Shown one piece after another: positions 1-41,540 of a DNA stretch of 41,540 nucleotides. This DNA comes from a virus. A model generated the notes under the pieces. The model had not been told where the DNA came from. It saw nothing but the letters and a program-made list of their open reading frames with translations, and ran no database searches. Each line of letters starts with the position of its first letter. Within the stretch, counting starts at the first letter, position 1. Location: IMG/VR virus record IMGVR_UViG_3300036770_002274, positions 1 through 41,540 of that record. The stretch is one strand, 5' to 3'. Made by a program: the position numbers and the translations under genes.

Positions 1-77
1 CCTTCAACAACAACGGTTTGGCTAGCAACCGCAAGGCTACTAACCAAACCGAATATAATTGCAGAGAGTAACTTCAC
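1..77 (-). CDS. Secreted protein, N-terminal part only (runs off the window)
   Basis: A GTG start at 77 lies two bases after the TAA of the upstream lipoprotein gene. The visible 25 or so residues begin MKLLSAIIFGLVSSLAVAS, a textbook signal peptide (Lys, hydrophobic core, Ala-x-Ala-type end), followed by QTVVVEG. The frame is open to the window edge, so the mature protein is not visible. It was probably co-transcribed with the lipoprotein from the promoter at 708-736. The function is unknown; export to the periplasm is inferred. Confidence 0.55.
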   Translation of the reverse strand, partial: MKLLSAIIFGLVSSLAVASQTVVVE

Positions 78-79
78 TA

Positions 80-673
80 TTACAGTCCGCGAGCCTGCTT
101 CATGAGGTCAGTATTCTTGCGAGACCAACCCATAGTGCAACTTACTTCCTGTTTACCAACAACATCCTGCTTGACAGGCTGCCAGCCCTGCAAGAATCGT
201 TCGCTTGAACGCCGTACAGTATTAGTAACAACTACATTAGTGTCATTACTATTTTGACGATTACTAGATTCAGTTCGTCCAACTTCACGGTCGCTATTTT
301 GAGTTTCTTGACTTTCAGCAAGTTCTTTACTATTGCCTACTCGTTCAACTGTACGGAAACTTTGTGTGCGTTCACCCATCCAATGAGCAACGTTTGCCAT
401 TGCATAACTGCAAGCAGCATCCATAGCGTTTTTGCGATTATTGGTAGTACCGCCATTGCTAGGTGCTGTGCTTGTACTTTCAATAGAAAGAATTTGACAC
501 TCACGACCTAACATCTTGCTGATTGTACCACATCCACTTGAGGTTACCTTAAGACCTTCAGCAACAAAGTCTGTACTCAACTCTTCTTCACGTACAGTAT
601 CAACCTTGAGCGGGCGATTTGAACAAGCACCCAAAGCAAGCATGACACCGACAACAACTAACTTACTCTTCAT
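80..673 (-). CDS. Putative lipoprotein of unknown function
   Basis: A 197-residue protein with a type II signal peptide: a positively charged start (MKSK), a hydrophobic stretch and the lipobox LGAC with the lipidated Cys at residue 17. The mature part has a few Cys residues and a Ser/Asn/Thr-rich polar middle (about 115-155). No family is recognised. A GGAG ribosome site precedes the ATG and a sigma70-type promoter lies at 708-736. The next gene (1-77) also encodes an exported protein, so the pair may modify the host envelope or act in lysis or superinfection control; that role is inference. Confidence 0.7.
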   Translation of the reverse strand: MKSKLVVVGVMLALGACSNRPLKVDTVREEELSTDFVAEGLKVTSSGCGTISKMLGRECQILSIESTSTAPSNGGTTNNRKNAMDAACSYAMANVAHWMGERTQSFRTVERVGNSKELAESQETQNSDREVGRTESSNRQNSNDTNVVVTNTVRRSSERFLQGWQPVKQDVVGKQEVSCTMGWSRKNTDLMKQARGL

Positions 674-707
674 AACACGTTACTCCATAGTGATAGAACG
701 TATTATA

Positions 708-736
708 AGTATAGTATAGTCACGCTTTTAGGTCAA
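708..736 (-). promoter_or_regulatory. Sigma70-type promoter for the lipoprotein operon
   Basis: On the minus strand, -35 TTGACC (731-736) and -10 TATACT (708-713) are separated by exactly 17 bases. The -35 overlaps the stop codon of the upstream reading frame. The start codon of the lipoprotein gene is about 35 bases downstream. Confidence 0.75.
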
Positions 737-1356
737 GTATTTTGGGTACCCTTTAAATAGACTTCAATTTCTGCTTTTTCAGCATCACTAAAACTATCCA
801 AATCATACTCTCCTGACCCAATTTTTTCAATAAGGAATTTGATATATTCTTGGTCGTAGAGGTAACTTTGGCTAGATTCTTTATTGATCTCGATCCATTT
901 ATAACCGTCAAATTTATACACACGATTTGGGTTAATATCTACTCTTACAAAAATATCACCCTTTGCTGCTATTTTTGGAAATGTTGTCCCAAAATTACTA
1001 CTTACTTTATAATTTCCTGTATTATCTACCTTAACAGAAAATAAATCGGGGCGCAATTCCTTTAATGCATTACGTTGAAATAGTCTGTTTTCAAACTCTA
1101 CGTAACCACCGCCCTTATCGTGTACTGGGGTTACCCCTTCAGTTATTATTTCTTTAGGTTCTGTTTTATTTTTTGTAGTAGTTTCAGTGTCGGACTGTTT
1201 TGCCAATTGGTTAAATTTGTCCACCTGAACTTTTCTTTTAGGTTTAAATTTAACTTGCTTGTAATTTTTGTTAGGTTCTGATTTTTTAGACTTATCAGTT
1301 TTGTTAGGTCTAATTTTAGCAACTTTGTTTTTACTAGGTTTAGGGGTTCTAGTAAC
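733..1356 (-). CDS. C-terminal domain in the -1 frame of the coiled-coil membrane protein
   Basis: This reading frame begins at the slippery A-run and encodes 207 residues: a Lys/Pro/Asn-rich linker followed by a globular-looking domain (VEFENRLFQRNALKEL ... YKFDGYKWIEIN) ending in an acidic helix. The linker contains IITEG, a possible prohead-protease-type site. The only internal start, a GTG at 1224, has no convincing ribosome site, and sensible coding continues upstream of it into the overlapping gene. It is therefore most likely expressed as a -1 frameshift fusion of about 546 residues with the gene at 1146-2372. A sequencing or natural indel in the nine-A run is the alternative. Confidence 0.6.
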   Translation of the reverse strand, partial: VTRTPKPSKNKVAKIRPNKTDKSKKSEPNKNYKQVKFKPKRKVQVDKFNQLAKQSDTETTTKNKTEPKEIITEGVTPVHDKGGGYVEFENRLFQRNALKELRPDLFSVKVDNTGNYKVSSNFGTTFPKIAAKGDIFVRVDINPNRVYKFDGYKWIEINKESSQSYLYDQEYIKFLIEKIGSGEYDLDSFSDAEKAEIEVYLKGTQNT

Positions 1357-2372
1357 TTTTTTTTTACAGGATTTACCTGCTCTTTTTCAATTATTCCGCC
1401 ATCGGCAGTCAGTTCCATATTTGCTGCTGTAGGTTCGGGCACTATGTTGGGAAGTGTTTTCTGTTCTTTTTCATCGTCATCTAATGGTAGATACCCGTTG
1501 CTTCCATTGTCTAGAAATTTTTCTACCTTTTCTTCTTCTTTCTTTTCAAACTCCCACTTATAACTGCTGATAGCGGCGATAACAAGCATCAATGCTAGTG
1601 GGTCAAATACGAAAATCAATAAGATAATAACCCAACGTACAGCACGTTCTAATGTTGCTGTATCTGGATTGTCACCATAGATTAGGGCGGCAATATATTT
1701 GATTGGACCAACTTCTGCTTCAATCTGACGATACTTACTAGCGATTGGAGCCTTTTCAATGTTTAGTTTTTGAATTTCTTGGTTACTTGCTTCAATACGT
1801 TTTTGTGCGGCTGCAATCTCAGCATTCAACGCATTACGCTCTCTACGTTGTTGTGCGCGAATTTGTACTGCTCTTTCTACACCTGCTTCACTTTCTTGAT
1901 CACCACGTGTCAATCTAGCAGTCAACTGTGCGTCCATTTGATTTAGAGTATTACGTGCTGCTTCTATATTCTGACGTTCGCTAGCAATCAACTCTTTTTG
2001 AATTGCAATTTTATCATCAAACAACTGTATTTGAGCAGCAACGTCGCCTGTGGGTATCCCTTGATCCATGTGTGCCTTGGAGAGAAACCCAAATATACCC
2101 ATACTTGTTACTAATGCAAGGACTATGACAGCACCAGTCAGATAAGTTTTCATTGCCCATTTACATTTGTCCCAATATCTATGTAGCCATACGGTCGTGA
2201 CGACCTTGGCTATCTCAAGGCTTGCGCCCATGATAATGATGGGTATGACTGCTGCGGCGAATATAGCAGTCAAGCCTACAACACTGTACCAAGCCGCTAT
2301 GCCGCTCAATACTAGCGCGGTAATTAGTGCTAAGGTGCTGAGGCTAAATATCTTTTTAAATAGTAGTGGCAT
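1146..2372 (-). CDS. Multi-pass membrane protein with central coiled coil (zero-frame product)
   Basis: A 408-residue protein. Hydrophobic segments lie at about 11-31, 33-56, 75-95 and 245-270, with a long charged coiled coil at about 110-215 (repeated Gln/Glu/Arg/Ala) between the third and fourth. The N-terminal 339 codons look like genuine protein. The last 69 or so are Leu/Lys/Asn-rich and of low complexity, as expected for out-of-frame reading of the domain at 733-1356. The architecture resembles conserved membrane proteins of unknown function in marine T4-like phages. There is no Shine-Dalgarno sequence; a late-promoter-like CTAAATA lies five bases before the ATG. Confidence 0.7.
   Translation of the reverse strand: MPLLFKKIFSLSTLALITALVLSGIAAWYSVVGLTAIFAAAVIPIIIMGASLEIAKVVTTVWLHRYWDKCKWAMKTYLTGAVIVLALVTSMGIFGFLSKAHMDQGIPTGDVAAQIQLFDDKIAIQKELIASERQNIEAARNTLNQMDAQLTARLTRGDQESEAGVERAVQIRAQQRRERNALNAEIAAAQKRIEASNQEIQKLNIEKAPIASKYRQIEAEVGPIKYIAALIYGDNPDTATLERAVRWVIILLIFVFDPLALMLVIAAISSYKWEFEKKEEEKVEKFLDNGSNGYLPLDDDEKEQKTLPNIVPEPTAANMELTADGGIIEKEQVNPVKKKLLEPLNLVKTKLLKLDLTKLISLKNQNLTKITSKLNLNLKEKFRWTNLTNWQNSPTLKLLQKIKQNLKK
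1331..1362 (-). promoter_or_regulatory. A_AAA_AAG slippery heptamer with downstream stem-loop
   Basis: In the frame of the 408-residue gene the minus strand reads GTA AAA AAA AAG. This contains the heptamer A_AAA_AAG (1356-1362), the same -1 slippery sequence used by E. coli dnaX. It is directly followed by a perfect 7-bp inverted repeat, TTACTAG (1349-1355) and CTAGTAA (1331-1337), with an 11-base loop. The stem abuts the heptamer, closer than the usual 5-8 base spacing. Transcriptional slippage in the nine-A run (1357-1365) is an alternative mechanism. Confidence 0.55.
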
Positions 2373-2377
2373 TAGAA

Positions 2378-2384
2378 TATTTAG
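2378..2384 (-). promoter_or_regulatory. T4-late-promoter-like CTAAATA adjacent to start codon
   Basis: CTAAATA on the minus strand ends five bases before the ATG at 2372 (sequence between: TTCTA). The same layout occurs at 39770-39776. If this acts as a late -10 element (T4 TATAAATA type), transcription would begin at or next to the ATG, giving a leaderless message. The gene has no Shine-Dalgarno sequence, which fits. Confidence 0.4.
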
Positions 2385-2411
2385 TTAAAAAAACGCTATA
2401 ATAACTATAGA

Positions 2412-2630
2412 TTATTGTCTAGGCTCGGGAGGTTCCCCCTCACCAAACAAGTAACCATAGGTACCTATAAATTCTTGTAATGACATTACTAGTTTGCGAG
2501 GAATACCCGGTCCTTGTTGGACATGGTATGTAACAAGGTAATCTTCATCGCCTCGCCACTTTATCTGTATTACTTCTAACCAATCACCATCAGCAAAAGT
2601 AAATTTTTGACCAACTAAATCCTGTCTCAA
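2412..2630 (-). CDS. Small hypothetical protein, TTG start
   Basis: 72 residues, mixed charge, with a Pro/Glu-rich tail. The first codon is TTG, overlapping the TGA of the upstream gene (TTGA). A GAGG lies about ten bases upstream, and no other in-frame start exists until residue 49. No family is recognised. It belongs to the close-packed minus-strand run with the genes at 2627-2929 and 2942-4273. Confidence 0.6.
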   Translation of the reverse strand: MRQDLVGQKFTFADGDWLEVIQIKWRGDEDYLVTYHVQQGPGIPRKLVMSLQEFIGTYGYLFGEGEPPEPRQ

Positions 2631-2929
2631 CTGTCTAATTCCTCATCACCTACTTCATAACTGATATCATAACCGCCCTTACGATCACTAAACCAGTCAT
2701 CATCACGGTCATAATCATAGTTTTCTGGAAATTCTACAAAAGCATCTAATTCTTCATCGGTAGGGGCATCACCGTAAGGTTCATCGTCCCAATCAGTAGT
2801 GCTATTCATATGGCTGACAATTTCCTTAAATCGTTCAATACTACCAAACTTTTCAATAATATCCTCATCAGGGATATCATATGTAAAATGGCTGTGAACA
2901 GTATGATACTCAATCTTTTTGAAACGCAT
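2627..2929 (-). CDS. Small acidic hypothetical protein
   Basis: 100 residues, very rich in Asp and Glu (for example DWDDEPYGDAPTDEELDAF), with a basic start MRFKKIEYH. It has a good ribosome site (AGGAGAATATA before ATG). Such acidic proteins in phages can mimic DNA or bind host proteins, but nothing in the sequence proves this. It lies just downstream of DNA ligase. Confidence 0.6.
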   Translation of the reverse strand: MRFKKIEYHTVHSHFTYDIPDEDIIEKFGSIERFKEIVSHMNSTTDWDDEPYGDAPTDEELDAFVEFPENYDYDRDDDWFSDRKGGYDISYEVGDEELDS

Positions 2930-2941
2930 TATATTCTCCTA

Positions 2942-4273
2942 TTATTTGTCGTCACGAAATCTTACGAATCTTGGGAATCGCAAACTATAACTACCATCTT
3001 GGTTCTGCGTTATGGCATCGGCAAGGACTTCGGCAGTCCGTCCAATAACCAATTTAGAATTAGCCCAGTAGTCGTCCCGATCATTATCGCTATAACCACT
3101 GCCAACATTGACACGAATAGTTTTTCCATCGTCTACGCCCTCGCAAACTAGAGCACCAAGACGGCCACTATTCCTTCCCGTGCCCTCTTCTATATTTACT
3201 ACAGTCAAATCTACAGTAATCGTAGGCTTCCACTTGAGCCAATTTGTATTACGCTTACACTCATATGGCGCGTTCAACGCTTTGATCATAATGCCTTCAA
3301 AGCCTGCAACAACCATATCGTTAGCATAACGCTTGAGTTGATTTTGACCTTCTGTACTACTCAAGTCAGCCTTGATATGCGGCAACAATTCTACATTAGG
3401 CATCTCGTCAAATACAGGACGCAACTTTTCAAGTATGTCAATACGCTTGTGTAATTGTGCGTTCCAGAAACCTCGTCCCCAATCATCACTGGGAATAATA
3501 TCAAAGACATTGAACACGCTATCAGTCGCATTGACATCTTCTTTGCGACGAGCCTGACGCATCAACTCTTGAAATGTACGACCAGTAACTTCGCCATCAA
3601 GCCAAAAGCCATACTTCAATGTGCGATCACCATTGGCAGCCACCATCTTATGAAAATGCTTTTGAACCTGCTCTTGAATATGCGAAAAGTTCTCAAATAC
3701 TTTACCATTGCGACTATAACAAACACTATGTGCTGATCCAGTTACATGTAACAATACACGCACACCATCAAGTTTAGGCTCAAGTCGCTTGATACCACTC
3801 ATCTCAGGGCGACCTTCACAATTAGTTGCTAACTGACAACCAAAGACTGGAATCTCATAGATAGATTTCTTGACAACTTTGTTGAAAGTTTTGTCACTAA
3901 TACCTGCACGAAGGTCTTTGCGAATTACATTACGGCAAAAGTTATTCCATTCATCGCTGTCAAATCGTTCTGCCATTGTTTCAACAGCATCACGGGCATC
4001 GTTACCAGTAAGGTCACGATTCATCAAGTAGCCCAGTAATGTATCAAAATCACTCCAAGGATTCTCACGACCAGTAATGCCCTCACTAATCTCGGGCACT
4101 TGTCGCAAACCAAATGTAATATACGGATTGTAGGCAACGTGAACAAAATGTAAAAACCATTTACAACTTTCGTTTTCTAGTACAGCCATTTCATAAGCCT
4201 GCTTGATGACATCCTCTTTGTGAAGGCGACTGTCACTCTCGTTCAACTTATGAATCCAATATGCCATGCTCAT
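2942..4273 (-). CDS. ATP-dependent DNA ligase (T4 gp30 type)
   Basis: Seals nicks in phage DNA, for example between Okazaki fragments, through an enzyme-adenylate intermediate. The nucleotidyltransferase motifs are visible in order: motif I EPKLDGVR with the adenylated Lys near residue 167, motif III FWLDGEV, motif IV FEGIMIK and motif V WLKWKP. A C-terminal OB-fold region follows. The start is placed at the ATG at 4273, which overlaps the upstream stop as ATGA and has GGAG eight bases before it; an earlier in-frame ATG at 4291 has no such site. At about 443 residues it is close to the 487 of T4 ligase. Confidence 0.93.
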   Translation of the reverse strand: MSMAYWIHKLNESDSRLHKEDVIKQAYEMAVLENESCKWFLHFVHVAYNPYITFGLRQVPEISEGITGRENPWSDFDTLLGYLMNRDLTGNDARDAVETMAERFDSDEWNNFCRNVIRKDLRAGISDKTFNKVVKKSIYEIPVFGCQLATNCEGRPEMSGIKRLEPKLDGVRVLLHVTGSAHSVCYSRNGKVFENFSHIQEQVQKHFHKMVAANGDRTLKYGFWLDGEVTGRTFQELMRQARRKEDVNATDSVFNVFDIIPSDDWGRGFWNAQLHKRIDILEKLRPVFDEMPNVELLPHIKADLSSTEGQNQLKRYANDMVVAGFEGIMIKALNAPYECKRNTNWLKWKPTITVDLTVVNIEEGTGRNSGRLGALVCEGVDDGKTIRVNVGSGYSDNDRDDYWANSKLVIGRTAEVLADAITQNQDGSYSLRFPRFVRFRDDK

Positions 4274-4668
4274 TTGCGTAACTCCATCCACATTAGAATC
4301 TTATCAATTGTTTCGCATATCTCGGGGTAATTATAACGCTTGTCATAGTTACCCCACATCTTTACGTATCCGTCTTTGACCCTACGATTTTTATAATATT
4401 CAATACGGTTAGGTTGCCAACCTACTTGATACTTATAGCCCTTATCAGGACTACCGCTTACTAAAATAACACTATCAATAACTGCGAAACGCTTAGTATG
4501 ATCCCAGTCATAACGAAAATATGTACAGTAAGCAGCCCAAACACGACCATCAGGATGTACACAAAAATATCTGAAGTCGCTAGGCACATCATACACATAG
4601 TTAGTAAAGACATGTTTGGCTCGCTTGGCATGTAATGCCTGCTCTACGATTTTTTGTATATTAGCCAT
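4270..4668 (-). CDS. Hypothetical protein upstream of DNA ligase
   Basis: 132 residues, rich in Tyr, Trp and basic residues (VWAAYCTYFRYDWDHTKRF). No signal peptide, membrane segment or known motif is seen. Its stop overlaps the ligase start by four bases, suggesting translational coupling. No function can be assigned. Confidence 0.6.
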   Translation of the reverse strand: MANIQKIVEQALHAKRAKHVFTNYVYDVPSDFRYFCVHPDGRVWAAYCTYFRYDWDHTKRFAVIDSVILVSGSPDKGYKYQVGWQPNRIEYYKNRRVKDGYVKMWGNYDKRYNYPEICETIDKILMWMELRK

Positions 4669-4669
4669 A

Positions 4670-4984
4670 TCACACCTTCAGTAATGCCCAAAACAAATGC
4701 TTCTCAACTTGCTCTCTTACTTTAGCAAATTGTTTAGACTTATACAAGTCCGATTTGTCCATATAATCTAATTCTGCTACAGCCCTATATCTGTAGAAAC
4801 TACATTCCAAACCCTGTATAGTTTTACAACGCAACTTGCCATTGCGTCTACCATATAATATAAGGGCTTTTTGTTGAAACAGTAAATCGGGATTTATTTC
4901 CTTATCGCAGGGCACTTCAACAATAGCATACACATTGTCACTATTGCCGCGATCCTGATGACCTAGAAAATATATTTTGTTCAT
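4670..4984 (-). CDS. Hypothetical protein
   Basis: 104 residues, basic in the second half (LYKSKQFAKVREQVEKHLF), beginning MNKIYFLGHQDRG. No recognised family. It sits one base upstream of the next gene in the run and one base downstream of the small membrane protein gene, so it is part of the same transcript. Confidence 0.6.
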   Translation of the reverse strand: MNKIYFLGHQDRGNSDNVYAIVEVPCDKEINPDLLFQQKALILYGRRNGKLRCKTIQGLECSFYRYRAVAELDYMDKSDLYKSKQFAKVREQVEKHLFWALLKV

Positions 4985-4985
4985 A

Positions 4986-5096
4986 TCAAACTAGTGTCTT
5001 TAGTGTATCCACGACAGTCTGTAATGCCTGTGCGATTCGCACAAGACCAACTTCACCGATAAGAATACCAACAACAATACCTGCTAAAAATCTCAT
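4986..5096 (-). CDS. Very small membrane protein (36 aa)
   Basis: An ATG at 5096 overlaps the upstream stop as TAATG and opens a 36-residue frame: MRFLAGIVVGILIGEVGLVR, then a short amphipathic tail AQALQTVVDTLKTLV. One transmembrane helix is predicted by eye. The coupled start and the hydrophobic composition support a real gene. Function unknown; small phage membrane peptides are often lysis- or exclusion-related, which is only a possibility here. Confidence 0.6.
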   Translation of the reverse strand: MRFLAGIVVGILIGEVGLVRIAQALQTVVDTLKTLV

Positions 5097-5320
5097 TATG
5101 AGTACCTCAATACAAACATAGTATACAACTTTTCATCGCCAAATTCAAGATAATCTCTAACATACTTACTCAAGACATATCGGGCTTTATAAGGCTCCAA
5201 AAATTTTTGTATTCTAAATAATGGAACTTCTTCGTAAGAAAATTCTTGTAACTCGTCTATAAAGTTTTGCCAATATATAGGACAATTACAATAACTTTTT
5301 TCTAAATTTACAACAATCAT
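5096..5320 (-). CDS. Small hypothetical protein
   Basis: 74 residues, aromatic- and Cys-containing (SYCNCPIYWQNF). Its ATG overlaps the stop of the gene at 5317-5985 by four bases and its TAA overlaps the start of the next small membrane protein. No known family. Confidence 0.6.
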   Translation of the reverse strand: MIVVNLEKSYCNCPIYWQNFIDELQEFSYEEVPLFRIQKFLEPYKARYVLSKYVRDYLEFGDEKLYTMFVLRYS

Positions 5321-5985
5321 AAAATCTTTACACGATTCAACTGAGTCTGATTATTATCTTGACGCTTTACAGTACCAGCAATGTTCAACACACTGCCCAC
5401 AGTCACTTCCTGCTTGTAACTAAAAAACACAGCCTGGTCACTTGACGTAATACCTGTAACAAAGTATGTAAACCATTTCTGACTATACACACACTTCAAC
5501 ACTTCAACCTGTGTTTTGATACGCTCACCAACAGTACCGATATAGCCACCTTGACTATACTTTACGCGACGATCACGCTCATCACGCTCAACACCAATCA
5601 AATAACTATTTGGTACACTTGCTAGTACAGCAACATCATAGCCTTCTGTTACTGTTTCTTGTTGTACCAGTGCTAGAATACCACGCTCAAAGTTACTCAT
5701 ATATTCGCCAGTAAGCAACTTGAATGTCTTACCGTTCCAATATGAACGTACCTTTTCTGCCATATCACGATCAGCATCCGTGATATGTTCAGGCTGTTCA
5801 ATATATGTTTCTGTCAACTTACGATTGGTGACATATTCTACAACTGTATCATCGTCGTTGACGAACTCGTTTTTCTCAATATCGTATTTGATATATTTGT
5901 TATCATTGACACGCTGTGCCGCACATGCCGCACTCAGCACCAGCATAGTGTCATATTGTTTACGCACTTTTGATATACGCGGCAT
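5317..5985 (-). CDS. Hypothetical protein with OB-fold-like C-terminus
   Basis: 222 residues. The N-terminal half is charged with no motif. The C-terminal third (about 148-222) has alternating beta-strand-like segments (VEVLKCVYSQKWFTYFVTGIT, then VGSVLNIAGTVKRQ) reminiscent of an OB fold that could bind nucleic acid; this is inference from pattern only. A GAGG ribosome site lies five bases before the ATG. A strong terminator (6002-6021) separates it from the gene upstream, so it may need its own weak promoter or read-through. Confidence 0.6.
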   Translation of the reverse strand: MPRISKVRKQYDTMLVLSAACAAQRVNDNKYIKYDIEKNEFVNDDDTVVEYVTNRKLTETYIEQPEHITDADRDMAEKVRSYWNGKTFKLLTGEYMSNFERGILALVQQETVTEGYDVAVLASVPNSYLIGVERDERDRRVKYSQGGYIGTVGERIKTQVEVLKCVYSQKWFTYFVTGITSSDQAVFFSYKQEVTVGSVLNIAGTVKRQDNNQTQLNRVKIL

Positions 5986-6001
5986 AACAACCTCAAAGAA
6001 A

Positions 6002-6021
6002 GCCCCGCATTTCTGCGGGGC
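6002..6021 (-). terminator. Rho-independent terminator
   Basis: Perfect 8-bp GC-rich stem GCCCCGCA/TGCGGGGC with a 4-base loop, followed on the minus-strand transcript by TTTCTTT. It lies eight bases after the stop of the gene at 6030-6245, ending the transcript from the promoter cassette at 6276-6304. Confidence 0.85.
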
Positions 6022-6029
6022 GTATATTG

Positions 6030-6245
6030 TTACTTGATATAACCTACAAGTGTTTCAGCATCGTACCAGCCCACAATCTCGTCGTTCAGTTTGTAGACAA
6101 GATAGGGGTCAGCACTGTCGTCAACTTCGTCAAACTTGAGCATAGACTCAAATTCTTCTTGAAGTTGGTCCATATCTTCATCACGCTCAGTAAAGTCAAC
6201 GTTAGGTTCGTTGTCGTACTCAAGACCCTGCGCTACATAAGACAT
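6030..6245 (-). CDS. Small acidic early protein
   Basis: 71 residues, strongly acidic (PNVDFTERDEDMDQLQEEFE). It is a single-gene transcription unit: a sigma70 promoter at 6276-6304, a CGGAGAT ribosome site, then a terminator directly after the stop. That arrangement suggests high early expression of an independent host-takeover factor. No family recognised. Confidence 0.65.
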   Translation of the reverse strand: MSYVAQGLEYDNEPNVDFTERDEDMDQLQEEFESMLKFDEVDDSADPYLVYKLNDEIVGWYDAETLVGYIK

Positions 6246-6275
6246 ACTGTATCTCCGTTTGTTCAGTATGTAGAT

Positions 6276-6304
6276 ATTATGCGCCCATTTTACTCTGAAG
6301 TCAA
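6276..6304 (-). promoter_or_regulatory. Sigma70 promoter, cassette copy 1
   Basis: -35 TTGACT (6299-6304) and -10 CATAAT (6276-6281), 17-base spacer. The spacer ends in GGGCG and the start of the transcript reads ACATACTGAA then ACGGAGAT, both shared with the promoter at 8743-8771. The repeat element at 6319-6336 lies about 15 bases upstream of the -35. Confidence 0.8.
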
Positions 6305-6318
6305 CAACTATAATTCCA

Positions 6319-6336
6319 TATAAATCAATGACTTAC
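6319..6336 (-). repeat. Promoter-upstream repeat element, copy 1
   Basis: Minus strand GTAAGTCATTGATTTATA, upstream of the promoter at 6276-6304. Closely matching copies lie at 6356-6373, 8799-8816 and 21158-21175. Three of the four directly precede early promoters, so an UP element or activator box is likely. Confidence 0.6.
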
Positions 6337-6355
6337 CGCGCCTGTAAAAACTGTA

Positions 6356-6373
6356 ATAAAATCAATAACTTAC
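6356..6373 (-). repeat. Promoter-upstream repeat element, copy 2
   Basis: Minus strand GTAAGTTATTGATTTTAT, in tandem with the copy at 6319-6336. No separate promoter is evident between the two copies. The rest of the gap up to 6440 shows no gene. Confidence 0.55.
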
Positions 6374-6440
6374 AACACCGTCTAGGACCTATTAGGCCTG
6401 GATATAAGAGGTGCTAAATTCTAGCAGTATATAGAGACAG

Positions 6441-6653
6441 TTAGGGGTTTTCCGGGTCTACAGTAAATTCTAAACGAGCCATACGTCCCACAAAAAGTTT
6501 ACGCTTCTCATTCCAGTCCATCTCCAATGCTTGATTAGTAGGGAAACGAACCCAAAGTTTCTTACTATTGAAGTCAACGATAGGGCAGTTTACGCCCATA
6601 CCGTTTTCTGACCTAACAGTAATCTTTTCGCCTTTACGAAGGGAATGCGACAT
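6441..6653 (-). CDS. Small hypothetical protein, beta-rich
   Basis: 70 residues starting MSHSLRKGEKITVRS, with alternating strands as in small beta-barrel folds. The ATG at 6653 is preferred to an upstream in-frame TTG. The start lies inside the end of the small membrane-protein gene at 6634-6729, suggesting coupling. No family assigned. Confidence 0.55.
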   Translation of the reverse strand: MSHSLRKGEKITVRSENGMGVNCPIVDFNSKKLWVRFPTNQALEMDWNEKRKLFVGRMARLEFTVDPENP

Positions 6654-6729
6654 AACTAAAAACTGCAATAGCAGCCAATATGCCTAACACATAGGCAATA
6701 ATTACTGAAATAGTTTTCTTATCAAACAT
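6634..6729 (-). CDS. Very small membrane protein (31 aa)
   Basis: MFDKKTISVIIAYVLGILAA followed by IAVFSYVAFPS: one transmembrane helix behind a short charged N-terminus. AAGGA lies eight bases before the ATG, and the start overlaps the stop of the 58-residue gene upstream by eight bases. Composition and coupling support a real gene; function unknown. Confidence 0.55.
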   Translation of the reverse strand: MFDKKTISVIIAYVLGILAAIAVFSYVAFPS

Positions 6730-6898
6730 TATCTTGTTCCTTTTCTTTAGCCTTACTCAATAACGCGGCGATGGCATTTTCAAGATCAGTAGCATAAGTG
6801 TAGAGGTCCTCACTGCCGATATCTTCACCTTCCATACTAATAACATAGCCAATCGTGGCGAGTGTATCAGCAACTTGAGTTAGAGTCTTATTTCCCAT
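6722..6898 (-). CDS. Small acidic hypothetical protein (58 aa)
   Basis: Frame MGNKTLTQVADTLATIGYVI ... ending KAKEKEQDNV, largely helical with an acidic middle (EGEDIGSEDLYTY). It starts inside the end of the gene at 6888-7268 and ends over the start of the 31-residue membrane protein, matching the overlap style of the region. No known family. Confidence 0.6.
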   Translation of the reverse strand: MGNKTLTQVADTLATIGYVISMEGEDIGSEDLYTYATDLENAIAALLSKAKEKEQDNV

Positions 6899-7268
6899 AA
6901 ATCACCTTATCCTTCAGTTTTTTGAAATAACGATTTTGTGTAACAGTCCAACTATCATTCTCAAACAAATAAAAGTATTCGCACCAATTGTCTTTATAGT
7001 ATGACACCATTTCTTGTTTAGTGTCAAACAGTTTGGGTTCATTGCCTTCAATACCCTCAATACCAGCATAGTATTTGGTTTCTCTGATAAGACCACCTAA
7101 TGTGCTAATGCTGCCGCCGTCGATTAGTTGATTGACCTTGAAGATATCCTTGTACCTTGTGAGCAATGTTTCACCAACACCATTCTTGATATATCCATCA
7201 AAGTGACAATAGACAGCCTTGATCTTGCCGTCCCATGTCACCATGCCAATTGCACTACGTGTGGACAT
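6888..7268 (-). CDS. Conserved phage protein of unknown function (MSTRSAIG family)
   Basis: 126 residues beginning MSTRSAIGMVTWDGKIKAVY with CHFDGYIKNGVGETLL. This N-terminal pattern (TRSAIG ... YCH-DGY---G--LL) is, to my knowledge, shared by many phage proteins of unknown function. Aromatic- and Lys-rich C-terminus. No catalytic motif is evident. Part of the minus-strand run downstream of 7277-8050. Confidence 0.65.
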   Translation of the reverse strand: MSTRSAIGMVTWDGKIKAVYCHFDGYIKNGVGETLLTRYKDIFKVNQLIDGGSISTLGGLIRETKYYAGIEGIEGNEPKLFDTKQEMVSYYKDNWCEYFYLFENDSWTVTQNRYFKKLKDKVIYGK

Positions 7269-7276
7269 AATATATC

Positions 7277-8050
7277 CTACTTCAACTCAATACCAGCAAC
7301 TTTCAGTCTGGCAAAAATGTCATCACCAAACTTCCAACCTTCGGGCATACTTGTCTGCATGTCCAATTCATTATCAAGTTTATCAGCCTCTTCATTGGTA
7401 ATCAATACGATAGCCAAATTGTTTTTGATCATTTGGGCAATCTCAGTGACCGGACGCTTTTCCATAGTCATCGTCACTGCCTGATTATAAATCAATATGC
7501 AGGGTACAATATGTTCACGATAGGTATTTTCTTTAGTACGATTGACACTTTCGCCAATGGTGATAAGATGGTCAACGCTGTCAGATTCTAACAACGACCG
7601 TGCATTCTCTAAACCAAACCCATCTTCATTGTCAATAAAATATTTGAAACGCTTGGCGATCTTTTCAAAGATGTTACGTTCGGATACCTCACGGGCTATG
7701 GGCTTGATAGCCTGACCACGAACCTTGCGTACAATCGTTTCAATACTTTCAATGATACCTACAAGTATCCAAAAGTTTTCAAGTATGTCACCATCAAAAT
7801 TGATAGTGATACACTTGTCATTATCCTTTCTTACCTTTTCAGTAAAGCCCTGCTCCAACATACGTCGGCGCATTTCGGCAATATCCTCTGATCGCGCAAG
7901 CCAACCAAAGGTATAATGCTTCTTTTTGATTTCGCACTTGACACCGTTGTTGGTATAGAGTACGCAATTATTTTGCTCCTCGTATACACGCTCGGTATAC
8001 CCACGTTCCTCACATGAGGATTTGAACAGGCTGAATGGTACAGCCGCCAT
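7277..8050 (-). CDS. Conserved phage protein of unknown function
   Basis: 257 residues. The N-terminal part has repeated beta/alpha segments with Cys residues; the C-terminal part (EHIVPCILIYNQAV ... NNLAIVLITNEEADKLDNEL) matches a pattern I associate with conserved T4-like phage proteins without known function. Start at the ATG at 8050 (TGATG overlap with the upstream stop), with GGAG seven bases upstream. Confidence 0.6.
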   Translation of the reverse strand: MAAVPFSLFKSSCEERGYTERVYEEQNNCVLYTNNGVKCEIKKKHYTFGWLARSEDIAEMRRRMLEQGFTEKVRKDNDKCITINFDGDILENFWILVGIIESIETIVRKVRGQAIKPIAREVSERNIFEKIAKRFKYFIDNEDGFGLENARSLLESDSVDHLITIGESVNRTKENTYREHIVPCILIYNQAVTMTMEKRPVTEIAQMIKNNLAIVLITNEEADKLDNELDMQTSMPEGWKFGDDIFARLKVAGIELK

Positions 8051-8268
8051 CACTCAACTCCATATCGTTTGAGTAAATCCTTTTCTTCTCGGTCGATATC
8101 GCCGATAGCCTCCTTCAGTGTGCGACCAGTTGTACCCACATACTGCACACCGTCTCGCCAATACGCATAATTACTAACGCCCTCACGCAAACCCTTGTAA
8201 TACGCTTTTGTCTGCGCTAACTGCAGGTATTGGTCTTGCTCGGGGGTGAAAACTATATTGGTCATCAT
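8050..8268 (-). CDS. Small hypothetical protein
   Basis: 72 residues (MMTNIVFTPEQDQYLQLAQT), mostly helical, with a charged C-terminus. Start overlaps the stop of the 51-residue gene upstream (ATGA). No family recognised. Confidence 0.6.
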   Translation of the reverse strand: MMTNIVFTPEQDQYLQLAQTKAYYKGLREGVSNYAYWRDGVQYVGTTGRTLKEAIGDIDREEKDLLKRYGVE

Positions 8269-8420
8269 TCAACTCCTTGCACTTCTTCGCCTTGTTCAGA
8301 CGAAACCCAATAATGGGAAGATTGAGCAGCAAACTCTTGTGCAGCCTCTAGTGAAGCAAACACCCCTGCCACTGAAGGACCAAGTCCACGATCTTCCTCT
8401 AATACAACATAAACTCGCAT
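8265..8420 (-). CDS. Small hypothetical protein (51 aa)
   Basis: ATG at 8420 with a GGAG ribosome site; product MRVYVVLEEDRGLGPSVAGV then FASLEAAQEFAAQ, Glu-rich end. The strand-helix pattern (VYVVLE ... VFASLEAAQEFA) resembles many small phage proteins of unknown role. Its stop overlaps the next start as ATGA, supporting it as a real gene despite its length. Confidence 0.6.
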   Translation of the reverse strand: MRVYVVLEEDRGLGPSVAGVFASLEAAQEFAAQSSHYWVSSEQGEEVQGVE

Positions 8421-8423
8421 ACC

Positions 8424-8711
8424 TTACTCCTTATCCTGCATACAATAGGTCGAGATAATCCACTTCGCACGATTGATAGCCTGACGGGCATCCTCAGCCC
8501 GCATACTGTCAACCTCACCATACTCAGTAGAAATCATTTCCTGCGCATCGCTAAGGATGCTCATAGCCATCATACCAGCACCACTGAAACGGAAAGTCAA
8601 ACTTTGCTCGACCGCTTCACGCATCTGCTGTTCGGTGCAACCATAGCAACGAACCTGACGCTTTTCCTGTTCGGTAAGATCAAACCCAAGATTCATTGTC
8701 GTAGCAGTCAT
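8424..8711 (-). CDS. Hypothetical early protein
   Basis: 95 residues, helical (EQQMREAVEQSLTFRFSGAG), with several Met and Cys residues. It is the first gene behind the promoter cassette at 8743-8771 and has a strong GGAGATTACGAA leader before ATG. No family recognised. Confidence 0.6.
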   Translation of the reverse strand: MTATTMNLGFDLTEQEKRQVRCYGCTEQQMREAVEQSLTFRFSGAGMMAMSILSDAQEMISTEYGEVDSMRAEDARQAINRAKWIISTYCMQDKE

Positions 8712-8742
8712 TTCGTAATCTCCGTCAATTCAGTATGTTTAT

Positions 8743-8771
8743 ATAATACGCCCAAACTGACCCGAAGTCAA
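8743..8771 (-). promoter_or_regulatory. Sigma70 promoter, cassette copy 2
   Basis: -35 TTGACT (8766-8771), -10 TATTAT (8743-8748), 17-base spacer ending GGGCG. Downstream ACATACTGAA and ACGGAGAT match the cassette at 6276-6304 almost base for base, although the genes behind them are unrelated. Confidence 0.8.
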
Positions 8772-8797
8772 GCCTTATTTTCCTGCAGGAAAAGGCT
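8771..8797. terminator. Hairpin between repeat element and promoter
   Basis: Inverted repeat AGCC-TTA-TTTTCC TGCA GGAAAA-GGCT with a 3-base bulge, lying between the stop of the gene at 8823-8990 and the -35 of the promoter. It lacks a clear U-run on the minus-strand transcript, so it may be a weak terminator or a regulatory stem. Confidence 0.45.
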
Positions 8798-8798
8798 T

Positions 8799-8816
8799 TA
8801 TAAATCAATAACTTAC
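8799..8816 (-). repeat. Promoter-upstream repeat element, copy 3
   Basis: Minus strand GTAAGTTATTGATTTATA, identical in core to the copies at 6319 and 21158. Here the hairpin at 8771-8797 separates it from the -35. Confidence 0.6.
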
Positions 8817-8822
8817 GTTTCC

Positions 8823-8990
8823 TTAGGATCCGCGACCCGTTTTTCTAGTCACAGCAGGGCCACCAAAACCCTTGGTATTGACCTTACCCTGTTGGCCATT
8901 GCTGGGGTTGAAATTACCCTTATGGCCCTGTTGCTGTGCCTTCTTTCTCGCAAGTATATCTGCTATGGGATTTTTCTTTTCTTCACTCAT
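8823..8990 (-). CDS. Small basic Gly/Gln/Lys-rich protein (55 aa)
   Basis: ATG at 8990: MSEEKKNPIADILARKKAQQ, then a Gly/Asn/Gln-rich, Lys/Arg-rich tail ending KTGRGS. Probably disordered and nucleic-acid binding; the role is inferred from composition only. Overlaps the end of the methyltransferase gene by four bases. Confidence 0.55.
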   Translation of the reverse strand: MSEEKKNPIADILARKKAQQQGHKGNFNPSNGQQGKVNTKGFGGPAVTRKTGRGS

Positions 8991-9790
8991 ACTGTAATTG
9001 GACTGTCAGTTTCAGTGCGTAACAGTCTATTATTATTTATGGCAAATTTTCTACTATAAAAACTTGTGCACCAGGCACTGTGATTATTCCATCCTGGTCC
9101 CCAAAAATCTAGTCTTCCATAACCGCGATCATATAGATACTGTTGTATAGGATTATATTGCCATCGGTCACTGTTATCAAGTATAATGATACCGTCATCC
9201 TTTAATCTATTACTTTCAACAGTCATTACAGCACATAAATGTCTAGCCATACCATCTATGACTACCATATCATAAAATTTTTCAGGTGCTTGATATATCA
9301 GACTACAGTAACCACCAAACTCATCATTTACAAGTCCATGTTTTAAATCATGGTCATAATATTCTGTACGTATCTGAATAGCATTGTCGATAAAATTATC
9401 ATAGACACTTTGTGCCTCAGGATGCACACCACTATTTTCTTTGCATACATGAATATCAAGTGATGAATTTTCTTGTAATAATTTTTCCGCCCATTCTGGA
9501 TTATGTTCAATAGTAACTAGTTGTTGAACTTTATTTTTAAAGTATAATGAACTATAACCAGATCCGTATTCTAAAACTTTATAGTTTTGACTAACAATAT
9601 CTTTAAGAAAGGCGATAGCAGGGAAGGTATACCACGGCGTTATACCTTCTTCGTCACTTGGATACTCACTAAACCATCCACTAGGTTGTAGGTATAGATA
9701 TGCATGTGTCAATAAATGAGAATATAATTCATTGGGCATATTAAGTTTATGAGAACCTTCATGCTCAATGAGTGTAATTGGTTTTTTCAT
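8987..9790 (-). CDS. SAM-dependent methyltransferase (class I)
   Basis: 267 residues with a Rossmann methyltransferase core: motif I VLEYGSGYSSLYF (about 90-105), an acidic motif II in VTIEHNPEWAEKLL, then DMVVIDGMARHLCAVM and the strand DDGIIILDNSDRW. This arrangement resembles Methyltransf_24/FkbM-like small-molecule or sugar methyltransferases more than DNA methylases, since no DPPY or PCQ motif is seen. With two glycosyltransferases and an epimerase elsewhere in the window, it may methylate a sugar; that is inference. Confidence 0.7.
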   Translation of the reverse strand: MKKPITLIEHEGSHKLNMPNELYSHLLTHAYLYLQPSGWFSEYPSDEEGITPWYTFPAIAFLKDIVSQNYKVLEYGSGYSSLYFKNKVQQLVTIEHNPEWAEKLLQENSSLDIHVCKENSGVHPEAQSVYDNFIDNAIQIRTEYYDHDLKHGLVNDEFGGYCSLIYQAPEKFYDMVVIDGMARHLCAVMTVESNRLKDDGIIILDNSDRWQYNPIQQYLYDRGYGRLDFWGPGWNNHSAWCTSFYSRKFAINNNRLLRTETDSPITV

Positions 9791-10173
9791 TTTTTAATTG
9801 ATTGTAAGTATTCATCAAAACTGCCGTATAAATTAATTAACATGGCAATTTTACTATCATAGATACGTATATATGCTGACTTATAAAAGCGATTTCTAAA
9901 ACCTATCCAAAAAGGAGTTTTAATTTTTTTACCTATGTTTATAACATGGTAATTAAATCTATCAGTGTCAGTGTTTAAATGAAATTCAAAAAATTCTAAA
10001 TCTAACATATCAAAGGCTTTTTTACCTTCTTCTGTTAAGCGCATATTTTTAGTGCTGCGACCTGTAAACCAAAATTTCTTGTAAAGTTCGTTAAGTTTAA
10101 TATTAGGATCTAATTGGTCTTTTAATTGTTGATATATTATTTCTGTTATTTTTATTTTATCTAGATCATTCAT
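9787..10173 (-). CDS. Hypothetical basic protein
   Basis: 128 residues, Lys- and aromatic-rich (FWIGFRNRFYKSAYIRIY). It contains RLTEEGKKAFDML, similar in style to a winged-helix recognition region (LTEEGK), so DNA binding is possible. Overlaps its neighbours by four and eight bases. No firm family. Confidence 0.55.
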   Translation of the reverse strand: MNDLDKIKITEIIYQQLKDQLDPNIKLNELYKKFWFTGRSTKNMRLTEEGKKAFDMLDLEFFEFHLNTDTDRFNYHVINIGKKIKTPFWIGFRNRFYKSAYIRIYDSKIAMLINLYGSFDEYLQSIKK

Positions 10174-10459
10174 CCGGATAGACCTGTCGTCCCTGATTCA
10201 TGAATACAACACTAAACTTATCAGTTTTAAATAATGCATTTAATTTACGACAGAGATTTCTAGCATGTCCCGGATTACTAAAACTAGTTTTTTTATATTT
10301 TGGAGCAACCTCGTTGGCTAGATAATGTTGACTTTTTAAGTTAATAGGTTGACCATCATAAAATACGGCCCAAATACCGCTTGCTTCTACTATTTGATCA
10401 CACTTGTATGTTGCTTTATCAACATGCTCTAGTATTACTTTTGGTTGTGTTCTACTCAT
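10166..10459 (-). CDS. Conserved phage protein of unknown function
   Basis: 97 residues with the string AVFYDGQPINLKSQ and YKKTSFSNPGHARNLCRKLN, a pattern I associate with a short conserved protein in marine T4-like phages. Basic; function unknown. It forms a cluster with the genes at 10456-10659 and 10661-11116. Confidence 0.6.
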   Translation of the reverse strand: MSRTQPKVILEHVDKATYKCDQIVEASGIWAVFYDGQPINLKSQHYLANEVAPKYKKTSFSNPGHARNLCRKLNALFKTDKFSVVFMNQGRQVYPDE

Positions 10460-10659
10460 TTAAAACCGCCGCCTTTAATTTCTACCTTGATTACTTCCTC
10501 TTTCTTACTATTATTTTCATTTAAAGCATAATAGTCAGTTAACAATTTAGCAATCTCGTCACGCAATCCACGCGCTTCATTTAAGGGTATAACTACATCT
10601 TTCGTCTTTGTTGACTCTAAATGAGTTATTTTGTCCAAAAACTTCTTGATATGGACCAT
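10456..10659 (-). CDS. Small conserved helical protein
   Basis: 67 residues: a helix with acidic and basic faces (IPLNEARGLRDEIAKLLTDY), ending in IKVEIKGGGFK. It sits next to the 97- and 151-residue conserved genes as in related T4-like phages (from memory). No Shine-Dalgarno sequence; a late-promoter-like ATAAATA ends six bases before the ATG. Confidence 0.6.
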   Translation of the reverse strand: MVHIKKFLDKITHLESTKTKDVVIPLNEARGLRDEIAKLLTDYYALNENNSKKEEVIKVEIKGGGFK

Positions 10660-10660
10660 G

Positions 10661-11116
10661 TTAAGTATTTATGTATGTATTGGCCTCAATTTCGGTTTTA
10701 AAGGGACCAATATAGTCATAGCGTTGGATAAAGATGTATTTAGGACAAAAAATTGTCTGTTTTTGACCGTTTTGATTAATTACAAACCATCCGGCAACAT
10801 GATAGCACTTGCTTTTTTTAGTTTTTGTAAAAATATGCAATTTACGTTTAACATCAAAAATATTATTGTAAGTCTTACTTGTAGTAGGATATTCCGGATA
10901 GGGCATTTCAACCTTAGTCTTATTAGACTTCATAGGTTGAAAACTAATTTTAGTTTTCTTTTGTATATCCTTAGTGTTGTTGAATTGTAATGTACTACCA
11001 TTTAGTACAACTTCATATCCAGCACTGTTTGCCTGAACATTACCAACTTTCTTTTCGCCGTCTGTGACGACCCAGTACTGATCTTTTATAATAGGTTTAG
11101 CAACTAAAACGTTCAT
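10661..11116 (-). CDS. Conserved phage protein of unknown function
   Basis: 151 residues from the ATG at 11116, chosen because of a perfect AAGGAG site seven bases upstream. It begins MNVLVAKPIIKDQYWVVTDG with KKVGNVQANSAGYEVVLNG, a beta-rich domain, and ends in a second conserved block (IFIQRYDYIGPFKTEIEA). I recognise this as a conserved protein of large marine T4-like phages, without known function. Confidence 0.65.
   Translation of the reverse strand: MNVLVAKPIIKDQYWVVTDGEKKVGNVQANSAGYEVVLNGSTLQFNNTKDIQKKTKISFQPMKSNKTKVEMPYPEYPTTSKTYNNIFDVKRKLHIFTKTKKSKCYHVAGWFVINQNGQKQTIFCPKYIFIQRYDYIGPFKTEIEANTYINT
10666..10672 (-). promoter_or_regulatory. Late-promoter-like ATAAATA near start codon
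   Basis: ATAAATA on the minus strand, six bases before the ATG at 10659 (between: CTTAAC). The gene has no ribosome binding site. Compare 2378-2384 and 39770-39776. Confidence 0.35.
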
Positions 11117-11118
11117 AA

Positions 11119-11346
11119 TTACTCCTTGAGTTTTTCCCAAACATATTCACTTTCACGAACATAAGCAACGGGTGTGATCCAGCCATTGCTTACATAATGT
11201 TGTAATTCTAATCTAATGCTCGGTGGACATTCATCCGTTACAAGAATGGCAGCGCGTGGATATTCTATCAACCCACTAAGAAACTTGAAGCCCTTGTCGC
11301 CCTGTTTTATTTCTAAAACTTTTTCATTATTCGCTGACAAGTTCAA
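11119..11346 (-). CDS. Small hypothetical protein, TTG start
   Basis: 75 residues (MNLSANNEKVLEIKQGDKGF). The start codon is TTG at 11346, supported by a very strong AAGGGAGAG site just upstream, inside the end of the exonuclease gene. Contains SGLIEYPRAAILVTDECPPS, a Rossmann-like strand-loop. No family assigned. Confidence 0.6.
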   Translation of the reverse strand: MNLSANNEKVLEIKQGDKGFKFLSGLIEYPRAAILVTDECPPSIRLELQHYVSNGWITPVAYVRESEYVWEKLKE

Positions 11347-12340
11347 GCAACTCTCCCTTATAATGATTGTTCAACCACTTAGCATAACTCTCAGCCTGCT
11401 CACTAACTTTGTTGAGTTCGTACTTGCCACAAAACTTCATAAAGTGTACACCAACTTGCGGCGTAGTTTTGATACGCACGCCAGTAGTGATAGCAACATC
11501 AACAAGATCCTTGATCTCGTCAGGCTGTGCTGTCAAGTCAATCAACAGTTTGTTACGCTCGTACAAATCCTTGACACGAAATTCGTTGCCATCAGGATCA
11601 GCCCAACGCTGTAACATCATGTTGTTCCAGTTGAAGCCCTGCTTTGTACGATCAGCATACGCCTCAATCAAGCCAACCTTGTTCTTGCTACCTTTAGTGC
11701 GAACACCGGGGTATGCACTAAACACGTTATCACCTGCATCACCACGCATAATCTTTTCAAAAAGATGGAACTGCGGATCGCCGAGCGTCTTATGCTCGCC
11801 AGTTTTCTTATCCTTGACAGGCTTACCTTTGTCATCAAAATAACCTTCAAGGGTAATCAACTGATTGGCAACGCCATTATATTGTTTGACGTTCGTAGCA
11901 ATCAATTGCACATAATCGGTATCACTGCTAATGATATAATGTTCATCGTTAGGATGAAGATGAATGAACCTTGCGATAAGGTCATCAGCCTCAGCACGTT
12001 CATGGCGCAATACGCTTACATTTGTTTTTTCACGCAAGAAGGTCGTAAACATATCGTATGTTTCCCAGAACATCTTGTTCTCTTCTGCTTCACTTTCAGT
12101 CAATGCTTGTTCAACAACTTTACGATGTGCCTTGTATTGTGGATACACATCCTTACGCCAGCTACGACCCTCAAGACAGAATACAACGTGATCGATGCCA
12201 TACTTGCGTACAACTTGATTGACACTGGACAATGTGAGATGTAGTGCCATGCCGATCTTCTCCCACGTATCGCTGTTACGACTTGCGATATGTCGGGCAC
12301 GAAAGAACGTATTTGCTGTATCAATGAGAGCGTATTTCAC
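11327..12340 (-). CDS. 5'-3' exonuclease / flap endonuclease (T4 RNase H family)
   Basis: 337 residues. Removes RNA primers and 5' flaps during lagging-strand synthesis. The FEN/PIN metal-binding acidic residues appear in order: ALIDTANTFFRARH at the N-terminus, VFCLEGRSWRKDVYPQYKAHR, HERAEADDLIARF, YIISSDTDYVQLI and the helix-hairpin-like IMRGDAGDNVFSAYPGV. The GTG at 12340 is preferred as start, with AGG seven bases upstream; an earlier GTG at 12346 is possible. Expressed from its own sigma70 promoter at 12372-12400. Confidence 0.92.
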   Translation of the reverse strand: MKYALIDTANTFFRARHIASRNSDTWEKIGMALHLTLSSVNQVVRKYGIDHVVFCLEGRSWRKDVYPQYKAHRKVVEQALTESEAEENKMFWETYDMFTTFLREKTNVSVLRHERAEADDLIARFIHLHPNDEHYIISSDTDYVQLIATNVKQYNGVANQLITLEGYFDDKGKPVKDKKTGEHKTLGDPQFHLFEKIMRGDAGDNVFSAYPGVRTKGSKNKVGLIEAYADRTKQGFNWNNMMLQRWADPDGNEFRVKDLYERNKLLIDLTAQPDEIKDLVDVAITTGVRIKTTPQVGVHFMKFCGKYELNKVSEQAESYAKWLNNHYKGELLELVSE

Positions 12341-12371
12341 AAGCACACCTATTTACTAGAATAATATACGT

Positions 12372-12400
12372 ATATTATACTAGTTTATAGCGCGTGTCAA
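12372..12400 (-). promoter_or_regulatory. Sigma70 promoter for the exonuclease operon
   Basis: -35 TTGACA (12395-12400) is a consensus hexamer. The -10 is TAATAT at 17-base spacing (12372-12377), or TATAAT at 15 (12374-12379). The -35 overlaps the stop region of the upstream gene. Confidence 0.7.
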
Positions 12401-12831
12401 CTAACTTCGGTACGACCGTTACCCAAATCACGTTGACGTACAACACGAATGTCATCACGGCGTTTTTCTGGGTCAGCCATTTCTTGCTCGTAAACTTCTA
12501 GTGCGATGTTACGGCATACAGTTTGAAACCAACGATCTACAATCTCGTTGTCTGTATCATCAGGCTTGATTTTATAACCTTGCTTGACAAGGTTGATAAG
12601 GAACTTATCATTCCAATCTAATTCAAAGGCACCATTGTTGATATTGTTTGGGTCAATCTCAACCTTGAGAATAGCAACATATGGTTCGCCATTTTGTGTA
12701 GCCAATTCTTTAGGTGATAATTCCTTTTCTTTCTTTGCTTGCTTTTTAGGTTTAGGAGGAGCATCGCTCGGTGGCTCAGGTCGTGACCCTTCACTTTTCA
12801 CTCCTAAAAGTTTTTTTAATTTTTCAAACAT
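12397..12831 (-). CDS. Conserved phage protein with Lys/Pro-rich linker
   Basis: 144 residues: a short helix (MFEKLKKLLGVK), a Pro/Lys/Glu-rich linker at about 13-45 (PSDAPPKPKKQAKKEKELSP), then a compact domain with GAFELDWNDKFLINLVKQGY. The domain pattern recurs, as I recall, in many marine T4-like phages. Function unknown. Confidence 0.6.
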   Translation of the reverse strand: MFEKLKKLLGVKSEGSRPEPPSDAPPKPKKQAKKEKELSPKELATQNGEPYVAILKVEIDPNNINNGAFELDWNDKFLINLVKQGYKIKPDDTDNEIVDRWFQTVCRNIALEVYEQEMADPEKRRDDIRVVRQRDLGNGRTEVS

Positions 12832-13403
12832 GGATTATATTTCTCAATTGATTCTCTTACCGCTTTTGACAGTAAGGATTTAAAATCTGTAGTATACTTA
12901 GCATTAGGAAGTACACGCCCAGATATTTCTACTGCCTTTTCTTTGGGTATGTTTAATCTAAAACCGTCCCCTGTCTTTATTAGATGATCCATTACTGTTT
13001 GTTTATCCGCAATAACAGCCCCGTCGCTGCGCAACACCAACGTTAAGTCACAGATAAATTTTGGATCTAATGTTTTTTTTGTATTTGTGCCATTACTATT
13101 TGTAAATTGTATATTGCTTATATCTAGTAAACTACCTTGCTTATCATACATTTTAAAACTAAATTGTGTTTTTAGTTCAATGTCGAGACCATGCTTTTCC
13201 CAAGTAAAATCTCTATGGTCTTCTCTCAAGCATTTCAGTGTTGGATCCTGTGATGCAATTAATTCTTCGCAAACAAAACCTTTAAGGAATCGTAATTGTC
13301 TATCGTTTAGTTCTTCCAAACTATTGCCATAATTAATGACAAATTGCCAGTTGAATTTTTTAAGATCATTAACTATTTGATCATTTATTTTTTGCGTATT
13401 CAT
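12816..13403 (-). CDS. Hypothetical protein, possible PD-(D/E)xK nuclease
   Basis: 195 residues. Residues about 60-90 read LREDHRDFTWEKHGLDIELK, containing D-I-E-L-K, the D-x-E-x-K signature of restriction-like nuclease cores, followed by TQFSFKMYDKQG. No other catalytic motif can be fixed by eye, so nuclease activity is a weak inference. It overlaps uvdE by 23 bases and is probably co-transcribed with it, which would fit a DNA repair or DNA degradation role. Confidence 0.5.
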   Translation of the reverse strand: MNTQKINDQIVNDLKKFNWQFVINYGNSLEELNDRQLRFLKGFVCEELIASQDPTLKCLREDHRDFTWEKHGLDIELKTQFSFKMYDKQGSLLDISNIQFTNSNGTNTKKTLDPKFICDLTLVLRSDGAVIADKQTVMDHLIKTGDGFRLNIPKEKAVEISGRVLPNAKYTTDFKSLLSKAVRESIEKYNPCLKN

Positions 13404-14406
13404 AAAGTTTTACACTTGCAAGATTTTTAGCCTTGCTCTCGCACATAATATCAGCCCACTGCCAGTGAGTCACTGCCCAATCATTCATAGCATCGTTGTA
13501 GAAGTAGTCACTATGTGCGCGTAGTTTCTGCTTATTGTATCCACTCTCCATCAATCGTTGTAGGTCGTGTCGTTCGGTTGTATTGCGGTCAATGACACCA
13601 TCTTCGCGTGATGTGCTAAAATGAATAACAGGACGAACACCACGCCAACTGTCAATAACACGCTTGATACGATCATCATTGTATTGGATGTATTCACCTG
13701 TCTTGATCCAATGATGATGAATGTCTAGTACTAGACCCAGATGTCCAGCCAGTTCGAGGGTGGATTCGAGTCCCCAGCTGATTTCTTCGTTTTCAATGGT
13801 AATGCTATTTCTTGCCTCGGGCGAGAGCCTACTGAGTGCGCTGATGATACCGGCGGGACCTTGTCTACCGGATATGTGTACATTGATCTTGATATCCTGG
13901 AATTTTCTACAAAACCCCATCCAGCGGGCCATATCCACATGATATTCAAACTCCTCTATACTCTTATTTACTACCTCAGGACGGTCGCTTGCCAATACGA
14001 CAAACTGGTCTGGGTGAAATGATAGACGAACATCATTGGCACGGGCAGTCTCACCAATGGGTGCAAACCATCGTGCTAGGCTATCTTGTACATCCTGACT
14101 ATGCCAGAAGGGCTTGAACTCGTCCATAGTATAGAACGATAGCATGTCACTAGTAATACGCAACATACGCAATTGTGGGTCAAGAGTTGCTACCTTTTTG
14201 ACAAGATTATGGGTATTGACAATATTGCGTTTAGCAACCTCAATCAGTTTGTCCTCTACAATCTGACGAGATTTTTGACGCTTTGCCCATGCGTGGGTAG
14301 TGCCACCAGTATTGAACCCGTCAGCACTAGCGATCTCGCCCTTTTTATTGATTTCTGCCCATTTACAAGCGAAACCAATGCGTTTGATATTACTGTTGAA
14401 TGACAT
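13381..14406 (-). CDS. uvdE: UV-damage endonuclease (UvdE family)
   Basis: 341 residues. Nicks DNA 5' to UV photoproducts, starting alternative excision repair. The TIM-barrel metal-site motifs are all present: IGFACKWAE near the N-terminus, RLSFHPDQFVVL, INVHISGRQG, ITIENEE, LVLDIHHHW and PVIHFSTSRE. Length matches bacterial UvdE (about 300-350). T4 uses the unrelated DenV for this purpose, so this is a functional replacement. Own sigma70 promoter at 14416-14444, divergent to the plus-strand gene. Confidence 0.92.
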   Translation of the reverse strand: MSFNSNIKRIGFACKWAEINKKGEIASADGFNTGGTTHAWAKRQKSRQIVEDKLIEVAKRNIVNTHNLVKKVATLDPQLRMLRITSDMLSFYTMDEFKPFWHSQDVQDSLARWFAPIGETARANDVRLSFHPDQFVVLASDRPEVVNKSIEEFEYHVDMARWMGFCRKFQDIKINVHISGRQGPAGIISALSRLSPEARNSITIENEEISWGLESTLELAGHLGLVLDIHHHWIKTGEYIQYNDDRIKRVIDSWRGVRPVIHFSTSREDGVIDRNTTERHDLQRLMESGYNKQKLRAHSDYFYNDAMNDWAVTHWQWADIMCESKAKNLASVKLYEYAKNK

Positions 14407-14411
14407 ATACG

Positions 14412-14444
14412 CTAAATACTACTATAACTGATTGGGAATGTCAA
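14412..14444. promoter_or_regulatory. Overlapping divergent early (minus) and late-like (plus) promoters
   Basis: Minus strand: -35 TTGACA (14439-14444), 17-base spacer, -10 TAGTAT (14416-14421), driving uvdE. Plus strand: CTAAATA (14412-14418), a T4-late-like -10, about 30 bases before the ATG of the polyprotein gene at 14449. The two -10 elements share bases 14416-14418, so use of one should block the other. Confidence 0.55.
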
Positions 14445-14448
14445 CATC

Positions 14449-17025
14449 ATGGATATCCGTAAAATTTTAGATATAATAGCAGAAGCACAAAAGCCATTAC
14501 AAGAGTTTATGGACACTGGTGGCGGTGATGACGGCGGTGACGAATTGGCACAGCGCGTTATTGAGATGTATTTTGAGGATGGGTTGCGTGAACTAGAAAT
14601 CGCAAGAATTGAAGGCATTCCGGAAGAATTAGTACATAGAATCATAGACCGTCATGAGCGTGGTCTAGATGAAGCAGAAAAGCCACTAGCAAAGGGCATG
14701 AAGGTCATGAGCCTAGCCCAATTTTTACAACAAAGTGGTGTTGAAGCACCTGAAGGTAAAGAGGAAACAGTCAACGAATTGAGTCCTAAAACCAAAAAGA
14801 ATTATAGTGCTGCTGCCAAACTTGATAAGAAATATAATGATAACAATATAGACAAGGCCAAGAGAATGAGCCAAGAGCAGCCACATAAAAAGGCTGAATG
14901 GGAAGATGAAATAGAGTTTCTAAAGTCTGTCAACGCCAAGCGTGATCGCGGCTTGAAAAGAGCAGGTGTTGCGGAAGGTCATGCTGATCAACAACGCAAA
15001 GTTTTCAAAAAGAATGGCAAGCCAGTAGGTGAAGTCGGTATTGATAGAGAAAGTAGTCCAGGTGTTGGACAATGGTACATGAAGTGCTATGCTTACGATA
15101 TAGACTATTCAGGTTACGACTCATATGAAGAAGCCGTAGCAGAACTAAAACATTGCCTAAAGCAAGGTGTGGCGGAGGGAGCACCAGAACTATTGAAAGC
15201 AGAGATGCCATTAGTTCGTCATGCTGAAAAATTGTTAGCACAAAACGGTGTCAGCAAAAATAATCCTGATTATCAGAAACATCTTGCTAACACAATCAAA
15301 CATCTTCGTAAGTTTGGAAACATAGACCTAATCAATAAGCAAGATGTTAAGGAAGGCACAGTAACCCCTATCAGATCATATCTAGTTATGGCAAGTAGAC
15401 CAGGCAGAGGTATGTATACGGATGTTGATGTTTTGATCAAGGATACTGGTACAGGTAAGATTGTTGGACATGTTACAGGTAGAAATGCTCACCCAAACAT
15501 GGATAATGAAATGGATATTGCCCATTACGAACTAACATTGAACAAAGATGGCATAGGACCTGATCTAAAGAACGGATTTGAATTTGAAGCATATGGCGAC
15601 CCTAATTTACCGACAAAAAGTGGTTATAAAGTTTTTGCTACAGACAATAGCGGAAAGAATATACCAAAGCAAAAACCTAAACCTCGTAGTGATGTTGGAC
15701 AAAAGGTCGTACAACTACGACCAGAACAACCTAAAAAACCACAAGGTCTATCAGTATTTTCTCAAGGAAATTTAGAGAAAGCAGCACAAACTGCCAAAGA
15801 CGATGATAGAGATTATGGTCCAGGTATGGAACTAGTTTCAAATGTTGATTGGTATGCATTTTTAGAAAAGTTCTTTGGCAAAGAACTATTAGATGTAGAT
15901 AGTGCTAATGAGATGGGCTATACTGATTGGACAGATAATGGTGATATTGCCTTTACTAGCGGAGAAGGCTCTGTTGCTAAAAAAGTAGATGAAGCAGAAA
16001 AATTAGGTGGCGTATCAGCAAGAAAACTTCCACCAGAAGAAATGAGAGCCTACCTTGACAGAATTACTAAAAAAGAAAAAGAAAAGACAGACAAGTATAA
16101 ACTACCATATATTCATAGCAGTAATATTCCTATCGTCAATGACGATGGTCAGAAATATGATCTACAAAAGTTAGCCGCCGCATTTAGCGAACGCCCAACT
16201 AAAATTCTAAAGCAAAATGAAAAGATGCAGCATAGTGATGGTACTAGCAGCCAATTCTATAATGTTGGCTTACCAGCACTAAAGGGACTAGCAATAGATG
16301 AAGATACTGGCGAATTCGTAGTCATTGACACATGCCCAGGTGCTGGAGCATGTAAACTAGTATGTTATGCCATGAAAGGCGGATATGTACAATGGAAGGC
16401 AAGCAGCCTTGGTCAAACAAAACTATTGAACTTCTTATACAATGATCCAGATGGATTCATGGGTATGCTAGAAAGTGAAATTGCTGGTTATGAAGCAAAG
16501 AACAAGAAAAAGAATATCAAGACAATTATACGCTGGCATGATGCTGGTGACTTCTTTAGTCCACAATATCTAGCAAAAGCATTTGATCTAGCAAAGAAAT
16601 TCCCAGATGTTGATTTCTATGCTTACACTAAACTAGCAGGTGTGGCACAGGGCGAAAAACCAGACAACTTCAAAATCAATTTCAGTGCTGGCGCACAGCC
16701 AAGTCAAGAAAAGAAAATTGACTTTCAAAAGACAAAGAATAGTCGTATTGTTCCAAAAGAACTATTCAGTGACGCACTTGAGAAAGATAGTAGTGGCAAG
16801 TGGCAGTATACAAGCCCACAAGCACAACAAGCAGTCAAAGATCGTATGGCTATCAAGTATAGCCTAGATCCAAAATCAGTTATCACTTATGATGAGATGA
16901 TGAAAATTCCAGTTGATAAGAGCCCAGATGCTAAAGGCAAATGGAATGTTATCGTCAAGCCAGGTGATGGCGATGATGCTGCTAACCGTAATGATGTATT
17001 GAGCAGTCTATTGCTTATACACTAA
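14449..17025 (+). CDS. Virion polyprotein-like protein with GP88-type cysteine domain
   Basis: 858 residues; the only plus-strand gene. The N-terminus MDIRKILDIIAE resembles a T4 capsid-targeting peptide ending in I-A-E. Sites of the form [ILV]-x-E followed by Ala, Gly or Leu recur after residues 12, 75, 110, 176, 243, 302 and 515, several in the linker form GVAEG. They divide the chain into small modules, one being a beta-rich domain at about 177-243. The C-terminal part (about 545-858) resembles the phage GP88 family: cysteines in CPGAGACKLVCYA at 629, 635 and 639, then RWHDAGDF at 695-702 and FYAYTK. A metal or iron-sulphur centre is plausible. Probably a late gene, cut by a prohead protease and packaged; this is inference. 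Confidence 0.7.
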   Translation: MDIRKILDIIAEAQKPLQEFMDTGGGDDGGDELAQRVIEMYFEDGLRELEIARIEGIPEELVHRIIDRHERGLDEAEKPLAKGMKVMSLAQFLQQSGVEAPEGKEETVNELSPKTKKNYSAAAKLDKKYNDNNIDKAKRMSQEQPHKKAEWEDEIEFLKSVNAKRDRGLKRAGVAEGHADQQRKVFKKNGKPVGEVGIDRESSPGVGQWYMKCYAYDIDYSGYDSYEEAVAELKHCLKQGVAEGAPELLKAEMPLVRHAEKLLAQNGVSKNNPDYQKHLANTIKHLRKFGNIDLINKQDVKEGTVTPIRSYLVMASRPGRGMYTDVDVLIKDTGTGKIVGHVTGRNAHPNMDNEMDIAHYELTLNKDGIGPDLKNGFEFEAYGDPNLPTKSGYKVFATDNSGKNIPKQKPKPRSDVGQKVVQLRPEQPKKPQGLSVFSQGNLEKAAQTAKDDDRDYGPGMELVSNVDWYAFLEKFFGKELLDVDSANEMGYTDWTDNGDIAFTSGEGSVAKKVDEAEKLGGVSARKLPPEEMRAYLDRITKKEKEKTDKYKLPYIHSSNIPIVNDDGQKYDLQKLAAAFSERPTKILKQNEKMQHSDGTSSQFYNVGLPALKGLAIDEDTGEFVVIDTCPGAGACKLVCYAMKGGYVQWKASSLGQTKLLNFLYNDPDGFMGMLESEIAGYEAKNKKKNIKTIIRWHDAGDFFSPQYLAKAFDLAKKFPDVDFYAYTKLAGVAQGEKPDNFKINFSAGAQPSQEKKIDFQKTKNSRIVPKELFSDALEKDSSGKWQYTSPQAQQAVKDRMAIKYSLDPKSVITYDEMMKIPVDKSPDAKGKWNVIVKPGDGDDAANRNDVLSSLLLIH

Positions 17026-17851
17026 CTTTTAGCAGATCCTTGAAGTCATACATGTGTTTCATGTAACGACCTGGATTATCTAGTACGCTAACTGCAGGAT
17101 CGCCTTTCTTTCGTGGTCCTACTACAACATCAAAGTTTGTTTGGTTGACGATCTTGAACATCTCAACCATATCACGCACACTCTTGCCTACACCATGTCC
17201 TAGATTCTCTAATCCATTTGCTGGCTGTTCAATAGCCATCATCAATGCGTTACAGATTTCATAAACATGTACATAATCACGCACACAAGTACCATCTGGT
17301 GTGTCATAGTCATCACCGTGAATAGTGAAAGTGCCACTATCTTTAGCCTTGATCAATGCTGATAGTAATCCATCTGGATTAGTTGGCTGTATACCATCCA
17401 TGCCCACGACATTATAGAATCTAAACATAGTATAATCTTTTGGATTATGTTTGGTACAATACTCTACAACACAATCCTCGCTTGCTCGTTTACTGATGCT
17501 ATATGGATTAGCGCAAAGGCTTGCTTGCCCTGTACTAGCATAGATAAAATTATTTGTTGGAATCTTATTCAATACATTCATAGTACCATTGACATTGGTA
17601 ATGTAATAGAGTATGGGCATAGTTTCGCTTAGTCCAACATTGACTAGTGCGGCTAAATGAATGACGGCATCATATGGTTCTGTCTGATCTGGAATCGTGA
17701 ACAGACGATTGATGTCTACCTTGTAGAACTTATCAACTGGCACAATTGGATCATTGATATCTAATCCATGAACTTCATAATTACCCTTCAACATCTTACA
17801 TAGATGACTGCCGATATATCCACTACTACCTGTTACTAATACTTTTTTCAT
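17015..17851 (-). CDS. NAD-dependent sugar epimerase/dehydratase (GalE-like)
   Basis: 278 residues, short-chain dehydrogenase fold. N-terminal NAD site VLVTGSSGYIGSHL, then DAVIHLAALVNVG, catalytic Thr/Ser region YASTGQ and the YxxxK pair in NPYSISKRASED, and C-terminal GLENLGHGVGKSVRDMV as in UDP-glucose 4-epimerases. It is shorter than E. coli GalE (338). It supplies or modifies a nucleotide sugar, probably for the glycosyltransferase whose stop it overlaps (17848). Its 3' end overlaps the convergent polyprotein gene by 11 bases. Confidence 0.88.
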   Translation of the reverse strand: MKKVLVTGSSGYIGSHLCKMLKGNYEVHGLDINDPIVPVDKFYKVDINRLFTIPDQTEPYDAVIHLAALVNVGLSETMPILYYITNVNGTMNVLNKIPTNNFIYASTGQASLCANPYSISKRASEDCVVEYCTKHNPKDYTMFRFYNVVGMDGIQPTNPDGLLSALIKAKDSGTFTIHGDDYDTPDGTCVRDYVHVYEICNALMMAIEQPANGLENLGHGVGKSVRDMVEMFKIVNQTNFDVVVGPRKKGDPAVSVLDNPGRYMKHMYDFKDLLKVSV

Positions 17852-19194
17852 AATAATACTAATCCTTCAAATAAATTTTTACTGGTCACTTCTTCTGTTG
17901 GTTCAAAAGTTGGGTCTTTAGTTAGATAAGTTTCCCTATCAGTATAAATGATACGAAATTTATGTTTGTTGTTATAAACTGATCGTATATCATTTTCTAA
18001 ACTCAATACCTTTCTGTTCAAATCACTTATAAATGTTCTGTATTTGACTGTAGTTTGATTACAGATTTTTGCTTTACTAGAGTCAACTTGTTTAGGCTTA
18101 TAGTCATTGAAGCAAGTATTCCACTTATGAAAGATACTATCTTGTAATGCCTGTACATGAGCAAGTGCGCCAGTTTCATAATACTTTTCGCTAGTATCAA
18201 ACTTATTATACAAATCTGTGACTATACTTGCCATATTCTTTTTGTTACAAGTATAGAAATACTTACTGTCAAAGTTATTTGTCCAGCGCATATTTTCTAA
18301 TGCTACAGTTGGCATCTGTGTCATTTGCTCTAAGAATGCTATTCCATAACTTTCAACAATACTTGGATTGAATGCTACGCGACAACTAGTAATAAAGTCT
18401 ACCTTTTCTACACCAATCTTGTCGTAGACAATTTTATAATCTTTAGTAATCTTTTTTAGTTCTTTTTCAAATTTTTCAGCACCATTTTCGCTAGTCATAA
18501 CTCTAGCAGGTAGTCCAGTTTGTTTGATTAGTTCTAGATATAATTCATAGTTCTTACCTTCTTCCCAACGACCAATAAACAATACACCTTCTCTTGGTTT
18601 ATTATGTTTTTCTAATAGACCTTTTTCTGGCAATGGGATAGGTAACTCATAAGCATTTTCAAATTGTAATCTATTGAATAAACTTTGTGTGCCTATATGT
18701 ATGCCCGGCAGTTGTAGTTCGCTACGCATACTCTCGTTGACACAAGACAAGAATGGATTCTTTGTGTCTTTGAATATTTGACTTTCTAAATGTGTATAGG
18801 CAATAATTTGTATTTGATTTTCTAGACCCATATCATGTACAAGTCTTACTGTTTCATAAGTGTTACAGATAAAAACATCGTACATGTTATTTCGCAATGC
18901 TTCCATGATAGCATAACGGAAGTTGATCATTCTTTCATAGCAATAACTATCTGGTTTTCCAAATATAGTTTGATGATCAGTATATAATAGATTCTTTTTG
19001 TTCTCAATATAGATAATATTGTCTGTTAGATTGAAGGCAAACGATTCATCATATGGTTTTTTGTCTGTGATAATATCTACCTTGATACCATGTTGGTTCA
19101 TCAACTCACAGAAACTTTTAGCGAATTGTCCTACACCACCAGTAGGCTTTAGATATTCGCTGCTCATTAGAAATGCTATTCTTTTATTATACAT
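17848..19194 (-). CDS. Glycosyltransferase, GT4-like (GT-B fold)
   Basis: 448 residues. The N-terminal acceptor domain has the glycine-rich PTGGVGQFAKSF loop; the donor domain has VLFIGRWEEGKNYELYLELI, the SRVAFNPS-like strand and an acidic ESYGIAFLEQM corresponding to the E-x7-E motif of GT4 enzymes. The donor could be the sugar made by the adjacent epimerase. The target (modified DNA base, virion protein or host glycan) is not visible from sequence. Own promoter at 19203-19231, TAGGAG ribosome site. Confidence 0.85.
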   Translation of the reverse strand: MYNKRIAFLMSSEYLKPTGGVGQFAKSFCELMNQHGIKVDIITDKKPYDESFAFNLTDNIIYIENKKNLLYTDHQTIFGKPDSYCYERMINFRYAIMEALRNNMYDVFICNTYETVRLVHDMGLENQIQIIAYTHLESQIFKDTKNPFLSCVNESMRSELQLPGIHIGTQSLFNRLQFENAYELPIPLPEKGLLEKHNKPREGVLFIGRWEEGKNYELYLELIKQTGLPARVMTSENGAEKFEKELKKITKDYKIVYDKIGVEKVDFITSCRVAFNPSIVESYGIAFLEQMTQMPTVALENMRWTNNFDSKYFYTCNKKNMASIVTDLYNKFDTSEKYYETGALAHVQALQDSIFHKWNTCFNDYKPKQVDSSKAKICNQTTVKYRTFISDLNRKVLSLENDIRSVYNNKHKFRIIYTDRETYLTKDPTFEPTEEVTSKNLFEGLVLL

Positions 19195-19202
19195 ATACTC
19201 CT

Positions 19203-19231
19203 ATGTTACTATGTTTGTTGTATTTTGTCAA
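19203..19231 (-). promoter_or_regulatory. Sigma70 promoter for glycosyltransferase-epimerase operon
   Basis: -35 TTGACA (19226-19231), 17-base spacer, -10 TAACAT (19203-19208), just upstream of a TAGGAG site and the ATG at 19194. Confidence 0.75.
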
Positions 19232-19272
19232 CAAATACTTATCCTGTTTGTTGGCGTAAAATGTCGGACTAT

Positions 19273-19770
19273 TTACATATCCTGATAGGGCAAAAGAATA
19301 TCGGGTATTTGTACAACATCCAAATACTTCAATGGATTCATCTTCACCCGGTGCGGGGTAATTGAATTGTGGCGAGGACGATTATCAAAAGGAAGATAGT
19401 AAGGTTTTAGTGGATAAATGTCAAACGGCTCAGTATCAATGATATCTAATACCAAACTGTTCAGGTCCTGAATAGTCATGCCGCTATTAGGACTTAGCCA
19501 CTCTACAGGTTCTCCATAAATATAATGTGTTTTACTAGCAGTTTTTTCTTTTACTAAATTTTCTAATGATACGATCTGACCATAAGGACCGTAAAATACA
19601 TTAGTAAAAGCCTGTTCTCCGCCGCTTTGATCGCTGTATTGACATACACGAATCCTAGGGCGAATAGTTATACCATAACCAACACGATGTACGGACTTAC
19701 CGTCGTGGATAAAGTAGTGACTAGTTTCAATCAAATAAAAGAATTGAAACTCTGGTAAAATTTTAGCCAT
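19273..19770 (-). CDS. Hypothetical protein, possibly GIY-YIG/T5orf172-like
   Basis: 165 residues from the ATG at 19770, whose codons overlap the upstream stop; an in-frame ATG at 19782 is the alternative. The first half, VHRVGYGITIRPRIRVCQYS followed by FTNVFYGPYGQIVSLENLVK, resembles the strand-Gly-loop-Arg-Tyr and late Glu arrangement of GIY-YIG-type nucleases, but the canonical GIY is not intact. The call is tentative. The C-terminus is Pro-rich. Confidence 0.4.
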   Translation of the reverse strand: MAKILPEFQFFYLIETSHYFIHDGKSVHRVGYGITIRPRIRVCQYSDQSGGEQAFTNVFYGPYGQIVSLENLVKEKTASKTHYIYGEPVEWLSPNSGMTIQDLNSLVLDIIDTEPFDIYPLKPYYLPFDNRPRHNSITPHRVKMNPLKYLDVVQIPDILLPYQDM

Positions 19771-21073
19771 TGACAAACTCATTGCGAATTGATTTAGGAA
19801 GGTGATCAGTCAAGTCGCCTGCTTTGGCACTATTAAAGTTATCAACAATATCAGGCAACTCATGTGTGCCACCAAATTTGCGATATAACTTCAACATGAG
19901 TACCAATGATGCCATCTTGTCTGTCACTATTTCGTCGGTAGAAGGATCCTTACTCCATTCTTTAGCAAACCATTTAGCAAAAGTACTGGTACTTTCGCTT
20001 GCTAAATGATCTGGGCCACCGGAAAAGTGCGTTTGAATAATAGCAATAAACGGTTCCATAAATTCTTGCTGGAACTCATCACTATAAACATCGGCAATGT
20101 CTGACATATATTGAAAAAGTTCGCCAAACAAGGTTATTTCCATAATATGTAGTTGACGATTGGGCCAGTGTTTAGCATGAGTTCGTAGGATAAATCGCCA
20201 GGCATCGCGCTTTTCTTGTGTCTTGCGATACTTACGCATTTCGGCTATAGCCAAAATTGCGCGGGGATGAGAAAGATTTTCTTCATCAAACTCACTGATA
20301 GGTTCATATCCTTCTTCTTCGCAGATTTTTTGGATGAGATGCGAATGACGGTATTCATCATCAGTTTTGCCATCTAAACGATAGCACAAAACTTCAATAC
20401 GATGATGGTCAAATGGTCCGGGCTTTTTACTAGCCATACCATTATCAACATACCACTTGAATCGCAAAATAGAACGATCATCAGTTTCAATATATGCGAA
20501 CGGCACAGTCAATTCACCGATATCACCCTCGTAGTCATACCACAAGCCATGATAAGCCAGTGCGGTCTCATAAATTAGAGTATGTTGTCCGTTGCCTGCG
20601 TGGTATTTGCCCTTGCTATCTTTAGTGCCTGTGATGATAGACATATAGGGTTCATCAAACTTTTCAGGATTACCGATTTTCAAAACATGGGCGTGATCTA
20701 ATTTACGCTGGACATCTTCATCAATGTCAATATCCTTGACCTTCACTTCAGCCAACTTTGCCCGCAACTTTCGGCTGTACATCTTACCATCTTTTTTCAG
20801 GTCATCAAAATGTTTTTGTACATTTACGGTTTTACTGTTGAGGAACTCCCCAAGCAAATCAAGTGCTGTGATTGTATTATAATCACCCTGTTTACGCTTG
20901 AAACGATGCTGGAGTTGGGTAGCGTACTTTGCCTCTTTAGGCTTTTTATACTTGTATTTGAATTGAGTAAGGGTTATACTACCATCAGAATTAGTAGACA
21001 TGCCATTACGAGCAATACGACCACTGTTCGTAATAACCTTTTTTCCTTCTTCTATGATTGCTTTCTTAGCCAT
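19763..21073 (-). CDS. ParB/DndB-like domain protein
   Basis: 436 residues. After a basic N-terminus, residues about 105-165 read VKVKDIDIDEDVQRKLDHAH ... GKYHAGNGQHTLIYETAL: the pattern of ParB/Srx-like domains (positioning strand, conserved GQHT in place of G-x-HR). The remaining C-terminal half is helical and unassigned. ParB-like phage proteins are varied (nucleases, CTPases, DNA-modification partners), so the activity is open. First gene behind the strong promoter 21115-21143. Confidence 0.65.
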   Translation of the reverse strand: MAKKAIIEEGKKVITNSGRIARNGMSTNSDGSITLTQFKYKYKKPKEAKYATQLQHRFKRKQGDYNTITALDLLGEFLNSKTVNVQKHFDDLKKDGKMYSRKLRAKLAEVKVKDIDIDEDVQRKLDHAHVLKIGNPEKFDEPYMSIITGTKDSKGKYHAGNGQHTLIYETALAYHGLWYDYEGDIGELTVPFAYIETDDRSILRFKWYVDNGMASKKPGPFDHHRIEVLCYRLDGKTDDEYRHSHLIQKICEEEGYEPISEFDEENLSHPRAILAIAEMRKYRKTQEKRDAWRFILRTHAKHWPNRQLHIMEITLFGELFQYMSDIADVYSDEFQQEFMEPFIAIIQTHFSGGPDHLASESTSTFAKWFAKEWSKDPSTDEIVTDKMASLVLMLKLYRKFGGTHELPDIVDNFNSAKAGDLTDHLPKSIRNEFVNG

Positions 21074-21114
21074 AATTACACGATCTCCCTATTAGGGTTA
21101 TATAACGTGAATCA

Positions 21115-21143
21115 AGTATAGTACATTGCTGGATCTATGTCAA
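21115..21143 (-). promoter_or_regulatory. Strong sigma70 promoter
   Basis: -35 TTGACA (21138-21143, consensus), 17-base spacer, -10 TATACT (21115-21120), with an A/T-rich tract and repeat element copy 4 just upstream. Confidence 0.82.
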
Positions 21144-21157
21144 GAATTATAATTCGT

Positions 21158-21175
21158 TATAAATCAATAACTTGC
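21158..21175 (-). repeat. Promoter-upstream repeat element, copy 4
   Basis: Minus strand GCAAGTTATTGATTTATA, about 15 bases before the -35, the same distance as copy 1. Following bases GAATTATA are also shared with copy 1. Confidence 0.6.
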
Positions 21176-21200
21176 AGAGCCGTTAAAATAAACGGGTAAT

Positions 21201-21908
21201 CTAATTATGCTTTTTGATTATTAGTCTAATTGCTTCTTCGTTATCCAATTTTAATTTTTCTTTAAGATCATTGGACGCTTTAAAATCGCACATTTTTTCT
21301 AGATATTCCAAATGTTGCAAAGGCAGTGGATGGGGATCCAAATTTATTGAAAATCCCGGGGTAGGCACACTATGCCAATCATTATTAAAAAGTGTTTTAT
21401 GTACGCTTGGTAAAATTCTGTCTAAAGTATTTTTATATAATTTAAACAAATGATCAATATTTTCTTCCGGTAAATTATAACCATATTGGTTTGTATTTAC
21501 AATATCAATCATAGACATTATTTGATGTTTACACCCAATTTTGTCTAATAATAGTTGTGCAGCATGGAATAAAGGAATATCTCTTTCAAAACATCCACGT
21601 ATATCAACAAAATTTTTTACAAATCCTTTAGGATAATAATCTTGATTAAATATGTGCCCGGGTGTAATCCAACGTCCTTTTATAAATCTATCTTCTCTAG
21701 TTACATTTGTCCACATAATCATCACTGTATCTTTATCAGTTATATTATGTTCTGCAATTTTTGTAATCAATCTATTAAAAATATAAAAGTTTCCTGCACC
21801 CGCACATCCAAAATTATATGACTCATCAAATTGTGTACCAACTATATCAGCCCATGTAGGCCAATCAAATTTTGTAAAACTACACCCGAAAGCGAAAAAC
21901 CTACTCAT
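21201..21908 (-). CDS. SGNH/GDSL-like hydrolase
   Basis: 235 residues with the four SGNH blocks: block I FAFGCSFTKFD (nucleophile Ser in GCSFT), block II Gly in YNFGCAGAGN, block III Asn in IMWTNVTRED and block V DPHPLPLQHL carrying the Asp and His. Family members are esterases or acyl/acetyl hydrolases acting on lipids or O-acetylated glycans. No signal peptide is seen, so it acts in the cytoplasm or as a virion part; which is unknown. Confidence 0.75.
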   Translation of the reverse strand: MSRFFAFGCSFTKFDWPTWADIVGTQFDESYNFGCAGAGNFYIFNRLITKIAEHNITDKDTVMIMWTNVTREDRFIKGRWITPGHIFNQDYYPKGFVKNFVDIRGCFERDIPLFHAAQLLLDKIGCKHQIMSMIDIVNTNQYGYNLPEENIDHLFKLYKNTLDRILPSVHKTLFNNDWHSVPTPGFSINLDPHPLPLQHLEYLEKMCDFKASNDLKEKLKLDNEEAIRLIIKKHN

Positions 21909-22132
21909 AACTCACCCTTCAAACGTTTTACTAGGTATGTATCCTTGTCTACCCAACAATAAACTTTATACATATCTTGAAAGGCGTATTCTTCAGTTTC
22001 TAGTTTGTATGCCTTTCGTAACCATAGTAATTTGCCACTATAACCACAATATCTAGGTAACCAACATATTTTTAGTGTGACTATCAATGGGTACCTATCT
22101 GGATATGGAATTCTTTCAATATAGAATGGCAA
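21905..22132 (-). CDS. Small hypothetical protein, TTG start
   Basis: 75 residues, aromatic-rich (MPFYIERIPYPDRYPLIVTL). TTG at 22132 directly follows the queE stop, with GGGG seven bases upstream; no ATG is available in the first 50 codons. Probably translated by coupling with queE. Function unknown. Confidence 0.5.
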   Translation of the reverse strand: MPFYIERIPYPDRYPLIVTLKICWLPRYCGYSGKLLWLRKAYKLETEEYAFQDMYKVYCWVDKDTYLVKRLKGEL

Positions 22133-22999
22133 TCAAGTACCCCAAGCATTCTTGAACAATGGCACTTGAATTCTATCGCTATATCGTAATCCATACTTCA
22201 TTGCTAGTTCAGCAACAGTACGATTGTTCAAACTGTACACGCTTTCAACACCACCTACTGGCATAAAGTATACATGACCCCTAAAGCCTGCTTTTTGATA
22301 TACCTTTACTGCTTCTAAGGCCTCGTTGCAATCTTGCTCACTTGCAATTACGAATTTTAAATATGTGTATCCGACATTTTGATATGAAATCACAGCGTCA
22401 GGGTTTATTGCAATTGTTTGATCCTCACCGCTTACACTAAGTTTTGGACTAACGCTGAATGTAACACCGAAATCATAAGACCTGCCCATATAAAAATTGT
22501 CAAATCCTTCCATCCATTCATAAAGATACATTGACAATTCTTGACTTAAACGCTGTGTACCATTTGTTTCAAATGTAATCTCTTTGAGATTTTTCATCAA
22601 AGGATGATTAAGTAAATCTGGATATGCTTTCTGCCATCCTAGTAGCGGTTCACCGCCTGTGATGACTAAGTGTTCGTCTCGCCATTCTTTGTGTGGGAGG
22701 ATATTGACGATAGCCTCCGCAAGGCTATCCGTTGTATAAAACGCTGAAAGATGCTTGAACCTAGGATCCCAACTAGCATAAGAATCACAACCGGTGCTAA
22801 CCAGTGGTAAGTCTCTATAAGATTTATATAACTTTGCATCGACGGTAAGACGTTCATTTGTCTTTTCTCCTCTTGGCATACCGAAACCATCACATTTGAA
22901 ATTACAGCCAAACGTTCTTAAGAACACGCTAGGTACGCCCATGTAACGGCCTTCACCTTGTATACTATAGAATAATTCTGAAACTTTGATTTTGCTCAT
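22133..22999 (-). CDS. queE: 7-carboxy-7-deazaguanine synthase QueE (radical SAM)
   Basis: 288 residues. Converts 6-carboxytetrahydropterin to 7-carboxy-7-deazaguanine (CDG), the third step of 7-deazaguanine synthesis. Diagnostic features: SELFYSIQGEGRYMGVPSVF at the N-terminus, FGCNFKC, CDSYASW, and VITGGEPLL. The iron-sulphur cluster motif is split: Cys32, Cys36 and then Cys71, a CX3CX34C spacing instead of the usual CX3CX2C, with a 32-residue insertion carrying PRGEKTNERLT. The substrate-facing DSYASW box is kept. A perfect -10 lies five bases before the ATG, so the message may be leaderless. Confidence 0.92.
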   Translation of the reverse strand: MSKIKVSELFYSIQGEGRYMGVPSVFLRTFGCNFKCDGFGMPRGEKTNERLTVDAKLYKSYRDLPLVSTGCDSYASWDPRFKHLSAFYTTDSLAEAIVNILPHKEWRDEHLVITGGEPLLGWQKAYPDLLNHPLMKNLKEITFETNGTQRLSQELSMYLYEWMEGFDNFYMGRSYDFGVTFSVSPKLSVSGEDQTIAINPDAVISYQNVGYTYLKFVIASEQDCNEALEAVKVYQKAGFRGHVYFMPVGGVESVYSLNNRTVAELAMKYGLRYSDRIQVPLFKNAWGT

Positions 23000-23004
23000 A
23001 CTTT

Positions 23005-23033
23005 ATTATAACACCTATATTTAGGCTGTTCAA
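23005..23033 (-). promoter_or_regulatory. Sigma70 promoter abutting queE
   Basis: -35 TTGAAC (23028-23033), 17-base spacer, consensus -10 TATAAT (23005-23010). Only five bases (AAAGT) separate the -10 from the queE ATG, so transcription should begin at about the start codon. Confidence 0.7.
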
Positions 23034-23356
23034 TGTTTAGCCTTCTTTTTCTTGTCCAATACTTTTTTACCGCGTTCACGCATAGCAGCAAGTATGTCTT
23101 TCTTGCTTTTTGATTTTGCTTCTACAACCTTTTTCACTTTAGGTATTTTGGGTCTATTACCTAACTCTAGTTTAGGTTCTTCTACTTTCTTTTGTTTTGG
23201 ATAGATTCTAAGTAAACCATCAAGCAAACCATACTCAGTAGTCTGTGTGACCAACTTGTAACCGTTGAAAAGTACTATTTTTTCAGCGGTATTTGCTACC
23301 AAATAATCTCTGAATTCACTAAGACTATTCCATTTTAGTTTTTTAGGAGTATACAT
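23030..23356 (-). CDS. Lys-rich hypothetical protein
   Basis: 108 residues from the ATG at 23356 (TAATG overlap with the upstream stop; GAGG eight bases before). The N-terminal 50 residues are mixed (YTPKKLKWNSLSEFRDYLV); the C-terminal half is very Lys-rich (KKDILAAMRERGKKVLDKKK), suggesting nucleic-acid binding. No family. Confidence 0.6.
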   Translation of the reverse strand: MYTPKKLKWNSLSEFRDYLVANTAEKIVLFNGYKLVTQTTEYGLLDGLLRIYPKQKKVEEPKLELGNRPKIPKVKKVVEAKSKSKKDILAAMRERGKKVLDKKKKAKH

Positions 23357-23604
23357 TATAACCACCTCAAAGTGAATAGCATAGCATCTTTTTCATTCTT
23401 GAACAAGTATCTATATTTTGTAGTATATTTTATTTCGCGTTCATGTAACCCCATACCTGTCCAAAATACTGTCCATACACCATCATGATTATCGATAGGA
23501 CCCCAGCGTTTCCCGAACTGTTGTTCACACCATGATTCAGGAATGTGTGGCTTAATATCGCTAATCACTTCGTGCCAACCTTTTGTTACTTTAGATTTAC
23601 TCAT
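23356..23604 (-). CDS. Small Trp-rich protein, tandem paralogue A
   Basis: 82 residues starting at the ATG at 23604 (ATGA overlap). Ends RYLFKNEKDAMLFTLRWL. Two neighbouring genes end in the same way (hydrophobic-x-Leu-x-Trp), and all three have a W-x-hydrophobic strand followed by a basic, aromatic segment. A small duplicated family of unknown role. Confidence 0.65.
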   Translation of the reverse strand: MSKSKVTKGWHEVISDIKPHIPESWCEQQFGKRWGPIDNHDGVWTVFWTGMGLHEREIKYTTKYRYLFKNEKDAMLFTLRWL

Positions 23605-23912
23605 AACCAACGTAACTTATACCAGTTTACTTCTGCTGTGTCGCGGAAATAAATTCTAGTTCTATGATTGTCAGTGATCCAAGCCCATTTATATTCTTTA
23701 TCATCTTCAATAAATTTTAATTCACAACTTGGACCCCATGTTTCCCAACACCATTCTCTTACATCACAAAATAATGAACCTTGCTTATATGTAAAATCTA
23801 GGCCATATTTAAAATAATTACCGCCGGTATAACGCCTATCAAGTTCTGTGATGTTGGGCGGGTTTTTCTCCCATGGATTAAGCCAACCATTATAAACTTT
23901 TTTCTTCATCAT
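23601..23912 (-). CDS. Small Trp-rich protein, tandem paralogue B
   Basis: 103 residues from the ATG at 23912 (ATGA overlap with the upstream stop). Trp- and Tyr-rich: CWETWGPSCELKF, YKWAWITDNHRTRIYFRD, ending EVNWYKLRWL. Shares the terminal pattern with its neighbours at 23356 and 23909. Function unknown. Confidence 0.65.
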   Translation of the reverse strand: MMKKKVYNGWLNPWEKNPPNITELDRRYTGGNYFKYGLDFTYKQGSLFCDVREWCWETWGPSCELKFIEDDKEYKWAWITDNHRTRIYFRDTAEVNWYKLRWL

Positions 23913-24121
23913 ACCCATGTTAGCACGAACCACTCATAATCTTTTATATGTCTAAACTTTATTGTAAACAATCTGTCGCCGTTCAGTGACCAGATAGTAT
24001 GTTTTCTATGCCCTGGAATGTTTTTATCTATCCATATCATCAATTCTTCAAATTGATCATCGGATTTTACAGTAAAACTTGCCGTGTACCAACCATTCTT
24101 ATAACTTGCCCAGTCTTTCAT
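23909..24121 (-). CDS. Small Trp-rich protein, tandem paralogue C
   Basis: 70 residues, MKDWASYKNGWYTASFTVKS ... FRHIKDYEWFVLTWV. The end (KDYEWFVLTWV) parallels KDAMLFTLRWL and AEVNWYKLRWL in the two genes downstream. Function unknown. Confidence 0.65.
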   Translation of the reverse strand: MKDWASYKNGWYTASFTVKSDDQFEELMIWIDKNIPGHRKHTIWSLNGDRLFTIKFRHIKDYEWFVLTWV

Positions 24122-24132
24122 CTGCTATACAG

Positions 24133-24594
24133 TCATGTAATATTCCACCACTCTTCCCAAGGAAACACGCACCATTCTGGATTTTCAGTTTTGTTGATTT
24201 CGTGACCGGCATAGTCAACAAATTCATCACTGCCTTCGTTATCGATGCAAACTGCAAACTTGACATTATAATTAAAAATGCTTTCCCAGTCACCTGAATT
24301 GCTGATCCAATCTTTTTTAAGATTATTAAGTGTAGTACCGGTATCATTGATATCATCAACAACTAAAATGTTTTTACCTTCTAGTGCATCTTCAGCCATC
24401 CATAAATTACTTTCATCCTTATTCAATGCATAGAAAGGTACATCAAGATAATGACTTAACAGTACCCCCGGAACTAATCCGCCTCTAGTAAGTCCTACAA
24501 TATAGTCCGGGCGAAAGTTATCATTATACATTTGTCTAGCGATTGCTAGTACATAACTCTTGATTTGATTATCTGTATAATAAACTTTATTCAT
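24133..24594 (-). CDS. Purine-type phosphoribosyltransferase
   Basis: 153 residues, type I PRTase fold. The PRPP-binding loop is NILVVDDINDTGTTL (about 75-89), preceded by DYIVGLTRGGLVPGVLL and SHYLDVPFYAL as in xanthine/hypoxanthine-guanine PRTases (E. coli Gpt is 152 residues). Transfers ribose-5-phosphate from PRPP to a free purine. Lying between queE and queD and near GMP reductase, it may salvage guanine or act on a deazaguanine base; substrate choice cannot be read from sequence. Confidence 0.8.
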   Translation of the reverse strand: MNKVYYTDNQIKSYVLAIARQMYNDNFRPDYIVGLTRGGLVPGVLLSHYLDVPFYALNKDESNLWMAEDALEGKNILVVDDINDTGTTLNNLKKDWISNSGDWESIFNYNVKFAVCIDNEGSDEFVDYAGHEINKTENPEWCVFPWEEWWNIT

Positions 24595-25015
24595 TGGTTA
24601 CGTTCACACTACACTTGCGAGTTTCTTCAATTTTAACTTTTACAAGTGTAACATCACTACCTTGTAATAGTTCTGGACCAACAACATTGATCAAGTATTC
24701 GCCCATGTTTTCAGCAGTAGGATTAAAGTTGACAATCACAGTACCCTCTGGATCAAGAGCCTTAAGTTGTTCAGACCAAGGATCGTTCTCCCATATCAAA
24801 AACTTATGATCCCATTCACGTTCTACCCACATACAAAGAATGTCTTTGATTACACTAAAGTCCATAACGCGACCTACTTTGTCAAGTTTAGGTGCTTCGA
24901 CTGTAAAATGAATGCGATAGTTGTGACCATGCAAATGTGCGCACTTGCTTTCATGTTGATATACACGATGACCTGTGCTGAAATCGTGATAACGTTCTGC
25001 TTGAATCTTAGCCAT
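24587..25015 (-). CDS. queD: 6-carboxy-5,6,7,8-tetrahydropterin synthase QueD
   Basis: 142 residues. T-fold enzyme converting 7,8-dihydroneopterin triphosphate, the FolE product, to 6-carboxytetrahydropterin. Zinc ligands and catalytic Cys are present: His in FSTGHRVYQ, then CAHLHGHNYRI (C-x3-HGH). Downstream come VMDFSVIKDIL, a WDHKFL box, ENMGEYL and the final Glu in IEETRKCSV. The ATG at 25015 is preferred because it is coupled to the upstream stop (ATGGCTAA); 25024 is an alternative. Works with folE (26575) and queE (22133). Confidence 0.92.
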   Translation of the reverse strand: MAKIQAERYHDFSTGHRVYQHESKCAHLHGHNYRIHFTVEAPKLDKVGRVMDFSVIKDILCMWVEREWDHKFLIWENDPWSEQLKALDPEGTVIVNFNPTAENMGEYLINVVGPELLQGSDVTLVKVKIEETRKCSVNVTNE

Positions 25016-25172
25016 TTTTTTCATACTCTTCAACAATTTTATTTTTCAAAGTTTCAAAGAGTGGATCTAATGCCACACTAGGATTTAATTCTAATTCTGT
25101 ATCGGTGATGCAACTTTTATCATAAGTTACAACAACCTTATCACCCTTATTATTTTCAAATGTTAACTTCAT
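25008..25172 (-). CDS. Small acidic hypothetical protein (54 aa)
   Basis: ATG at 25172 (ATGA overlap with the Smr gene) opens MKLTFENNKGDKVVVTYDKS ... FETLKNKIVEEYEKNG, a beta hairpin followed by a helix. Its stop overlaps the queD start, linking it to that operon. GGAG lies seven bases upstream. No family. Confidence 0.6.
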   Translation of the reverse strand: MKLTFENNKGDKVVVTYDKSCITDTELELNPSVALDPLFETLKNKIVEEYEKNG

Positions 25173-25381
25173 AACCATCTCCTAATTATTATTGTTCCAT
25201 AACGATACATATGTGTTTCAATACCCAATTTATTTGTTACATCGTGTACTAATTGTATCATCTTACCGCTGTTACCGCAAATGATTTCTAATGGAAATTC
25301 TCCCTGATTCATATAAATGAAATCTTCTACCAATACTTTTACATCTTGGTGACGAATTCCATGTAAATCAAGTTTACGCAT
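25169..25381 (-). CDS. Small Smr-domain protein
   Basis: 70 residues that are essentially one Smr domain: the LDLHG motif at residues 4-8, then PLEIICGNSGKM (the G-x-G loop, here GNSGK) and the end IIIRRW. Smr domains are nicking endonucleases or RNA-cleaving modules. No MutS part is attached. Overlaps neighbours on both sides. Confidence 0.75.
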   Translation of the reverse strand: MRKLDLHGIRHQDVKVLVEDFIYMNQGEFPLEIICGNSGKMIQLVHDVTNKLGIETHMYRYGTIIIRRWL

Positions 25382-25712
25382 CTTTCTTTACTGTTGGGAG
25401 TACGCCAATTACAATCCAAGGAACAATATTGATGTATGGTATTAATGTTGCTAATGTCCACCATGGATTGATATCAGCATCCTTACAACGTCTTACTGTA
25501 GTTGCTATTGCTACCCAACATGGACCAACAATTGATGCTAATATGATAAGACCACCAATTAACATAGGTATTACACTATCCATGCTTTCACCTATGCCAA
25601 AAAATATAGCCCCTGCTAGTATCAAAACAAAAAATACTGCAATGTTTATTAGATAAACAGCCCAATATTCGCTGCGTGTTGCTAACCCGTCAAATTTAAA
25701 ATATTTTGTCAT
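25374..25712 (-). CDS. DUF805 family inner-membrane protein
   Basis: 112 residues. Begins YFKFDGLATRSEYW, the typical DUF805 start, followed by three or four hydrophobic helices (about 17-42, 47-70, 82-104) with the conserved TTVRRCKDADINPWW segment. Integral to the cytoplasmic membrane. The family has no known activity, and it is unusual among replication and modification genes of a phage. Confidence 0.8.
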   Translation of the reverse strand: MTKYFKFDGLATRSEYWAVYLINIAVFFVLILAGAIFFGIGESMDSVIPMLIGGLIILASIVGPCWVAIATTVRRCKDADINPWWTLATLIPYINIVPWIVIGVLPTVKKDA

Positions 25713-26182
25713 TTTTCACTATACCTCTTTGTATTTTCTGCCTGCCAAACACGCTCACGCAAGTTTGTACTACTGAAACTGTGATCACGACTATTGAATA
25801 CTAATTTGATATTACGCTTCTCACAGATAGCGCGACCAGTAAATTCACTTTGCATATACTCAACACCCAAGATGCGAACATCTAGTGGTAATGTCAACAA
25901 GATATCTTCTAAGTCTTTTTCTGTATTGTAAACTACAATTTCATCTACAAAGCGCACAGCACTTAGTTGAATTTGACGCTCTACCAAACTTTGAATAGGT
26001 GCATTTTTTTGTGGTCTATCCCACGCCGCATTATTTTGTAATCCTGCAATTAAGTAATCACAATGATTCTTTGCTTCTGCCAGCATGGCAATATGACCTG
26101 CATGTAATAGGTCAAACTGACTAAAGGTAATACCAATAGTCAGTCCTTTATCCTTTAATTCTTTTACTTTGTTGAATATCAT
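25709..26182 (-). CDS. Cytidylyltransferase-like nucleotidyltransferase
   Basis: 157 residues. The HxGH nucleotide-binding motif lies in FSQFDLLHAGHIAML (about 22-36), and the second motif is SSTNLRERV, equivalent to ISTT-x-LR. Length and motifs match glycerol-3-phosphate cytidylyltransferase or RfaE-type enzymes, which activate a phosphorylated sugar or polyol as a CDP or ADP derivative. Could feed the sugar-transfer genes; the substrate is unknown. Confidence 0.82.
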   Translation of the reverse strand: MIFNKVKELKDKGLTIGITFSQFDLLHAGHIAMLAEAKNHCDYLIAGLQNNAAWDRPQKNAPIQSLVERQIQLSAVRFVDEIVVYNTEKDLEDILLTLPLDVRILGVEYMQSEFTGRAICEKRNIKLVFNSRDHSFSSTNLRERVWQAENTKRYSEK

Positions 26183-26415
26183 CTTTTCAACTCACTCCAC
26201 ATTTGTTTCTTGTGCTGCTCTTCTAACCATTCTTCTTCGCCACTAAATGTAGGCTCTCGCTTCAAACATTCGTCAAGCAACCACTTGATCTCATATAATT
26301 CTTTCTTGATTACCCATTGTGTAAAACCATCATTGTAAGCACTACAGATTTCTCCGTGTGCTTTCATCAATTGCATTTTTATATCATTTACTTCTAGAGG
26401 TTTCCGAAAGCCCAT
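26179..26415 (-). CDS. Small helical hypothetical protein
   Basis: 78 residues, charged helices with Trp (FTQWVIKKELYEIKWLLDEC). ATG at 26415 with AAGGTGG site. Overlaps both neighbours. No family. Confidence 0.6.
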   Translation of the reverse strand: MGFRKPLEVNDIKMQLMKAHGEICSAYNDGFTQWVIKKELYEIKWLLDECLKREPTFSGEEEWLEEQHKKQMWSELKR

Positions 26416-26578
26416 TTGCCACCTTATTTGTATCTATAATAACTTCTAATGCTTGGCGTAACAATTTTTCAATCTCAACTAACTTTTGTTCTGTCTGATA
26501 AAGTTTTTTAGTATTGAGTTCAAGGGTAGCCTCTAATGTGCATACCCTCGTGAACAAGTGTTCGTTAAAATCACTCAT
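26384..26578 (-). CDS. Small coiled-coil protein
   Basis: 64 residues from the ATG at 26578 (ATGA overlap with the folE stop), heptad-like: LEATLELNTKKLYQTEQKLV then EIEKLLRQALEV. A short dimerising coiled coil is likely. Translationally coupled to folE. Function unknown. Confidence 0.6.
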   Translation of the reverse strand: MSDFNEHLFTRVCTLEATLELNTKKLYQTEQKLVEIEKLLRQALEVIIDTNKVANGLSETSRSK

Positions 26579-27255
26579 TTGCAACCCTGCCTTGCTAGAT
26601 TATAAAACTCTTGTCTAGCAGCAGCATCAGTCTTGAATCCACCGCCTAAACGGCTAGTTACTGTGCTACTACCAGTATCTTCGACACCGCGGCTCTTGAC
26701 ACAATAATGTTGTGCGTCAATCATGACCGCGACATCATCCGTCTCAAGAATATAGCATAGTGTATGGAAAATCTGTTCAGTCAATCGTTCTTGGATCTGC
26801 GGACGCTTACTGAAATATTCTACAATGCGATTGATCTTTGATAGACCAAGAACCTTTTGTTTAGGTACATATGCTACTGTAGCGAGACCATCAATCACGA
26901 CGAAATGATGTTCGCAGTTGCTTTGGACATTGATGTTTCGTTCAACGACCATCTCATTGTAGTGCATCTTGTTGTCAACAGTCGTACACTTGGGGAATGC
27001 TTCATAATCAAGACCCCAGAAGATTTCATTGACATACATTTTAGCGACACGTTTTGGTGTCTCTGCTAGACTGTCATCACTTAAGTCAAGACCAAGAATA
27101 CGCATGATGCCAACAAAGTGGCTCTCAATCATCTCAATCTTTGTTTTGCGGTCGTAAGTGCTTTCTAATGTGGGCGTTTCTACGCCGACCTTGACTAGAT
27201 ATTCGTGAACACGCTTGCCCAACTCGGGATCGGTCTTTGTCTTATTGTAACTCAT
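26575..27255 (-). CDS. folE: GTP cyclohydrolase I (FolE)
   Basis: 226 residues (E. coli FolE is 222). Opens GTP to 7,8-dihydroneopterin triphosphate, the first step of 7-deazaguanine synthesis. Zinc and active-site motifs: SNCEHHFVVIDG with the Cys and two His, KVLGLSKINRIVEYFSKRPQ, QERLTEQI, and QHYCVKSRGVED carrying the second zinc Cys. Very strong AAGGAGAAAG ribosome site. Together with queD and queE in the same stretch this completes the route from GTP to CDG. Confidence 0.95.
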   Translation of the reverse strand: MSYNKTKTDPELGKRVHEYLVKVGVETPTLESTYDRKTKIEMIESHFVGIMRILGLDLSDDSLAETPKRVAKMYVNEIFWGLDYEAFPKCTTVDNKMHYNEMVVERNINVQSNCEHHFVVIDGLATVAYVPKQKVLGLSKINRIVEYFSKRPQIQERLTEQIFHTLCYILETDDVAVMIDAQHYCVKSRGVEDTGSSTVTSRLGGGFKTDAAARQEFYNLARQGCK

Positions 27256-27325
27256 TTTCTTTCTCCTTCCTTACACGGATAAAAATTGTAATCAACACGC
27301 TACCGTTGTGTAGCATATGTATTTA

Positions 27326-28345
27326 TTACTTTGCGAATACACCATTAAATTGTTGTGTTACTCTAACAAAAGTTGTACACTTACTCAAGTTCTTTAGGCT
27401 ATCAGCACCGACGTATGTACAAGTGCTACGAATGCCACCTAGAATGTCAAGTACGGTCTTACTGACAGGTCCACGATATGGAACACGTACTGTGCGACCT
27501 TCACTACTACGATATTCAGCAACCCCACCGTTGTGTTTATTCATAGCAGTATCACTGCTCATACCATAAAATGTAACATGACCATCTTCAATATGTCCAC
27601 CACCTTCATCATGGCCTGCGAACATTCCACCGAGCATAACGAAGTCGGCGCCAGCGCCAAAGGCTTTAGCAACGTCACCAGGGCAAACACAGCCCCCGTC
27701 AGCAATAATATGCCCACCAAGACCATGAGCAGCATCAGCGCATTCGATAATGGCCGAGAGTTGCGGATATCCGACTCCAGTTTGGATACGAGTAGTACAA
27801 ACACTGCCAGGCCCAATACCAACTTTAATAATATCAGCTCCACGTAAGATCAACTCCTGTGTCATATCTGCTGTAACAACGTTACCAGCAATGATTGTTT
27901 TCTTGGGATACTTGTCACGAATCTTGCTGACAAATATACCAAAATGTTCGCTATAACCATTGGCAACGTCAATGCAGATATATTGAATCTCTGGATAGAC
28001 ATTGAAAATCTGCTGTAGTCTTTCTAAGTCTTTTTCATTTGTGCCTGTGCTGACAGCAAAGTAGTCAGTACCGATCTTGAAAATACTATCAGCAAACATA
28101 TCAAATGTATGACTCTTTGTCAAACAAGTGAATAGTTTGTGACGGCTTATTTCTTCAGCCATACGTAGTGTACCAACACCGTCCATGTTAGCAGCCATAA
28201 TGGGGATACCATTATAGACCTTACCGCTATGTTTGAAAGTATACTTGCGTTCAAGGTCTACTTCTTTACGGCTACTCAATGTACTACGTTTGGGACGGAA
28301 TAGTACATCTTTGAAATCTAACTTCAATTCATTTTCTACGATCAT
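27326..28345 (-). CDS. guaC: GMP reductase (GuaC)
   Basis: 339 residues. NADPH-dependent deamination of GMP to IMP. The catalytic loop [20 protein letters not shown] holds the reactive Cys, followed by [20 protein letters not shown] and [20 protein letters not shown], which match bacterial GuaC rather than IMP dehydrogenase (no CBS domains; ADAAHGL is GuaC-like). Start taken at the ATG at 28345, overlapping the homing endonuclease stop as ATGA; a TTG at 28360 is less likely. Placed next to folE, it could empty the guanine nucleotide pool or recycle it. Confidence 0.93.
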
Positions 28346-29007
28346 GATTTTCTCTTGCAATTGTCAAAATGCCATCTCATCATAGCATTTCCTTTACCTG
28401 CTGTATCACAATGCGGGCAAACTAAATCAATTTTTTTTGCTAATATTCTGCCTTTTCTAGACATACTCATTTTTTGTTTTGTCTCGTCGCTTCTCGTTGT
28501 TCCGGTCATCCTTTCTGCACATTTTTTTCTAAATTCATCAGACCTTTTTATACCTTTATACCTTCCCTCAACTTTTTTAGCAAGTTCTTTTTTACGATCA
28601 TCACTCAACGAGTTCCAATATTTTTTCATAGAGTCAGATTTTTTAGATTTTGTTTCTGCTGAAACAATTCGTCCGGTTGCGATTTCAGACATTTTCTTTT
28701 TGGTTTCTAGCGAATGATTTTTTACACCGCCAGATTTTGAACTGGCATTATAGCCTGAATTGTAAGCATCAAAATAACTTATGTAAAATTCTTCTTTTTC
28801 CCGCATAAGATTTTTGTCATTACATTCTTCTAAGAGAATAATTGAGAAATTATCTATTCCCAATTCTCTCATAGCAGAATATAGTTTTTTCCTGACGCCT
28901 CTCTTACAATCTCTAATATGCCAGTCAAATCTGGTTTTTGTATCTTTTGAAGATATACCTATGTAAACTTTATCATTTATGGAATTTATAATTTTGTAAA
29001 TAATCAT
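28342..29007 (-). CDS. GIY-YIG homing endonuclease with NUMOD3 repeats
   Basis: 221 residues. GIY-YIG nuclease domain at about 1-90 ([20 protein letters not shown], Arg in [13 protein letters not shown], later Glu region). DNA-binding NUMOD3-like repeats follow at about 93-190 ([44 protein letters not shown]). A C-terminal Cys/His finger CPHCD ... HFDNC closes it. It is free-standing like T4 Seg enzymes, inserted between guaC and the H1-like gene. A 14-bp hairpin masks its start codon. Confidence 0.9.
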
Positions 29008-29035
29008 AGTTTTTTTACCTTACTATGATTATTTA
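28997..29035 (-). promoter_or_regulatory. Hairpin sequestering the homing endonuclease start
   Basis: Perfect 14-bp inverted repeat (28997-29010 and 29022-29035) with an 11-base loop. On the minus-strand message the AAGG ribosome site is in the loop and the ATG at 29007 lies in the 3' arm. This layout resembles translational hairpins that silence T4 homing endonucleases in early transcripts. Confidence 0.7.
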
Positions 29036-29071
29036 TCTCAACTTCAATTCGCATAATATATTACTATATCC

Positions 29072-29260
29072 TCAACCCTTTGCTTCCTTACGTGCATTCT
29101 TAGTAGCAGTGATTTCGTTACGGCGTGCCTTGACAGCCTTTGCGAGTTCACCAAGAGCCTTACGTGCGCGTGTGCCGGCAGCGTTGTTGCCCTTCTCAAA
29201 CTTTTCATGTTCAGCCTGATAGGCTTCCAAGTGTGCTAAAATATCGTTATGTGCGCTCAT
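29072..29260 (-). CDS. Histone H1/Hc1-like small basic protein
   Basis: 62 residues, helical and basic: EKFEKGNNAAGTRARKALGE then LAKAVKARRNEITATKNARK. The AGTRARKAL-x-EL-x-K pattern is that of bacterial H1/Hc1-like proteins also found in phages. Probably binds DNA non-specifically, perhaps packing or shielding the genome. AGGAG ribosome site; adjacent to the secreted-protein gene. Confidence 0.7.
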   Translation of the reverse strand: MSAHNDILAHLEAYQAEHEKFEKGNNAAGTRARKALGELAKAVKARRNEITATKNARKEAKG

Positions 29261-29271
29261 TTGATTTCTCC

Positions 29272-29703
29272 TTATTGTTTATCAAAAGTCAATTCAATCG
29301 TTCCACCTTGCTCAAACTGATTCCAAGCAAGGATCTCTTTGCCACCGTTAGATGTTTGCACGAATACAACTCTATTAGCGTTAGCAGTCATATTGATAGT
29401 CTGTGCGTTTGGATCCATCCAACCACGATCTACCCATACACCAGCAGTTGGTCCAAAACTAGCACTGCCCTGCATGAACCATACGTTTGGCTGTTGCCAA
29501 AACTTCAATGCGTTAGTATTGTTTGGATCGCTAGTAGTATTTGACCAACTCTGACCTGGATTGATAGTAGTCAAGTCACCTGTAGTATTATGTGTGACTG
29601 TGATATTATAATCAGTATTGTTGTTGATCTTCAATGTGGCTTCCCAAGCCATAGCACTAGTTGATACAAAAAGTGCTGCCATAATAACAAATAACTTCTT
29701 CAT
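29272..29703 (-). CDS. Secreted beta-rich protein
   Basis: 143 residues with a clear signal peptide MKKLFVIMAALFVSTSAMA, predicted cleavage before Trp20 (A-M-A). The mature protein is Asn/Thr-rich and beta-stranded (WEATLKINNNTDYNITVTHN), with Trp-rich middle. No Cys. Exported to the periplasm by host Sec; an envelope role during infection is likely but not identified. AAGGAG ribosome site. Confidence 0.7.
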   Translation of the reverse strand: MKKLFVIMAALFVSTSAMAWEATLKINNNTDYNITVTHNTTGDLTTINPGQSWSNTTSDPNNTNALKFWQQPNVWFMQGSASFGPTAGVWVDRGWMDPNAQTINMTANANRVVFVQTSNGGKEILAWNQFEQGGTIELTFDKQ

Positions 29704-29712
29704 ATATTCTCC

Positions 29713-30882
29713 TTAGTATTTGCTTTCTCTGGTATGCTTACGATAATCTGTACTCATACGCAACCATTGCTCACCCTTGCCCTCAAGGATATCGCATATT
29801 CTATCTATCGTCTTATCAGTCCAGTCGCTAATTTGTCCGATTCGTGGATGCTCATTGAATACCCAATGATTGAGTTTGTTCAATGCATCATCTAATGACC
29901 ATGGCACATATAATCGTGTATGATCATTACTAAATGTTTCTGGGAAACTGCGATATGCCGGATATACAACGTTGCAGCCAAGTGCATCCGCTTCGCTGAC
30001 TGTATTACTGACCCAGTCTTGCAAAGCACAGTTGAATAATACACGGCTGTCATTCAATATTCCATAATATTCGTCTTTACTGAGGTCGCTATAGATGTTT
30101 AGTTTTCCTTCATCTTGTAATCTATAAGTTCGTTCCATGTATGAACTATTATTGCTGCGTAGTTTTGCACCGCTCAATAATGCGAATTCAACGTCACCGT
30201 TGTGCATCTTTGTATACTTTTCAATAATATCCATATAAAAGTCTGGCTGCTTTTCTTGGTCCCAACGTGCGGCAAAAACAACTCTACGCTTTTTCAACTC
30301 AAAGGGCTTGACAGATTTTACACGACTACGAACTTCTTCTTTACCAAATGCAAGACCACTGATATTATAGATCGGAGCCTTCCAGCCCGCGACCTTCATA
30401 TGCATTACCATCTCTTCATTGCTAGCAAGAATGATACAGAATTCATTGATCATTTCTTCGTACTTGCGCATGAAGCCATCCATGCCCCATACGTGCAAGA
30501 AGTCATCTGGATCAATAGTTTGTGCCAAACAACGAACAAAAATCTTTGGACGATATTGTTCTGGAACTTGCTTGATGATATACGCTAGGCTTTCAAGTCC
30601 TGACGTATACATATCTTCAAAATAAATTACATCTTCACTAGTGACTTCACCATTCTTCATCAACTTGATGAGATTAGCCATTTGTGTAAGACTGTAATGT
30701 GTGCGACCATGTGCGTCAAGTACTTGACCAACTACAATGTTCTGATCACTAGAAAGTGTATCACCCGGAACGATAACATAATGTATTCCACGCTTTCTGA
30801 ATACACGCTCGTTCCAGTCAGTCAATTGTAATGTATAGCGAGCCTTATAAGGCTCAAGTCCCATATAATATAATTTTCTCAT
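29713..30882 (-). CDS. Glycosyltransferase (GT-B fold), conserved in T4-like phages
   Basis: 389 residues. The donor-binding half shows RRVVFAARWDQEKQPDFYMD, FALLSGAKL, the SKDEYYGILNDSRVLFNCAL block and SNTVSEADALGCNVVYPAY with an acidic E-A-x-A-L-G motif, all GT4-like. The N-terminus MRKLYYMGLEPYKARYTLQL, as I recall, is shared with glycosyltransferases of marine T4-like phages. Possible target: DNA base or capsid. It is separated from the upstream gene by a terminator. Confidence 0.8.
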   Translation of the reverse strand: MRKLYYMGLEPYKARYTLQLTDWNERVFRKRGIHYVIVPGDTLSSDQNIVVGQVLDAHGRTHYSLTQMANLIKLMKNGEVTSEDVIYFEDMYTSGLESLAYIIKQVPEQYRPKIFVRCLAQTIDPDDFLHVWGMDGFMRKYEEMINEFCIILASNEEMVMHMKVAGWKAPIYNISGLAFGKEEVRSRVKSVKPFELKKRRVVFAARWDQEKQPDFYMDIIEKYTKMHNGDVEFALLSGAKLRSNNSSYMERTYRLQDEGKLNIYSDLSKDEYYGILNDSRVLFNCALQDWVSNTVSEADALGCNVVYPAYRSFPETFSNDHTRLYVPWSLDDALNKLNHWVFNEHPRIGQISDWTDKTIDRICDILEGKGEQWLRMSTDYRKHTRESKY

Positions 30883-30895
30883 AATACCTCAAAAG

Positions 30896-30919
30896 ATACG
30901 AGGGGTTGCCCCCTCGTAT
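30896..30919 (-). terminator. Rho-independent terminator
   Basis: Perfect 10-bp stem ATACGAGGGG/CCCCTCGTAT with a 4-base loop, followed on the minus-strand message by CTTTTG. It lies ten bases after the stop of the gene at 30929-31138. Confidence 0.75.
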
Positions 30920-30928
30920 ATATTATTA

Positions 30929-31138
30929 TCAAGCAGACTTGCTGTCAAGTTCCCACATGTCCTTGAATGGCTTTCCCTGCAAATACTTCGTATATTGCCT
31001 AAAAGCAAAACTACGATTACTATACAATTCAGCCTCATCGAACTTATAGCCATACAAACGACAGAAGTTACGATAACCATCTAGGTCATCAAAAATCTGA
31101 TTGACACGGCTGTTTGAACGATTTTCATTTCTTGACAT
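30929..31138 (-). CDS. Small hypothetical protein
   Basis: 69 residues from the ATG at 31138 (GGAG nine bases upstream; an upstream GTG is rejected). Polar N-terminus MSRNENRSNSRVNQIFDDL, then aromatic-rich YRNFCRLYGYKF. No family. Last gene of the dpdA-containing run before a terminator. Confidence 0.6.
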   Translation of the reverse strand: MSRNENRSNSRVNQIFDDLDGYRNFCRLYGYKFDEAELYSNRSFAFRQYTKYLQGKPFKDMWELDSKSA

Positions 31139-31153
31139 TTTACTTTTCTCCAC

Positions 31154-31606
31154 TTAGATTACTACGTTTAGATTTGGTTTTGTAGTGTTATAACGAATCG
31201 TGGCACCGTTCTCACCATCTTCACTGACAGTGATTTCAATGTCACGGCCTGGGTAACGACTAGCAATAACTTCATAGAGGTCATCGCTAATCATCTCACA
31301 ACTCTTGAAATTTAGTTCCAGTGTGCCTTGGTAGAGACTTTCTAACCAACGCTTGAACTGGATAAACTCAATATCCCTATCGTTGTGAAATACTTCAATG
31401 CTTATGTTGAAATGAAAAATATGCCTGTGTTCGTTTGCAAGGAATGCAACATCGGCAAGATTAGAATCTGTAGCAGCAGCGGGGAATCTATGAATACCTT
31501 CACGCTGAAAAGTTACCCATATATAACGCTTTGCTGCGTTACTAATACGGCTACGTGTTTCTGCCATTGCAGTAGCAGTTTGATAAATTACTGGATCTTC
31601 ACTCAT
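31154..31606 (-). CDS. QueD/PTPS-like T-fold protein
   Basis: 150 residues. The central region can be laid over QueD: GIHRFPAAATDS for the first His strand, FLANEHRHIFHFNISIEV in place of C-x3-HGHNY-x-V, IEFIQFKRWL for the DF-x-x-LK helix start, SCEMISDDLYEVI for PTAENLA, and ITVSEDGENGA for the final Glu strand. HxH-type metal ligands seem kept but the catalytic C-x3-HGH is altered. It may be a divergent T-fold enzyme of pterin or deazaguanine chemistry, or a structural paralogue. It lies two genes from dpdA. Confidence 0.55.
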   Translation of the reverse strand: MSEDPVIYQTATAMAETRSRISNAAKRYIWVTFQREGIHRFPAAATDSNLADVAFLANEHRHIFHFNISIEVFHNDRDIEFIQFKRWLESLYQGTLELNFKSCEMISDDLYEVIASRYPGRDIEITVSEDGENGATIRYNTTKPNLNVVI

Positions 31607-31779
31607 CGCTCTTCATCCATTTTGATACGTTCATAATTTTCTTCCCATTCAAGACGTTTTAGGCGCTTGAGTTGTGATTGTATATCCATTGTCTTTTCGA
31701 TATTATCTTTATCAAAAGGACCCTTATCAAGTTGTCTTAACTTTTGTTCTAATATACGAATTTGTTGTGTATAAGCCAT
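31603..31779 (-). CDS. Small coiled-coil protein
   Basis: 58 residues from the ATG at 31779 (GGAG eight bases upstream; earlier in-frame starts rejected). Heptad pattern IRILEQKLRQLDKG ... IQSQLKRLKRLEWEENYERI. Lies between dpdA and the T-fold gene, overlapping the latter's start by four bases. Function unknown. Confidence 0.6.
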   Translation of the reverse strand: MAYTQQIRILEQKLRQLDKGPFDKDNIEKTMDIQSQLKRLKRLEWEENYERIKMDEER

Positions 31780-31780
31780 G

Positions 31781-33343
31781 TTAGTTCTCCAAAACTTCAT
31801 TGATAGCGTCATCACTATCTTCTATTGTTTCGTCAACTTCCTCTTCTACCGTTGTTTCAACACTAAACAATTCATCAAACATTGTCATGGCATTGACAGT
31901 ACGCTTACCGCTGATGCCCTGACTTCCTGACTGCATTTGCAACCAGAACTTGTTATAGTATTCTATCACAGCCAAACTATCTTCTCTAGTCTTTTGGCTG
32001 AATATCTGATCAACAATTGTACCAAAACTTGTTTGATCAATAGTACTAGTATTGATAATCATTTTGGGAATGACACCTTGTTCATATCTACGATTGGCCT
32101 CTTGGACCGCGGTAATATGTTGGTATACATTATGTGCCTGAATTAGTGTATAACTAAGTGTATCCCAACTTGTTTTTGTTTCTTTACCTTGATTATTTAT
32201 GAATCCTTTACCGCGATAGCACAGGTCTTTCATAACCATAAGATCAGTTACAGGACTATCCATAAACACATCGTGTATGCCTTCTGCTAATACAGCATCA
32301 CTAAACTTGCGATTGTCACTGGCATAGTCTTTGCTTTCAGCAGTCTTTTCCATGCTATATGACCACTTCTTGTTATGCTCAATGTTAGTATTGAAATAAG
32401 CAAGACCTTTCGCTGCACCGTAAAATGGGCTAGCACAGTCAAATGTAATCATAAAGTTTGGGTTATGATATTTGCGTACCGCACGTTGAATGTCTGTAAA
32501 GAGTACAGCATATTCCATAATGCTAGTACCCAAACAATGTAACAAGTCATGCTTGCCAGGAATTAGAAGGCCATCATAAATTATATGGACCAGTCTTTTC
32601 AGCATCAAGTGAATATCAATCTTGTTCTGACCACCAAATGCCCAACCGTTGAAATGATTATCTGGGTAGATATTTGGGTCACAATATTTCTTCATTTCTT
32701 GATACCAGTCATCGCTTTGCGTATGATTACGCCCCTGCAGTACGTTCAAGAATTTACAATTACCATTGCGGTTCTTGATAAAGTATTCGTTATTGATGTG
32801 TGTGGCTTTTATAGCATCTTGAATTGTCTTGATGCCATGCGCACTCTTACCGGTTTTCTTATCCTTGATGTTATATGTGGTTAGTGATTGTGATGGAATA
32901 TCAAGACACATACCATAATCCATGTATGTATCCATCCACTTCAATACTTGCTGACGCTTTTCCATAGCGCGTGGACAGTTAGGATCTTTCCAGTCTGCTG
33001 GCCACTGACACTTGAGAATCTGGAATCCACCACTATCACCGAGCATGAATGTACCTTGCTCACGCTTACGAATAATGCTTTCGGCATGATCATCAACAGT
33101 AGTGTCAAGATTAGCGTGACCTGCGCTATACAAGCCCCACTTGTAAGTATACAAGCCTTCTTTGCTGTTCAAGAAGTTTAGACACTCAACGTCACCATTG
33201 AACCCCGCAGGTATGCGTTCAGCAGGAAAATAGTTTTCACCCTCACGTTGCTTGCCTAGCCCACTGATAAAGAATGAACTGACCGCGGGCAAGAATAATG
33301 CCCAGTCTAGATTTTGTTGGTTGCTTAAATTAATTTGTTTCAT
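31781..33343 (-). CDS. dpdA: DpdA-like 7-deazaguanine DNA transglycosylase (TGT superfamily)
   Basis: 520 residues. TGT-like TIM barrel: FMLGDSGGFQIL with the base-binding Asp103, MCLDIPSQ (Asp148), NVLQGRNHT (Gln203, Gly204), WAFGGQNKI (236-240) in place of GGL-x-VGE, LHCLGTS, and FDCASPF with the likely nucleophile Asp302. The bacterial tRNA TGT zinc motif C-x-C-x2-C is not seen, and the C-terminus has an acidic tail; both separate it from tRNA TGT. With folE, queD and queE nearby, the likely reaction is exchange of guanine in DNA for a 7-deazaguanine. tRNA as substrate cannot be excluded. Confidence 0.82.
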   Translation of the reverse strand: MKQINLSNQQNLDWALFLPAVSSFFISGLGKQREGENYFPAERIPAGFNGDVECLNFLNSKEGLYTYKWGLYSAGHANLDTTVDDHAESIIRKREQGTFMLGDSGGFQILKCQWPADWKDPNCPRAMEKRQQVLKWMDTYMDYGMCLDIPSQSLTTYNIKDKKTGKSAHGIKTIQDAIKATHINNEYFIKNRNGNCKFLNVLQGRNHTQSDDWYQEMKKYCDPNIYPDNHFNGWAFGGQNKIDIHLMLKRLVHIIYDGLLIPGKHDLLHCLGTSIMEYAVLFTDIQRAVRKYHNPNFMITFDCASPFYGAAKGLAYFNTNIEHNKKWSYSMEKTAESKDYASDNRKFSDAVLAEGIHDVFMDSPVTDLMVMKDLCYRGKGFINNQGKETKTSWDTLSYTLIQAHNVYQHITAVQEANRRYEQGVIPKMIINTSTIDQTSFGTIVDQIFSQKTREDSLAVIEYYNKFWLQMQSGSQGISGKRTVNAMTMFDELFSVETTVEEEVDETIEDSDDAINEVLEN

Positions 33344-33659
33344 CTTGCACTAATTTCATAATAATATCAAGTTTTTCTTTTGCATCTTTCACAGCAGGAT
33401 ATTTTTCAGCAAGTTGTTCTACTTTCTTTTCGTATTCCATACGCTTTTTAGCCCACTCTAATACTTCGCCAATCTGTGGATCATTACGCAATTCAATGGT
33501 GTTGTTTATTTTATACCATCTACCGTCATTCTGATTATCGCAAACTTCAAAGCATTTGCTGAAGCCGTTCCAACGAACTTGACCGCTAGTAGCAGGCAAC
33601 AAATGATCATTGTTTACCTGCCATACTAGCGGATACGTAGTTGATTCTATCTTTATCAC
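33330..33659 (-). CDS. Conserved hypothetical protein, GTG start
   Basis: 109 residues. GTG at 33659 overlaps the clamp stop as GTGA, so translation is coupled to the clamp. The first half is beta-rich (WNGFSKCFEVCDNQNDGRWY); the second half is a charged helix (EWAKKRMEYEKKVEQLAEKY). Placed between clamp and dpdA. No known function. Confidence 0.6.
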   Translation of the reverse strand: MIKIESTTYPLVWQVNNDHLLPATSGQVRWNGFSKCFEVCDNQNDGRWYKINNTIELRNDPQIGEVLEWAKKRMEYEKKVEQLAEKYPAVKDAKEKLDIIMKLVQDETN

Positions 33660-34378
33660 TTGCTCTGTGCAGGTAATAGATAACGATAAGTCGCTAGACC
33701 ACTATCAACAGTGATTTCAGCAGCACCTGCATCGCTAATGCGTACAGTCTTGTTACCCGGCAAATCCATGATGGCTAAGAATACCTTGACGGGCCACTGC
33801 CACGCACGACTCAATGTTCCCCCAACATCAGGCTGGAATACAAAGTTACCACTGTGCGTACTAGCATCACCAAAGTAAATCTTTAGATCGCCCTTATCAG
33901 TCTTTGTAGTAAAATTGTTTTCTTCGCTGTTAGCACTAGCCTGCTTCTTCAATCGCATAATGCCAGCAACAGTAGGTTCGAATTCAACGTTCCATGTAGC
34001 ACCCTTGAACGTTACATTCTTTACCTTCTCTTCGACGATAGCCTTAGCCATCAATCTGTAATCATTGACGAAATCTCCAGCCTTTGTTTCAAAGTGAATG
34101 CTAGTTGCTACATCGTCTTTGTTTCTAGTGACACTAATCTTGGCATGTTCATCATAATCATCGAATCCCAAGATAGTCTTGAGTTTGCCTAAATTTGGCA
34201 TGCCGAATGTGCCAATAAAATCTGCTGATGGATTCTTGAATGTGCCTTCAACGATAACACTTTTATCTTCTGCAATTGCTGAAACAACAGTTGCTTTATC
34301 TGTGCCATTGACTTTGATAAGTTCAATGACGTTTAGCCCATGTACATACTGAATCAAGTCTTGTAAATTATCTTTCAT
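33656..34378 (-). CDS. Sliding clamp (T4 gp45-like)
   Basis: 240 residues (T4 gp45 is 228). Trimeric ring that tethers the polymerase to DNA and, in T4-like phages, also activates late transcription. Recognised by overall pattern: VNGTDKATVVSAIAEDKSVI, GTFGMPNLGKLKTIL, and the C-terminal FLAIMDLPGNKTVRIS with YRYLLPAQSK. It sits directly downstream of the polymerase gene (74-base gap holding its own sigma70 promoter). Confidence 0.9.
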   Translation of the reverse strand: MKDNLQDLIQYVHGLNVIELIKVNGTDKATVVSAIAEDKSVIVEGTFKNPSADFIGTFGMPNLGKLKTILGFDDYDEHAKISVTRNKDDVATSIHFETKAGDFVNDYRLMAKAIVEEKVKNVTFKGATWNVEFEPTVAGIMRLKKQASANSEENNFTTKTDKGDLKIYFGDASTHSGNFVFQPDVGGTLSRAWQWPVKVFLAIMDLPGNKTVRISDAGAAEITVDSGLATYRYLLPAQSK

Positions 34379-34415
34379 GTTTTCCTCTTATTGTATTTAG
34401 GTCGTAACTATATGT

Positions 34416-34444
34416 AATATATAGGAATTTTTTGCGTGTGTCAA
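34416..34444 (-). promoter_or_regulatory. Sigma70 promoter for the clamp-dpdA operon
   Basis: -35 TTGACA (34439-34444), 17-base spacer, -10 TATATT (34416-34421). A CTAAATA late-like motif occurs between it and the clamp start. It would drive clamp, the 109-residue gene, dpdA and the T-fold gene. Confidence 0.75.
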
Positions 34445-34451
34445 ACATTTG

Positions 34452-37157
34452 TTAGCCGAAACTGAACAATTCATCAAACGTACTATTAGTATCTGTATTG
34501 GCTTTGAGATCCCATTTCAATACGCCAAGCAAGTTTTCCACTTTCTTGTCAACCAATGTCGCTTCCATTGCTGCGTCATCAAATGGTAATTCTTGAAACC
34601 ATTTAGGCAATCGTAGTTCATCCACAGGATATGCTACGCTCGTAAATCCTAGTGGATTTGGCTTGAGTTTACATACGATGACTTTCATACCATCAAGTAT
34701 TTTCATACTGTAATTGTCACTATTGACACGGCGTAGATAATTCCAGTTCAATGCTGCTCTTACGTGACCGGGCATGTTTGCTTTGCCAGTCTTGCTATTA
34801 GTTTCTAAATCACCGTAGAATGTAAGTTTGTTCACACCCTTTGGACTACCTTTTGTCCAACTATCTTGTTTACCAAGTTCGATCTTGAATTCTTTGATAC
34901 GCTCAATAACATCTTCTCTAGTTTTGCCACCAAGAACCATCTCTAGTACTTCCATCAAAAAGTCTTGTACGTATTTGGGAGTATCAGCACGTTTCAAGTC
35001 AAGACCCATTGCTTTGATTTTACCCATCTTACCATCTTTATCTAATCGTTTGCCTTCTTTGTCAAAGATGTTGATAGCATAACGCTTTTTTGTGATGAAT
35101 AGACTGCGATCACCGATCAACTCACGACCAGCCTTGATCACACACATCTTGCGCGGGACATGAAACGCACGTTCACAAAAATTTGGGAATGTATCGTTTG
35201 CCTGATCAGCAATATTATCATAAAGTTGCACACACAACTCCTTGCTCCACTCCATTTCACCATTCGCTATTTGCGAATTGAGAATAGGCCAAGCACTGAA
35301 ATAACAACTGTCAGTATCGCCATATACAATCGCATCGCCATAATAATCATACTTGCCAGTAATGATTTCATTGATCTGTGCGCTCATGTGCTTGACAATC
35401 TGTCTACCAGATAACGTAACGCTTTGACCGATACGTTTATCATAGAAACGGCAATGTTCGTTCAACAACGCGCCATATGCAGAGTTCAACAAAATCTTAC
35501 GCACTAACTGGCGTTTATCCCAATACTCAATATCTTCCTTACTAGTAGATTCCTTGAGTTTCTTCTGCATAGTTTTACGATCACTATACCATTTAGTCAA
35601 TAGACCGGGAATCACACCTTCACTATCTGATCTAAAGATAGTGCCATTAGCACTCAAGATATATGGCTTGTTGCTGTCAAAGATTAGTTTCCATACTTCA
35701 GCCGCGCTCATCTCAATGCTTTCACCACTCTCAAAATCTACTGTGAGCATAGTGCCGCGTTCTTGATTCATCACGGCTTCATATTCAAGGCTACCGAACT
35801 GACCTTCCCATAGTAACGAACTCATCTCAAGTTCATCATCTTCGTCATATCTTGCCTTTTCGCTAGCAAGTTTACGTGCCTTGTCAGTCAAATATTGTTC
35901 AGTTAGTGTTTGACGTAATTGACCCACAATCGTTTCTGGTGCCATGTTGAGTGTTCGTATAGCACTAGGATATAGACTGTTGATGTCAACTGCACCTACC
36001 CATTCATGTATGCCTTTCTTTGGCACAGCGACATATGCACCTGCCGCAGCCATGTCACCATCGCTGCTATTCTTTTTCTTGTCAGGCACCATGAGTCCAC
36101 GCTCATGTGCTTCATTCATCACAGCCATTTCAATCATGGCTACAGAGCCCATGACAGTTGGAAGCAATACAGTATTCTCATGTGCCAATGCATTCGCTAG
36201 ATCAAGGAACTTTAGTTTGTTGTGAATCTTGACAAGCAACATCGTATCTTGACGATTGTATTGTATGAACGTCTTGAAGTCCTTGTTATACAGTTGGTCT
36301 AGTGTACCTTCATATTGTGTTTTACGCTCACCAACTTCCATCTCACCGATAGCATCAAGGCTATAACTATGACGGCTCTCATAGTTGTACTTCTTATACA
36401 ACTGTAGATAGTCCATGTGAACACGACCAACTAGATCATATGTTGTTTCAGTTTTACCATAACGCTCATACTCACGCGGTTTCGGCGTTTGACCAAGCAA
36501 ACAGAATTTGCGTGTATCGTCTTTGCTCATCACTCTGGTCACACGATTGACCATGTAAGGTATATCGTATCCTTCAGAGTTCCAGCCAGTGAGAATGTCA
36601 GCGTCTTTGATTAGTTCAAAGAATGTCTCAAACATTTCTATCTCTGATCTAAACAATAGTGTGTTTGGAAAGTCTCTGACTAACTCTTGAGCAGTCTCAT
36701 CGCTCATATGCTTGGGCGGAATAGCAAGTGTTACAAGTGTATCTTGCCAGTCCAAGTACATTGAGATAGCAGTCACCGGATTGAAAGGGTCACTAGTGGG
36801 ACTAAAACCCTTTTCAGGATCAAAATCTACCTCAATGTCAAAGAACACTGTATGGAGTTTTGGAGGCTCACAGCCCAAGTAGTTTTCACTCAAGCAGCGG
36901 AATATCGGGTTGATATCCGATTCATACAGTTTCTTATTGCTGTGTATACGTTTTTCTTTTTCAAACTCGCTACGTTTACGTGTGCTGAAACGTGTTACCG
37001 GCTCGCCATAGATACTGCGATACTTGCCCTTAGGGTCAGTATAATAGAAAGTATAGTTGGCAGGAAACTCATTATATGTACGACGACCATCAGACTGTCG
37101 TTCTACAATGAATATCCTGTCACTATCTCTATCATGAATCGCATCTACATATGACAT
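34452..37157 (-). CDS. Family B DNA polymerase (T4 gp43-like)
   Basis: 901 residues (T4 gp43 is 898). Replicative polymerase with proofreading. Exonuclease motifs: FFDIEVDF (Asp107, Glu109), GWNSEGYDIPY and YNRQDTML. Polymerase motifs: A VDINSLYPSAIRTLN, B KILLNSAYGAL, and C VYGDTDSCYF. No split, intein or intron is seen. An AAGAGG ribosome site precedes the ATG. It belongs with the gp45-like clamp downstream. Confidence 0.97.
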   Translation of the reverse strand: MSYVDAIHDRDSDRIFIVERQSDGRRTYNEFPANYTFYYTDPKGKYRSIYGEPVTRFSTRKRSEFEKEKRIHSNKKLYESDINPIFRCLSENYLGCEPPKLHTVFFDIEVDFDPEKGFSPTSDPFNPVTAISMYLDWQDTLVTLAIPPKHMSDETAQELVRDFPNTLLFRSEIEMFETFFELIKDADILTGWNSEGYDIPYMVNRVTRVMSKDDTRKFCLLGQTPKPREYERYGKTETTYDLVGRVHMDYLQLYKKYNYESRHSYSLDAIGEMEVGERKTQYEGTLDQLYNKDFKTFIQYNRQDTMLLVKIHNKLKFLDLANALAHENTVLLPTVMGSVAMIEMAVMNEAHERGLMVPDKKKNSSDGDMAAAGAYVAVPKKGIHEWVGAVDINSLYPSAIRTLNMAPETIVGQLRQTLTEQYLTDKARKLASEKARYDEDDELEMSSLLWEGQFGSLEYEAVMNQERGTMLTVDFESGESIEMSAAEVWKLIFDSNKPYILSANGTIFRSDSEGVIPGLLTKWYSDRKTMQKKLKESTSKEDIEYWDKRQLVRKILLNSAYGALLNEHCRFYDKRIGQSVTLSGRQIVKHMSAQINEIITGKYDYYGDAIVYGDTDSCYFSAWPILNSQIANGEMEWSKELCVQLYDNIADQANDTFPNFCERAFHVPRKMCVIKAGRELIGDRSLFITKKRYAINIFDKEGKRLDKDGKMGKIKAMGLDLKRADTPKYVQDFLMEVLEMVLGGKTREDVIERIKEFKIELGKQDSWTKGSPKGVNKLTFYGDLETNSKTGKANMPGHVRAALNWNYLRRVNSDNYSMKILDGMKVIVCKLKPNPLGFTSVAYPVDELRLPKWFQELPFDDAAMEATLVDKKVENLLGVLKWDLKANTDTNSTFDELFSFG

Positions 37158-37181
37158 TTAAAAACCTCTTGATTTATAATA

Positions 37182-38606
37182 CTACATCCCTTTGCTGATT
37201 TCAACAGTAGTCGGAGCACCATTAGAGTCAAAACCAAAAAATGTTGTACTATTATTTGTTTGATTTAGTGTTCTCAAAAGAGTAGGAACAGCGTTTAAAT
37301 TACTAAATGAAATTTGCAAATCCTTGTGACCACTTAGATAAGTAAAGTTTTTACCATTATCATTTTTAATGACATACTTACCTAAATCAATCACGTTGCT
37401 AGAAATTTTATGTAAAGGACCGCCGTATTCAAGGTAAATATCTAAAAAACCATCTTTGTTGATATCAATAATTTCAATACCGGCCCAAACCATTTCGCTA
37501 GTAGGAATTTTACTTTTATTAAAAATAGTATCTGTTAATTGAGTAAAAACAAAGTTTCCGTCGTTTCTGTACAATTCAAATGCCATGCAATCGAAAGTCC
37601 CACCTTGATTGTTGCAACTACCTTCTAAGGTAAATAACAAATCAATGTCTTTGTCATTATCATAATCAAAGGGAACTACCTGTAACGCACCCATTACATT
37701 AAAATTGCCGGTACGCGGTACAGTTCTTACAATCTTAAATTCGCCCAAATAATTTTTTTGCAGAATTCTAAAAGCACCCCAGTCTTGCTCGTTTCGCGTA
37801 AAGTTTGCATGAATAATTTCAGATTGCCCATCATTGTCTAAATCAGCAACACCAACAGAACCTGATCCGGCATTTGTAGGATTGAGATTTAAAGTTTCTT
37901 TAGCAAGAGAAGGTTGTTGATAAAAACTACCATCTTCATGTTGTAAAAAACTTTGTATAGTAAATGGAGAAGGACTATCCTTAATTTCCATATTGCTTAC
38001 CAAAATATCTTCAGCCTTGTCACCGTTTAGGTCTCCGGTATCAACACTGTAATAAAATGCTTTATATGATGAAATCTTTTTGAATTCAAAATTGCTATTT
38101 TTATTTTCAATTAACCATACGTCACCTAAGGGCCAATCTTTTTGAGGCCCTACTTCATTGCCGTGATTAACAATCACCATATTATTTGTATTTTTTGTTT
38201 GAATGGTCGTAGATGCGCGAACAGCACCTAATTTTACGTCATCGTAAAATTTTACAAAGGTAAATTTATTAGGAGTAGTCTCGGTTAGTTGAAAGGCAGG
38301 AAATGCATCTACTGAATTAACGTCAGATGAAAATACAAATACATGCTTTTTGTTATCTTGCCCCTGCATGAAGGAAATGCCATGTGGAGCAGATTTAGGC
38401 AAAAATTTAATTATCGTATCGCTACTAACGTTAGCATTGCTATAGTTAGGTACATCAGATTTTACAACAGTGATTGTATAGTCTTTTGGAGTAGGAGTTG
38501 CGGTACTAGTTGCATTTGTACTAACAGTAGTAGACTGGGGAGATGACCCTCCACCGCAACCAGCAACAATGACACTTACAGTTAGACATACGGTTAAATT
38601 ACGCAT
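37182..38606 (-). CDS. FG-GAP/VCBS-repeat lipoprotein
   Basis: 474 residues from the ATG at 38606 (GAGG eight bases upstream; an earlier TTG is rejected). Type II signal peptide with lipobox VAGC, Cys17, then a Gly/Ser/Thr linker. The rest has calcium-binding-loop repeats of the D-x-[ND]-x-D-x-x-x-D type: DTGDLNGDKAEDILVS, VADLDNDGQSEIIH, DYDNDKDIDLLFT and DINKDGFLDIYLEY, pointing to a beta-propeller. An outer or inner membrane-anchored propeller is unusual next to DNA polymerase; it may be a host-derived moron. Own promoter at 38642-38670. Confidence 0.8.
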   Translation of the reverse strand: MRNLTVCLTVSVIVAGCGGGSSPQSTTVSTNATSTATPTPKDYTITVVKSDVPNYSNANVSSDTIIKFLPKSAPHGISFMQGQDNKKHVFVFSSDVNSVDAFPAFQLTETTPNKFTFVKFYDDVKLGAVRASTTIQTKNTNNMVIVNHGNEVGPQKDWPLGDVWLIENKNSNFEFKKISSYKAFYYSVDTGDLNGDKAEDILVSNMEIKDSPSPFTIQSFLQHEDGSFYQQPSLAKETLNLNPTNAGSGSVGVADLDNDGQSEIIHANFTRNEQDWGAFRILQKNYLGEFKIVRTVPRTGNFNVMGALQVVPFDYDNDKDIDLLFTLEGSCNNQGGTFDCMAFELYRNDGNFVFTQLTDTIFNKSKIPTSEMVWAGIEIIDINKDGFLDIYLEYGGPLHKISSNVIDLGKYVIKNDNGKNFTYLSGHKDLQISFSNLNAVPTLLRTLNQTNNSTTFFGFDSNGAPTTVEISKGM

Positions 38607-38641
38607 ACCCAAAACCTCATGGGTAAGTTGAACATATAATT

Positions 38642-38670
38642 ATAATATCAGATATGGGTATGCGTATCAA
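38642..38670 (-). promoter_or_regulatory. Sigma70 promoter for the FG-GAP lipoprotein
   Basis: -35 TTGATA (38665-38670), 17-base spacer, -10 TATTAT (38642-38647), in the 80-base gap upstream of the lipoprotein gene. Confidence 0.7.
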
Positions 38671-38686
38671 CCGGCATTTACCCAAA

Positions 38687-38947
38687 TTATAGAGTTTTTC
38701 CAACCGTTTCCAAAATAGTGTTGAGTTCTTCGTTTTCCTTATTCGTCTCACCCAAACGTGATTTGTGTGCGACCTTGATGGCCTTCTTGAGTACGCTTGG
38801 CTTGATTTCAAGTTCTTCTGCGACAGCCTTGATAGTGTCGTTCAATCCGCCGTTGAGTGTTTCAACTTCATGTAGTACGGCTAGACCTTCGTTGATCAAC
38901 TGTGTCAACTTGAGTTTTGCTTCGTTATTGAAAGTACGTGTAGACAT
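38687..38947 (-). CDS. DsbA-like double-stranded-DNA-binding late regulator
   Basis: 86 residues (T4 DsbA is 89). Helical, with KLTQLINEGLAVLHEVETLN, then AVAEELEIKPSVLKKAIKVA and HKSRLGETNKENEELNTILE, matching the DsbA layout of a DNA-binding region, an H-K-x-x-x-x-E turn and an acidic C-terminal helix. In T4 DsbA binds near late promoters. Own sigma70 promoter at 38970-38997. Not the thiol-disulphide DsbA; there is no CxxC. Confidence 0.75.
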   Translation of the reverse strand: MSTRTFNNEAKLKLTQLINEGLAVLHEVETLNGGLNDTIKAVAEELEIKPSVLKKAIKVAHKSRLGETNKENEELNTILETVGKTL

Positions 38948-38969
38948 ATAATCTCCTATGTGAATAGTT

Positions 38970-38997
38970 ATTATATAATGTGTTGCAAAAAAGTCAA
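38970..38997 (-). promoter_or_regulatory. Sigma70 promoter for the DsbA-like gene
   Basis: -35 TTGACT (38992-38997), 16-base spacer, consensus -10 TATAAT (38970-38975). A GGAG ribosome site follows before the ATG at 38947. Confidence 0.75.
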
Positions 38998-39012
38998 ACT
39001 TTTTGTGTCCAA

Positions 39013-39255
39013 TTATTCGTACTTCAATTTTAGGAAAGTATAATCTTCGTCCTTTATAGAAATAATAACATCGTGCTTACTTGTGAGTTTGGTTTTGTAA
39101 CCTTTACTTTCTAGTAGTTTGGCGATTTTACCACGCAATACATTTGGTCTAGGCACATTAGGATCAAGTGCTAATAGAATCTCATAGATATCTTTTTGCC
39201 AGTTGTCTTGTATCCAATCAAACAACCATTTGTTTTTGTCTAGGCTGACTAACAT
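39013..39255 (-). CDS. Small hypothetical protein
   Basis: 80 residues: MLVSLDKNKWLFDWIQDNWQ, then LLALDPNVPRPNVLRGKIAK and a beta-rich end. The start codon overlaps the last base of the metalloprotease stop region (TAATG type), so the two are coupled. No family. Confidence 0.6.
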   Translation of the reverse strand: MLVSLDKNKWLFDWIQDNWQKDIYEILLALDPNVPRPNVLRGKIAKLLESKGYKTKLTSKHDVIISIKDEDYTFLKLKYE

Positions 39256-39764
39256 TATTGAAAGACTTGACGATTTGCTTTCCCGTAAATTTTGATATAC
39301 TTACCAGCAAGCATATCAGCCATTGCTTCTATGGCACTACCTGGGTAACTGTCACCGTCATCTATAAGATTCAATTCGCCTTGACGTACATGAACCAATT
39401 CATGGAATACAGTGCGTAATATATCTACTAGATTGCGATTATTAGCATATACCCAAATACTATCGCCACCTACGACATGGCGTCCAGTATGATGACCCTG
39501 CTGTGCTTCTTCTGTGTCGTAACTCAATTCAATTTTGGGTGGATTCTTGATGTGTAATTTTTCACATGCCCAGTCCTTGAATTTTTCTACTTCGCTAGCG
39601 ATTTCTTTACTCTCGTACATGCTCTCGCCACCGCCACCATCTCCGCCGCCTTCACCACTGGAACTATCAGCGGCAAATGCGTATCCTGGATAGAAATATC
39701 CACCGTAAGCATATTTGCGTCTACGCTTCTTTTTGCGTTCTGTGATGAATTCTGTGGCTCGCAT
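39255..39764 (-). CDS. HExxH metalloprotease with capsid-targeting-like N-terminus
   Basis: 169 residues. The zinc-metalloprotease signature is HELVHVRQ (H-E-x-x-H), with a downstream Glu in SAIEAMADML as possible third ligand; the chain is short, as in SprT- or WSS1-like minimal proteases. The N-terminus MRATEFITE followed by RKKKRRRK resembles the T4 internal-protein targeting peptide (MKTYQEFIAE) removed by the prohead protease after I-x-E. A Gly/Tyr- and Gly/Asp-rich linker (about 20-45) joins the two. Late-promoter-like ATAAATA lies five bases before the ATG. Packaging into the head and injection into the host are inferences. Confidence 0.75.
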   Translation of the reverse strand: MRATEFITERKKKRRRKYAYGGYFYPGYAFAADSSSGEGGGDGGGGESMYESKEIASEVEKFKDWACEKLHIKNPPKIELSYDTEEAQQGHHTGRHVVGGDSIWVYANNRNLVDILRTVFHELVHVRQGELNLIDDGDSYPGSAIEAMADMLAGKYIKIYGKANRQVFQ

Positions 39765-39769
39765 TAGAG

Positions 39770-39776
39770 TATTTAT
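39770..39776 (-). promoter_or_regulatory. Late-promoter-like ATAAATA before the metalloprotease
   Basis: GATAAATA on the minus strand, then CTCTA and ATG. Compare CTAAATA-TTCTA-ATG at 2372-2384. No Shine-Dalgarno sequence is present. Confidence 0.45.
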
Positions 39777-39967
39777 CGGGTTTTGTTACCCACACGCATA
39801 TAAAATTTAGTTGGATTTTCTAATTTCTCAATAGCATTTGCTATAAATTGAGCATAATGATAGTCATGGGTGACTAATATGACTTTTTCAGTATTAGTCA
39901 CCACATATCTAACTGGGTTATATGGCATAACCAGTGTTTGTATTATTTTGCTAGTGGGTTTTCCCAT
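39773..39967 (-). CDS. Small hypothetical protein
   Basis: 64 residues (MGKPTSKIIQTLVMPYNPVR), with a strand-helix middle VILVTHDYHYAQFIANAIEK. It overlaps the end of the coiled-coil membrane gene by 25 bases, and its own end covers the late-like motif of the metalloprotease gene. No family. Confidence 0.55.
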   Translation of the reverse strand: MGKPTSKIIQTLVMPYNPVRYVVTNTEKVILVTHDYHYAQFIANAIEKLENPTKFYMRVGNKTR

Positions 39968-40497
39968 GCTTTTTGAATTTTATCGTCTACTTTCTTTTCA
40001 AGTTCTTTTAGTTTCTGATCTGTCTCACGCTCAATTGTGCGTAAACGACCACTCATATCACGGTCAGTGCTTGCGATAAATGTGCGTACTTCTTTATCAA
40101 GTTCACGATTGCGTCTTTCAGCACTATCTAAATCCTGCTGTAAACTATCAATGTCGCCCTTTAGATCAGTACGAACATCACGTATGATATCGTTGCTTTC
40201 ATCTACTAATACTACAGCACCATCAATCTTTTGCTCAAGTTTAGTCATACGCTCTTGAATGCCAGATAGGTCTGGGGCAACGTATTCTTGTATCTGTGCT
40301 TTCATATCCATGTAATCCTTGTACACTTCAAAAGCACCATACAATCCACCAAATACTGTTGATACTATACCACCTGCTATCATTAGTTTTGCAGGGGTAA
40401 AACTATAGCCGCCAATACTGATAACAGTATTTTCACTCATATACTGTTCTTTGGCTGCTTCTAATTCATCTACTTTACTATCAATATCTTTTGACAT
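39943..40497 (-). CDS. Single-pass membrane protein with long coiled coil
   Basis: 184 residues from the ATG at 40497 (GGAG upstream; the earlier in-frame start at 40539 lies inside the next gene). One hydrophobic segment at about 38-58 (KLMIAGGIVSTVFGGLYGAF), then a charged coiled coil to the end (LQQDLDSAERRNRELDKEVR, RETDQKLKELEKKVDDKIQK). A membrane-anchored spacer or virion protein is possible. Function unknown. Confidence 0.65.
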   Translation of the reverse strand: MSKDIDSKVDELEAAKEQYMSENTVISIGGYSFTPAKLMIAGGIVSTVFGGLYGAFEVYKDYMDMKAQIQEYVAPDLSGIQERMTKLEQKIDGAVVLVDESNDIIRDVRTDLKGDIDSLQQDLDSAERRNRELDKEVRTFIASTDRDMSGRLRTIERETDQKLKELEKKVDDKIQKAWENPLAK

Positions 40498-40507
40498 TAT
40501 TTTTCTC

Positions 40508-40705
40508 CTAATCCCAATAGCCTGATTTAGTTTCTTCACGCCAGGCTTCTAATCTTGTGCGAATACTGTTTGGGCTTGTAGGTATACCCAAATAGTTCAT
40601 TACAACAAAATTTTTATAACCTTTATATTCTTCTTGTTCTTCTGGGGTCATATCCTTAAACTCTTTAGATAGTAGATACCCCAATCTTGTGTTTGTGTTG
40701 ATCAC
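40508..40705 (-). CDS. Small hypothetical protein
   Basis: 65 residues (MINTNTRLGYLLSKEFKDMT), acidic helix EFKDMTPEEQEEYKGYKNF. ATG overlaps the upstream stop by four bases. No family. Confidence 0.6.
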   Translation of the reverse strand: MINTNTRLGYLLSKEFKDMTPEEQEEYKGYKNFVVMNYLGIPTSPNSIRTRLEAWREETKSGYWD

Positions 40706-41540
40706 TTATATTGCTCCTCAACCATTTGTTTATATGTGTCTGTATTACCTTTCTCTAGGAAATACATACCACGAACATTGTCATTGTATTTTACATTTTT
40801 ATAGATATCTTCTGGCTTGTACCAGCTTGACAAGTCAGGTATGTTGCTAGTGCGATATGCTGTTACATCAGTATCGCCTGCTATAGCACCGATCAATCCA
40901 CTTTGATCAGCATCCATATAGTTGTTATTGATTTCTTCTTGTTCTTTTGCGTTAGCGGCAACGATTTCTTCTGCTTTCTTTTCAGCATCGCTTTTATCTT
41001 CACTCTTGCCAAAAGCCCCTGCAGCCTCTTTGTCAGCCATGTTATTACTATCACGGAAGATATCAATTGTATTCAATACAGTGTTAGTACCTGCTATTGA
41101 TATAAAATTACTACCATAATCTTCATCTTGTTTTTCTTCATCACTAAATGTTTTTTCATTTGATTGACTAATACTGGCTAACACTTGCTGCTCAACTGTT
41201 TCAACATCAGTTTCAGCACTTATAGTTGTTGCCACCAATACATCGTTTGACTGTTCACTAGCAATCTCTATGCTAGTATTGATGCTTGTTTCTACAACTT
41301 GTGTTTCAGATACATTGCCATCTTCTAACACATTTTCTGACTGTTTAGTTTCTTCTATAGCAACTTGCTGCTGTACTACAACAATAGGTGTTTCAATTTC
41401 AGTTTCTTGTGTTTCAATAGTTTGTTCAATTTCTATTTCATTTGTAGTAGTTGGTAACATTTCTGCTACTAATGTTTCATTATCATCTGTATTATTTTCA
41501 ATTTCTATGTTTTGACTTTCTACAGGTTCAACTGTTTCAA
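40702..41540 (-). CDS. Acidic Thr/Glu/Val-rich protein, C-terminal part (runs off the window)
   Basis: The frame is open to the window end, so at least 278 residues are visible and the true start is outside. Residues up to about 130 are low complexity, rich in Glu, Thr, Val, Ser and Gln (ETQETEIETPIVVVQQQVA), probably disordered. A helical acidic segment (EKKAEEIVAANAKEQEEI) follows, then a more ordered end (SSWYKPEDIYKNVKYNDNVR). It looks like a structural or membrane-associated phage protein. No family recognised. Confidence 0.6.
   Translation of the reverse strand, partial: ETVEPVESQNIEIENNTDDNETLVAEMLPTTTNEIEIEQTIETQETEIETPIVVVQQQVAIEETKQSENVLEDGNVSETQVVETSINTSIEIASEQSNDVLVATTISAETDVETVEQQVLASISQSNEKTFSDEEKQDEDYGSNFISIAGTNTVLNTIDIFRDSNNMADKEAAGAFGKSEDKSDAEKKAEEIVAANAKEQEEINNNYMDADQSGLIGAIAGDTDVTAYRTSNIPDLSSWYKPEDIYKNVKYNDNVRGMYFLEKGNTDTYKQMVEEQYK

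Follow-up and report, generated by a model that had tools for sequence, protein, structure and literature searches.

A putative internal head polyprotein of T4-like phages, built from exchangeable cassettes with prohead-protease-like linkers and a GP88 domain

The closest described counterparts of the gene analyzed here encode the T4 internal head proteins IPI, IPII and IPIII and the Alt protein, which are expressed late and carry a short N-terminal targeting sequence that ends at a gp21-type site. Published work on T4 shows that the prohead protease gp21 cleaves behind the Glu of L/I-x-E and that ten N-terminal residues of IPIII are enough for targeting (PMC9026906). In the giant phages phiKZ and SPN3US, many head proteins, including ejection proteins, are cut after a short Glu-ending motif whose specificity depends on the phage (PMC5694885, PMC9026906); in the available portions of these sources, the cuts remove long propeptides, and interchangeable cassette arrays are not described. 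Polyvalent proteins of phages and plasmids also combine several unrelated domains in one chain, and are thought to be injected and to come apart on deployment, a separation ascribed to embedded metallopeptidase domains (PMC5512222). Finally, the GP88 family (PF17338; gene 88 of mycobacteriophages) features CPxAxxCxxxC-type cysteines and a GDFFSxxY-type motif. In the four non-T4 viruses that we checked (D29, Gilgamesh, Daubenski, and an archaeal virus), GP88 is a free protein of 215-246 aa that starts at the domain, with no targeting leader and no modules.

The window, i.e. the whole 41,540-nucleotide stretch of viral DNA that was analyzed (IMG/VR record IMGVR_UViG_3300036770_002274), contains the same domain at the end of a much longer chain. 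This 858-aa ORF starts with ATG and occupies positions 14449-17025 of the plus strand (Table 1). An earlier note, based on the letters alone, had described it as a polyprotein with prohead-protease-like sites and a GP88-type end; the ORF, sites, linkers and domain are all confirmed, and the interpretation is supported, with cleavage itself remaining an inference. We estimate a probability of roughly 0.7 that the gene encodes a late-expressed, cassette-shuffled internal head polyprotein processed by a gp21-type protease, where cleavage, head location, injection, and module functions are inferred. As in T4, the proposed chain has a short targeting-like start that ends at a gp21-type site, and records of its relatives hold T4-type head genes. 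Whereas each T4 internal protein delivers one cargo, the window type has up to six modules per targeting sequence, with further sites between them and shuffling among proteins. We file the cassette polyprotein as a variant of the T4-type internal head proteins.

Table 1. Positions of the polyprotein gene's parts and of associated elements in the window.
Feature	Position	Strand	Remarks
CTAAATA, T4-type late-promoter-like element	14412..14418	+	about 37 bp before ATG
Targeting-like propeptide MDIRKILDIIAE	14449..14484	+	residues 1-12; ends at site 12, then A
Module 1	14485..14673	+	residues 13-75; weak similarity to sigma-70 region 4 / HTH
Module 2	14674..14778	+	residues 76-110; KVMSLAQF segment; ends at site 110
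Module 3	14779..14976	+	residues 111-176; GVAE end
Linker repeat copy GGTGTTGCGGAAGG	14965..14978	+	1 mismatch to GGTGTGGCGGAAGG
Module 4, GHADQQ cassette	14977..15177	+	residues 177-243; KQGVAE end
Linker repeat copy GGTGTGGCGGAGGG	15166..15179	+	1 mismatch
Module 5, GAPELL cassette	15178..15354	+	residues 244-302; DVKE end
Module 6	15355..15993	+	residues 303-515; VDE end
Module 7, GP88 domain	15994..17022	+	residues 516-858; stop codon 17023-17025
Second gene with targeting-like start, MRATEFITE then R	39255..39764	-	HELVH zinc-peptidase-like domain; TAAATA within 70 bp upstream

All seven previously noted sites, [ILV]xE followed by A, G or L, are present (after residues 12, 75, 110, 176, 243, 302 and 515), and the GVAEG repeat is exact (residues 173-177 and 240-244). 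Two further [ILV]xE[AGL] sites had not been listed, one after residue 48 (LRE, then L) and one after residue 232 (VAE, then L); the latter is probably not cut, because it sits in a helix that is predicted at the C-terminal end of its module. The total of nine compares with 2.7 expected from shuffles of the same composition (P=0.001), and all nine fall within residues 1-520 (2.0 expected), leaving none in the GP88 part. Bare [ILV]xE is not enriched over shuffles (14 versus 11.3), so that the site count alone is only moderate evidence and the case rests on the relatives.

A scan of viral contigs provided 79 relatives, whose full ORFs were compared. The proposed division of the chain into modules at the sites is borne out by close relatives, in which module gain and loss, established here by sequence, meets the sites: whole-module differences do so in L001, L003, L004, L005/L006, L013, and L029. 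Module 1 is present in the window and L004 and missing from L001, L003, L005 and L006, a 63-aa indel with both ends on sites. L001 and L003 also lack modules 3 and 4, the former of which is found in L004-L006, and L003 further lacks module 5. Module 4 alone is missing from L004; in L005 and L006 it is replaced by a GSEDSF cassette, and module 6 is absent with its junction at a site. Every close relative retains module 2, even the minimal L013 (384 aa), which consists of a targeting-like start, the KVMSLAQF segment, a site, and GP88. In five simple indels (63, 67, 59, 78, and 119 aa), both ends coincide exactly with sites, and direct reading reveals the junctions as site-to-site joins at the protein and DNA levels alike. 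An automated gap-end test gave only weak support (exact ends in 5 of 31 gaps, compared with a null mean of 1.4 and a null maximum of 6 over 2000 trials), since swapped modules misplace the alignment gaps, and the junction case thus rests on the direct reading. When all carriers are considered, 30.5% of local-alignment ends lie near sites versus 13% at random (2.3 times), a result that counts against the case. The sites of the window's lineage differ in DNA and have only the protein pattern in common. As for module identity, the Sigma70_r4 match of module 1 (E=9e-4) falls under the curated Pfam cut-off, and a Pfam search with module 6 gave no match.

The claim that the first site closes a short targeting-like N-terminus holds up well. 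The start MDIRKILDIIAE, followed by A, meets the T4-type targeting-peptide criterion of an [LI]xE end at about 10-20 residues, and a start ending in [I/V/L]xE is demonstrably conserved in 60 of 65 relatives, with I, V, and L at P3 in 31, 18, and 11 of them and a varied P1'; it is absent from GP88 of actinophages and the archaeal virus. Some of these starts, such as MKTFKQHLNE followed by A, resemble the leaders of T4 internal proteins. Targeting-like starts are found in 61 of 106 cassette-bearing ORFs versus 201 of 1236 other ORFs (odds ratio 7), a ratio that is approximate because the comparison set consists of raw ORFs. The pattern is also loose, being matched by 16% of the other ORFs.

The minus-strand UvdE gene and the polyprotein gene are separated by a gap that holds the CTAAATA element. 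CTAAATA or ATAAATA demonstrably recurs upstream in 38 of 56 distinct relatives, against a TAAATA background of about 0.02 per 70 bp, and such an element is mostly missing upstream of the relatives' gp22 and gp23. Late expression of the polyprotein gene is inferred from this promoter-like sequence, without expression data. In L001, L003, L010, and L197 alike, the polyprotein gene stands in inverted orientation with UvdE on one side and an epimerase gene on the other; in L036, neither neighbor was matched, but there too it is oriented against its surroundings. The earlier note had considered it the sole plus-strand gene. Other plus-strand ORFs of at least 80 aa do overlap minus-strand genes, with two exceptions: a 98-aa ORF with a TTG start at 6027-6323, which minus-strand genes leave uncovered, and an ORF at 8604-9059, which they cover in part. 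Because of the uncovered ORF, this claim is not fully settled.

Beyond the close relatives, the GHADQQ and GAPELL cassettes occur at 53 and 38 loci, respectively, mostly in unrelated proteins and with [VM]xE flanks. In 160 proteins, we delineated 329 inner cassettes of 25-160 aa (median 71 aa), which form about 224 families, 180 of them singletons, joined at linkers of the type [VM]xE followed by G. The 67-aa GHADQQ cassette has 37 copies in 36 of these proteins, in 34 left and 33 right contexts, and the residues before it vary (KPVQE, GMTE, DVAE, SVAE, VVAE) around a constant [VM]xE. Judged by sequence, the window gene is one case of a much larger cassette pattern, and the recurrence of the cassettes is established at that level. 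Cassettes 4 and 5 had no match in cultured phages, and the GHADQQ cassette had none in plasmids. A free-standing 83-aa cassette relative was identified in KVP40-type phages (KVP40.0154; L455, 1414-1665), and this KVP40.0154-type protein, which has a weak OCRE-domain match (E=1.5e-5), is found in 49 cultured Vibrio phage records. Pfam searches with 20 carrier polyproteins returned almost nothing beyond a few DUFs, so that the cassette functions stay unknown; by eye only, some cassettes look ADP-ribosyltransferase-like or ParB-like, which we do not claim as an assignment. One carrier, L107 (record G022), has an exact tandem duplicate of GHADQQ, of which the related L104 has one copy. The L107 backbone is related to a structural protein of PA5oct identified by ESI-MS/MS. 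No description of arrays of this cassette kind was found in the literature searched, which does not prove its absence.

Could the chain remain uncut? The [ILV]xE linkers might be mere flexible joints, tolerant of inserted domains, in a multi-domain protein that acts as an intact chain inside the cell or the virion, in the manner of polyvalent proteins. Multi-domain injected phage proteins are known (PMC5512222), no cleavage has been observed, and gain or loss of domains at linkers would be ordinary evolution. However, flexibility requires neither a hydrophobic P3 nor a glutamate at P1, and [VM]xE stays constant before GHADQQ in its varied contexts; an uncut chain also leaves the conserved targeting-like start and the late promoter unexplained, and we regard it as unlikely. 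Separation would differ in kind from that of polyvalent proteins, as the window type would depend on short linkers and the head-maturation protease in place of embedded metallopeptidases; Pfam searches with the window protein and with its modules matched no peptidase family.

The linkers further carry a signal at the DNA level. In GVAEG and GMAEG linkers of unrelated cassettes, GCG accounts for 102 of 109 alanine codons (11% background) and GTG for 89 of 100 valine codons (22% background). As unrelated cassettes have these rare codons in common, the linker appears to have been copied as DNA. Conservation covers about 20 bp and breaks off sharply on either side, as seen in a set that was itself selected by DNA match. 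In the window, two copies of the linker repeat flank the GHADQQ cassette, and these are the only matches with at most two mismatches (0.07 expected). The rare codons, the sharp-edged stretch, and the tandem duplicate in L107 would all suit a recombination or mobile-element site, in which the repeat A[AG]CAAGGTGTGGCGGAAGGC reads KQGVAEG by chance and has no protease role. Its reading frame speaks against this: the exact 16-mer AAGGTGTGGCGGAAGG is in one frame in 166 of 172 contexts in viral contigs, where distances of 141-246 bp between copies are common and 51 of the 54 spacings below 3 kb are divisible by three, compared with 40 of 119 matches in that frame and no repeats in bacterial genomes. 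The bacterial matches, being single and without frame preference, were taken as chance. Moreover, the window-lineage sites with their shared protein pattern alone do not fit a DNA site, and the linker codons of the GHADQQ family are not clearly better conserved than the cassette body, which fits copied ancestry. A purely DNA-level site would also leave the targeting site and the association with gp21 phages unaccounted for, and we find it improbable as the whole explanation. We read the codon sharing as a likely trace of shared descent by recombination and not as proof of a function at the DNA level.

A DNA-level role of the linker is compatible with cleavage, and both can be true together. 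In its broadest form, our reading is that aquatic T4-like phages possess a widespread in-frame system of hundreds of cassettes, in which the linker DNA provides recombination homology and the linker peptide the prohead-protease site, such that any recombinant would be cut into payload units. We advance this extension tentatively, at somewhat less than even odds.

The C-terminal module was identified firmly, with PF17338 matching residues 590-765 at E=1e-31 and 111 bits (cut-off 24.4). The cysteine domain to which the earlier note had drawn attention is thus GP88, and C629, C635, C639, and RWHDAGDF are invariant in 23 relatives. AlphaFold2 predicts a barrel-like module 7 (pLDDT 83.8) and a module 4 of four strands and a helix (pLDDT 81.8), with lower confidence for the first and last blocks of the latter. 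Comparison of the GP88 model with PDB folds gave weak partial matches, several of them radical SAM enzymes at Z about 5, mixed with other barrels; the GP88 cysteine spacing is Cx5Cx3C, in contrast to the CxxxCxxC of radical SAM enzymes. The module's sequence had no significant match in the PDB, and the best fold match of the GHADQQ cassette (YkuJ, Z 5.0) was uninformative. A further reading, in which GP88 is an enzyme that acts late and in the cytoplasm while its N-terminal extension is degenerate and the modules are neutral passengers, is very improbable. GP88 does stand alone in actinophages and the archaeal virus, and so works without modules, and minimal T4-like forms such as L013 are nearly module-free. 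Yet even these minimal forms retain the [ILV]xE site at the N-terminus together with another one directly ahead of GP88, and the cassettes recur in many other proteins with conserved sequence.

Processing by a gp21-type protease presupposes such an enzyme, and the search for one that the earlier note had proposed gave a divided answer: none was found in the window's own 41.5-kb record, a fragment searched without a positive control, and 14 of 20 related records were positive. PF03420 (gp21) is present in 14 of the 36 larger records that hold relatives or cassettes. Of the 20 records tested for gp23, 14 were positive, and they are the same 14 that have gp21. This demonstrable co-occurrence includes the syntenic records G004 and G032, which share parts of the window's locus order. 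Of the large records, the closest two (150 and 100 kb) have no gp21, but gp23 and the portal are missing from them as well, and hence the protease is not shown for the window's own phage. In the related records, gp22 and gp23 proteins feature [ILVM]xE runs near their N-termini. In most internal linkers P3 is V, a departure from the L/I rule published for T4 that counts against cleavage, although V and I replace one another at the relatives' targeting site. Cutting at V-x-E is accordingly inferred only.

The internal-head reading that we favor can be put as follows. In a T4-like phage, the gene product would be made late in infection as the precursor of several proteins of the head interior, and its first 12 residues would act as a capsid-targeting sequence that brings the chain into the prohead core. 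There, a prohead protease of the gp21 type, whose gene would lie in another part of the genome, would cut after [ILV]xE in unfolded linkers, removing the targeting peptide and freeing the modules, with the GP88 protein last. By analogy with the T4 internal proteins and Alt, the pieces may stay alongside the packaged DNA and pass into the host upon infection; both their stay in the head and the injection of GP88 are inferred. Recombination between phages would add, drop, and swap modules in frame, because every module starts and ends at the same short kind of linker, resulting in a mix-and-match payload. If this is true, such phages carry into the host a modular, rapidly shuffled protein set that is processed by the head-maturation protease, and many unannotated phage proteins become readable as separate cargo units. 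The arrays would then be a concrete place to seek injected counter-defence proteins, as well as a natural model of how a single targeting peptide can serve to pack many proteins.

The window holds a second gene with a targeting-like start (Table 1). Over 120 aa, its product shares 56% identity with the module that ends the L121 polyprotein; one cargo is thus found both alone and in an array. Separately, QueE-like, QueD-like, and GTP cyclohydrolase genes lie on the minus strand at 22133-27255, and their sequences suggest 7-deazaguanine metabolism in the window phage.
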